Shown: positions 1 to 64,000 of the stretch, one piece after another
Position numbering within the stretch: the stretch's first letter is position 1
Layout: each line of letters starts with the position of its first letter
Source of the DNA: Owenia fusiformis
Taxonomy: Eukaryota; Annelida; Polychaeta; Sabellida; Oweniidae
Length of the DNA stretch: 64,000 nucleotides
NCBI GenBank assembly: GCA_903813345.2
Contig: CAIIXF020000001.1
Span: forward strand, 9,463,598 to 9,527,597
Direction: 5' to 3'
Notes under the pieces: model-generated
Database searches by the model: none
Seen by the model: the letters and a program-made list of their open reading frames with translations, nothing else
Told to the model about the DNA's origin: nothing
Program-made: the position numbers and the translations under genes

Positions 1-138
1 AAAGAAACAACTTCTTGTATAAGTATTTTAATACACATGATGGTTTCTGTTCGACAAGTTTCACCTAAAATGGTTAGCAGGCATCAAACCCATATTACGT
101 TTTTGAAAAGATGTTTAAATCAGTCCCACTTATCTCAC

Positions 139-3100
139 CATTTATAGATGACTGTAGTTGTTCACAATGTGTCCCAGCCCAACCGTCGGGGCACCTACAT
201 CTGTCACACTTAAGGGGATCTTGATAGCCACCATGCTGACAATGTTCACGCAAAGGAGTCTTGCATTTACCTGAAAGTTATGTATGATATTACAGCCCGC
301 ATTTATGTAGAAATAAATGAATAGAGGCGCGACATTTTCATTCATTAATTTCATATTTGATCATATATCTTTTAAGTATTTTTTTCAAATATAAAAAGGG
401 CAGGTTGACTTGTTTATTGAAAAGATTGCTTCGAACATTTTAGACTTTCTCAGTATATTCTTTGTGGTGTCACCTTATAATACGAAGGCGGTGTCGGTTA
501 TTGGTCTATTTGTATTTGTAACTACTTCTTCCATGTACCAAAATAAATATATCTACAGCTTACAGTTATTTCAATTGTTTGTGGCCCAAGTATTTTAATT
601 ATTTTATCGTACCGTAAAAACAAATATTGAACTTGTTCAAGCTACCACAATGGACAATGCAAAATAATTAACATACCCTTGCAATATGCCATATTTGCCA
701 GCTTCACATCAAGAAAGGAAAGACCAGTTCTCTGGCCGATGGTATTTTGGTATAGAGGATCTTTGGTTTTCAAGGTGTATCCGTAGTTTTTAGAAAACGC
801 CTTGGATGAGTAGTGCATTGCGGAGCTAAGGTCATATTCTACACCTGAATAAAACATACGATATTTTTGAAATAAACAACATGTTTATGTTATTTTGGCA
901 AGGATAAGCAACATTGAAAAGATCCTTGATAAAGGTGCTCTGTCCTTTGTATGAAAACCAATGTCCCCAACTTTCTTATTAGATTCATCAGACGAATGAC
1001 AATAAACTTAAACAGAAACAGAAATGTTCTATTTATAATAAAATTCATCACCAACCTAAATCCTCAATTGATCCAGCCCATAGCTTCATGAACTGACTTT
1101 GGTAACCATTCTTGATATTATCATTGATCACTTCAACATAGGTGTCTCTATCAGTCCGTGCTTGTTCATGCCAGAATCCTATTGCATGTCCTATTTCATG
1201 AGCGATTGTTCCATGCTAAAATCAACAAAAAGTTGAAAGTTGACTCAAAACTCTAGTTTTTAAAAATTAATACACAGGATCAAGAATAGTGACCAAATTC
1301 TTTAATTTCAGATTTGTTTCAACGGTCATTGATTATTTCACATATAGGACATATCTTCTGTAACACATCTATGATAAACCTTCATTTTGTTAATCCTCAA
1401 TCGGATGCTGAGTTTAAAGATTTTTTGAAATTAAGATATTATGGAAGACGTCTGTTCTGGATGTAGTCTCGATTCTCCTGAATATCTTATATTTCATAGT
1501 TACTGTGATAATCAATCGTTTTTAAAACTAAATGTTAAGAACACGACAAATACACTTAAAGTATTGAATAAAAAGAACATTATCTATTTACCTATTCAAT
1601 AAATAATTATATTTATCGACAAATATAAAAAAATTATTCAGAATTCAAACAAATATTTGTAAAGAAAGAATTTCACTTGAACAATTGAAATCTCTCAACT
1701 TCAGAAATGCAATTGAACTTCTCTGACATGAACTTTAACAATACGAGAACCGTGACACAAGTTTCAAACCTTTTAGGCCTACATATATCTGGTATTTTTA
1801 ATTGAATCATTGTGAATTTAATCGACTTGCATTTTGGCATGTTAAAAAAAATAAGTGAATAAAATTGAATCTTTTCAACTTCAGTGATTGGTTTTATGCA
1901 CAAGCTAAACAGTAAAGGTTTCAATGGAATACTTAACCAGCATGCTAGGTGGTAATACAGTCACAAACTTTGATTTGTTTTGGTACTTTCATTGAACATA
2001 CTTACCCAGGTGATGCAGTTTGACGCTAAATTAATTTGTTGAGGAACGATATAGGCCTGTCTTCCGATATAAGAATAGCATCTGAAAAGGAAACAGGTAG
2101 ATTTGTGTTAAGGACACTTCTTTGAGACAACATAAAATATACCTTTCACAACAGTTTCATTTAGCTTCTTTAAAAGAAAGCTTCATCTACAATCTACCTT
2201 ATGCACTAGGTCTGACATTCAAGGAACATGATGTACAGGGTGTAAAACTGTTTATGGACACTCTGTGCAATAGATTAAGAGGTTAAACCAGTATAACATG
2301 TTTCATTGAAATTGTTATGTTAAATTGATTACTCTAATTTGTCAAAACCTAGTTCCAAAAGGATTGACTTAACAAGGCATACGTTTGGAAAACTGATTGG
2401 TTTAATGTAACCTAAGGGGAATCAATATTCAAGACATACCCCGACAGTTTAGTGAATATGATATGAGGCTCATTGACTGGCTCCATCGTGGGGACCTCTT
2501 CGAATTCTAGACAAGTCATTGCTTCCCAGTCGACAATAGCTGCTCGTATGGCTGCCCTCTGAGATTCAGCTAGAAATATAGCAAATTTTAAGATGCTATA
2601 ACAGTTGAACTGAATGTGTAATTCCACAAGAAGAAGATTTGTATTCGAAAAGATTAATGGTAAGAATTACTATCAGTACTTACAATGCATGCCATCAAAC
2701 TTGTATCGAATTGGAAATGGCCATTTTGCCAATGGAAATCCATTGTCAAAAGGCTGAATCTTTCTTTTCTTTCTACTATAAGGATCGGGCATTAGGCTTA
2801 TGAGGTAGTCCACCTGTTCAGGTGTCAGCAGAATGTCATCGTCCATCAAGTAGGATCCCTCAGGCACTGGGTCAGACTGTAAGAATTGCTATATATGTAA
2901 GTAATTGGACACATAGTTGCTCATTGTTAAATAGAAGAGATTAAGGGTAGAGGCAATATTTTCAAAAACAATCAAATGCTTTCCTTTAAATTCCAACTGT
3001 GCTTTCAGAAAATAAAATTGACATATCTGATCTAGTATAAAATTTAAATATATAAAATACAGAAATGTCCTGATTCATTAAAATTGAAATAGGTACACCA

Positions 3101-4316
3101 GAGAACCTTAAAATCTTGGGATTATCTCGAAATAATGTGAGAACTGTTTGACCTTTGAAAATAGACATGGAACGATTAGTTTAAAAAAAATATTGTAAAA
3201 TTGCGTCTTTTCGAAGCTTCTCCAATTGTCCCAAGTCCCATGTATTATAAAAAGATAATAAATTATAATACATCAATAAAAGATACCACAAAACGCACAT
3301 CATAGAATTTGTGCCAGAACATATAACAGAACATATAACATAGAAGACTCACTAAAAATTAAAAGTAGATTACAATAACGAAAATGTTTTTTAAACTAAT
3401 TATAATCGACCCCCAAAACATGCGCATGCAGTAATATACATTAAAGAAAAAGAAACATGAGAAATAGCTATCCGTCATCGAGAACACCTAGTCGTCTAAT
3501 TGGGTTTCAACATGCAAAGTAAGTTGACCGTGCATAATAAATTAATCGTACAGATAAAAAGAACACAGTAGAGTATGAACAGCAATACCTTTACCCCTGA
3601 TCCCTTAATATATGTAGTATTCATATATACAAAATACTCACTGGTAATGTACTATTTTTATTTTTAAACACTTTGCATTTCTTTTTTCTTTGCCTTTTGC
3701 ATTTTCGTTGTTGTTTTCTTAATTTTTTTCTCTTAAGCTTTTGTTTCCTTTTTGGTATAGTTGCCCCCTTGTTGGGATCAAGCCCCAAATGTTGCAGCTT
3801 GTAAAAAAAATTTAAATTTGTTTCCCAGTGCCACCTATTTACTCCATAATGGGTCGCATGGCATTGCTCAAATAGAAAGTATATTAAACCTTAAGTGTTG
3901 ATGTTATGTGAATGTTTAAAGTAGACACATACTGTAAATATGTTCGTGTCCTACTCTATCCTCTGTACCTTCACATCTTGCTAGCAATGCTTTTCAGTTA
4001 AATGGATCTTATGTTGTAAAAAAACGAATATTTCATTTTTCTCAAAGAATCAATTATCAGACCATATACCCGAAGATCGGGCGAATAAAAATATGCATGT
4101 ATACAACTGACTTACCACTTGTCCTTGTGGCGGCGGGACATCACTGATGAAGGTTTTATAATACTTGTCTTGTAGTTGTTTCATTTTTTCTACAACAACC
4201 CCCCATATTTCTTTAGTTTGGCCATGGCTTTCGTACCACTCCTCAGCTGTCATGTTCCCAGGTCGCCATATTTCTGGTACCCTTTCCCTGATCTGTCTCT
4301 TTGGTAAGGCTACAGC
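139..4316 (-). CDS. Astacin-like (M12A) metalloprotease gene A, partial
   Basis: Predicted secreted zinc endopeptidase of the astacin family. Exons inferred from splice sites and frame (minus strand, 5' to 3'): 4316-4116 (or from 4309), 2876-2684, 2569-2440, 2081-2006, 1215-1056, 844-677, 270-139. They encode part of the propeptide with an acidic LMDDDILLT stretch, equivalent to the FEGD aspartate switch of astacins, then a basic SRKKRK cleavage site, then the catalytic domain. The zinc motif [13 protein letters not shown] and Met-turn SAMHY are intact. The last exon is an EGF-like module ending in phase 1, exactly where genes B and C continue into CUB, so the rest lies off the left edge. Exon pairs 130+76 and 160+168 sum to the 206 and 328 bp single exons of the paralogues, so A has two additional introns. 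The signal-peptide exon was not found. The 5' boundary is ambiguous between two AG acceptors. Confidence 0.85.
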
Positions 4317-7300
4317 CTCCAAAAAAGAAAAATAATATATTGTAACAGAATTGTGATGAAAAATTCATAACTTTAAAAGCATAGTACAACTTTAAAAGGT
4401 CTTTCGCTTCTTGCTTCGAGGATGATAAGAATATCTATTTCAATATTTTGTTTTAGCTTTTTAGAAAGCTAAATCCACATGGTAATTAGTAATAGTAACT
4501 AATTTCAAGGCATTGGGATATGTAGACAGGACATGGGGATTGGAGAAGAAAATAATACGGAACCCCCACAAATCATATAAACCACACTGAACCAATATAA
4601 AGTTTCAACTAGTTCACAAAAGGATCATGCTGACAGTTTTTTTTATCATTTATTGAACTTATCTATACGCTTGGACTTACGTGGAAATTAGTCCGTGACT
4701 AACGTTTTTTCCTCAGAGTCTATCATGTCTATGGCGGCTTCATTTATATCTTTTAAGTGAACACGACAATCTATTTTGCCTAGAATAGCCCTGTGGTTAA
4801 AGTAGGAGGAGATGTTGATCTTTGGAGATTGGTAATGTAAATACCAATAGTCGTGATCAGGGAATGCCAAACACACTTGATCCAGGGTTCTTGGTGTGTC
4901 AGAGATGTCAGGGTAATTTTTAAATTTATTATCTTAGGATAAATGTTGAGGTCACTATTTATCAAGGGGTTTGACCCGACTATACATTTTTATTTACTTG
5001 ATCCATTTGAAGTTGAAAACGAACATCATACCTTTATGAAATTTGGCACTGAACAAATAGTGGTAACAATTTTGGAATTTTATGACCCCATGCCTGTGTA
5101 GGTAATTTCGAATAACAACTCAAAATATTACAAATAAACCACAGCATGTCTAATTTTCTAATTTATTTGACAGTTCAGTTCAAGAATTTGAAATGTTATA
5201 TTAAGTTTACTCAGTTATCCCAGAGATACTTGAAATGTTAAGTTCAACAACTGGGTACATATATTGTAAACGCGCAACAGGGGGAGTTAAAGGAAGCAGG
5301 GAAACCCTATAAACTTCGTCAACTACAAATATGACACATTTTTGACCCAAATTGTTATTTGAAAATATAATATAAAATTTATCGAATTATTCAGGATCAT
5401 TTTGGCATTCTCGCCTCTGAGTTGTGTAGGATCATGTGTGCAATGAAACCCATCATATCGTGTGCTTTCTGCATTTTACATATTACGACAGGACTATGAG
5501 TCATTATTCAATTAGGACTCATTTGAATTATTTATCAATAACTATCAGCATGTGTGGCATCATCTAATGATCAAATGTGTGTTATAGCACGGGTGTGGCC
5601 AATTGCCACTTGAAAATTGCAATATGTGTTTGAGCTGTATTGATGCTGAGGGAAGATAACATTGGTAATCAGTGATTAACTAATCGGTGACATTAACATT
5701 TTGATTATCATATATTAATTCGTTGTCAATATCGGTTGTATCTGAGACTAACAAAAAATATGTTAGTCTCAGGTTGTTTGTAGCGTGGTATTTTGTGCTT
5801 TTTAAAAAGCTTATTTGTTTTCAATTCAATGGCCCAGGACATGACTGTTTCAACCATCTCACGATATGGTAATATAGAGGAAGAATCAATCAATTTTTGT
5901 GTATGTCGGAGTAACTTAAAAAATCATCAAGTGATTTAATGACTGTACTTGACACTTTGTGGTTTGAATTAACAATGACAATTATTGCAAATATAAAAGA
6001 CGCACTTGAATTCAGTCTCAGGTCAAACTTATCATTTTGCTTTTATCCTGGGATTCGTGATTCAATTAAAACATCTCAATAAGGTATATGTCTTTCATGT
6101 ATAAAAACGAGCTAAGTCCATTGTGATTGACTCACGAAGGTGGGAATATATAAGTGACACGGCCAGGTAATTGGATTCCCAAAAAACGAAATGAAAGTCA
6201 AAGAGCAAACCCTGAGAGAATCAGGATGTATTTTTAGCTGACTCATACAGTTTACATGATCATAAAATCCTTACTACAAACGACTTTGAATATACTTATT
6301 TCTCATCTAAGTGATGTTTGAATATGAACCAAAGTAAATGCAGCCTTTATTCCTAATTATTATGTGCACGATAAGTAATAAACTATGTACACCTACATAA
6401 GACCTACTTTATACTACTTAGTTTAGCCCAAATGTCTATATTCTTGCTTAAGCATATAATATATTTAAACGTCAGTTTTTTGGCAATGTGTTCTTTCCCA
6501 AACCATTATTTAATTATATATATTTACTACTTATGTTTTTGACAATGAACCTGAACCTGCTGCGGCCATTGCTAACATGTGTTAAACAAAAATAATCAAT
6601 ATATTTTTACTATATTTTCAAATTATTATGAAAGAATATTAAACAGTTTATTGATTGAAGGCGAAGCATTTAGTCGTATCTACAATGTAGTATCGGTTTT
6701 AATTGTTACTATTACCACTCATTGTAGTGCGAGTTAAATTTCCTACATTTTCCTTGTAATAAATGAGATTTCGACAAGGTTAATTCCTTGTAACTTTTCA
6801 AATTGAACCTTTAATTACTAAAGGAAGATAAGTCACAACATGTACCCAGGTTGTCAAAAAGACAAGTCCTGTTTGCCATCCTATACAGGAGTATAAAACT
6901 ATCTACAAACATTCAGTTACAACCGCAAAAACTAAAACATATATGTTCCTGCAAAAAAGTGTCACATGGCCTAAAAATGAATCGTGACACTTAACCACAA
7001 TTTTTATTTTGAATAGTTTCATATTTATATATTTTACCAAATCAATAAAGGTAATACAACGTTTGCAGATGTGTTATAAAGAGATTTGGGATCAATGTTC
7101 GTGTCCAGCTGACTGTTAATATGCGAATTGAATGTATCCTTTATGTTCTGGATTATTATCGTCGTGTTAAATTTTCATTGCCATTGATTATACTCCCGTA
7201 TTCATCTGAAGTCATTCACATTATACAATAAGTTATTAATTAAAAGCTCACTTTTCTGAAATTTGTATATTGTTTAAAATTATTTCTCATTTGAATGAGG

Positions 7301-7707
7301 TATTAAACTCCTTTGGCAGATGCTGAACATTTCCCTTAAAATGGTAAGACGCACAACAATCTTCATATTAATAATTTAATAAATACATACAATAAAAAAA
7401 TTAATCTTTCTGCAAAACAATACTTTTTTACTTTTGTCATCAAAATAGCTAGCCATGAGTCCTGTGGGTCAGGGAACGCAGAACATTTGGTTCACAATCA
7501 CAGATAGAGTTATGAACCTATACTAATTTGATCAATCAGAAAGTCCACATTGCCCTTTATGTCTATCTTGATCCATCAAAGTATGCCATATGACTGAAGG
7601 TCTAATGGGACACTGGTTTAATAGTTTGCATGATGCCCCCAATAACACTGGACTGTGTTTGTACTTGTATGTAAATGCAATAACAATGATGTGTAAAATA
7701 TACTCAC

Positions 7708-7862
7708 AACTACAATTATTTGGCACAGAAGGATGAAAGTCGTTCCTTCCCGGAGTAATCTCATCACGGTGGTCATCATTGTATGGTATCACAGGCAATG
7801 AGCAGAAGCTTTGTGCATGTAGGCTCAAACTCTTCACTATTGGTCTCTGATCATTCGTCGCG
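7708..7862 (-). CDS. Possible 5' exon (uncertain, may belong to astacin gene A)
   Basis: An open frame without recognisable homology, containing PVIPYNDDHRDEITPGRNDF. It is bounded by a plausible acceptor (CACAG) and a good donor (GTGAGTAT) in phase 1. If gene A uses the alternative acceptor at 4310, its next exon also begins in phase 1, so the two could join. Genes B and C have no equivalent exon, and no signal peptide was found upstream. It could equally be a chance open frame. Confidence 0.22.
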
Positions 7863-10663
7863 CTGTGTTTTTCGGGTTTTTAAGGTAATAGGCAATGATC
7901 CATTCAATGTCGCAGCTCAAAACTAACTTATCTTGATTTGACCAAACATGAAAGCTGTATATTTAAATTGAACTTGTATGAGTTCTTAAATTTGGTTATT
8001 TCATATTTAAATTCTACGATCAATGACGATATTTTTAAGCAGCAGGTATTGGCTGATATCCCACAATAAAATCGATCTCGACATGCACGATAACTGGATT
8101 TAACTAAGCAGTGGTTTTCAATACTCCTTATATGGTTGGTAAATGATTCATGATAAATCAAAGTGCTGTATTAACTCTCATGCTCACAAACACACAAAAA
8201 TCATTCACTTAAAAAACGTTTAGACATGCATATTCAATATAAAATCGGTCTTTAAGTAAGTCTATATTTCTATAGGTATATGGATAGACAGTGGTAAAGA
8301 GGTCGCGGGCAACTAACTGACTCATGAAGATTCTCTTATTAATGAAGAACAGAAAGAATGAGAGTGTAATGAAAAAGATGGCATCCCGTTCAAATTAGTC
8401 GATAAACAAGAGACAAATATTGGCATCATCAAAATCAGCACAAACCCCAGGAGGTTTCTTCTTTTGAAATAATGCAGCATAACATTACTTTGGCTTTGGA
8501 CATATGTCAAGATAATAATCTAGATGCTGAATTAAGATGTTCTATAAAATATCAAGTTATGGGAATCAATGGGTTAACAGCAAAGGGGAACCCCAAGTAT
8601 TATCTCGATTCAAGATTGTTCAGGCTTAACATTTAATAGTGTGGTTCCGTCATTTATGTCATCATTATTGCGCCATTATATTAAAACATGTCCAATTTCC
8701 TTTTTTCTGTGCACGTTCAAATTTTCGTTTTCTTGAAATAAGTAAATGTCAACATGTCAAAGGACCGTGGTCATAAAAAATATACATGCACCAAAATGAA
8801 TAATCCATCGAAAGGTCTTTAAATCACATGACATGTCAATATTGTGTGAATTGCTTAGACTAAATTCTATATTTAAAGTAAACAATACACACTTCCAAAT
8901 TACCAACAAATTCAAGGTCATCTTTTCAAGAGAAAATACATTAAAAAAAAGTAGCGACTGAGTGGGATTAATGTAGGAGTGATGGGCCATAATTAAAGTG
9001 TTGTAACCTACACAATTATGAAATATTATCCCAATCTCAAATTACCATGGCGACCCTCACTATGAAAAGGATATAGGTTCACACACAAATATCTACATCC
9101 GACAAGGAAACATTACTTATTTTTAAGAAAAAACATTTTGTTAATTCAATTGTCATGGTTCGTTGATATGCCGTGAGACATGAACGTCCAAGGGGTATTC
9201 CCAACCACTGGTGATGCATACAAACATGACGATATCGGTGACAAAGTGAAAGTAAAACATGTGGTCAGGAAAGGGATCGGTAGAAAAGTGGGTATTTGCT
9301 GATTCCTATTTTTAGAACATTAGTCGAAAACATCAATCTTATCATCAATAAAGTGATTTCTCACAATTGAAATTATGAATGGGAAAATTTGTCCAATAAT
9401 GTTAAACACAAACAATCAAGACCAATATCCACCACAATAACCATCGATAAATTACATCTTAGCTCAAAGTACCATGCAAACATCCCCGAGAGAGTGTAAA
9501 ATTCACGTCTGTGTACTAAATCCACCACCAGCACGTACAATAAACAATTGTATGTGCTTAAAAGAAGAAACAAGACGCACATGTAAATTCATTCTTCAAA
9601 TCTTCAAATTTTGCGACCAGTTATCTAAATTATATAAATTATGCAATCCATTTCCACAAAATATTAAGCTTATCCCAAAATATTAAGCTTATCCCAAAAT
9701 GCCTGCCTTGAAAACCTAGCTAAAGCATGCCCAAAACCTAACCAGTTTTTGAAATCATACCAAGAAACATCCCTATAAGATGGCAAAACAATTGAAATAC
9801 GGAACGATTTACTTTGAAACGCATAATTATAAACAAGAATTTGTTCAAACAATTTCATGATGGAAAATCAAACTGACAACGTTAAGATTTACCTAGCATA
9901 CCAAAAATCTAATCGGTTCTTCAAACACCCCTTCACTACAAACATCAAGCAATGAACCCACCTTCCAGACAAATTGAACACAATATGGCACCCAAGGATG
10001 CGATAAAAAATATTTCGTGTTACAAAAACTTACAAAAACAATTGTCACTCGTTTCAAAAATATGAAGTTGTACTAAAATAAATGTTTCGTGACATTTATG
10101 TTTGGCCGTATGTTATAGTTCTGCAAATATAAGCAGCTACGTCAGTTGACGTATAAATAAAGAAATCAAAAAGTTATAATCTACTCCAAGTGCAATTTAA
10201 ATGTACACAAAGTTTGAATTTGGCGCTTGATCATTTTAGACTGACTCATTTTCTTCCTGGGTTTAGAGGGAGATGGATAAACGCGAGCGCACCTATACGA
10301 CAAGTCAAGTTCATATATCTACTAAGCGCATAAGTATCGGATGTGTTGGGTTAATCGTGAACGAACATAATGATACATGGACCAAGTTTTCGAATATTGG
10401 CAACCCGAGGTTCGAAGATCACAAACGAGCCACAGAGTCATTCCACCTGTAACACAGGCATTGCTGAGCTATCAAAAATGTTCATAATGAAAATATTTTG
10501 GGAAGTTCACCTAGATACAGTTTATATCATCTATATCCTCTGTACCAAATGTTATATTCATTGACTTGAAAATGTACTTGAATTTATTTAATCATAAATG
10601 TTTATAGTGACATTGTACCTTTGATAAAAAATATTCAAATGTGTTTAAAATGTCGCGTATGCC

Positions 10664-10870
10664 TTAAAATGTCAATAAAAGCGTCATGAATGCAAACAAA
10701 ATATAAAGGCCAATGCATATTGGAACTAAACTTAATAAAATGGCGACTTTGCGTATATGATCAAAACTCTTTAGTCGAGCGTTAAGAATACCCAACTTAT
10801 CTCCTCGCACTAAATCCCAAAATACATAGATATATTGGAGTGCATGACCACTGTCACTTGTCCGTAACAA
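10664..10870 (-). CDS. Possible CD225/dispanin-like C-terminal exon or fragment
   Basis: The open frame contains a segment VRGDKLGILNARLKSFDH followed by RKVAILLSLVPICIGLYIL and a stop. The spacing of GD, a small residue, A-R, K-S, R-K and a hydrophobic C-terminal helix resembles the second half of CD225 (IFITM/dispanin) domains, which are small two-helix membrane proteins. No in-frame ATG is visible at the left limit and no partner exon with the first helix was found, so it may be a terminal exon, a pseudogene or a chance match. A possible acceptor is the TTTAG just before TGCGAGGAG. Confidence 0.3.
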   Translation of the reverse strand: MLRTSDSGHALQYIYVFWDLVRGDKLGILNARLKSFDHIRKVAILLSLVPICIGLYILFAFMTLLLTF

Positions 10871-11571
10871 GGAAGTAATAAAAGTGACATAAAATCTAAT
10901 TATAATTCAAATTAAGTATAATGATAAAGCAGCAAAGTCAATTTCCGAGTATATATATAATAGCCTTGGGTCAATATGATCAAGCTGCTTATTATTTGTT
11001 TTCAATGGAAATAAAAAAAGTACAAAGTAAATTGAGTGTGCCATGGATATGGACGTGTGATAGCCAGAGGGGTTGATCGTTTTAGTCACTATCATTTCTT
11101 TAAATGATTTGGCACGACTATGGCTTTATTTGTGGTTAAATTTCTGGCAAATCGGAACCAAATATGATATTTTCTGAAATAATTCTTTGTAAAGCATAAT
11201 GTAACTATGAAATATGAATTTCTCAACTTAAAATTGAAATTCTCAACTTCAATAGAATTTATGCTATAATCTTAAATAAATTATCCATGAGCCTATCCTT
11301 TGTGTTAACATAAATCAATCGGCAGGAAATGGAAATGGATTTTGATTTATGTATTAACGACCTTGGATTCCCAGGAAAGCCAAGCATGACTCATGTTTTT
11401 CTAAAAAGTTAACGGTAATTTTGACATGGGTCATACAAATCGCAGTTAATGTACATCATTTTGTTAAAGAACATGGGTTTTCTATTAGAAGCCTATCGGC
11501 GCGGAACTACAGTGCGCATGGCAGACAGGAAAGCAAAACTTAAATTAAAAAATTAATGACACATCCTACCT

Positions 11572-11662
11572 TGACGTCATCTTGACCTAAACCCAGTTAG
11601 GAAATCGCTGATGTGATTGGTGGATACATCGCTCACTTTTAATCAGATGGGATCTATAAAAG
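11572..11662 (+). promoter_or_regulatory. Promoter of astacin gene B: CRE palindrome plus TATA box
   Basis: TGACGTCA at 11572-11579 is a perfect cAMP-response-element palindrome. TATAAAAG at 11655-11662 is a canonical TATA box. Transcription would start near 11685-11695, giving a 5' UTR of about 190 nt before the ATG at 11880. The promoter class suggests regulated rather than constitutive expression. The CRE role is inferred from sequence only. Confidence 0.6.
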
Positions 11663-11879
11663 TAATCGTAGAAATGAGAAGTTTCATTAAACAGAGAAGC
11701 ACCAGTCGACTACAGAACACTGCGTACCTGTAACATTACAAAGGAAGATCTAAAAATAATACAATACTCAAAAGATACCACAACTGAACAACAACAAGCA
11801 ACAATAAGCAATAACTACAACAGATTCGCAACTACTTGAATAATATCGGGATAAGATCTAGTCGACAAGCAGAAAACAA

Positions 11880-14800
11880 ATGATGAATTCTGTATTTACA
11901 ATTGCAACTTTATATGCACTATTTGCAGTATTTCTTCAACAGTCTCAGGTGAGTGATTTGAGAATTCACGAGTGCTTTTTCATTTAATTATATTTTATTA
12001 ATTGTTCAGCAATATAATTTAAGTTAGTAGTATTATATTATTTATATTTGTAATAGTAGTTTTGTCGTTTTAAAATGAATGATCATACCAGGCATATACG
12101 TGGTATGGAATCTTGGAATGAGGAAGAGCTTAAGTTTCACAATCTGTCTTATCTGTAGCTCTTCCCAATTGTTTCTCTTATTTTAATTTTGGAAACAAGG
12201 CGTCAGTTTGAAATAAAAAATGTCCTTTAATGTATGTTCCCTCTTATTTCTTTATTTGTAATAGAAAGGCGAAATCTATTTTCTAAATATTTTGTTATTG
12301 ACACTTGTGGTCACAAATGATTTAGTGCCGCAGAACACAAAAATGAAAGGCAAGATAAATAGAAGGACGTTTCTAATCAGTTATCTAAGGTAACGTTATT
12401 AAAATAACTTCAGTATCAATTATCTACTGAAATATTTCAATGATTCTGTAAAAATCAAAAAAATCTGCTTTTGGCAAATATCACTGATTACAGGATGCCA
12501 AAATCTGATAAGATTTTTCTTTGGAAGGTTGATTATGAATAGTATATCATGCGAATGTTGGCAGCATAAAAGACGCTAGGGGATGCGCGATAATAAAATA
12601 TGTAAAGTATATTTGTCCCGATCTGTCAACTGATAACAACAAGTGTTCTAATATACACAGGCGCCTATTCATCTCAATTTTAACCAACGTTTTATTTTCT
12701 AATCATTTTATTTACCTAGATGATAGTTTTCACAATTACAAGCCTCTAGGTATTATTGTTCCATTTGTCATATATTTTCGATGTCTTGGACAAATGCCTA
12801 GATGTCCATAGTTTCTCATTAGGTAATCTTTATACAGTTTGTGTGCACAGTTGAACATAATGTCTATTAGTTTAGATAATAAAACAAAATTCTAAATCGT
12901 TGATATAATATATTACATCATAATGATGGGTGTCACCACGAACGTTTACTAATACCCTTAGCTTTGATCACGAGGCAGGGTCCTTGATATGACTATTTCT
13001 TTTGTTAAGGCTTACTCATATTTTTGTTTCGATATTGTTCAGGTCCTTTACAATAGACCCTCAATAACTGCATTGTAAAAGAGTGGTATCGTGACCGTCC
13101 AGGACACCGGGAACTGCGCCAAATATACTCACGACTCATTAAACAAAAATAGTGAATCATAAACACACACTGACATATTTTAATTGAATACAATTGTACA
13201 ATATTTTGACCTGTTTTGTGATCCTTTTTAACAATAAAAATGCTTCTATTTTTTTTAATGACATGTTGTAATGGTGGATTCTTAGCTTCGAATCACAGAG
13301 AATAACGCCGTCTGTATGCATGCTCTTACAATTTTCTTTATCATTTGTCAGAGTGTTCCTATCCAGTCATCTACAAGTACTCAAGCGACAACTAGTGATG
13401 GAACGCAGGAAAATGTTTCTCTTTGGCAACCACCGAACAATAGAAGTTTAGAGGAGTGGCTCCAGAACAATGGACAACCTGAGGAAGAGTGGAAGAAGGT
13501 GCAAGAAATGATGCAGCAAATCCAACAGATGAACTGTCTGAAAAATGGAGGATGCCCTGCTTCAGACGCCCCTTCTGTAAGTACTATTGAAGAATATAAA
13601 GCCCCGGGTATAAAGCACTAATGCGGATCATGTATTCATCTTATATGTTTTCCAAGTTTTAGTTTCTTATTACAGAGAAATAATCAAGTACATAATGATC
13701 ATACATACATGACTTATATCTGTAGTTTTCATGAATATGTGTTTTCAGTATTCACTTACACATTAAAAACCTCAATTTTTAGGAAATAACCGATGGTGAA
13801 TCTTCAATGTCAGACCTGATGGATGATGACATTATATTGACCATCGAGCAAGCTCAATTCATACTGGAGCAAATGCAATCTAGGAAGAAAAGGAAAGTTC
13901 ATAGTTTTGATCGTTTCCCAACAAAGAAGTGGTCAACAAGGGAGCCAATAAAATACAAGTTCGATGGACAACACAGTAAGTATTTACCTATAAATACAAA
14001 TCCAGTTATCTGTGAAATCACTAAATGTCTTTAAAAATCAAAATATCATGGAATGAATGAGTCAATGACAAAATATTTATTTTACGTTTTCAGCTGTTTT
14101 TGAGCTAACGAAGATCAAAGGTGCTTTATCACATTGGGAAGAGCAGACCTGTTTGACTTTCCAAGAAGTATCAAGAAACGAGATTGTGTCAGGGTCCCAT
14201 ATAATCTTCACCAAACACCGTGGATGTTCGTCATTCTATGGAAGACAAGAGAGGATTGTACCTCAGCCCGTTAGCTTAACAGCAGCCTGTATCGGATGGG
14301 TAAGTTGACATAGTATGTACATTACATGATGTTCAAATAAATAAGTAGCCACGTCCAAATATATTGCAATAATCTACCCTCGGAGTAGCAATCACCAAAC
14401 ATCCATCTTGCTCTATCAAACTTTGGACATATTGATTGATTGATCAATAGAACGTTGTAATTGAGTGCGACTCGGAGCTGGGACCATCATAATCCAACAT
14501 CTATGTTCGTCTCAGCTCGGAAGAAGCACGTCAGCATCATACATCTAAATTAAATTTTCTAAAATCGTTGTAGTTTGGTACCATGGCACATGAGATTGGT
14601 CACGCTATAGGATTCTGGCATGAACACGCTCGACCAGACCGTGATGACCACATCAAAGTTATGTACAACAATATCAGAAACGGACGACAGTCTCAGTTTA
14701 TCAAACAAAACTGGCTCAACACAGACAGCTATGGAGTTGGTTATGACTTGGGATCTGCTATGCATTATCATTCTAGGGCATTTACAGCAACTGGACAGAA

Positions 14801-17799
14801 CACAATAGAGACCATAAATCCCTTGTACAAGAACACAATTGGGCAACGAGTTGCATTATCATTTGCTGATGTCAAAGTTGCCAACCTCGCATATTGTGCA
14901 GGTAGGAATATAAATTATAGTCTATGTTTCAGCTTTTAGAAAGCGTTATTCCACAAGCAAAAATAACACGATAAGCTATATATGTAGATTACCATTGTAT
15001 TGATACATCTGATCTCATTACAGATAAATGTCATCGTGGATTATCACAGCAGTGCCAGCACGGGGGATACCAGGACCCCAAGGCATGTGATAGATGTAGG
15101 TGTGCTGATGGATGGACAGGAAAGTACTGTGAAGATTTGGCTCCACCTAAAGAAGGTAAATATGATACTCAGAAAATATTGTGTACTTACAATGTTCAGT
15201 TTATAAAACCAGTGCAAAACATTTATGAATATTACATGTGTCAGCATCGACATGACAGTTATCATGGTGAACATTGTGAATTCCAGCAAAGTGTGGCGGA
15301 GTGTTGTTCGCAGAAACTGAAAATACAATGACCCAGAGTATTCAGTCACCAGGCTACAATGACGGCAAATACGAAAATGGACAGGAATGCAACTGGCTTA
15401 TTCAGGTAAACACCTATAAGATTTCTAATAGAAAGAACAGGGTAATTGACCCTATTTCTTCAATAGATAATAGGAAAATGGCATACTGAATGAAACTGTC
15501 CAAAATTAAGTATGACGTATACCTTAGTTAAATCGTTGTCAGTGAAGATGAAGAAAAATTAATTTTATTTCATACTTACATTTTCAGGCACCTGCTGGTT
15601 CACGAGTTGTGTTGTACTTTGTGGATACATTTGGGGTATACTGTACACAGCCCTCGGTAGGAAACGCATGTTTCCACTGGGTTGAAGTAAAATACAAAAA
15701 CAATAAGGAGCAAACTGGACCTAGGTAGGTGACTTAACTTAAAATACACAATAAATGGAAAATGATCAAAACTCTTGTTTAATATAAGCTATAAATCAAT
15801 AGTTTTTAACAAACAGATATATTCTACGTTACATGAAAATTGTTTGTCAGAACGAATTTGTGTATTTAATTCTATATATTGTTTTTAGATTCTGTTGCTA
15901 CTCAACTCCAAGTGATCGAGTGACGTCTGAAGGCAATGAGATGCAAGTACTCTTCAGAGCCAACCATACTGCATCTAGATATAAGAGGAAAGGCTTCAAG
16001 GCTAGATACTACGCTGAACCAATAAATGAATGTGAGAGTTCACCTTGTACACATGGAGGACAATGTGTCGATGGTGTCAATGAATACACTTGCAAATGCC
16101 CAAAAGGATTCGGAGGAAAGAATTGTGAAAAGGAAATCGGTAATTAAAGTTATGTTAAAAATATACTTCAACCATCAATTGATTCAGGAACACATATATG
16201 ATGCTCAAATATTATGCTGTATCTTACATGACTTGTTTTCTTTGATTTTAGAAACAGATATCTGCTTTGAGAAATGCATGAATGGAGGTACGTGTAAAGA
16301 ATCAGAAAATGACGCTGAAGAATCTTTCAAGTGCTTGTGCACAAAGGGATTTACAGGACCAACATGCGAAATAGGTAAGAACAACTGAATGTGCTTGTGA
16401 ATGTTTGACTACGCTTTTGTTTGAATGGAATGTGCATGATTTTTAGGCATTGGATATTCACGTATCGACCATTTTGTCAACTCATGTCACGGTTCTTGCA
16501 CGTACATGTACCATGCTTGGTTTTTAATGGTGAAAGTATATATCTTCTGTTTCATCACTTCAAAATTTGCCTCAGAAATCATTGATAATGATATTATGAA
16601 CTACTATTGTATCTCCTGCAACACTCATTTTACATTGGCATCTTGGTATCTCCTCTTTACTTTGAATCTCGTCATATCACTGCAATGTTTATTAATTTAG
16701 TATAATTGTATACTGATGTGGACTACTGATTTGTATATTTTGCATGAGTATGTAGATATACACACACTACTAATGGTATAAAGCATCGTTTTACATCTGC
16801 ATCGTGCATACGTACTATTTGAGATCACGTAGATATTTGAAATACTTACAAGCACAATAGTATAGTAAAATCAATACACCAGTGAAAAATTTGCCAAGAT
16901 GCTAATGTAGAAGTGATGCTATTTATATTAAAGAACTAACTATGCATGACTTACCTTGAATTGTAACTTCTAGCATGCGGTGGTTGTTCATCAGATCCTG
17001 GGTCTATTCAACCCTCCTGTGGAGGGAGTTGCTGCAGGGGAGCTATGCTTGTATCTGGAGATAGATGTGAAGGTATTCTACATGTTTGAAACAAACTATT
17101 TTGAAATAAAACATTTTATTTGAAAGAAGCTTACTCCAATGGGTAAAATCTTTGAAACCCCATCATGATTTACGTAATGCACTTATTTTCACCCATGTAT
17201 ACACTAAATTTGTCCAAAATGAAATACTAGTAGTGTTGGAAAATAAATTTTCAATTTGTAACATCTTTGTTAAAGAAATCATTGTCAAAATCTGCCAACT
17301 CATTAACTAATGAAAATCTGTTGTCCGGTTTTTTAGTTGCTGTTACCTCAGATTGGAGCACGTGGAGTGACTGTAGCAATAAATGTGGAGGTTGTGGAAT
17401 GAGACGCCGAACACGTAAAATTACCACCAGTCTATTTTCCAAGGTCAATACAGAATCCACGTCATGTAATGCTCAGAGATGCCCAGCCACCGATGACTGT
17501 GATTCCAAGAGAATATGTAGATTCTTCCCACGCTCACTGCAGTGTAGACGGTAAGGTTTAAATCTAGAAAAGATAGAACTTACATTATATTATGTCAGAA
17601 TAGTAAAGGAATCACAATGGTCAAAATCTGAAAATAAATGCGCCTCTGGAACAATTATTCAAAAGAAGCGCATTAAAATATTTCACCGTGAAAACTTATC
17701 ACGAATTCACGATTTATTTTCTTCAATTTTAGACCCTGTCCCAGATGTTGCCAAGGATACCATGAAGACAACAACGGAAACTGTGTACTCACTTTATAA
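11880..17799 (+). CDS. Astacin-like metalloprotease gene B (astacin-EGF-CUB-EGF-EGF-TSP1), complete
   Basis: Predicted secreted zinc endopeptidase of 720 aa. Coding exons: 11880-11948, 13352-13576, 13783-13975, 14094-14299, 14574-14901, 15024-15155, 15287-15405, 15588-15724, 15889-16139, 16252-16374, 16974-17072, 17337-17550, 17733-17799; all junctions are GT-AG and keep frame. Exon 1 encodes a signal peptide (starts [18 protein letters not shown]; a second ATG follows at once). Exon 3 has the LMDDDIILT acidic switch and a SRKKRK furin-like site. Exons 4-5 are the protease domain with [13 protein letters not shown] and Met-turn SAMHYH. Then come an EGF-like exon, CUB over exons 7-9, a calcium-binding-type EGF (NECESSPC), a second EGF, a cysteine-rich linker exon (CGGC, SCC), a TSP1 repeat ([18 protein letters not shown]) and a short Cys-rich tail. 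This order matches astacins with EGF-CUB-TSP1 tails that act in matrix or cuticle remodelling. Intron 1 (about 1.4 kb) shows nothing recognisable. Confidence 0.93.
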
Positions 17800-20065
17800 T
17801 ATCCTAGCGTATGAGGTCGCGTCTAGGAAACAGCAAGGATGCCAAGGTATTGCAGTGATAGTCTGCAGACTGTGAAGGACATTAGTGATTGAAGCAATGT
17901 TTGCTTGTTCTTTGAAACCTCATGAAAGGTTAAGGAGTTCAAAGGAGTTGACTCTTGTCAATGGTTGAGAACGAATCAGTTGATGCGGCTTCATCACAGG
18001 GCCTCGAAAATAAAGAGGAAACAATTAACACTCAACAAGAGTTAATTAACAGTATACCCACAAAAGCATAAACCAAAGATTTCGATATTACTTAAATATC
18101 TATCGCTAAGTCAGATTTGTGTTATCAGTGTTAACGTTTACAGGACAATATATTATTGCATGTTACTTATATATTGTTAACAACTGAATACTAGCAACTG
18201 CAATTTGGCTTATTTACATATAAAATCAGTTTTTTCAGGCTGAATGTCTCAGGGACAACCACATTATCATCACAATATCATCTAATAATACCATATCACG
18301 TCTGCAATTTAAATTACATTATTTTGTTGAATCTTTATTCACGTGATTTAATCAATATTTCAACTATACAATGTTGATATCAAAATATAATTTTATATCA
18401 AAAGTCCCAGAATTTAATTTGACAATCAACAACCAGGTTATCTTGATTTCTATAACAGAACTTTTTTGTTTTGAACTGGCTGTGTATTTTATCAAAGTTT
18501 TCACGTATACAAGACAATGGTATAAAAGAGAATACAATGCCATTACGAAACGTACCGTTATGTGCAACTACTTGTATGTACAAGTAGCCGTATCAAATTA
18601 CGAAGCCTTTTTACAGCTATGGATTTTTTGAAAGTAATTGAACCAAAACCAAAGTGTTTTTGCAGACAGTTACGTTCTGCAAATTATATTACTATTATTG
18701 TTTTGATTGCAGTGTTTTATTTTCAAAAGTCTAAATATTATATAACTTTTGAATGCTATAATATAGCTTTTAATTTATTTTAACTGTACAATGCCGCTGT
18801 GTTGGCAATTTGGCTGGTCCATTGATTGTCGATCAAACGTAGTGACAAAATTGTAAATATATGCATCATTATATAAATATATTTTATTTAATATTTTTAT
18901 GACAAAATCAAACGGCCAAAGCTACATATCGTATTTAATTTATTAATTAATAACTTGTGTTATACACAGTTATATTATACTATATTTTATTAGACAATTA
19001 TAAATAAATTTTATATGCATCCCCATCATTCATATTTTTTGTTATTAGTGTTATGTTGCTCTTTGAATGAAGGATTTCCCACTTGTCATTCTGTACCAAT
19101 CAGAGGTCGAGTTACAGTCATGTGCCATGATTTTTAAAAACATTAGTTGCTAGGTTACTGATAGAAATAATATCCTAATTTGTGTTTGATTATATTTCTG
19201 ACTCATTTTTCTGTAGTATATTGTTGAGTAATATAATGGCATGCTCCAGAAATGTCAAAAGTCTGGACCGATCTGCACTTAAAACAAACCTTCAATAATT
19301 AAAATGCTAAGAATTCTAACTTCACTGGTAAATCTATATGTGTTCCAAGTGTCTTACATCTTCGACTTCCAATGTTTGTTCACATACAGTATATATGTAT
19401 GTACATACATACATGTATATGACATATACATATTTCTGAACAAAGGTATACAGTCTTTACAGACAAACTTCTCAATCGTTCAGAACTAGAACGTGAATCG
19501 TACAGTTGATCTAAACTTCTGTGTCAGGATAGTTCAATTTAAATGACTAGATCATTGTCTCTATAATACCTGGGGAGTACACAATACACAAGTTTCCTCC
19601 CATAAATTTATAGTTCTTAGACTAATTAGGGACCAAACTTTATACATGATTCCTAACTTAGGAAAGGACTGTGCAGGCGCCCATTCCCTTTCAAAAAATG
19701 TTGTTTCATGCAACCATTTTTCCCTCCACAACATTAACTAGAACATATATACATATCCTCAATTCCACATTCGAGATGAAGGCAAAAATGGTCATAATTT
19801 TTCAATAGAAAGATGGAATAGTGGGGTTTGTTTACTAGTCAATAATAAAGGTTTTTCATATTCCTCTGCTGTAACTACTACTATGTCTGCTAGAAGTCTC
19901 ATCCAAGTTGTCTTCCAAAAACAACCTTTTGAAATAAAGAAAAAAAATTTCGTGTGTTAAACGTTTATGAAGAATTACATGTAATAAAGTTACCGATAAA
20001 ATACTACGTATTCACAGTGGAAAAGTGGGTCAACCTGCAGCATAAAAATCAACAGAGAGTCGAAC
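17800..20065. other. 3' UTR of gene B and intergenic region
   Basis: A polyadenylation signal AATAAA lies at 18009-18014, about 210 nt after the stop of gene B. The rest is AT-rich with short palindromic ATGTATGTACATACATACATGTA-type runs near 19390-19420. Open frames at 18364-18783 and 19304-19489 are low-complexity and lack motifs. I see no further gene. Confidence 0.6.
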
Positions 20066-23000
20066 ATGGGAACTGATAACGTAGAAAGTCATATTGAAAA
20101 TGGTTCCAGTAAGAAAAACGAAAAGAGAATTGATAAGAACGTTAAGGCAAAACCTAAAGGATGTGGACAATGGTTTAACAAATACTTTTGCGAAGGTAGG
20201 TAATCTATTTTTGTCTTTTTATCATTTTTTATTTTTATATATGCTACGTAATGCTTTTAAGGGTCTGATCTTTTGGAATCGTTTCTATGGATATGTTACG
20301 GATGTCACCGACATGACCTATCCGCTCAATTCGTGGAGGAGAGCAGAAAACTGTTAAAGCCCAAATTTTCACTGACAAAAAAATTCACTATTTTGTCCAT
20401 GTGAAATGTTTCATGGGCATTAAATTTCACTGTTTGAGGAAATATCCAATTGAGTTCAATGTTAAATCAAATATTCACTGTGCCTTTATTTTCACGGTCC
20501 AGCCTCTTTGACAGCGAAAATAGTGAAAATTAGGGCACCTTGAAAATTAGTGCTTTTTCAGTACTCGTCTATAGTGGAATTCCAATAATTGAAGTTTCCA
20601 AAAGGTACCGCACTGTTTTTTAAACATTTTCACATCTAAAATCAATGTAAAATTATGACATGAAATATTACCTTGAAATCGAAATTTTACATTCACACCC
20701 GTGGCCCCTGTTCACGGTTGACCCTACTCATTCAGAACAGACAGCTAGGCCTATTGATATAATTATGCCCCTTTTTGAAGGATGGTATTAAATGAAAACA
20801 CTATAATTGCTGCATCCCTGCTCAAAAATTATTAAAATTCATGAATTATAAAAGAGTTGAAGTAATACAAAAATATGGGTGTTTTGATCAACCCTACATA
20901 CGTGTACTTTAGTTACCACCATACAGTACATACACGAATATATCATTGCAGCATTGTTTGGTTTGGAAAATACACAATTGCCTTTGAAATCTTCGTGGAA
21001 AATGCATTTTAAAAAGAAGATTTTCATAGCATTTTAAACAGTTAAAATCTAGGTTAGGATTTTTGAGAAATAAATTTTGAGGCCAAGTAGATTAGACCAG
21101 TGTTTAGCATGCAATGGACTCTTAACCAGCCTAATGGTAAAATATTCTACTGTCAGGATGACTCTGGTAAAAAAACGATTAATTACCAAACATAAATGTT
21201 TTCTTTGACTGCCTAAGGCTTAGAAAATCTTAAAATGAATGAATGAATAGGGTAAAACTGGTATATATGTTATCGTTTCAAACTGACATAGCAACTTTAT
21301 TATAGGTATAGTATCAGAAGGGTAAATCTCTTGACAGTCTGATGGTTCCACAAAATCACAATATAAAATATAAATAGCGATTGGGTCCCTCGTATAATTG
21401 ACTTGTGCTTAATTAATGGCAATAAAATCTGATAAAAAAAACAAGATATAAGTGAAACATTATAGATCAGCATTCTGATACTCATAACATCTTTCTGTTT
21501 CACCTGAAACATGTCAGGACTGAGAAGAAATGAGATGTCGTGGTTTATCATGATAATAGATCAGTGTCAGTGGATCTGAGTACATCATTTCAATCGACTT
21601 GTAACTTACATTCACTATTTGTAGGACAAGCACTAGAACATGTTGAAGAACTTCCTGTTGATGCCTCTATGGGCAGGAGGTTTCTGGTGAAATATAGACG
21701 CGCGATAGGGTTCCTCATTCCAACAGTCTTCTGTCTTGTTATATGGCTGGCTATAGCCATCAAAAAGAACCTCTGGCCTCTCTTTGTAGATAACTACTTC
21801 ATGAGCATCACGATGATATTTGGATCCCTGATTGCAGGTATATGTATTACAGTAAATAGAGATAAATAAATGATGATATCGTGATTATAACAAAATTGTT
21901 ATGTTTTTAGCTTAACACAACAAAATATCTGTTCTTATACTTTCCAAAAATATTTGGGAGCGGAATTCATATTCGTTCATCATGTGCATATGCTGATAAA
22001 CTGTACTTTGTTGAATCAACACTGCCATCTTTCGGTGTTTCAGGGATGACAAGTGAAGGAGCTGCAGCTATCGCATTTCCTGTGATGACACTCGCTTTCA
22101 AGATATCTCCAAATGTTGCCAGAGATTTTGCCTTAACCAGCCAAAGCTGCGGTATGTCTGCAGCGACCTTCACAATTCTGTGGATGCGGGTTAAATTGGA
22201 ATGGACAGCCATTATTGTGTGTTCTGTCGGAGGTATGTTTGGTGTTATCATCGGCCTTGAAGTAATAGATGGCGTCCTGACTCCCCCACAGAAGAAATTC
22301 ATATTCGTTTCGATATGGTTTTCTTTTGGATTCGCACTGTTTCTATTGAACCGTTATAGACACAGGCGCACTTTTGAGGTGATTCCCTATATGAATCCTT
22401 GGAAGATCCTCGTTCTGTTGCTGACTGGGTTCATAGGTGGGATATTTACATCCATAGCAGCGAGTGGAGTGGACATTTGCACGTTTAGTATTCTCACCCT
22501 CGTGTTTCGAGTCTCTGAGAAAACAGCTACTCCTACTTCTGTAATACTGATGGCTGGAAATGCACTGTTCGCATTCTTCTGGAGAGATGTGATGCAGGAG
22601 GGGATACACCAAGATGCCTGGAGTTATTTGGCAGTAACGGCTGAGATTGTAGTAGTCGGGGCTCCACTGGGCTCTGTCATTGGCACCCATTTCCATCGGC
22701 TTGTCCTGGCTGGTTTTGTGTACATCATCGGTACTGCTGCGCTGATAGGTGCCTTTGCAATTGTAAGGCCACTGGCACCTGCACTTGTTGGTCTTTCTGT
22801 TGGAATTATTGTCGGAGCTTTCATTGTATTCGTTTGTCTGACACGTGCAGGTCAGATGCTGTTATCCTCTGTGGAGGAACAGGAGAATAATGATCTAAAG
22901 AAGAATGAAGATCCGCTGGAGAACATGGACAACAAGAACGAACACAACGAAGTAGACACAACCATAGAACCCACTGGAGGAAATACCAATAACTCATTTC

Positions 23001-23089
23001 AAGATCTATACATATACAGTAAAACCTGCGAACAGGGAATGCTCTTCGGACTGGAGGAAAGTTTCCTTGTTCAGAGGTTTTCCCTATAG
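20066..23089 (+). CDS. Sulfite exporter TauE/SafE-family membrane transporter
   Basis: Polytopic membrane protein of 462 aa; the family exports sulfite, sulfoacetate or related organic acids in bacteria, while animal members are poorly characterised, so the substrate is unknown. Exons: 20066-20195, 21625-21837, 22044-23089, with phase-1 junctions. The N-terminus is hydrophilic (MGTDNVESHIENGSSKKNEK) and cytosolic by inference. Helices follow, including IGFLIPTVFCLVIWLAIAI and the two family repeats: GSLIAGMTSEGAAAIAFPVM and, in the second half, GFIGGIFTSIAASGVDICTF. A charged cytosolic tail rich in Glu/Asn follows the last helix. From 23017 the frame runs into a TIR element, which supplies the last ~23 codons and the TAG. 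The gene is transcribed towards astacin gene C (convergent). Confidence 0.85.
20359..20536. repeat. Short inverted-repeat element in transporter intron 1
   Basis: GCCCAAATTTTCACT at 20359-20373 is mirrored by AGTGAAAATTAGGGC at 20522-20536, one mismatch. More TTCACT/AGTGAA copies lie between. It looks like a small non-autonomous MITE-like element; no clear target duplication was identified. Confidence 0.4.
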
Positions 23090-23845
23090 AGAGGGGCCGC
23101 ACTTTCAGCAAACTCAGAATTGCCGAATAAGCATTTTTTGTTTATATTTGGGCATTAATTGATTTTACCAATGCCAACTCCATACTTGGTTGCTAGACCT
23201 TGTTGTGACATCTTGGAAGATGTATGAAGGTCTCCCACCTCCCTCCTTTAGCTGAGGGTAAGGAGCATTCTCCCAATGTTGATTTTAGCCGCTGCTGCTG
23301 GCGTATGATGATGTTTAGTTGTAATTATTGATAGATTTGGCTCAACATGACACATTACTTATCTGTTATCTCCATAAAACAATTGTGTCAATCCCTAGAT
23401 TATCACAACTGATTTGATGTAATTATGTTTGTTGAAAGGACGAATTAGTGTCATGATAATTAGTAACAAACAGATTAGTATTAGTTTTAAAATATATCAG
23501 GGTAATTAACAGTGGGTGGGATGCTACATCTTGTAAACAATTGGCTTATCTTAATTTCAATCATATTAATCCAAGCTTTTTAGAATCAGATATTGGCTTA
23601 AGACTTTCACACCTCTGAAATATAATGGAATATACAGGGTCACCAATATTCCATTTTCCTTGTTCACAGGTGAATTTTCATAATTTGCCCCAAAAAGTGT
23701 TCCTTGTTCCCTGTTCACAGGTTTTCCCTACAGAGAGGGTCCGTTAACATGTAAGTCAATGGAAAAATATTTGGTTCTTTTGAAAAGCATTCCTTGTTCA
23801 TAGGTTTTCCCTACAGAGAGGTATTCCATCGGACAGGTTTTACTG
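23017..23845. mobile_element. Pogo/Tigger-like non-autonomous TIR element 1
   Basis: It begins CAGTAAAACCTG and ends CAGGTTTTACTG, with TA on both sides (23015-23016 and 23846-23847), as expected for Tc1/mariner/pogo-type insertion. The inverted ends extend further imperfectly: the GGTTTTCCCTA...GAGAGG motif recurs near 23075, 23720 and 23805. No transposase frame is visible. It overlaps the 3' end of the transporter CDS. Confidence 0.75.
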
Positions 23846-24411
23846 TAATTACATCATATCTATCAGAGGATATTGATTCCTTGGATCAATAAGCGTGTAA
23901 TAGTTATCATGGAGTCTCCAAGGTTGCCAGGAGATATCTGAATTTTGAATAAGGTTTATTTTAACATACAAGTTGACGCGAAAGCAAAGTTGTTGCAGTA
24001 CTTACATGAGTAGGGGGACAATGGTTGACTTTTCATAGATCATTTGATTTTAAGAGTTACCACAAAGGAAGTTGGAGCTGAATTCTCCCTATCTAGTTCA
24101 ACCAACTATAGCCACCATTTATCAGCTTGAGATTGCTTAGGTAAAACTAAATTTCCACATCAAAATAACATCATAAAGGATAACATTTCATAAAAAAATC
24201 TGTCTTTATTTCCATAAAAAATATCTACACTTTATACACATATTTACATTGTATATATTGTCATAATATACATCACTTATATACACCTCTCCCATAACAT
24301 TGCATACTTTTGAGATAGGCCAAGTCCATAATACTGAAATTAGTTGTATTTAAATATAAAAATCCATATACCATTGTCTGTTCTTTTGGTAGTTGGAAGC
24401 AAACTTGTACT

Positions 24412-24417
24412 TTTATT
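24412..24417 (-). terminator. Polyadenylation signal of astacin gene C
   Basis: AATAAA on the minus strand, 47 nt beyond the stop codon. Other AT-rich candidates lie further down, so this is the nearest rather than a proven signal. Confidence 0.4.
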
Positions 24418-24463
24418 TAATATTTATAAATTGTCTCATGTATAAAGTCAATATTGTATTATT

Positions 24464-27400
24464 CTAAAGGGTTAGAATACAGTTACCACTGGAGTCTTCA
24501 TGGAACCCCTGGCAGCACCTTGGACACGGCCTGAATGTGAAAAATTCATGAATTTACAATTCATTTTATTTTATGACTAGTAAACACATGTTAAAACAGA
24601 TGTACGTGTAGTTTAATTCATCCTTTAAAATAGCAAAAATTGCTTTTCCAAGAAAAGGATATCTTAATCCCCGCCCTTATAAATTAGTTATTCAATTAAA
24701 TAATACTTCAATTTTAATAAACATACAAGGTATTAACATGTAAAATGTCACCACCTGCCATTTGTAACAGACGCCAACCACCAAACACTAACCACAAAAA
24801 TGTTGGAGACTATAACAATATGCCATCACCAAAAGTTATCATATTTAATAACTTACCTTTTACATTGTTCTGTATGTGGGAATGCATCACATATTCTCCT
24901 ACTTGCACAATCATTCGTCTCTGCACATCGTTGTATGTTACATGGCTTAGATTCAGTATTCACTTTACCAAAGAGGCTGGTAGTGATCCTCCTGGAGCGG
25001 TACCTTAAGCCACAACCTCCACAGTTACTGCTGCACTCACTCCAGCTACTCCACTCTGATATCACAGCAACTGTAATTAAATGAAATATGTACGTGTAAA
25101 TACTCCGTTTATGTGGTGTATTTAAAACTACATGTAGACTAGACAACAGCAATGTTAAAGCAGAGGGAATCATGTAGGAGACCTCATCGAGATACTTTTC
25201 GTAAGAGTTTTTGTGAGAGGGTTGCAGTGTTATTTCATAGTATGTGAGTATTGAAAACAGAGAAACCTGTTCTATCACGGCTACTATTTTATCTATAAAT
25301 TTTCTATCAGCTGGCCAAGTTATTAAATTCCCTTGACAATGCCTGACAGACGAGTACATGTTCCAAGTTCCCTACTGAGTTGAATTTATGATTTAAGAAC
25401 CTAAATAATTGTAGAATATGTTAGTAAATGTTGCAATCCATACCTTCACATTTTCCTCCTGGCAATTGAACAGATTCCTCAGGACATCTGCCATCTCTCT
25501 GTCCGGGTGTTGTTTCCAGCTCAGCAGCAGGGGTTGGCATGGCTAGATAATACATATAAGAATATCCATAAAAACAATTGTATTTTTTCCTTATGTGTTT
25601 AAATAAGGAATCAATTCATATGCTTAAGTAACCTTGTATAGTGTATGAAATGAACTTCTTGTTTATCAATGTTTGATCATTTTAACAATTTATACATCAA
25701 AAGATAACATAGATTTACATGTACATAAATATTGAAATAAATGAATATATATTTTAAAAAAAATTATAAATGCATTCTTACCTATTTCACAAGTTGTCCC
25801 AGTGAACCCTGGTGTACAAGTACATTCAAACCCATCTCCACTATCTGTTATAGTACATGTACCTCCATTTAGACATCTCGCTGCACATATGTCTACTTCT
25901 GAAAGTAGGGAAATGCATTACAATAGACAAATGGAGGAAATTATGACAAATATTCGTTACGATGTCATTCTTACAGTTTCAGGGCGGAAATATAATTTTC
26001 TAAAACTACTAACAATTTTTGTTAACACTGCTGTCTACAGTGACATCATTAATCTAGCTAATACACCATAGTTTACTTGGTTCACTAAAATGGATCAGTA
26101 GTATATCAAAGAGGTCTATTAACTGTTTGAAATCTTTGCTACTGTACCATAACAGTGGAACAATCAATGATTGTGAGTGCATTCGTTAAATATTTATTTT
26201 ACAATATGAAGATTTATTACCTATTTGCTCATCACAATTCTTTCCAGTGAATCCCTCCAAGCATTCACATGTGTAGTCATTGATGTCATCTATACATGTA
26301 CTACCATTACCACATGGAGCATTGGCACATTCGTCTATAGGCTCTATAAGAATACAACAACAGCAAATATAAGGTTTGACAGTGCTTGTTAGGAATGACA
26401 GTAAGGCCTGCTAAATATTTGTTAAACATAAAGGGTAGCACTAAATTCTATATTTAATCCATTTATTTTATTTAATATGAGTAATGATTTGGCAACTTAT
26501 ATAGAATATGTTTAACCACGAGGTTGCGAGTTCGAGACACATGTGCTCCTTGTGTTTATTCATTTACCTGCATAGAATCTTGCCTTGAATCCAAATCTCT
26601 TGTAGCGGGAGACAGTATGGTTGGCTCTTAAGAGAACAAGCATTTCAGATCCTTCAGATTCTACCCTCTCACTGGGAGTGGAATAGCCACAAAACCTAGC
26701 AAGGAAACAACAATCTAAGTTAAAAAACAAAATTTAGAATCATGTAATAGAAGTGACTAGCACATGCCTGTGTGAGAATTTTCAAAATCTCCCTGGTCAA
26801 ATATTTCGTTTGCCTCTTTAGGATTTTGGAGTAACAAAGAAAAATGGCGTTTCGATTATTTTCCTCCCAAAAACAAAACAAATGGATAATTAAGCTCATG
26901 CACATGTCAGAAAGTGTCAGTAGCACAAGTTGACATTGCTTTTGTTATTTATCATACACAAGTCTACAATGACAATATCCACATTGATTTTAATGTGGTT
27001 CTCAAAAATAAACTGGCAATCCCGGCATAATATTTGGATAGAGCATGAAAAATAAGTTGAGACTCTATTTTGAAGTTTGAGCTCATGTTGTACAAACCTT
27101 GGTCCAGTTTGTTCCTTGTTGTTCTTGTATTTTACTTCTACCCAATGAAAGCAAGATTTTCCATTTGACGATGCTGTTATAAACACTCTGAATGTGTCCA
27201 CAAAGTACAACACTACCCTTGAACCGGCTGGGGCCTGGAAATAATTGTGCTAAAATTAGTACAACCAGATTTGGAACCAAAATAACCACATTTCAAAGTT
27301 CAATGTGCATAACATTATGTTATGAAGCAAAACCAAACTTCAATCATATTTGAAATTTCTCAATAAATTATAGGATTATAATCAATTAACACATTAAGTG

Positions 27401-30400
27401 TAAAACGCAAAGATGCATGGCAAATATAGTTGCCAGTAGCCATAATATTTGTATTCACAATATATTGACTTACTTATTATTAAGTAACTGTAAAAAAGTA
27501 TACCATACCTTTATAAGCCAGCTGCACTCTTGTCCATTGTCATATTGGCCTAAGTTATATCCTGGAGATTCTATACTCTGTGAATGGACAGTGTTCATAC
27601 TCTCAGCTATAACCTCTCCACCACACTCAGCTAGAATATATGCAAAACAATTTACATGTGTTATTTCATTTGAATTGAATCATGCAACAATTCATACAAA
27701 AAAATCTGTCTATTTGTGTCATTTTTGCTGAATAACATCAGTGAGAAAAAGGGTTTCACATTACTATATTATACCAGGCCATTTTCCAACCACTGTCTAT
27801 CCATTTCATTAATTCAGGCTATGCAGCATTAAAATGTTTTCAATCTATTTTACAATTTACATGAAATCACTGATTTGTTAACTGCAATAATTTACAGGGT
27901 GAGCCAAAAAAGGTAACCTAAACAAATGTTAATAACTCAGATATGATAATCCAGTATGGTTTTACATTCATATTTGGCAGGATTGAACTTTGTTCAATGT
28001 TTTTTCGTTAAACCAAGTTTCATTGGTGATCATTCAAACAAGACCAGTGAAACTTAGCAGAGCATTGAAACAACATTGAACAAGGTTTGATTGTGCTAAA
28101 TATGATTTGAAATCCCTGTTGGAAGACAGAGTTATTGACATTTGTTTGGGTTACCTTTTTTGGCTCACCCTGTATTATCATAATTCACCATAGCAGCTCT
28201 TTAACAGAATGTAATAAATGTCACTTAAATTATTGATTAAAGATAATATAAGAACTCACCAATCTTTGGAGGAGCAACTTGATCACAGTATGTACCTGCC
28301 AACCCATCAGGACATCTACATCTATCACAGGCCTTGGGGTCCTGGTATCCACCATGTAGACATGGCTTTAGTAAGCTGCTAGGCTGAGGGCACTTGCCTA
28401 TATGAATGTTTTTAGATTATAGAATTTTAATCATACATCAATAGATCTTGGATGTCATCATGTAGAGGGATACCATTGTAAATTGAAAATATAATTAAAC
28501 ATGTTATATCTTTTGATATTACAGTGTATATACTGTACTATGAATAGAAAAGGATAAATTACTCATTGACAGGAGTATCACATTTTAAGAATTAGCTGGT
28601 CAAAATTAAGCTTATGTTATGTAAGAGTACCTGCGCAGTAGGCCATGTTAGCAACCTTCACATCAGCAAATGATAGAGCCACCCTTTGTCCAATAGTCCT
28701 TTGATACAGTGGGTTTATGGTCTTAATAGTCAATTGGCCAGCTTTTGTAAATGACTTTGAATGGTAGTGCATGACAGAGCCAACATCATAGTCAACCCCA
28801 TAACTTTTGGTGTTCACCCAGTTCTGTTTGCTGAATTGAGATTGCTTGGTGCTTGAGATCTGGTTGTAAACAACTTTGATGTGGTCATCACGGTCTGGTC
28901 GAGCATGTTCATGCCAGAATCCCATAGCGTGACCAATCTCATGTGCCATGGTACCAAACTACAACAAATGTGTTTATAGGTTCAATGATCTTTGAATTCA
29001 GTTGTGCAGTGAAATAATTTCTTTCAGAGCTTAATTTGCTTTTTTATTCTTGATATCAAAAAATTCTTACTGTCCCAATATCTAAAAATAGCACTAAAGT
29101 TCAAATTGATTGAAACATGGTGTTAGTAAAGGGTAATGACCAACAGTGCATATTTGTAATGCAAGCTTCAATTTTGCACGATTCCTTTTATTCTAGCATT
29201 ATCTCCCATGTCTGAATTCCAATAAAGACAAAAGAGATCATTTTGATTTGAACAAGCACACGAATAACTGTCAAAACTTCATGTTTTCAGTTTAGCTTTT
29301 ACTTACCCAACCAATGCAGTTGGCCCCAAGACTGATAGGCTGAGGGGTCACTCTGACCTGTTGACCATAGTAGGATGAGCAGCCAGTTCGCTTCACAAAG
29401 ATAATATGAGATCCCGGGACAATCTGGTTACGATGAACCTCTTCAAAACTCAAGCAAGTTTGCTCCTGCCAGTGAGAGAGGGCGCCACGGATTTTGGTCA
29501 TCTGGTACACACCTGTAGATAATGCCAAGTATGGTATAGATATTTTTTTTCATTACATACAATTGACAGTTAATGGGCCACACAGACTGTGTATATTCCA
29601 GAACAGCAATAAACTCCCGGATCGTGCAATTTCGACCCCTCCCACCCCTACTCACTACCATCATTACTTGATAGGTACATAATAGAACAAAGTTGTATTT
29701 GCAATAAAGTTCATTTTAGTCAATTAGAGTTCACCCATGTTATAGAGTATAACAAGTACTGAATTTATAATGTGATTTCTTAAAAACATGTGGCAACATA
29801 GGCCTTAGAATGATAAGAGTTAATTATATCGAATCCGCAATATCGCCCATTGCACTGGCATGAATTGCATAGCAATGTATGCTCACTCTAGTGACTGCAT
29901 AAAAATAATAAATAAAAAAGATGGTATCATACTTAGGACTAAATATGCACTTCGAAAATTTGAACACTTACTGTGCTGTCCATTAAACTTATATTTGATT
30001 GGTTTATTAGAGGACCATTTCTTTGTTGGGAATCTGTCGAAGTTGTGCACTTTTCTCTTCTGTCTCGACTGCATCTGTTCCAGGAGGAACATAGCTTGCT
30101 CCATGTTTAGTATAATGTCATCATCCATCAAATCAGATATCGTTGGTTCTGTATTACTTATTGACTGTAAATGTATACCAAAGGGCATTTATAACATGAT
30201 TGTACCATATGAATGAAAGCATACTATACAAAATAGTTTGAAGACAAAAGTGTATACCATCTAAAAACAGACAGAGATTTGCATTAAATGGCAGATTTTG
30301 AGGAAGAAACCCACCATAGGACCATCATCGAGACATCCGTCACGGCTCAGGCAATCAAGGTGCTGTATCTGCCCCATCATGTCCTGAACTTTCTGCCACT

Positions 30401-31714
30401 CTTCCTGGGTCTGCCCATTGTTTACAAGCCAGTCTTCCAGGCTCCTGTTGTTGGGCGGCTGCCAGAGTGGTGCCACCTGGTGTGGTTCATAGTCAATTTC
30501 AGTCCTAGTTCCAATGGGGGCACACTGTAATTCAAATTTGGACAACATATTTGGTTGACATTAAAACTTTTGTGAATTTAGAGATCACATTTCTAAAATT
30601 TAGATCTGAAATAATTGTGATTTTCAAGTACATGTACACTCCCTTCTACATCTAGATTGACATGAGTTGTTAGGAATTGAAACATTTAACAGGTAGTGCA
30701 ACAAAGGTATCATTCAACAAGACACTTGTATTGCTATCATCAACAACATCAACTCTCTCCAAGGACTTAATATCCAGGACATCACCTTGAGAAAATGTAA
30801 ACATTGGAGTCTCATTACAAATATAATCTTGATAATTAGTGAGTTGAACTTAAATAACTGATTAACCATAGGCCATGTTTCTTTTATCAACTGCATTAAA
30901 ATACTAAACAATTTTGATAGAGCATACTCATAATCATTCAATTGAGATTTAATTCTCATTTAGATAATAATTATGTTTTGAAAAATAACAATAAAAATCT
31001 ATTCATAACATTTCAACAGATTCAATAGATTAAAGCCATGAAATATTTCCTGATAAATAATTTATTGGTATTCAAGAGAGAATTTTCAAATTGTAAAAGG
31101 TGGAATTATATTGAAGTGTGTCCAATTTTTAAAATGTACTTTATAATGTACCAATGTAACTAATGTTAGGTATGTAATATTTCACTAGTCCAATAGTCAT
31201 GCCCATCTGACTTCTACCAATCCAGGTAAAAGTTGACATGCAAGGACAGGTAGGGGTGTCCTATGCAAATAATTTTGATGATTTCACTAAATAAACCCGA
31301 AATTAAAGTGCATCCGAACACGAAGCAGCCTCACTAAAATTTACTGAAAAGTATTATTTACCCCCTCTTTTTATTGAAACCGTGAATATGATGTCCAATT
31401 GTAACATTTAATACTCTCTTTAACTTAAATTAACCTCAGCTTTTCAATTGCCTCATAAATCTATTGCCTCACCTATTTAATTGCCTCACCTACTGTCAGA
31501 GGCTAGCTACACCCCTGGCAAGGTGCAGCATTACATGCATTTGTAAAACATCAAAAATAGACTTGTTTATTCCAAACAAAGATATGTAAATAAACATGTA
31601 TATGTAAACAAAATTATATGTAAACAAAATGTATTTACTTACATGTACCAGAGAAAGCTGCAGAAATAAAGCAGAAACAAGCAATAAGGCTTTATAAATT
31701 CGCACGAATGACAT
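24464..31714 (-). CDS. Astacin-like metalloprotease gene C (astacin-EGF-CUB-EGF-EGF-TSP1), complete
   Basis: Predicted secreted zinc endopeptidase of 717 aa. Coding exons (5' to 3'): 31714-31643, 30524-30315, 30164-29972, 29512-29307, 28958-28631, 28397-28260, 27630-27509, 27234-27098, 26695-26568, 26343-26221, 25898-25782, 25542-25444, 25070-24857, 24530-24464. Exon 1 is a signal peptide ([20 protein letters not shown]). The propeptide has LMDDDIILN and SRQKRK. The catalytic exon carries [13 protein letters not shown] and Met-turn SVMHYH. EGF-like, CUB (three exons), a calcium-binding-type EGF (IDECANAPC), a second EGF, a linker, TSP1 ([17 protein letters not shown]) and the tail [11 protein letters not shown] follow. 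It is closest to gene B. The 26568/26343 junction adds an intron between CUB and EGF that B lacks, and the linker exon has lost most cysteines. The donor after 27098 is GTTTGT, weaker than its neighbours. Confidence 0.93.
24745..24830 (-). repeat. Dispersed GGTGACAT repeat, copy 1
   Basis: On the minus strand it runs from GGTGATGGCATATTG through GTAGTC/TATAGTCTCCAAC, TGTTTGG and ACAAATGGCAGGTGGTGACATT. Related copies lie at 54975-55071 and 56602-56674. It sits in an intron of astacin gene C. Confidence 0.5.
27895..28172. mobile_element. Mariner-type MITE in an astacin gene C intron
   Basis: It starts CAGGGTGAGCCAAAAAAGG and ends with the reverse complement. The terminal inverted repeats extend over about 45 bp with only a few mismatches and are flanked by TA on both sides (27893-27894 and 28173-28174). 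At 278 bp and without a transposase frame it is non-autonomous. It lies between the EGF-like exon and the first CUB exon. Confidence 0.8.
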
Positions 31715-31831
31715 CTTGATCAGAAAGTGTCTACCAACTTGTATAAACTCCTTATTTTTCTAGCTCAATATTTCCAGAGGCATTCCTTTGCAAGTGCAGA
31801 TGAATAATGATAAGTGATTTTGACCAAGCAG

Positions 31832-31838
31832 TTATATA
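31832..31838 (-). promoter_or_regulatory. TATA box of astacin gene C
   Basis: TATATAA on the minus strand, about 120 bp upstream of the ATG at 31714. It would place the start site near 31805 and give a 5' UTR of roughly 90 nt. Confidence 0.45.
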
Positions 31839-34800
31839 CTCTAAGGCCAGTAGTGGTACTAAATGACCTGATCTAATCACTGGCCAAGACATTTAAGGTT
31901 CCATGATGTTTTTGATAAATATGTTATTTGCTTAGTCAGACTTTAGTGGTGTGATGAGAGATTTATCCTTATTTCTCTAGTAAGTTCAGAGATATACCCC
32001 CCTTCATAGACTTTTCAAGGGAATATGTTGTCTAAGAATTTAATGTTGCATTGTTCTAATTGCTTCAGGTCAAAGACAAGAATTGTTGCTGTTGCATGCA
32101 TGTGGACAGACATGTGAACATGTGATGTTTTAGAAAAACATGGGAAAGAACACTTTTTAAGTACATTAACAAGTCATTAACAAAAAATGTAAAAATCAAG
32201 CTGCAAGTCTGGCAAAATATTGGTATCCTACTTACCTACCCATGTCTTTCCGGGCTTGGAGTTTTGGCATTAGAAATTAAATCATGTTTTCAGCCTGTTG
32301 CATTTCTGTAAAAAACAGATAGCATTTAACGTTGCATTACATCATCACAATAGCAGAGCATTTAAACACAATCTTAAAGCGCACTCAATCAATTAAAAAT
32401 GTATGCTTACCTTACCATGTAATCTTTAGTGAGGAGATAAAGCTAACATAGTGTGTACCCGCTCCCTCCTTGGAGATGGTAGCCCATGTCTTACTGAAAT
32501 AATCTTAAGTATGATTGTCATTCATTTTCCATCCATTTATCTGTATAGAATTTCCCCAACATATACAGCAAGTTCAAAAATTGGAACATTTTTCCATTCA
32601 TCGTAACTTACTTTTTAATACTTTAGGAAATGAGGCTGATATGCTTTCTGATATACATAATATATATATAATATATATATATTTATCCCATACTTGGACG
32701 TGTTACAGGTACATAAAGCCGGTTTATAAAATCTTATATTTTCATCAGCGGGCAGATATAGCTTTACGTCCCGCTCCGAGCGTCATAATCGCCGCTCGCA
32801 TATTTGTTCATAATTTGTAACATTCACGTAATGACTGTAAACGACAATGGAGAAAACACAGACTATCGGGATCTGTTTGATGGTTTAAAAAAGGGAAGGA
32901 GCACCCACTTAATCAATAAAAAAATTCGAGAAAATAAATGTGGGAATATTTGAGAGAACAGGAAAGTCCGCCCACGGTCAAGAAAACAAAACTGGACATG
33001 AATATTCTAAAATATTTCCACGATTGAACAATGTGAACCAGATGACCAAGATTGGTATGGGATAAATATATTATCCTATAGTCCTATTATATTGGCCTCG
33101 GGATAATCCCAATATCCTGAACCTCATATAGGATAATCTCTACATATAATACTCATCACATCTTTCTTTTTTGAAACTTGAGTTCTGTTTTGCAACAAGC
33201 AAATTAGCAATCTGCTCTGATTTCATTCTTGGTCTAATGGCAATTGCAACTGTGTCAATGACAAAGTGTGATGATTTTTAGAGTTAATGTTACTCATAAT
33301 ATCAATATTATTGTAAATTTATTACATAATAGGCATTATTCTGAATACACAGACACAGGTGACATCATCTTGACTGATTTCATGACCCAATTAGATGAAA
33401 GATCCAAAGTTTTGTGAATTTGAAGATCAATAAAATCTCAAAACCTCTTAATTAAACACATAATTGGTATCTCAAGACTGAAAAAAGTGATGACATTATT
33501 TCTGATGATGGCCAATAAAAGCAGTGTCTGATTTAGAAATTTAAAACTGAAAAATACTTGTTACTGCATATTTCTGCATTCTACTTGTTCCTATTAACAA
33601 TGGATTGCAGGAGTAATTAAGATTTGAGAATGACTTTCTGTAACATTGTCACAATTTTACATGATATTTTGCTCACAACATACCGTTTTCTTAAAATCAA
33701 ACAGTTCGGACTTTATTCCATAATAATTTGGGGATCTTTAAAATTGCAATGGGAAAATGAGAAGGTACATAGCAAAAGTAAAGTAAAAGATGTACAAATA
33801 TGAAAATAAATGAATGGGTTAGTAAGGAAGTGTTCAAGCTCAGCTTAAATGTACTAACTGTCTCAAACTATTTTTACAAACTTAAAGTCTAATATTACAT
33901 TCATTATTTATTCTGTTTATTTACAACATTGTTTTATAAACATGTACATATAAAAACAATATACAGAAGAACCTGTATATCTGAACACCTGGCTAATCAG
34001 AACACCTCCCAATCTGAACATTTTTTCGGTCCCATTTTTTCCTCCCATGGGCTCCCATGTTAAAAAAACTTGAAATGTGAACACCTCTAGCTCTCAATTT
34101 GAACAGTGGACAGTCATATTTGAAAAAAAATTAACCTGTCTAATCTGAACACTTTTCATAAAATTTCACGCGCAGTTTTATACAAAATTGCTCAAATATT
34201 ATGAAATCAAAACTTTGGGAAAGAAACTTGAATGGCTTGATTATAATGGAGCTTTCCAGGTTGACTAGATTCATTTGAATAAAAATTTCAAATTTCTGAA
34301 ATGCCGTAAAGCTAGGTGGTTAGATGAACTATTTATATGTGTTCACATTTCTTCATTATCTGGAATCTCACGAATGCAAAAACCTTGAAAATTAACACCT
34401 CCTAATCTGAAACCTTTAAGCCGGTCCCAATGGTGTTCGAATTAGACAGGTTTTACTGTACTAAAATATTACACCACTAAGAATCATGTGAACAATACCG
34501 GGATGAAACTATTTTTTCATAGATACATATACCTGAACATGTACTGAGAACAACTTCTGCCTTAAAATTAAGGCACAGAGTAATAAACTCACCAATTAAA
34601 GGTAAATTGATCATAAAAATAAAAATTTCCCTTTAATAAAAGCATGGCTTTCTATATGATTAATATCCAAAACTTTAAAAACAGTAACTACCGGAGTAGC
34701 AAATCCCACTGCCTTCACAAAATCTACACCCATCTGAACCCAATGTGACAACTGGTAATTATTACTATATATTTTGATGTTCATATATATCAACTGGTAT

Positions 34801-36249
34801 TAATTATCAAAGATCCACTTTTTATGAAATATTGCGGACATTCTCCTTGTAACCTGGAATAATTTGGCACCTGGTTTAGTTTTAAAGTTAAATCTACGGC
34901 ACAGAATTTAACTGTTGTTCGTATTGACTCTAAGAAATGCAATAACAATCCCGTCTTTCCTTACCAGTAATAGTATTCTATACAACACTACACTGCACTA
35001 TGCTAATTTACAGTACTTTAAACGCCTAAAACGGGTTAAGAAAAAATAAGATTGATTATGCAACAGAACTGAGATGAGAATGTATGAAATATAGAAATAA
35101 CATATGTATATGAACATTGAACAAAAGGAGAAATATCTTTATAGTCTACATAAAAGTGGATGCAACACATCTTAAATAAATGAACAGTTGAGCGGCAAGT
35201 TAATTGTATAAGCAATATAATCTTTACATAATATTAATTCATTAAAGATGCATTATACCATAGGTTTCTCCCCCAGACAATCAATGATGTCCTATTTTTA
35301 TTGCTCATATAATATCTCACATACCATGGATATATCTTGAGAATAACTTTTAGGTATATTATTGCCGAAATGTTGAAATAATCAACAAAACAACCAACCT
35401 TCAGAATTAAACACAATCAATTACCCAAATGCAAGTAGGTAGTTACCAGTTTCACCACCAGGTGGCTGATTCGGGTCAATTAACATGGCAGGTATATAAG
35501 AAAGTTCCCTTAAACTTGAATTTTATCAATTTAAGTGGCTCAATTTTCATATAACCCTTATGCGTCTGATACTTATACTAATGAAAATATGTCCAGTAAA
35601 GCAAAATATTATCTGTCCACTAAAAGAAAAGATATTTCATTTTTTGTGATTTTATAGCATGGGGTCTATGGGGAATCTCCCCGAGCTAGAAGTCACATTT
35701 TCAAAGAAAATAAATTTTTCAAAGTTGATAAACACTTTTTAAAACCACATTTCTAGATGTTATTTTACATGTAGATTTCAAATATGATATTACTTTGACT
35801 GAATTTTGAATTTTTAATGACGTAAATCAAGATTATTTCTACTCACATCTGGGTTATTCCTCGGCTAGCGAGGGGAATCCCTATGGAGTCACACAAGCAC
35901 CTTGAACCAGGCAGCCAATCAGGTTCATGATGATAAACAAAATTCAACGATCAATCAGATAGCAGGAGGAATTTCCTGGTATATTCAATCTTCAGATAGA
36001 ATTAATTTTAAATATTACACCTATATTAAAGCTATTAGTGAGAAATATCAGAGATGAACAATATATTTAATGTGATAAAAATCCCACCTAAATTAAAGCC
36101 GATTTTAAATACAATTCTAAATGTTAAAAAGTGTTTTCCTTGTCAATTTTGTTTTATGTGCTAAAACTGTTGATTGAACAATATTCCCTAAAGATCTGAA
36201 ATTCCAAGATAAAAAATTCATTACAGTGTTTATAAAACACAAATACAGC
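31839..36249. other. Intergenic region without a recognised gene
   Basis: AT-rich sequence. It holds an AT microsatellite at about 32655-32685 and the TIR element at 33964-34458. Open frames such as 32515-32820, 34611-34793 and 35234-35416 carry no motif and look like chance. Confidence 0.6.
33964..34458. mobile_element. Pogo/Tigger-like non-autonomous TIR element 2
   Basis: It starts CAGAAGAACCTGTATATCTG and ends ATTAGACAGGTTTTACTG, flanked by TA on both sides. CTGAACACCT-type motifs are repeated inside (about 33980, 34010, 34080, 34145 and 34400). 495 bp, no transposase frame. Same family as the elements at 23017 and, more distantly, 52683 and 55436. Confidence 0.7.
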
Positions 36250-38583
36250 AATGGAATATTAATTGCGACATGGCCAAGTTCTTTGTTTTATTATATTGCC
36301 CATGTCTTTGTCCATAATTGGGATATTAATTATGACATGGCCAAGTTCATTGTTCATTATATTGCCCATGGCCCTGTCCATGATTGGGATTATAAGTATG
36401 ATATGGCCAAGTTCATTTTTTTATCATATTACCCATGTCCATGTCCATGATTGGAATATTAATTATGATATGGCCAAGTTCATTGTTTTATAATATTGCC
36501 CATGTCCCTGTCCATGATTGGAATATTAATTATGATATGGCCAAGTTCATTGTTTTATCATATTACCCATGTCCATGTCCATGATTGGAATATTAATTAT
36601 GATATGGCCAAGTTCATTGTTTTATCATATTGTCCATGTCCATGTCCATGATTGGAATATTAATTATGATATGGCCAAGTTCATTGTTTTATAATATTGC
36701 CCATGTCCCTGTCCATGATTGGAATATTTATTATGATATGGCCAAGTTCATTGTTTTATCATATTGTCCATGTCCATGTCCATGATTGGAATATTAATTA
36801 TGATATGGCCAAGTTCATTGTTTTATCATATTGTCCATGTCCATGTCCATGATTGGAATATTAATTATGATATGGCCAAGTTCATTGTTTTATCATATTG
36901 TCCATGTCCATGTCCATGATTGGAATATTAATTATGATATGGCCAAGTTCATTGTTTTATAATATTGTCCATGTCCCTGTCCATGATTGGAATATTTATT
37001 ATGATATGGCCAAGTTCATTGTTTTATCATATTGTCCATGTCCATGTCCATGATTGGAATATTTATTATGATATGGCCAAGTTCATTGTTTTATCATATT
37101 ACCCATGTCCATGTCCATGATTGGAATATTTATTTTGCTATGGCCAAGTTCATTTTTTTATCATATTACCCATGTCCATGTCCATGATTGGAATATTAAT
37201 TATGATATGGCCAAGTTCATTGTTTTATCATATTACCCATGTCCATGTCCATGATTGGAATATTAATTATGATATGGCCAAGTTCATTGTTTTATCATAT
37301 TACCCATGTCCATGTCCATGATTGGAATATTAATTATGATATGGCCAAGTTCATTGTTTTATCATATTGTCCATGTCCATGTCCATGATTGGAATATTAA
37401 TTATGATATGGCCAAGTTCATTGTTTTATAATATTGCCCATGTCCCTGTCCATGATTGGAATATTTATTTTGGTATGGCCAAGTTCATTGTTTTATAATA
37501 TTGACCATATCCCTGTCCATGATTGGAATATTGATTTTGGTATGGACAAGTTCATTGTTTTATAATATTGCCCATGTCTTTGTCCATGATTGGAATATTA
37601 ATTATGATATGGCCAAGTTCATTGTTTTATCATATTACCCATGTCCATGTCCATGATTGGAATATTTATTTTGCTATGGCCAAGTTCATTATTTTATAAT
37701 ATTGCCCATGCCCCTGTCCATAATTGGGATATTAATTATGACATGGCCAAGTTCATTGTTCATTATATTGCCCATGGCCCTGTCCATGATTGGGATTATA
37801 AGTATGATATGGCCAAGTTCATTGTTTTATAATATTGCCCATGTCCCTGTCCATGCTTGGGATATCAATTATGACATGGCCAAGTTCATTGTTTAATTAT
37901 ACTGCCCATGTTCCTGTCCATGATTGGGGTATTGCGAAAGTTCATAATTTAATTATATTGCCTATGTGCCTGTCCATGATTGGGGTTTTGTGGTGTAGCC
38001 AGATTCATTGTTTAATTATATTGACCATGTTCCTGTCCATGATAGGGGTATTGTGGCGTGGCCAGGTTCATTGTTTAATCATATTGCCCATGTTCCTGTC
38101 CATAATTGGGATATTGCGAAAGTTCATTGTTTAATTATATTGCCCATGTTCCTGTCCATGATTGGGATATTGCGAAAGTTCATAATTTAATTATATTGCC
38201 CATGTTCCTGTCCATGATTGGGATATTGCGAAAGTTCATAATCTAATTATATTGCCCATGTTCCTGTCCATGATTGGGATATTGCGAAAGTTCATAATTT
38301 AATTATATTGCCCATGTTCCTGTCCATGATTGGGATATTGCGAAAGTTCATAATCTAATTATATTGCCCATGTTCCTGTCCATGATTGGGATATTGCAAA
38401 AGTTCATAATTTAATTATATTGGCCATGTTCCTGTCCATGATTGGGATATTGCGAAAGTTCATAACCTAATTATACTGCCCATGTTCCTGTCCATGGTTG
38501 GAATATTAATTGTGGTATGGCCAAGTTCATTGTTTAATTATATTGCCCATGTTCATGTCCATGATTGGGACCATGATTGGAAT
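36250..38583. repeat. Minisatellite (67-bp and 56-bp units) abutting the zinc-finger gene
   Basis: About 35 tandem copies. The distal part (36250-37930) uses a 67-bp unit containing ATGGCCAAGTTCATTG and CCATGTCCATGATTGGAATA. The part next to the gene (about 37930-38510) uses a 56-bp variant with ATTGCGAAAGTTCATAA. The array enters the C-terminal coding region of the zinc-finger gene: on the minus strand each unit resembles the codons for MNLAMPQYSNHG and HGHEHGQY. Some distal units contain AATAAA on the minus strand (first at about 37665-37670), a possible polyadenylation site. Open frames on the plus strand here are repeat artefacts. Confidence 0.95.
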
Positions 38584-41500
38584 ATTGTGGCATAGCAAGG
38601 TTCATAGGCATTGCATGATGCATGTTCAGCTGTAGCTGTGAGTGTTGGGGCATTTGCATGGGCATAGTTGAGTGCATCGCATTCGTGGGCACTGTCTGAA
38701 TTGTCATTGGGGGTATATAGGTAGGCATACTATTGCTCCTGTTTTCAGCCTCCTCGCTTGTTTGGGGTCTGCTATTAGCTACAGGAAATGCACTAATGCC
38801 ATGGGCAGTATCCCTGTGGGCGATCAGCTGATTTTTGGAAGAGAATCTCTCTTTGCATAAGTCACAACTGAACTCAAAATGATCTTTATGCTTCTGGGCA
38901 ATATGTTGGATCAGCTTGGATTCTGAACCACATTCTTTGTTACAAATATAGCACATGTATTCTCCCTGGCCGGAGAACTCTCCTGGTTCCTTCTGAGTTG
39001 CATGTTCCTGGTAATTATTTGGGCTATCTAGATCTACAATTCCATGTTTCACTCGCATATGCTGATCTAGCATGTACTTAATACTGTAAGGCTTCTCACA
39101 TAGAGGACAGACATGATTCTTGGGCGTTTTAACTTTGACACCCTCGTGTTTAAATGCCATATGCTGTTTAAGGTTTGCTTTGGTGTTCACAGTCTTGTTA
39201 CAGACTGGGCACACACATCCTTCAAAGTTCTGCACAGGTTTTTGATCTGAATGTTTATAAGCAAAATGCTGGCTAAGTTTTCCCTCTGTTGAACATATCT
39301 TGCTGCACATCGAACATGGAAATGGTCCACCTTGTTTCTTAGTACCGGGGGTTCTCTTGATGGGGGTCTTCTTGATTGGTGTGTCTTTTTTGTGTATCAT
39401 TGAATTATGCTTCCGTAGAGCTTGCTTACTCCAGAGAGATATATCGCATATCTTACATGGGAATTCCTCATTGTCCTCCCCATGGACTGTTCTCTTATGT
39501 TTAGCAAGGCTATTTTTCTGTAGAGCATTGAACCCGCATATGTCACACAGGAATGATTTAACAGGTCCAGTGGGCTCATCATCATCAAAGTCATCAGGAC
39601 CACCAAAATCATTATTATCATCATCTCCATCTTCAGTCTTAATGGGAGCAGGGGGAGGGGTGGAGACAGGCTCAACTGATTCTCTGCTAGGATGGTACAC
39701 TTTCATATGCTTCTTCAAAGTGTCATCTCTGGTGAACTTATGGTAGCAGATACCGCAATACATAATTTTCTTATCCTCGTGAATTTTCATGTGTGTTTTC
39801 AAGACGCTTCTTTCATTGAATGTTCTAGAACAGAACTCACACATGAAACTTTGTCCATGGTGAACACGTTCGATATGGCGCTTGAGACTATCTTTCAACG
39901 CATACTCCTGGCTACACTTGTCACATTTATGGGGTTTCTCATGTGGATGGACATCCTTCATATGTGTTCTTAATTGATCTTTCTCCATAAACGTGCTGTC
40001 ACAAAATTCACATGACATTATTTGAGGCTCTCTGTTATGGCTCTTCATATGATCTCGTAATGTTTTCTTCCGGGCATATTTTCTAGGACACTGGTCACAT
40101 TGAAAGATTTGTTCACCGTTTGGATTAATTATATGCATGTCTAGTTTATGTCTCGTGAGAGAATCTTGGCGGCAGAATAGCTTATTGCAAACATCACAAG
40201 TGAAAGGCTTCTGTCCAGAGTGTTTATTGATATGTTCTACATATCTTGCCTTTTGCATAAAGGCCTGCTGGCAGACCTCACAGGAGTATGTCTCACTGGT
40301 ATGTATACCAACATGCAGGTTATAATGGTCTTGGAGGTCATCCTGTGATGCAAGATCTTCATAACAGACAGCACATTTCATAACATCACTTTCTGGTTCA
40401 CCTGGTACATTCAACCTCATATCTCCAACCTTCTTGAAGTGAGTCATCATATGATCTCTATGGTGGCTCTGGATACGAGATGCTTTTCCACAGATGTGAC
40501 AAGCGAATCCCCAACTCTTGTGAACTTTCATATGGCTGTTTAATAGTCCTGTGCTTCCAAACTTCTTGTTGCAAGTTTCACATTCATACTGGCGTTCCCT
40601 ATGTGTGTCGTAGTGTCTGGCTAACAGGAACATTCTATAGAAAACTTTACTACATTTGAGGCATTTTAGCATGCCATCTTCAACCTTCTCATGTGGTATG
40701 TCATCATAAGTACGTCTCTTTCTTCCTGGGATGATGCCCCTCTTCCTTGGCTGAAGCGATCGCTTTCCACTTGCATTTTTCCTTATAGTTGCATTGGTGG
40801 ATTTCAGCACTTTCACCTCTCTCTGCAACACATCAATGATTGTTAACAGGTCAGACTTTCGTAAATGTTCTAAACTTTCAGTTTTGTTTAGCATCATTGT
40901 TTTACATTGCCTTCTTGTGAGACTTTCTTTCGGCTTTACATCCTCCTCATATTCTTTAGATTTCCTTGCCTTTTTCGTTGGCAGCTTTTTCTTTCCTTTG
41001 TTCGATTTATTGTTCTTTTTTGATTTATTTACACTGGAAATCTTCTTCCTTTTTCTTCCAGGTGGCTTAGTTTGTGTGTAGGATTCAGGTAAAGCTTCTT
41101 CATTGTAATCCATCTGACCTTCTTGCCCAAAAGTCTGCTCATACATATTGTGTTCAAAATAGTTATTAGTGTGATCTGTGTATTCACTTCCCATGCCATC
41201 ATCCTCACCATTCATGTAGCCTCCTTCATCACCTGAACCAGCAATATTTGTCTCAAAATCTCCTGGATTTATGGCTGCATCCTCATAATGTGGGTCAATT
41301 ACTTCAGTCTTTATGTTTGTAAATCCACCTTCATTATCTTCTTGCAGTGGATCTGTCATTTCAGTACTGGGCTCTACATGCTCTGATGTATCATTTGTGA
41401 ATGGTTCATTTTGTTTAGCACTATCACTAACATATGGCTCATCATGTTCAGTTGTCTCCTCATACTTCAATGCAGGTGTATTTTGTATTAATACCCCATT

Positions 41501-41584
41501 AACAACAGCATCGTCAACAGAAGACCCTTGGTGATCAGTGTCACTACCAATGGTGTTGTTTCCTCCTTCAGACGCCATTTTCAT
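38534..41584 (-). CDS. Multi-C2H2 zinc-finger protein, 18 fingers, single exon
   Basis: Predicted nuclear DNA-binding protein of 1016 aa, uninterrupted. Two ATGs are close (41584 and 41578); AAAATGGCG at the second is the better initiation context. The first ~230 residues are acidic, then basic with a nuclear-localisation-like KKNNKSNKGKKKLPTKKARK. Eighteen C2H2 fingers follow, from LKCLKCSKVFYRMFLLARH to FSCDLCKERFSSKNQLIAH. Fingers 1-11 lie in one block, then an acidic spacer (DGDDDNNDFGGPDDFDDD) and fingers 12-18. Finger 3 is atypical. Spacing varies and the canonical TGEKP linker is rare, unlike recent KRAB-type arrays. The tail is Met/His/Gln-rich and its last ~23 codons are part of the adjacent minisatellite. 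No KRAB, BTB, ZAD or SET domain is visible, so the role and targets are unknown. Confidence 0.92.
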   Translation of the reverse strand: MKMASEGGNNTIGSDTDHQGSSVDDAVVNGVLIQNTPALKYEETTEHDEPYVSDSAKQNEPFTNDTSEHVEPSTEMTDPLQEDNEGGFTNIKTEVIDPHYEDAAINPGDFETNIAGSGDEGGYMNGEDDGMGSEYTDHTNNYFEHNMYEQTFGQEGQMDYNEEALPESYTQTKPPGRKRKKISSVNKSKKNNKSNKGKKKLPTKKARKSKEYEEDVKPKESLTRRQCKTMMLNKTESLEHLRKSDLLTIIDVLQREVKVLKSTNATIRKNASGKRSLQPRKRGIIPGRKRRTYDDIPHEKVEDGMLKCLKCSKVFYRMFLLARHYDTHRERQYECETCNKKFGSTGLLNSHMKVHKSWGFACHICGKASRIQSHHRDHMMTHFKKVGDMRLNVPGEPESDVMKCAVCYEDLASQDDLQDHYNLHVGIHTSETYSCEVCQQAFMQKARYVEHINKHSGQKPFTCDVCNKLFCRQDSLTRHKLDMHIINPNGEQIFQCDQCPRKYARKKTLRDHMKSHNREPQIMSCEFCDSTFMEKDQLRTHMKDVHPHEKPHKCDKCSQEYALKDSLKRHIERVHHGQSFMCEFCSRTFNERSVLKTHMKIHEDKKIMYCGICYHKFTRDDTLKKHMKVYHPSRESVEPVSTPPPAPIKTEDGDDDNNDFGGPDDFDDDEPTGPVKSFLCDICGFNALQKNSLAKHKRTVHGEDNEEFPCKICDISLWSKQALRKHNSMIHKKDTPIKKTPIKRTPGTKKQGGPFPCSMCSKICSTEGKLSQHFAYKHSDQKPVQNFEGCVCPVCNKTVNTKANLKQHMAFKHEGVKVKTPKNHVCPLCEKPYSIKYMLDQHMRVKHGIVDLDSPNNYQEHATQKEPGEFSGQGEYMCYICNKECGSESKLIQHIAQKHKDHFEFSCDLCKERFSSKNQLIAHRDTAHGISAFPVANSRPQTSEEAENRSNSMPTYIPPMTIQTVPTNAMHSTMPMQMPQHSQLQLNMHHAMPMNLAMPQYSNHGPNHGHEHGQYN

Positions 41585-42409
41585 GAAAGATTTAACTACA
41601 GTAGTATGGTTGTACCCCAGTCAATCACTCATAACAAAAAATGTTACATACGTGTTTTTGCTGGATTAGTTGCAGTTCGTTGGTCTTTTCTGAAAAATAC
41701 AGAAAACAGTAACAATGTCAAGATGCGTTCATTTTGTGCTTTTATAAATGGATGTAGATCTAATCTACATTGTAGACCACAATGTATACAAGTGAATCAT
41801 ATGTGGAATTGTTTGATGGTAGGCATTTCTGTATTATTGTTAGGTATTTGTTGCAATTTTATGTTGCTAGAATAAATGATGTAGCATGGAAATTAAACCC
41901 AATGCAGCTTTTTAAGAAAATTCAGATTAGTAAGGAAAGCTGTATAAACTTGTTGAACTATATGGAGGCCAGGGGCAAAGAGGTATAACATAAACATGTA
42001 GGGTAATGTTGACACAAGAAATGAGGTAATTTGGACACTAACAATGTTAGAAACTAGAATTTCCTTTTTTCGTTATGTTTGATTTCGGAATTTTTTTTGT
42101 GAGATCTTGATAATTGTGAGAAGAAAAACCTGGCTTCGTTCCACCTTGATCGGAGAGTAGAGCAAATAAACAACAATGCGTCAAATTTGCCCACATAATG
42201 TGGGGAACAAAAATAAACCTCAACCATCAAAAGTTTTCACAATGAGCTAAATTTCGTGTCTCAAACTCTCCCAAGCGGTAGAAAAATAATTCCCGTTCAC
42301 TTTAAGTAGCACAATAAATGAATCCAAAGCATCATACCTGCAAATGATAGATAAATCCCTATCAAATCGAAAGAATGTTTTCATGAACCGCCATGTTTGT
42401 GATCCAAGG

Positions 42410-42529
42410 AGGATTGACTCCCAGAATGCAACATCAGTTACCCTTGTTTACACGTGACATGTTTCAAAATGGTGGAACGGCATTTTGAAAGCTGGCACAT
42501 GTCATGTTGCATTCTGGGAGCCAATCCTC
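42410..42529. repeat. Short snap-back inverted repeat
   Basis: AGGATTGACTCCCAGAATGC at 42410-42429 is answered by GCATTCTGGGAGCCAATCCT near 42509-42528. Inner parts also pair (ACATGTTTC and GGCACATGTC regions). About 120 bp in total, with a loop of about 70 bp. Confidence 0.7.
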
Positions 42530-42924
42530 ACTGCGCCGTAATCAGGCTCCAAAATCACCTCAACATTTGAAGAGTCGGAATTAACATGTGAATTGAATAT
42601 CACTTCAAATTTTTAAGTTCTTATTTGTCATTATGGACACAAATTCCACTATATCTGGACTTACTAGGACGGAGAAAATAGAGCACTGAATACACTGAGG
42701 TAAGAATTTATTACATGTGCGACAGCATGTAATTTTCATAGCTATAGTAATTCTTTATGTTCCCCACTGTATGTCAAAGTTACACCAAATTTAAATGAAA
42801 TGGCCTCAACATTATACCCCTTCACCCTCAGCTTACATGTTGCATATGTCTCATTGTCTGGTTTTAGTTTACTCACTTCGAGAGCCATGTTAGATTTTGA
42901 AACTTATGGCTCTCAAACGGGGAA

Positions 42925-43406
42925 GTGGACAGCTGATTAATAGTGACCTTTGAAATCGAATCAGCGGCCTACTTTTGTTCTCTAACTATGTCACATACAT
43001 CATTATCATCCTTCTGTGTAAGTATTGGAGCGCTGAAGTACTTCCTTTTTGATCAAGACATGGCCATGATCAAGACGTGTAATTGTTAGTCGAGTGAATG
43101 TTTTACTGCCAAATTCCAATATGGCGTTTTCGTAAATCTCCGGAGGTTGTCCGAACCTAACTAATTCTCAAAATTCATTTCGTTTGTTGCGTATCTCGCT
43201 CCTAGCAAACCGCCATATTGGAAATAGGTCTAAAAAACATTCACTCGATGAACAATTTACAAGTCTTGATCGAAAAAGAAGTATTTCAGCGCTCTTATTA
43301 TATTACACGGATTGATGATACTGATGTAAGACACAGTTAGTGACCAAAAGTAAGCCGCTGATCGACTTAATTCGATTTCAAAGGTCACTATCACTCAGCT
43401 GTCCAA
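42925..43406. repeat. About 480-bp imperfect inverted repeat
   Basis: The outer ends are GTGGACAGCTGA and CAGCTGTCCA. Pairing continues inward through GTGACCTTTGAAATCGAA / TTCGATTTCAAAGGTCAC, the GCGCTGAAGTACTTC / GAAGTATTTCAGCGC region, and CCAATATGGCG / CGCCATATTGG around a centre near 43165. No coding potential. It looks like a non-autonomous foldback element. Confidence 0.7.
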
Positions 43407-44105
43407 ATGCGCTGTGGGAAAGCTATTATATCAAAATCCGAATAGCTTTCGCAGGATGTAAGCTTTAGCATGAATGGGCTTTCAAGAGAGAGCTCATGCT
43501 TTCAGAAATTAGGGAGAATGTTGACAACATACATGAAACATTCATGGGGTACATGTGATTTATGATACAGAACTCTAGCAGATCGTAAGTCGTAGGATCA
43601 TTAGCTTAATAAATTACTAAAGCTTACTCTAGATTACCGACCGTGACCGACCAACCAACACGGAGGCCTACGACCCCGGCATTTTCTTTGATTTTCTTTT
43701 GTTTTCATGTGTACAATTTTGTGTTTAGAAAGTCAGGTTTGTCTACGATTTAGTCAGTTAAAACGAGAAACAGATCTAGTCTTTCTAATTTTTAGTAACT
43801 TACAAGACATACGTACCAAATAAGGCCCCAATATGCCGATTCTTAGAGGAAATATCGGTGCTTGGATAAATTTCATTTTTCTACATCCGGTTTTACAAGA
43901 TGCCCAACTCTTGAGGGACAGACAATTTTTAAATACCAAATAATTCTTGATATTCTATGGTAAAAAATGTTTAAAATTTCTATACAACTATCTTGTTATA
44001 TTTTTTAATTTATGTTGCCAATTTGATACATTTTGTCAAACGCATCAATGTTGAAATATAGTGAATTCGTTTTCTAGTATTCTCGTTTGACATCCACATA
44101 AAATG

Positions 44106-44115
44106 GTCACATGAC
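44106..44115. promoter_or_regulatory. CLEAR-like E-box upstream of V-ATPase H
   Basis: GTCACATGAC, one base from the GTCACGTGAC palindrome bound by TFEB/MITF factors, lies 125 bp upstream of the start codon. V-ATPase genes are known targets of this network in vertebrates; function here is inference. Confidence 0.35.
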
Positions 44116-44239
44116 TTTTATTTTCATAAAAATAAAAAAAGTAAAAACTTTATCAGTTTTTGATGACTGCAGATAAAATCACGACCATCTGACAGAGGGG
44201 AGCATACCAAAAATAACCAAAGTAGACTAAGGAAGTAAT

Positions 44240-47200
44240 ATGGCTGGCATGGGTAGGCTTGATGCTGTCATATCCAGCATAGATGACATTGAAAAAGGTG
44301 GGCTATTTTTTTGTCAAAATCAAAAAGGTTTTTTCCTCCCCTTTTCAGCTTTATAATGTTGGACTCTTTTGAATCTAGGTCGCAATCTTGTATCACAAAT
44401 TTATTGCAAGTCCGAGAACCCTGGACCCGTTTTCTTAATGCAGGTTGCGCACAGACTGTATATATAGATTTTAGGAAGCCTTAGATTCTGTGAGTCGTCA
44501 CGCAAGCACATGCTATCTATTGCAAGACTTACGCCTGCCACAACCGTCACCATGTTAATCAGTGTTTTTTAAGTAGCGCAAGGATCCTGCCATGACCGTG
44601 GTAGTGTTATCGTGTAAGCCTGGTATAACCGTGACAGGCTGGTATAACCGTGACAATGCTGTATTCTATTGCAAGGCCTGTCATGACCCTGGAAGTGTTA
44701 TCGTGGAAGCCTGGCGCGACCGTAGCCTTTATTGTGGTTTATAAGCGAATGTGAATATTAATGTATAGTGGTAGTTTTGATTTTGACATGATTAAGGTAG
44801 TTAAACACCTTGATCATAGTATTAAACTGTGACGAGGATCACTTAAAATTGTTAAGGATATTCCTGGCATTAATGTCATACATATTTACTAGTCATTGCA
44901 ATACATTATAACGGTCATAGTAGAACTAAGCCTAAATCTCTACATTACCACCCTCATACCTGGCCTTGCAATACTATATTACATTGTCACGGTCATACCA
45001 GGCTTTGCGATCCCATAATACATTGTCATGGTCATGCCAGGTTTTCAAATACACATTGTCACGGTCAATTATAGCAATCATAAATTTCTACATCACCACT
45101 CTCATACCCGAACTTGGAATACTATATAACATTGCCATGGCGGTCATACCAAGCCTTGCAATACTATATTACATTGCCATGGTCATGCCAGGCTTTGCAA
45201 TACACATTGTCACGGTTATAGCAGTCCTAATCGTAAATTTCTACATTACCACTCTCATACCTGAACTTGCAATACTATATTACATTGTCACGGTCATGCC
45301 AGGCTTTGCAGTACTATATTACATTGTTACGGTCATACCAAGCCTTGAAGAACTATATTACATTGTCACGGTCATGGCAGGCATTGCAATATAATACAGC
45401 ATTGTCGCGGTTATACCAGGCTTTCACGATAACATTACCACGGTCATGGCAGGATCCTTGCGCTACTTAAAAACACTGAATAACATGGTGACGGTTACGC
45501 CAGGCGTTAGTCTTGCAACAGATAGGGTCTCCACGCAAGGCTGCTTACTAAGCTGGATACCATGGGCATAGCGCCTATTATGCAAAATATGCACAGGCGT
45601 ACCAAATAGATTTGAAAAAAATTAAAAATGTGTTAAAATGCATTAATTTATTTGCGAATTTATTGATGCTTCCTACCGTATCTGTATGTTTACCATTGTC
45701 AACATTTAAAGTTGATGAAAACGCTTAGATTCCATCAAATAACGTCTTTGAAAAGAAATTTTGCGGAGGAGCATACCCCCAGACCCCCGCGATGCACGGC
45801 AGCTCCGAGTGTGCATACCAACTCAAAATATAGCCCTACACCCATGGATACCAATGTCAAAAGTTACCCGTCTTTTTGTCATTATGAGTCTAAGAAAGCA
45901 TTCTTGAGTTTCAAATTGATATCTGTAATAACTTGAAACCATCTTCTGATTTATTCCACTTACCTTTTTTGTTTCTCCAAATATATTGTAATGACCCTTA
46001 ATATCAAGTTGCTACAATGGCCCAGCTGTAAGCCTTTTTAGCTCAGTCGGAAGAGCATCAGACTTTGGATCTAAGGGTCCTAGGTTCGATTCCCACACAG
46101 GCACACTTTCTTTCAATTTCTTAATCTGGATTTATTAGGATAAGGGAATTTTTTTTATGGGGGTACCCTCAAGCGATTTTGTTTATGTCTGTAAACGACA
46201 TGCCCAATATTGTGTCAGACAGCAAGATAGACCTTTTCCCTGATGTCACCAAAGTAAATTGTTCGTTGATTTTGCAGGTGTAATGGTGGCCACAAGTTTG
46301 TTGCAGCAACGAGCCATTGAGGTCCGAGCAAATAGAGTAAACTGGCAATCATATTTGCAGTGAGTTATATATTATCCAAAATGCTCTTATGATTTCTCTG
46401 TAATAAGGGCCCATCCCCTAATAAGCAACTACCCCACTTCTCAAAGTTTGAGAAATATTGAGGAATGATCAAATATTATTCAAATATTTAATTCTATTGA
46501 GGTGAATACCTGTGCATCTTTCACAAGTGATATTCCACGAAGCCCGAAGGGCTAGTGGAATATCATCTTGTGAAAGTGTCACCGAAAATGGAATTAAATA
46601 TTTGTTTTATTATATCACTGTCATTACATCTTCTATAATTAGATAAGTCATATGTTAACATTGAAATACATTTATATTTCCTTTAACAATATAACAACTA
46701 CTACGATTTTGATACATTTTCCAAATCAATCACATCGTCTTTGCTAGATATCCAATCTTGAAAGATCTTCACTGATCTTTTTGTTGCCTTTATTGTGTTA
46801 TCTGAATGAATATTCCTGTGGATTCTATCAATTTCTTCAGCAGAAATATTTGGAAACCTTTGTTTACCGTCTGCCATTTTGGTTATTATGGGATATATAA
46901 AATGAAAATTAGACTGGACTAAGTCAACCCCGGGGATGTATAAGTCTTGACCGTTGAATATCATTTGATATTCACCGAAAGTCACGTGACTTCCGTTGAA
47001 TATGGCTAGTTATTTTTTGGTCACGTGTAGGACATGGACCAATAAGAGAGTGAGGAATATGACAGTGATATAATAATATCAAATATCCAATAAATAAGAA
47101 CAATATGCTGTTACTCAGTCGTGATGCTGCAAATAAGTCATTCTTGGCAAAAATTGCCATGAAATTTCCAGGTATTTTTGACTATCTTTCTTATATGTTT

Positions 47201-50200
47201 GCTCAAAAATATCATTGTAAAGCTCAAAACATTTTTTCAAAAAAAATACTTCTGTATCTGATTCACGATAAAACGATTGGACCTCAGACAGAGAATACAG
47301 TTCTCATATTAGAATATCCTTTTTTCAATTTCAGGGGCCAGATGATATCCCAGGAGGATTACAACTTCATCACACAATTTGACAACTCTACACCTGAGAG
47401 TCGCAAGAAACTTTGCGCTGAACATGGTCCACAGTGTGTTAAAACATTCCTCAATCTAATCTATCACATTTCCAAAGATCAGACTGTACAGTATATCTTA
47501 ACCATGATAGATGATATGCTACAGGTATGTGTTTGCATGAGAATTAATTATCTTACTTTGATGATCATTACTATTTACATTATTAATTATTTTGATAAAT
47601 ATTTGACTTTTATTTCCTATATGGTTAGAAGTAGAATTTTGCTAATTTTGGTCACATATGTATGTTGAAAATAGAATTAAAGAGCACAAAATAATGATAA
47701 ATGTTTTTAATTCATATTTAACTTCATTACAGGCTTATCGATCACTACTAACTTAGATTAATAGGGTTTGTCTATCAAATATTTTTAACCTTATTGAAAT
47801 ATTTTGTCCAAAATTTTGTATTATCATATGAGTACTAGCTATATGTGTTTCTTTCTAGACCTGTGGTATACATAACTTAAACAACATTTTTAATCTCATA
47901 CCCTACTTCATCTATAGGAGGACAAGTCCAGAGTGGAGCTGTTCAAAGAGTATGCCAAGAAGAAGAAAGAGTCCTGCTGGACACCATTCCTTAACATGTT
48001 GAACAGGTCCGATGGTTTCATTGTGAATCAGGTACAGAAGCATTCTCTGAAAAAATGGTTTGAGATTTACAAGGATATTTTGGAGCAAATAAATATGTTT
48101 AAACAAAATTTTCAATTATGAATCAAAAGAAAAATTGGTTATCTAATATTTACATTTTATTTTCATCACTTAGACATAAATTATGGATCCGTTCACTAAT
48201 CCAGCATTTTAACTTTACCAAAGGGCTATTATCAATGAAGTCTTGATGTACTTAATTTTTTCTTTAGTCATTACTATCATTGCTTCTCTTATAGCACACA
48301 AGTACAAAGGTAACATTCAGTAATGTTATTTCAGACTAGCCGCATAATTGCCAAAATAGCTTGCTGGGGGAGAGAACCCATGGATGGCTCAGACTTGCAT
48401 TACTATCTAACCTGGCTGAAAGACCAGATGAAACTACCTGTAAGTACATGCATTGTATGCTAATGAAAAAACATACATGTAAATTGACGCTTCTGCTGTT
48501 ATTGATCAGGAATGTTAGAGCACTGAACATTGCAGACAGTAAGACTATCATTGCTGTTCAGATTTGAGGCACTGTTAAAAATTGCATATATCTCATATGC
48601 TTGATATTTGATGAAACATGTTGTTCGTCTGAAGTTATTCCAATCTAGTTGGCAGAATGGAAGTGTTATCTGATTGGTGATATTGGTTAGTGAAAACACG
48701 GAATGAAATCATGTGTTCTGATATCTGATATCATTATTATTGAATTGATTAAAGCTGTAATGCATTTCTTATAAGCATCTTGCGAAGAGGAGCATTCAGT
48801 ATTAGCAAGCTTCTTGTTTGAAATATATATTATTTACAAATATTGATAAATTATTTTTGATAATATCTGTATCCCATTGTATGGTAAAAGAGATGACTAC
48901 AAATCCCAAAGTATTTGTATAAGAACCTCACCTACCTACTATACTCTGCTTCGAAAAAATATTTTGACATATTAGTAAGTGTATATTTCCATATGTATCC
49001 CTCTAAAGCAAACCATGTACGGTAAAAAAAATGTTTTCAGATCTCTAAACTTCATTTTACCAACTAAAATCTTCAAAATATAATATTTTATATGATATAA
49101 TGCTATTATTTCTAGGAGTTACAAGACCACAGACATCTTTTTTCTCCCAAGACACCATATCGGGGATCTGGCGGGGTGAATCTATGATTCTTTATATCAG
49201 ATGCTTATATGAAAGAAATATGCACAATGTTCACTTGACTTATAGCAATTGAAATTTGGAATATATTCAATTGCTAAAAATCCTTTGTGTTCATTACTAT
49301 GGGTCCTAACATGATGCCTCAATTCATTTGCATAAAATCGTATACTAATAATCATTTTTGCTGGCTCATCAGTCCTTTGCTTGTTTATTGGTTAAATGTA
49401 TAATTCACCATTTTGCAACTGTCATGATGATTCAAAGTTCATGATGTCCAGTAATCTCTTAATATTGTATATTGTTTCTTAATATCTCTTTACTAAATGA
49501 AATGTCTTTGCATCGATGCAAACATTCTTTCCATTTTCTCTCTATTAAATGCACAGTGCAAAATAACCAAGTTCTTTCATGGAAAAGTAAGGTGTTCGTT
49601 TAATGGAGTATGTGTGTCTATTAGAGGGAATATGGTATCACATAATTGCCAGTGATGCAGATTAACTGCCTGCTTTAACTAACATGCAGATTTGAGGTCT
49701 TGCATGTATGATAACATGTAGTTTGAAATTGGTTTTGGGAAATGGAAATGGGTCTATGTTAAAAAGTTCAAGCCATTCATTGATTTGAATGTTTAATGAT
49801 TATCAAAATGATCAAAAAAATACCCAGCACTAGTCTAGTGAGCATGATTATCTAGAAAAAGCAATCTTTCTCAAATACTATCACAGTATATTATTGTTTG
49901 ATATTTTCAGAACAACGAATATCTGCAAACAATAGCTCGTTGTCTACAGATGATGTTGAGGATAGATGAGTACAGATTTGCCTTTGTGGAGGTAGATGGC
50001 ATTAGCACGTAAGTAATATGACCAGATGAATATACAGAAAGGTATGAAATGGAAGAGACAGTTTATAGAAACAAAGTATGCCTAGTATTGCCTACAACAT
50101 TGGAGCTAGAAATTCTCAATGTTCAGTCATGTAAATCTTGATATACTGTAATAAATCAAGTTTATCTCTACCTCACACATTCGGTTATACCTGTTTCATG

Positions 50201-53200
50201 TCCTCGCCACATAGCGTGGGGCCATATTGTTGGCTTGAGGTGCGTCAGTGTGTCTGTCCATCCTTTTTGGATTTTCCATCCTAAAATATTGTGTGTAAAG
50301 TCTTCTATACATGTTTTGAGCCATCAATCTGAAATTCTATGGGTGTTTCTTGTTATTAAAGTCTACAACTTGGATTTTGTCTTAAAAACTTACATAGGAT
50401 CACCCATTGGTGGGAACATGTTGTACATGTATGCACCCTTGTTGCAGCTTTATGTTTATTATTTCAGTTTGATATCAGTGCTGGCAGGAAAAGTTGGCTT
50501 CCAGATCCAGTACCAGTTGACATTCTGTCTGTGGTGTATGACTTTCAACACAACACTTGCTGAGAGAATGAACAAGTCAGTCGATTCTGAGTATGCTGTT
50601 TTTGTTTTGTTAACCCCTTATAACACTGGTGGTGAATACAATTTTGGAATACATAATTTTTGAAGTTATGGATAATGGGTAGTTTCTAGTTTCTCCATGG
50701 GCCTTCAAGAACCTGTTTTTCAAGTTTGTCCCTCCTCTTTCTCGTACTTCTAGAAATTGTTTTCAATGATATACCATGAAAATGTATATTGAAGTATAAC
50801 TCATCAGAAAATGAATATATTTTATTCACCACCTCTTTTCACATTTTGTAATGCTCCTACCACCCTTTACACTAATATGCCCTTTCATTTTGTGTTTGAT
50901 ATATTGAGAAAAAATAAATAATTATTTCAAAAACTTTCTAATGTTGTATTGTGCTTACTGTATTTGTTCATTCATTGGCGACCTTTTTATTTTGGCATAT
51001 TTGGCAATTTTAAAAAATTGAATCAAATAAATACAAATTGAAATAAATACAAATACGGTATGTTAGATTCCTATAACATTAAGGACATTTGGCAATTGTC
51101 TTTATTTTATCATATATCGGTAACAGATATTTATTTTGGATTTCCTTGAATATCTTGAATAAAGTTTATTTTAAGTATGCAGATTCAAAATGTTTTTTTT
51201 TTCATTTAACATCAAGAAAACCCCCAATTTTTTTATTTCGACACGGATGTATCCAATATGGGAAACACTTCTGCCACACCAATTTATTAACAAATACAGT
51301 TATTGTTTGATGCTTTGTATTGTGTGCAGATTTACCTTGTCATGGCTTGCTTTGGTTGTATTTAGCATCAACTCTTTGAAATGTATGTATGTACTCTAAG
51401 CAATTATGTATCTATTTGGGTAAGATTTATTTTCTTGTTTGCTGTGGAGGTGGATTTCATTTTTGATATATTTTAATGCTTTAATATTTTATTTTAAATT
51501 GTCCTATACTACTTCCTCTTATTAATCTATTCATGCTTTGGCCTGGGGAAATCTTGAAATAAAGTGCATCTGGTATATTGAATCCTCGTAAGAAATAATA
51601 TTAATCAATAATTACCTAATTAGTAATGATAATGTGTCCGTGTGTTGTTCTTTATTGTGCACATATTACTAATGTTGTAGGTAACCTTTTCTGGGTTTTC
51701 TGCGCATGTTTAAAATGTCTGTACAATGTTTGATGCTATTTAGATATATTATAATAATGCTAATTATCTTAACATTTTTGAAAATCTAAATAAATCAGTG
51801 AAACCATGCAATATTCATCATGTATTGTAATTTGTAAATAGAGAAGGCATATGAATTTTATATTTGAAATATGAATAACTAAGTATATTTTTTGTGATTG
51901 TAGAATCATTCCACTAAACATCAATTGATTGAATCAAATCAAGTGGCTTCTGAATATCTCACTATGCAGCTGCTAGACTTCAAATTAACATTTAGAATAT
52001 TGAATATGGACTCCTTCAGACACATTTTCATTAACTACAGTTTACGTATCGTAGATCATGTGTTGAAAAAATGGATAAATATAATAGTAAATTCAATGGT
52101 AAAATAGAAAATACAGTAACACAGGCATCCACAAATGGTAGAGTTGTGATTCTAATCTTATGGAAAACTAAATACTCCCCATTCCTCCCACCTGCACTAT
52201 AGGTTATTTCTTTTTCCAACATGGCTATGTCGCATAAACTCACTGTCATTTGCCGTGTCTATTTTAGGTACAATGTTATTCCAATCTTATCAGATATACT
52301 CAGTGAGTCAGTAAAGGAGAAAGTGACACGTATCATCCTAGCTACATTCAGGGTAAGTATAGATTTACATACACATAAGTGTATTTAGTCTAGTGTAATG
52401 TGCCAGAAAGAAAGCCCATTACTTCTATGCATGGTAGATAAATTGAGTAATATATATCAGGTAATTCAAGGGTCCTGAGCAAAGTTTGAAAATATTGTTT
52501 AACCAGCTAAATATGATTTGTTTTGACTTAAATACTTTTCCTGAGGTCTTTGAGGCTTTTCCTGTGACCCTGCACTAAACAACTTATTTGGGATCAATAG
52601 ACTTTTCTCTGGTATGAAATTCAGACATAACTCATACTACTGTCCATATAAGAATGACAAAATATTTAATCCAGAAAGTGTACAGTTAAACCTGTGTAAG
52701 TGGAACACCCTTGGTTCCACTAAAAATTGTTCCACTTAGGTATTCCACCAGAGGTTTAATTAATATGGAATCAATGGCCACTAGACCGAAATGTGTTCCA
52801 CTTACAAAGGTTCCACTTAAAGGGCTAATCCATATAACAATGTTACTGTATGTACCTGTATGTTTCAGAATATGTTAGAGAAACCATCAGAGCGTGAAAT
52901 CAGGCAGGACCATGCTCTATCTATGGTACAGTGTAAGGTATTGAAGCAACTGCAGCTGCTAGATGGACGTAGGTTTGATGATGATGATATCACAGATGAT
53001 ATAGAGTTCCTCACTGAACAACTACAGGCCAGTGTGCAAGATTTAAGGTAGGTCGATTGTCAGAGATGAAATTCAAAATGAAAGTCTTTTGGAGATTTTT
53101 TGGTAATTTCAATTAATATATATGAAACACTGCTACTTCATTTCTAGACTAGCGAGCACATATAATTTAATATAATATAATGCACATATATACAAGACTG

Positions 53201-55197
53201 TGGGATATACTTTTTCAGTTCCTTTGATGAGTATTCCACTGAAGTGAAGTCGGGACGTCTTGAGTGGAGTCCAGTGCACAAATCAGAAAAATTCTGGCGA
53301 GAAAATTGTGGCCGTCTAAATGAGAAAAACTATGAACTGCTAAAGTAAGTTTGAGAAATTCATGCTTTTTATTCTTGAACCACATTTATTAAAATTTGAT
53401 CTAGATTCTATCTAAACCAAATGAATGTCTAAGGTTGAAAGATTCATGTATGAATCCCAAATCATTTTAAGGAATCAGAATTACTTTTGAAATAAACTTG
53501 ATGATGTACTTTAGTACATCAATCTGTTAATACATGTAATGCATATATGCTCTCATATTTTTCTAGGATCCTTGTGAAGCTATTGGAGACCAGCAAGGAC
53601 CCTTTAATACTCTCTGTTGCTGCACATGATGTTGGCGAATATGTCAGACACTACCCAAGGGGCAAAAAGTAGGCATAGTTTGAAATACTCTTTGTTCCAT
53701 ATGGATTTGAGAAGTCATTTGCTAATGGTTATTAGTTATTTAGAAATGAATTTCATGAATCATGAATATGCAACTTCCCAGCTTAAAAATTAGTCCAATC
53801 AGAAAGAGAGTTTTTGTGTGCCTTATGATTTCAAAAGAGGTAACTCTGCACATTCCAAGAATTGTTATTACACCCTTGTGCAATATATTGATAACATATT
53901 ATGCATATCAATCATTGTTTAGGATTGCACCTTTTTGTCTTTATCTAAGTAGCTCATAAGACTTGTATTTGTTGAGAAGCAAACTCATATGTCTCTCCTG
54001 TTTCAAAATGTTTGTATGATATTCATCACCTGTTATATTCCAGTGTGATAGAACAGCTTGGTGGTAAACAGCTTGTGATGACACATCTCTCCCATGAAGA
54101 CCCCAATGTAAGATATGAGGCCCTACTAGCTGTACAGAAACTTATGGTGCATAACTGGTAAGTACACAGCTATGTTGTGGAATTCATAAATAAATGCCAC
54201 TGTTGAAAGGTTATATTTGCTAAAATATGTGAAACAAATTGCATAACATTAATCCTATTCTATTAGCTATACTCAATTAAATATAAAAGGGATCTGTTTC
54301 TGCAGGGATCTGTTTCTGGGCCTCTAGGAAGACCAGTTTTTGTACTGATAGAGCTACCCAGAATAAATATAGTTTTCAAATCAAATCAAATCAAGGAGTT
54401 GGCTTTCATGTTATTCCCCTGTTGCATATACTTGCCTTCTGTTTTGTCTTTTTTCTACTTTTTTAAAGCAAAATACATGAATGTTTAGGCAACATCAATA
54501 ATGAATTTCATATCCAAAGGGGAACTTTTTCTTGTGTTCAGTGGATGCTCAGTTAATTCCAATATTCAGGTAGAAATGATTCTTTTTTATGTCAGCACCA
54601 TCATTGGTGACTACCCTTTGCATTCGTTTTACATCACTTTTTAAAAGAGAGCTTCGTTTTCACTCTTTCAAACTAAAATAAATCTGTGAACTCACTGCGC
54701 CAATCAGTGTTCGTCGGCCAAATTTGACCGACGTTCTATATATGGTCATTCCTTCTGACGTCATCGTTGAGCCCGGAATTGACCAATGACATGCGCATAT
54801 TTAATTAGAACGCATTTGGCGTATGTTTCTTCAAGCAGTAGTAGCACGTAGGTCAAAAGTGATTTATTACCCAAACTGTCACCGGTACCCGTCGTGGGGG
54901 CGGGGCTACTAAACTGTAATATGGTCTCTACTAGGCAGAGTATAGTTTAACTAGACTCTGCAAGCAGGGTAATTGGTGACATAGTGCAATAGTCACCAAC
55001 TTTTTTTGTGGTGGTGTTTGGTTGTCGGTGTTTGGAGGTTGGTGTTTGTAACAAATGGCAAGTGGTGACATTTGCCTGTAAATGCCTTGTCCTGTTTTAG
55101 TATAATGCCATCTTTACATTGCAGGGAATACCTTGGAAAACAGCTTGAGACCAAGAAAGAGAACAATGGGGGAAATGTAGCAGCTACAAAGGCTTAA
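44240..55197 (+). CDS. ATP6V1H: V-type proton ATPase subunit H
   Basis: Regulatory subunit of the V1 sector; it joins V1 to the V0 proton channel and is needed for activity of the assembled pump on endomembranes. Coding exons: 44240-44297, 46278-46359, 47335-47524, 47918-48031, 48335-48439, 49116-49175, 49911-50008, 50468-50575, 52268-52352, 52869-53047, 53219-53344, 53567-53668, 54044-54157, 55125-55197. All junctions are in frame and give 497 aa, close to the usual ~480. Recognised blocks: [113 protein letters not shown] and [16 protein letters not shown]. The 60-bp exon at 49116-49175 (20 aa ending YRGSGG) keeps frame when skipped, giving 477 aa. Large introns contain several repeats. Confidence 0.97.
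44505..45545. repeat. Foldback element with internal tandem repeats (V-ATPase H intron 1)
   Basis: The arms at about 44505-44620 and 45420-45545 are inverted copies over about 120 bp, sharing TTGCAAGACT, ACCGTCACCATGTTA, AAGTAGCGCAAGGATCCTGC and CATGACCGTGGTA. Between them, mostly 44940-45440, runs a 39-bp tandem unit containing ATTGTCACGGTCATGCC and AGGCTTTGCAATACTATATT. Copies in the left arm are reversed. The 39-bp length creates a spurious repetitive open frame. Confidence 0.75.
46032..46103 (+). pseudogene. tRNA-like sequence (degenerate tRNA or SINE head)
   Basis: A-box TAGCTCAGTCGG (46039-46050) and B-box GGTTCGATTCC (46083-46093) are intact. The D arm is well formed and the framework resembles tRNA-Lys. 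The anticodon loop reads CTTTGGA, formally TTG (Gln), and the anticodon stem has one mismatch, the T stem two and the acceptor stem two. A functional tRNA is therefore unlikely; a pseudogene or the promoter head of a SINE is more probable. It lies in V-ATPase H intron 1. Confidence 0.55.
46518..46576. repeat. Hairpin in V-ATPase H intron 2
   Basis: CTTTCACAAGTGATATTCCA is answered by TGGAATATCATCTTGTGAAAG around a centre CGAAGCCCGAAGGGCT. The stem is about 25 bp with one or two mismatches. It may be the outer part of the TIR element that follows. Confidence 0.65.
46592..47095. mobile_element. TIR-bounded element in V-ATPase H intron 2
   Basis: The left end ATATTTGTTTTATTATATCA through CTGTCAT (about 46598-46624) is repeated in inverse at about 47058-47090 (ATGACAGTGATATAATAATA). 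About 500 bp. It encloses the small minus-strand ORF at 46701-46877 and a perfect GTCACGTGAC at 46981-46990. Class not assigned. Confidence 0.55.
46701..46877 (-). CDS. Small ORF resembling the N-terminal part of Crypton-derived (KCTD1/ZMYM-like) proteins
   Basis: 58 aa, starting [20 protein letters not shown] and continuing through [20 protein letters not shown] to a Glu/Asn-rich end. The pattern (F-x-x-x-S-x-E-E-I-x-x-I, then N-T-x-x-A-T-K-x-S-V-x-x-F-x-x-W) resembles the N-terminal helical segment of Crypton tyrosine-recombinase transposons and the host genes derived from them. No recombinase core follows, so it is probably a 5' fragment captured in the surrounding TIR element. The longer frame starting at 46985 adds sequence without similarity. 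Confidence 0.4.
   Translation of the reverse strand: MADGKQRFPNISAEEIDRIHRNIHSDNTIKATKRSVKIFQDWISSKDDVIDLENVSKS
52683..52848. mobile_element. Pogo-like TIR element 3 (V-ATPase H intron)
   Basis: It begins CAGTTAAACCTGTGTAAGTG and ends with TTACTG, with TA on both sides. GTGGAACAC- and GTTCCACTTA-type motifs are repeated in both orientations inside. 166 bp, no coding capacity. It ends about 20 bp before the acceptor of the exon at 52869. Confidence 0.55.
54975..55071 (+). repeat. Dispersed GGTGACAT repeat, copy 2
   Basis: It runs from GGTGACATAGTG through AGTCACCAACTTTTTTTGTG to ACAAATGGCAAGTGGTGACA. Related to the copies at 24745 (opposite strand) and 56602. It lies in the last V-ATPase H intron, ending about 50 bp before the final exon. 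Confidence 0.5.
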
Positions 55198-55245
55198 CAT
55201 TCCAGATACTACTAGACACTAGGAAATTCACTTTAGATAATATAG

Positions 55246-55251
55246 AATAAA
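55246..55251 (+). terminator. Proximal polyadenylation signal of V-ATPase H
   Basis: AATAAA 49 nt after the stop. A second AATAAA at 56526-56531 would give a 3' UTR of about 1.35 kb that includes the TIR element at 55436 and the palindromes at 55889-56133. Confidence 0.5.
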
Positions 55252-55435
55252 AATGAACTTTGTCAATCAGAATATTTGTAGAAATGTAGGATTGTATTGA
55301 TGTTAAGTCCTACTTGTCACTTCAAATTTCCTAATTCTGTGGTCGGCCTAGTTTATATGGCACAATCAGATAGCAAAATATATGTATTTATTAGTGGAAC
55401 TCTGAAGGTATCAGTATGTCACGTTAACTATAGTA

Positions 55436-55537
55436 CAGTAAAACTGTCTGTTCAAAGTTAGTAATAGTATAACATTTCTAAATTCTGTATGTCAGAAACA
55501 AATGTTCCAGAAATATTTCAGCGAGACAGTTTTACTG
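55436..55537. mobile_element. Miniature pogo-like TIR element 4 (V-ATPase H 3' flank)
   Basis: 102 bp bounded by CAGTAAAACTGTC and GACAGTTTTACTG, a perfect 13-bp inverted repeat, with TA on both sides. Confidence 0.7.
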
Positions 55538-55888
55538 TATGTGTTACTTAACTTCACACATCGCTGAATTAAAAATTCAATATAACTTAACTCATCTATG
55601 CATGTACATCAATTGCAAATAGAATCATACCCATTGGTCCTCTTGAATACAATAATTGTCCTTTGTACATTGTTATGATAAGTTAGAAGTACTGTATGAA
55701 GTTGTATACCACATCAATCATTTGAATCAATCAAGATACATGTATATGATATAAGCCTCTGGTTTAAAGTAAGACTGGCTTATTTAACTCATACTATGAA
55801 ACATGAAAGCATTATGGATGCAATGTTATGAGAAATGTGCAATATTATTGTCTCAAGACAAACTGTGTATTTTGTTGAAGTATTATAA

Positions 55889-56133
55889 GTTATTGATTGA
55901 TTTGAAGTGCAATGCAGGATATATTCTACTCGAGAAATTCCATATTGGAACGAGACGAAGTCGAGTGACAATACAGAATATCGAGAGCAGAATATATCCT
56001 GTATTGCACTTCAAATCATTCAATAACATTTTTATCGTGTGATCCTCTGAATTGCTACTGAGATTGTCCCCTCCATACCAATATTTTCTGTATTGTGACA
56101 GAGATGATCAATGGGCACAATCTCAGTAGCAAT
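55889..56133. repeat. Two adjacent palindromes downstream of V-ATPase H
   Basis: First, 55889-56027: TTATTGATTGATTTGAAGTG at the left pairs with the right-hand CACTTCAAATCATTCAATAA, and GCAGGATATATTCT with AGAATATATCCTG, around a centre GAGACGAAGTCGAG. Second, 56051-56133: ATTGCTACTGAGATTGTCCC pairs with GGGCACAATCTCAGTAGCAA. Both would form strong hairpins in RNA or DNA. Confidence 0.75.
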
Positions 56134-56601
56134 ACAGATTGGTACAGCACAAGAACTGGCCAATCAGAAGGCTTCATTTTACAGATCATACGGTAATACT
56201 AGATATTTGTTATATACTATTTCTAGTAGCAAGATATGATGGTGAAAGATTGTCTAAATTTTGATAAAACCAAAGTAGCTGGGTTTTAGCTCAAGATTCT
56301 ATGGAACCATGCAAGAATTGAATAAACCCCATCTTTGTTCCAAAACCTGCCTTGGAACAAAGATACCCCCATATGAACAATTCATTTGGAAGTAAAAGCT
56401 TACATTGATTCACAACTCATGCTGAATATAGAAATAATTTTATTTAAATATAATGGTATAAAGCACGAACTATTCCCAGAATCACAAATGATTATTGTAA
56501 TAATGATGTAAATATTGAAATATGAAATAAATGTTACTAAAAGATGAAACATTTGCTTTTACTTTTTCATATTAGTTTGGGAGTTTTATTATGTCACAAG
56601 T

Positions 56602-56674
56602 GGTGACATATTGTTGTAGTCTCCGACTTTTTGGCGGTCAGCATACATCTTTTACAAATGTCAGGTGGTGATAT
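56602..56674 (+). repeat. Dispersed GGTGACAT repeat, copy 3
   Basis: It runs from GGTGACATATTGTTGTAGTC through CTCCGACTTTTTGG to ACAAATGTCAGGTGGTGATA. Shorter and more diverged than the copies at 24745 and 54975. Confidence 0.45.
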
Positions 56675-56911
56675 TTTGCATATTAATGCCTTTTATCCCA
56701 CGATTAATGTGTTATCTGTACAATAACAGCTATTGATATTTCTGATATTATTGAAATCCGTGTGATATATTCCAGAAAATCGTTTATCAAACTCATATGC
56801 GTGTGATATCGTTTATCTCACGCATATCCGTGTGATATCACATTTGCATTTCGCGCCACAATATTGTTGGAAATTAGGTCAAATAATTTATTCTCTTTTG
56901 AGAAAATAGGT

Positions 56912-57266
56912 CCGTCTGCCAATGTTCTGGAAATTGGATCAGAACATCATGGGATAAACCCAATATAAGCTGACATAAAACTGACAAAAACAATGTTTAC
57001 ATGTTCATTTTATTTACTTTTAATTGTTAAAATAAAGTGTTTCAAATATTCAATTGATATTCTAAGTTCTAGTTTATATTGTCTGCCAATGTTCTGGAAA
57101 TTGGATCAGAACATCACAAGGTGATTGTAATCATGGGATAAACCCAATATCACATAATTTCTCGTGATATCATTTTATCGCCTCGTAGATATCAACTATC
57201 AACACTCATTCGCTTCGCTCACTCGTGTTGATATTTGATATCAACTCGGCGATAAAAATGATATCA
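56912..57266. repeat. Direct repeat followed by a palindrome
   Basis: The segment GTCTGCCAATGTTCTGGAAA through TTGGATCAGAACATCA occurs at about 56913 and again at about 57082, each followed by GGGATAAACCCAATAT. Next comes a palindrome at 57165-57266: TGATATCATTTTATCGCC and GGCGATAAAAATGATATCA enclose a tighter hairpin TATCAACACTCATTCG / CACTCGTGTTGATA. Confidence 0.7.
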
Positions 57267-57752
57267 CTCAAAATGATGTGATATTCTGTATTTATTCAAT
57301 AGATGTAGTGATTTAACTACATGATGATTATTTACTTTAACTTGATTATTTAAAAGTACTCGTATGTCGATTCTTAATGCCGGTTCTGTATCTTAAACTT
57401 TCTATTCCCATGATCTTGAATTTAATTGTAATACAGGCGGTGTATTGTCATATTTGATCAATCAAAATGCAAGTAAACTATAATATGCGGCACAACGGGG
57501 AAATTGGAGATGCAAAACCTTGGAAGGTTAGACATGTTAGTTGCCAAGTAATGTTGGGAGGACATGGTTTGATATTTATCATCCGAGTTTACTTTTAATT
57601 TCTTATTCATTATTTAAGAATTGTTTCAAGATTGCGAGGAGTGCGAAGTTTCCAATACAATTCTCATCCACACATTGCCTATTTTGTAGACGTTTTCACT
57701 AAGATCAAATACAGATCGCTCGAAGACATTGCAACACGTACAACTCTAACGT

Positions 57753-57908
57753 CTACGATGCTAGTGCTACTGCTATGATGAGCCCGTATAGAGTGACCCC
57801 TAGGATGAAGATACCAAAACCCACAGCGGCGATGGGGCTTTGCCACAACGTTATGATTATGAGGCTTACGATCAAGAGTAGGTTCGCCACAATTATAACA
57901 ATATTCAA
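57753..57908 (-). CDS. Candidate terminal exon of a two-helix membrane protein
   Basis: After a clear acceptor (TTTTGTTCCAG) the minus-strand frame starting TTGAATATT is open for 51 codons and ends TAG. It encodes LNIVIIVANLLLIVSLIII, then TLWQSPIAAVG, then a second helix FGIFILGVTLYGLIIAVALA. Third positions look coding-like and the stretch is richer in G+C than its flanks. No ATG is present in frame after the preceding stop, so it must be a downstream exon; upstream exons would lie beyond the foldback element at 58197-62467 or off the window. I do not recognise the family. Confidence 0.45.
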   Translation of the reverse strand: MNIVIIVANLLLIVSLIIITLWQSPIAAVGFGIFILGVTLYGLIIAVALAS

Positions 57909-58196
57909 CTGGAACAAAACAGTGGACTACTTGATGAATTATAATTCGAGGTAAACTTTTGGATTTGTGCCCCATTTAAAAAGATGGCCAGGGCATATCT
58001 ATTTTTAATTTCAAACTAATACACTCGCGACCTCTACATGGGTAAAGTCATATAGAAGAAATATAAGGCGGTTTTGGCAAAATCTGTGAAATATCATCTC
58101 AAATTCTCAACACTATCTTACCTTGATACTTGGATAACTTCAATTCATATTAGTGATGGATATGGGAGTTTTTTTCATTTTGAAGTTGATTACGTA

Positions 58197-61100
58197 TGAT
58201 GCTGTCCCCAGCTCCGATTTCGGTGATCGGCTAGTAAAAAAGGTTTGAGGGTATCATTTTGTTCCAGACACTCTCTAGAGTAAATTAACCTAACTTGAAT
58301 AAAAATGTGTGGTAAGTAAATTCGCTATGGGCAGTTAAAGAGGCGCCATCTATTCATTTTCAAACAGGGGGTAGGGGTATAAAATAATTTTTAACACATT
58401 TAAATAGTAAAATGACATTGAAATACTAATAAAATCTTATCAAAAACATTATTTACAATCAGTATAAATTTTCTTGTGTGAATTAGGCTGAAAATCAGAG
58501 CATATTTTGAAATTCACTACAGGGGCGCCACCTATTTTCATACTTCTACCACGTGTAATAACTTATTTTAGATTCGTTAAGGTACGAAATGTACTGAAAA
58601 AAATTCATTCTGAAGGACCTATATATGTTCATACCACATACTTAAAATTGGATCAATAGCTTTTGTACAGGCGGAGAAAAAAATTCTTGAAATTTAAAAT
58701 TGTGGCATCATGCAGGATAGGGGTGACCATATCTCACATGATTAACTTCCAAAATATGGAGCATATGTATCTCAAATGTACTCAAAATGGTGTATGTACT
58801 CTTGCTTTGTCATAATATTACTAATAAGAAGTAGAAAAATGATTGTACATTTTAAAAAATATTAATTCTCATTTTGGCTTCTGACGTCCCAGGGGTGACC
58901 ATATCTCACCTTAATAACTTCCAAAATATGGAGCATATGTATCTCAAATGTACTCAAAATGGTGTATGTACTCTTGCTTTGTCATAATATTACTAATAAG
59001 AAGTAGAAAAATGATTGTACATTTTAAAAAATATTGATTCTCATTTTGGCTTCTGACGTCCCAGGGGTGACCATATCTCACCTTAATAACTTCCAAAATA
59101 TGGAGCATATGTATCTCAAATGTACTCAAAATGGTGAATGTACTCTTGCTCTGTCATAATATTACTAATAAGAAGTAAAAAAAAATAATTGTACCTTTAA
59201 AATAATATTGATTCTCATTTTGGCTTCTGACGCCCCAGGGGTGACCATATCTCACCTTAATAACTTCCAAAATATGGAGCATATGTATCTCAAATGTACT
59301 CAAAAAGGTGTATGTACTCTTGCTTTTTCATAATATTACTAATAAGAAGTAGAAAAATGATTATACATTTCAAAAATTTTAATTTTAGCTTCTTACGTTC
59401 CTGGGTAATCATATCGCACCATATCATAATAATAATAACTTCTAAGATATGTAACATATAATCCTCAAATATTCTCAGAAAAGTCCTGTCTTTTTCATAT
59501 TACTAATGAAATGTAGAAAATGATTGCATTTTTTTTATAAATTTTAATTTTAACCTCTGGTGTCCCAGGGGCTATCTCACCTTGATAACTCTCACGATAT
59601 GCAACATGCATCTCAAATGTGTGCTCAAAATGGTATAAGTATAGTCTTGTTTTGTCATATTTATTGAGAATCATAAAATCAACAGTTCAGAATCAATGGA
59701 TTTTGACTGTGTCCTCTACAGCTACATATAATTCAGGGCAAATAATATCTGCTTTCAAATATTTGCATCTGCTCCCCAAACACCCTTTACAAGTACAATG
59801 GATGAGATTATTCCCTTGCATACCTTTGACCCAACATCTTTTGTAATCCATACAGGAATCCTTTAGCCTGTCAATAGTGGGAGTACTTTACTCCATTCAT
59901 GAAGTAATGGCAACTGCTAATGTAAGGTGTTAACATGTTATCCTGTGCCCTGTAATATATGCACCTTGGATTATACACTGAATTAAGGGATTTTGAGTAT
60001 GTAAAATACGGGAAAAGGAGCTCTTTGTAATGATAAATCTTTCTAGCCACATTAACATTCTCTAGTTTGCATGTTTGTCATACAACATACATTGATTGTA
60101 ATGAAATATTAATCTATGATTGTGATGTTCCACACTTCTAGGTTCCTAAAGAAGAGATTAGCTTTTGGAACAATTGCATTATTCTTGGCATGGTAGGCCA
60201 TACAGTGAATACAATTGTTGAGATTGGGCAATAACAATATAGCACAACATGACAAACCATGCAAACTAGAGAATGTCAATCAGGATTAGAAGCGACTTAT
60301 CGCCCTTGTAATTTAGCAGTGGGACAGTTTGGTGTATGTTTGGGCATAAATGCGCCTTTTAGGCCTAATTTTTCAGGATATTTTCAAAATTTCGGGTCAG
60401 ATTTGGGGTTAAGGGGCCAATTTGGGTAAATGAGGCTAGGCTACTCACACTACTGATAGGCTACCAGTATACAAAAGATGTTGCATCCAAGGCATGCAAA
60501 AAACTTATCGTCCATTGTTCCTGTAATATAAGGAGTGTTTGGGGAGAAGATGCAAATATTTGAAAGTAGATCTTAATGTCTCTGGACTATATGTAGCTGA
60601 AGCCTGCAGGGGAGACAGTCCAATCCATTAATTCTGAACTTCTGATTTCATGAATCTCAATAAATATGACAAAACAAGACTATATTTATACCATTTTGGG
60701 CACGCATTTGAGATTCATATGTTGCATATCGTGAGAGTTATATCAAGGTGAGATATAGTTGCCCCTGGGATATCAGATTCGGAAGCTAAAATGAAAATTT
60801 CAATTCAAAAAAGGTGCAATAATTTTTTCTACATCTCATGAATAATATTATGACAAAGCAAGACCATATGCCCCATTTTTGGTATATTTGAGTTGTATAT
60901 GTTACATAATTTTAGAAGTTATTGAGGGACTTCAGAAGCTAAAATTAAAATTTTTTAAATGTATAATCTTCTTATCAGTATAATATTATGACAAAGCAAG
61001 AGTACATACACCATTTTGGGTACATTTGAGATACATATGCTCCATATTTTGGAAGTTATTAAGGTGAGATATGGTCACCCCTGGGATGTCAGAAACCAAA

Positions 61101-62467
61101 ATGAGAATTAATATTTTAAAAAATTTGCAATCATTTTCCTACATCTTATTAGTAATATTATGACAAGACAAGACTATATACACCATTTTGAGTACATTTG
61201 AGATACATATGTTACATATTTTGGAAGTTATTAAGGTGAGATATGGTCAGTGGTCATCCCTGGAACGTCGGAAGCTAAAATGAAAATTAATATTTTTAAA
61301 ATGTACAATCATTTCTCTACATTTTATTAGTAATATTATGACAAGGCAAGACTATATACATCATTTTGAGCATATTTGAGATACAAATGCTCCATATTTT
61401 GGAAGTTATTAAGGTGAGATATGGTCACCCCTGGAACGTCAGAAGCCAAAATGAGAATTAATATTTTTTAAATCGTACAATCATTTTTCTACTTCTTATT
61501 AGTAATATTATGACAAAGAAAGAGTACATACACCATTTTGAGCACATTTGAGATACAAATGCTCCATATTTTGGAAGTTATTAAGGTGAGATATGGTCAC
61601 CCCTGGAACGTCAGAAGCCAAAATGAGAATTAATATTTTTAAAATGTACAATCATTTTTCTACTTCTTATTAGTAATATTATGACAAAGCAAGAGTACAT
61701 ACACCATTTTGAGCACATTTGAGATACATATGCTTCATATTTTGGAAGTTATTAATGTGAGATATGGTCACCCCTGGGACGTCAGAAGCCAAAATGAGAA
61801 TTAATATATTTTAAAATTGTACAATCATTTTTCTTCTTATTAGTAATATTATGACAAAGTAAGAGTACATACACCATTTTGAGTACATTTGAGATGCATA
61901 TGCTCCATATTTTGGAAGTTAATCATGTGAGATATGGTCATCCCTATCCTGCATGGTGCCACAATTTCAAATTTCAAGAATTTTTTTCTCCCCAGGTACA
62001 TAAGCCATTGATCCAATTTTTAGTATGTGGTATGAACATATATAGGTCCTTTAGAATGAATTTTTTCAGTACATTTCGTACCTTAACGAATCTAAAATAA
62101 CTTATTACATGTGGTAGAAGTACGAAAATAGGTGGTGCCCCTGTAGTGAATTTCAAAATATGCCCTTATTTTCACCCTAATCCACACAAGAAAATTCATA
62201 CTGATTGTAAATATTGTTTTTGATGAGATTTTATTAGTATTTCAATGTCATTTCACTATTAAAATGTGATAAAAAATTATTTTATACCCCTACCCCCTGT
62301 TTGAAAATGAATAGATGGCGCCTCTCTAATTGCCCATAGCGAATTCACTTACCACACATTTTTACTCAAGTTAGGTTAATTTACTCTAGCGAGTGTCTAG
62401 AACAAAATGATACCCTCAAACCTTTTTTACTAGCCGATCACCGAAATCGGAGCTGGGGACAGCATCA
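58197..62467. mobile_element. 4.27-kb foldback (near-palindromic) element
   Basis: The ends are TGATGCTGTCCCCAGCTCCG and its exact inverse, flanked on both sides by GTA (a possible 3-bp target duplication). The two ~2-kb arms are inverted copies out to out: CGATTTCGGTGATCGGCTAG, GGCGCCATCTATTCATTTTC and GGGGTAGGGGTATAAAATAA all recur inverted at the right end, and near the centre CATTCTCTAGTTTGCATG (about 60055) pairs with CATGCAAACTAGAGAATG (about 60260). The outer half of each arm holds ~172-bp tandem subrepeats marked by AGGGGTGACCATATCTCAC: left at about 58719, 58891, 59063 and 59236; right (inverted) at about 61073, 61252, 61423, 61595, 61766 and 61936. No transposase frame. Confidence 0.9.
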
Positions 62468-64000
62468 GTACTTGAATATGTTTTGAATCCCTCCACTTTA
62501 AAATTGTGTACTGACCTGGATAATATCTTGAAAAATACAGACGTGTCGCAAAAAGGTGGCGCATTTGTTTTTTAAGGGTATCGCGTGAATGTAACTTTGA
62601 TTCCCCGGAATATAAGATAATATTCTAATTAAAGTTATATATCATTTTAAAGCTGTTTCGATGAAGATTTTAGATCAACTACACTCCGTTCACATTTTTT
62701 GCGCGTTCGTTTTTAAAAAAGAGTTTTTTACCAAAACATCTGGCAAATATCCCATGTTGACACGTTACATTTTGAATTATTTTTCGTCTTTAAACGCTCA
62801 TAACTCAAACAATATATGACTATTATACTTATTTTTCGTCTTGATAAAGGTAGATGGAAGTTTTATTTCAAAGGATGAATTTTAGTAAGCGTCCCATATT
62901 GTGACGTCATAGAGTCTGAAAAATAGAATCTGTTGACAGCGACCTTTTTTGCTCATTTTTTGGTACCTTCAACTTTTCAGGTGTACATTAAACAAAAGAT
63001 ACGAGATCAATTTTTAATAAATCATACATGATTATTTTGCTCCTAAACTCTAGTTTATTAATAATTAGTTGATTTTGTTCACAAAAGTATGTGTTTTCTG
63101 TTGTATGTGGAAAAGTGGAGGACGAAAGGTTTTCAAAATTCATTAAAATAGGGCTAATTTACGCCATTCGCCTATTTTCAAGCACAGCAACACGTATATT
63201 TATTTCACCTAAAATATCAATTGATTCGTGTTTTATGATGCTCCTAGCCCATTAACAATATATATATGATATCAGAGTTATTCGTCTAAAATGTTTTGAG
63301 ATATAGAGGTAAATGTGGAGGACGAAAGGATTTTCATGTGTGTACATTTTTCTCAAAAACGTCACATTCTATCATGTTAAAAGCGAGGATCCTCTGGATT
63401 ACGCCACAAAATGTGTAACAATGCGTGCGCGAGCTTTTTGCGACCCGTCACAAGAATTCTTCATTCTGAATATAGATCACATGCATGGGAAATCTCAATA
63501 AAATTTTAGGATTTTCCTTTGTTGATATCGTAGTCCAGTGAATATCTTACACAATGCATATTAGTTGTAATTCGTACAACATGCTTAGATAGTTGGTATT
63601 TCAGCTTAGTAGGTAATTAATTTAATTAACATTTTGCATCTTTTTTAACTATGTACATATATGATGTTAAATCAAAGTCGGAATAAAAATGTTCAAAAAT
63701 ATAAAATATTGTCATTCTTACTGTTTTTTCAAGAATAATCTAACTTTGTCAAAACTACATTCAATCACATAGTTTAGCTGGCCGCATAGAACTATCTCAA
63801 ATATAGGAGCAATGGTGGTGTTTATCAATGAGATTACAATATTCCTAAAAAGGCAAACTTGATATATCATTCGTTATTTGCCAATATGCAAAAAATCAAA
63901 ATATTTCTTTCACGAATATACACTATGCCCTGTGCATGATAGTCAAATATTTCATAACGAGTCAAATATCTTATAACCGGAGTCAATGCATCTTATCAAC
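62468..64000. other. Right-end sequence without a recognised gene
   Basis: AT-rich, with no coding region of note. A 15-bp direct repeat GTGGAGGACGAAAGG occurs at 63115 and 63315, exactly 200 bp apart. Confidence 0.5.

Follow-up and report, generated by a model that had tools for sequence, protein, structure and literature searches.

Coding VNTRs are known from terminal exons, and in the human CEL VNTR, for example, several of the units are translated. Internal tandem repeats alter human gene structures, according to the accessible part of PMC2812944. Nearer to the locus described here are the amphioxus 'mirage' minisatellites, which the accessible sections of two reports (PMC3087553, PMC3902484) present as tandem copies of exon-intron boundaries in the globin genes BflGb6 and BflGb9, in Adh3 and in TnC, with similar mirage-like repeats in PGBD5. 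According to the same sections, the mirage units of BflGb6 are 81-100% identical, two haplotypes carry 6 and 3 of them, and units at the edge of a mirage cluster escape homogenisation (PMC3087553, PMC3902484). For the birth of minisatellites, the available portion of PMC3389668 describes the model of Haber and Louis (1998), which relies on short direct repeats at the flanks; it also describes a slipped-strand model (reference 14 of that paper), the key feature of which is an incomplete terminal unit.

Here we describe a minisatellite in the annelid Owenia fusiformis that spans the stop codon of a C2H2 zinc-finger gene. In the literature on how minisatellites arise, on arrays that overlap stop codons and on satellites derived from genes, no title or abstract beginning among the matches listed describes an array seeded by the end of a coding sequence.

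Results

The array and its unit classes

The array lies on the minus strand of the window, that is, the whole 64,000-nucleotide stretch of DNA that was analysed. It runs from position 38605 down to about 36253 and is composed of 37 units including a coding copy at the end of the zinc-finger gene (Table 1). With head-to-tail units of 31-75 bp and TRF periods of 67 and 56, it is a minisatellite by the usual definition of units of roughly 10-100 bp; TRF reported a 56-bp array at 37882-38507 and a 67-bp array at 36252-37927, which a further row extends to 38115. The initial annotation had placed the array at 36250-38583, with about 35 units beyond the gene over 2.3 kb. The tandem run is real, but there are 36 such units (35 whole and one truncated), the far end is at about 36253, and the gene-side start at 38605 falls within the coding sequence.

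Segmentation yielded one unit of 75 bp, 23 of 67 bp, two of 66 bp, two of 63 bp, eight of 56 bp and a truncated one of 31 bp. The two length subfamilies first proposed should accordingly be three main classes of 56, 63 and 67 bp. The 56-bp class corresponds to the 63-bp class minus 7 bp after ATGAACTT, the 67-bp class to the 63-bp class with 4 extra bp, in most cases TTAA or TAAA, behind the seventh codon, and the 66-bp units have one base fewer again; these derivations come from our own alignment, in which a rule in the script placed the gaps, and MAFFT set some of them elsewhere. The earlier description of 56-bp units next to the gene and 67-bp units farther away holds for the two main runs but not for the first unit after the stop, which is 67 bp long. 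Likewise, it is correct that neither 56 nor 67 bp keeps the frame, but both 63-bp units consist of 21 codons and do keep the reading frame of the gene. Translated in that frame, these two units give nearly the same peptide as the coding tail, so that the C-terminus of the gene and its stop are found nearly intact within the noncoding array.

Table 1. Positions of the array units, the zinc-finger gene and other annotated open frames in the window
Feature	Position	Strand	Description
C2H2 zinc-finger protein CDS	38534..41584	-	single open frame, 1016 aa; TAA stop 38536-38534; zf-C2H2 E 1.1e-46
Unit 0, coding copy	38531..38605	-	MNLAMPQYSNHGPNHGHEHGQYN* plus ACA
Unit 1, first noncoding unit, 67 bp	38464..38530	-	left part like 67-bp class, right part like 56-bp class
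Seven 56-bp units (63 minus 7 bp)	38072..38463	-	stop position TAA or TAG in 7/7
63-bp in-frame unit	38009..38071	-	MNLATPQYPYHGQEHGQYN*
63-bp in-frame unit	37946..38008	-	MNLATPQNPNHGQAHRQYN*
Isolated eighth 56-bp unit	37890..37945	-	from segmentation
Distal block, 24 units (22 × 67 bp, 2 × 66 bp)	36284..37889	-	from segmentation
Truncated last unit, 31 bp	36253..36283	-	seventh codon CAA kept, versus TAA in 18 or more distal units
TauE/SafE sulfite exporter match	21911-23089	+	open frame, E 5.2e-12
Spondin-like TSP1 match, below Pfam cut-off	24853-25371	-	open frame, E 3.3e-6, 27.7 bits versus 41
Part of a V-ATPase subunit H match, probably an exon	47069-47668	+	open frame, E 1.6e-16

In all 12 of units 0-11, the coding copy included, the aligned stop position is occupied by TAA or TAG. 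The same position in the distal block is AAA in 22 of the 24 units and, after a one-base deletion, -GA in the other two. It is out of frame with the unit's own ATG in each of the 56-bp and 67-bp units. A coding protein repeat has at least two units in one translated frame, and here a single unit precedes the stop; in the noncoding array, no open stretch of the sense strand exceeds 53 codons, and the one of this length reaches the end of the stretch examined.

There are 27 distinct sequences among the 37 units. The 56-bp and 67-bp blocks are near-identical internally and the edge units 1 and 36 are divergent; yet units 13 and 34 (37757-37822 and 36351-36416), both 66 bp long with a shared one-base deletion, are identical. 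The occurrence of this rare form at two places 21 units apart indicates that sequence has also been copied over longer distances in the array. No clear period of a regular higher-order repeat was detected in the distal block, where the mean edit distance was 4.6-5.2 across lags 1 to 8.

The coding tail is a repeat unit

As read from the sequence, the open frame of the zinc-finger gene shows no splice boundary. Unit 0 is made up of 23 codons, the stop and ACA, and it starts with ATGAAC at 38605, so the gene-side boundary of the array is inside the zinc-finger CDS. Its 75 bp represent a 63-bp core with a 12-bp in-frame internal duplication (SNHG/PNHG). The observation in the initial annotation that the last 23 codons and the stop of the 1016-codon CDS are a tandem repeat unit was borne out, with the small correction that the protein ends in HGQYN, one residue longer than the HGQY given. 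The similarity is far beyond chance: the 72-nt coding tail scored 69 against the noncoding array, whereas 300 mononucleotide-shuffled versions of it scored 17.8 on average and never above 30, and 81 further pieces of 72 nt taken from this CDS scored 24 or less.

Beyond the array, neither the 60 nor the 120 nt upstream of ATGAAC resembled the unit significantly (lowest p 0.096 in 12 shuffle tests), and the same was true of the 120 nt past the distal end (18 tests including the gene side, lowest p 0.070). An older, decayed unit inside the CDS upstream of the boundary was unsupported by these shuffle tests. The resemblance of an MPQHS stretch just upstream to MPQYS in the unit reached p 0.067 and was dropped as evidence. 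The boundary tests, like the test of amino-acid composition below, did not discriminate between a coding tail that seeded the array and one that was taken from it.

The unit is confined to one locus

The genome searched comprises 498,259,871 bases in 525 contigs. With searches that pass over very common words and simple repeats, two DNA queries from the array had no matches outside the locus in the whole genome. A 29-base pattern, for which 3 mismatches were allowed, matched 35 times in the genome, every time within the array (34 noncoding units and the coding copy), and its reversed control had zero matches. An origin from a transposon, satellite or dispersed repeat was rejected, the DNA and pattern searches having found, within these limits, no unit copies at other loci. 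A second gene with the same tail was also sought, and the 82-aa tail as a protein query matched only itself at E values up to 10. For the zinc-finger region (934 aa), scoring 49 of 1470 candidates gave at least 148 matches; among the candidates scored, the best non-self match had an E value of 2.1e-37 and the others were 31-45% identical, similarities that are ordinary for the fold.

Relationships among the units

In the unit phylogeny foreseen in the initial annotation, the coding copy joins the tree where the 63-bp pair (support 74) meets the remaining units (support 66), but the tree is unrooted, its support is weak, and the 36 units on which it is built are short and exchange sequence. Identity to the coding copy is higher in units 1-11 (0.861) than in units 12-35 (0.830; Mann-Whitney p 0.004). 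The difference is found in the right half of the unit (0.934 proximal versus 0.868 distal, p 3e-6) and in the left half (0.792 versus 0.770, p 0.018), and along the array there is a falling trend only (Spearman -0.32, p 0.059); neighbouring units are not independent in any of these tests.

Variable sites were counted by codon position after exclusion of the 12-bp duplication and the 4-bp insertion, along with the codon that follows the stop. At first, second and third positions, units 0-11 have 8, 3 and 11 variable sites of 20 each (third versus others p 0.049, which is weak because six overlapping unit sets were tried). All 37 units together have 14, 5 and 13 of 20, with no third-position excess (p 0.27), and the distal units have 10, 1 and 6 of 20, with a deficit at second positions (p 0.005). 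Because the noncoding distal units show a second-position deficit as well, part of the codon-position pattern is not due to selection, and the proximal deficit was not significant after splitting by base composition (p 0.073 and 0.339). Units 0 and 1 differ at 8 sites over the twenty codons up to the stop, 7 of them third positions; the binomial probability is about 0.003 for a pair that was chosen after the data had been seen. The codon-position signal for a coding history is thus weak and partly contradicted by the distal units.

The length change of the coding copy is divisible by three, and the three noncoding indel types are not. Since the plus-4 insertion occurs at both edges of the array, in units 1 and 36, it is old, and the 67-bp form could equal the 63-bp form in age. 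The array breaks off at a different phase of the unit at each edge, so one of the edges was trimmed whichever way the array began. Amino-acid composition was dropped as an argument for a native origin of the unit: unit 0 is weakly above shuffles, at p 0.044, and unit 9 reaches p 0.10, but the remaining frames do equally well or better, and the frame of the gene is not singled out.

Tandem arrays in the genome and elsewhere in the window

The frequency of tandem arrays was estimated from twelve 10-kb stretches (120,000 bases), one at a fixed position in each of contigs C1-C12 (32-62 Mb). They contain 11 arrays of at least 300 bp with a period of at least 10, three of them at least 1 kb long, which occupy 12,537 of the 120,000 bases. 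Scaled from this small sample, arrays longer than 1 kb would number on the order of ten thousand genome-wide, and with 25,000 genes assumed, about a hundred array edges would be expected by random placement in the last 75 bp of coding sequences. Large arrays being common here, one that crosses the end of a CDS is notable but expected somewhere, and hence unremarkable. The sample includes 13 open frames of 150 codons or more, and four of these, from two of the stretches, overlap an array. Elsewhere in the genome, tandem arrays lie in or across long open frames of 787 and 190 codons at L026 3580-4137 and L028 1648-2077, respectively.

The window itself contains further tandem repeats. A 172-bp repeat forms two blocks about 1.6 kb apart (58719-59384 and 60968-61945), the TRF consensus units of which are reverse complements by eye. 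A degenerate 39/78-bp array at 44936-45424 is open for 152 codons on the plus strand (39 is divisible by three), and this open frame has no Pfam match.

Discussion

The array is probably a single-locus minisatellite seeded by the zinc-finger gene's own 3' coding end. The initial annotation had suggested this origin, and it fits best with the confinement to one locus, the position of the coding copy in the tree, the higher identity of the proximal units and the in-frame 63-bp units; the direction from coding tail to array is favoured by the sequence but not proven. A segment of about 63 bp, consisting of 19 codons, the stop and three bases, would have been duplicated in tandem by slippage or unequal exchange. 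The copies beyond the stop would have been under no coding constraint and would have gained frame-breaking indels (minus 7, plus 4, minus 1), which along with substitutions would have been tolerated because these copies sit past the stop. Local expansion and exchange between neighbours may then have produced two homogenised blocks, one of 56-bp units close to the gene and one of 67-bp units at a greater distance. The first copy would have remained coding, acquiring just the in-frame 12-bp duplication.

An opposite course of events, in which a noncoding minisatellite just downstream became fused to the CDS when the former stop was lost or a short stretch was deleted, and so provided a repeat-derived C-terminus, is unlikely. 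Situated past the zinc fingers, the tail is probably a disordered region that tolerates change, any open frame would serve as such a tail, the composition does not favour the frame of the gene, and the edges of the array are at different phases, all of which would suit a fusion of this kind. However, the unit taken up must have been of the 63-bp class, to which only two of the 36 noncoding units belong, and yet the neighbour of the coding copy is 67 bp long. The differences between the coding copy and unit 1, mostly at third positions, suggest instead a long coding history, although for a pair compared post hoc.

It is less likely again that the protein once possessed several in-frame 21-residue repeats, and that stops and frameshifts rendered all but the first of them noncoding. 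Such a past would agree with a 63-bp length divisible by three, with the lean of the proximal variable sites toward third positions, and with the AAA at the stop position of most distal units in place of TAA, since either state may be the older one. Against it stand the TAA or TAG at the same place in every one of the 12 proximal units, both in-frame 63-bp units among them, the lack of a third-position excess in the distal units (6 of 20 versus 10 at first positions), and the single unit within the open reading frame.

Stop-spanning minisatellites might be a recurrent route by which C-terminal codons are lost or gained, with the in-frame, stop-bearing 63-bp units acting as a reserve that exchanges with the coding copy and rewrites the tail. 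We regard this as a speculation with little chance of being right. As the stop is within unit 0 and the other units follow directly, the start of the array should fall in the 3' UTR of the mRNA, barring a 3' intron. The stop codon of the gene sits inside an ATTAAA hexamer, and the array adds eight others. We would give even less credence to a functional 3' UTR element under selection, such as a structured RNA or a group of polyadenylation signals: 7 AATAAA and 8 ATTAAA do occur on the sense strand of 36252-38536, with none of either on the opposite strand, but these counts follow from copying one unit, the folding of three stretches was not clearly better than that of shuffles (z -1.24, 1.16 and 0.64), leaving an unusually stable RNA structure unsupported in them, and the units have diverged into 27 sequences. 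The array is expected to have no function beyond that of passive 3' UTR sequence, possibly with alternative polyadenylation signals, and we think that it is a neutral by-product.

The array is mostly an ordinary minisatellite at an instructive place, and the kind of process involved is already known. It is a fairly clear case in that one copy has stayed in a reading frame, which allows the sequence that founded the array to be named, and it offers a natural comparison of one and the same sequence with and without coding constraint. Further arrays of this type are expected elsewhere in a genome so rich in tandem repeats.

The repeat resembles the human CEL VNTR in its location at the C-terminal end of an open reading frame, but differs from it in that one unit is translated here and the rest lie beyond the stop. 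As in the slipped-strand model, a local unique sequence appears to have become an array with an incomplete end unit of 31 bp, although later trimming could also explain this unit; the likeness is to the model as outlined in the available portion of PMC3389668. The nearest published parallel to an array that spans a stop codon would appear, from the accessible sections of PMC3087553 and PMC3902484, to be the amphioxus mirages. Like them, the array consists of imperfect units, probably copied from a structural boundary of the gene itself and located at that boundary. Unlike the 6 and 3 mirage units of BflGb6, it numbers 37 units, and its unit spans the end of a CDS and the stop, with no splice boundary visible, which places it outside the mirages proper; it resembles a mirage at a stop codon rather than at a splice site.
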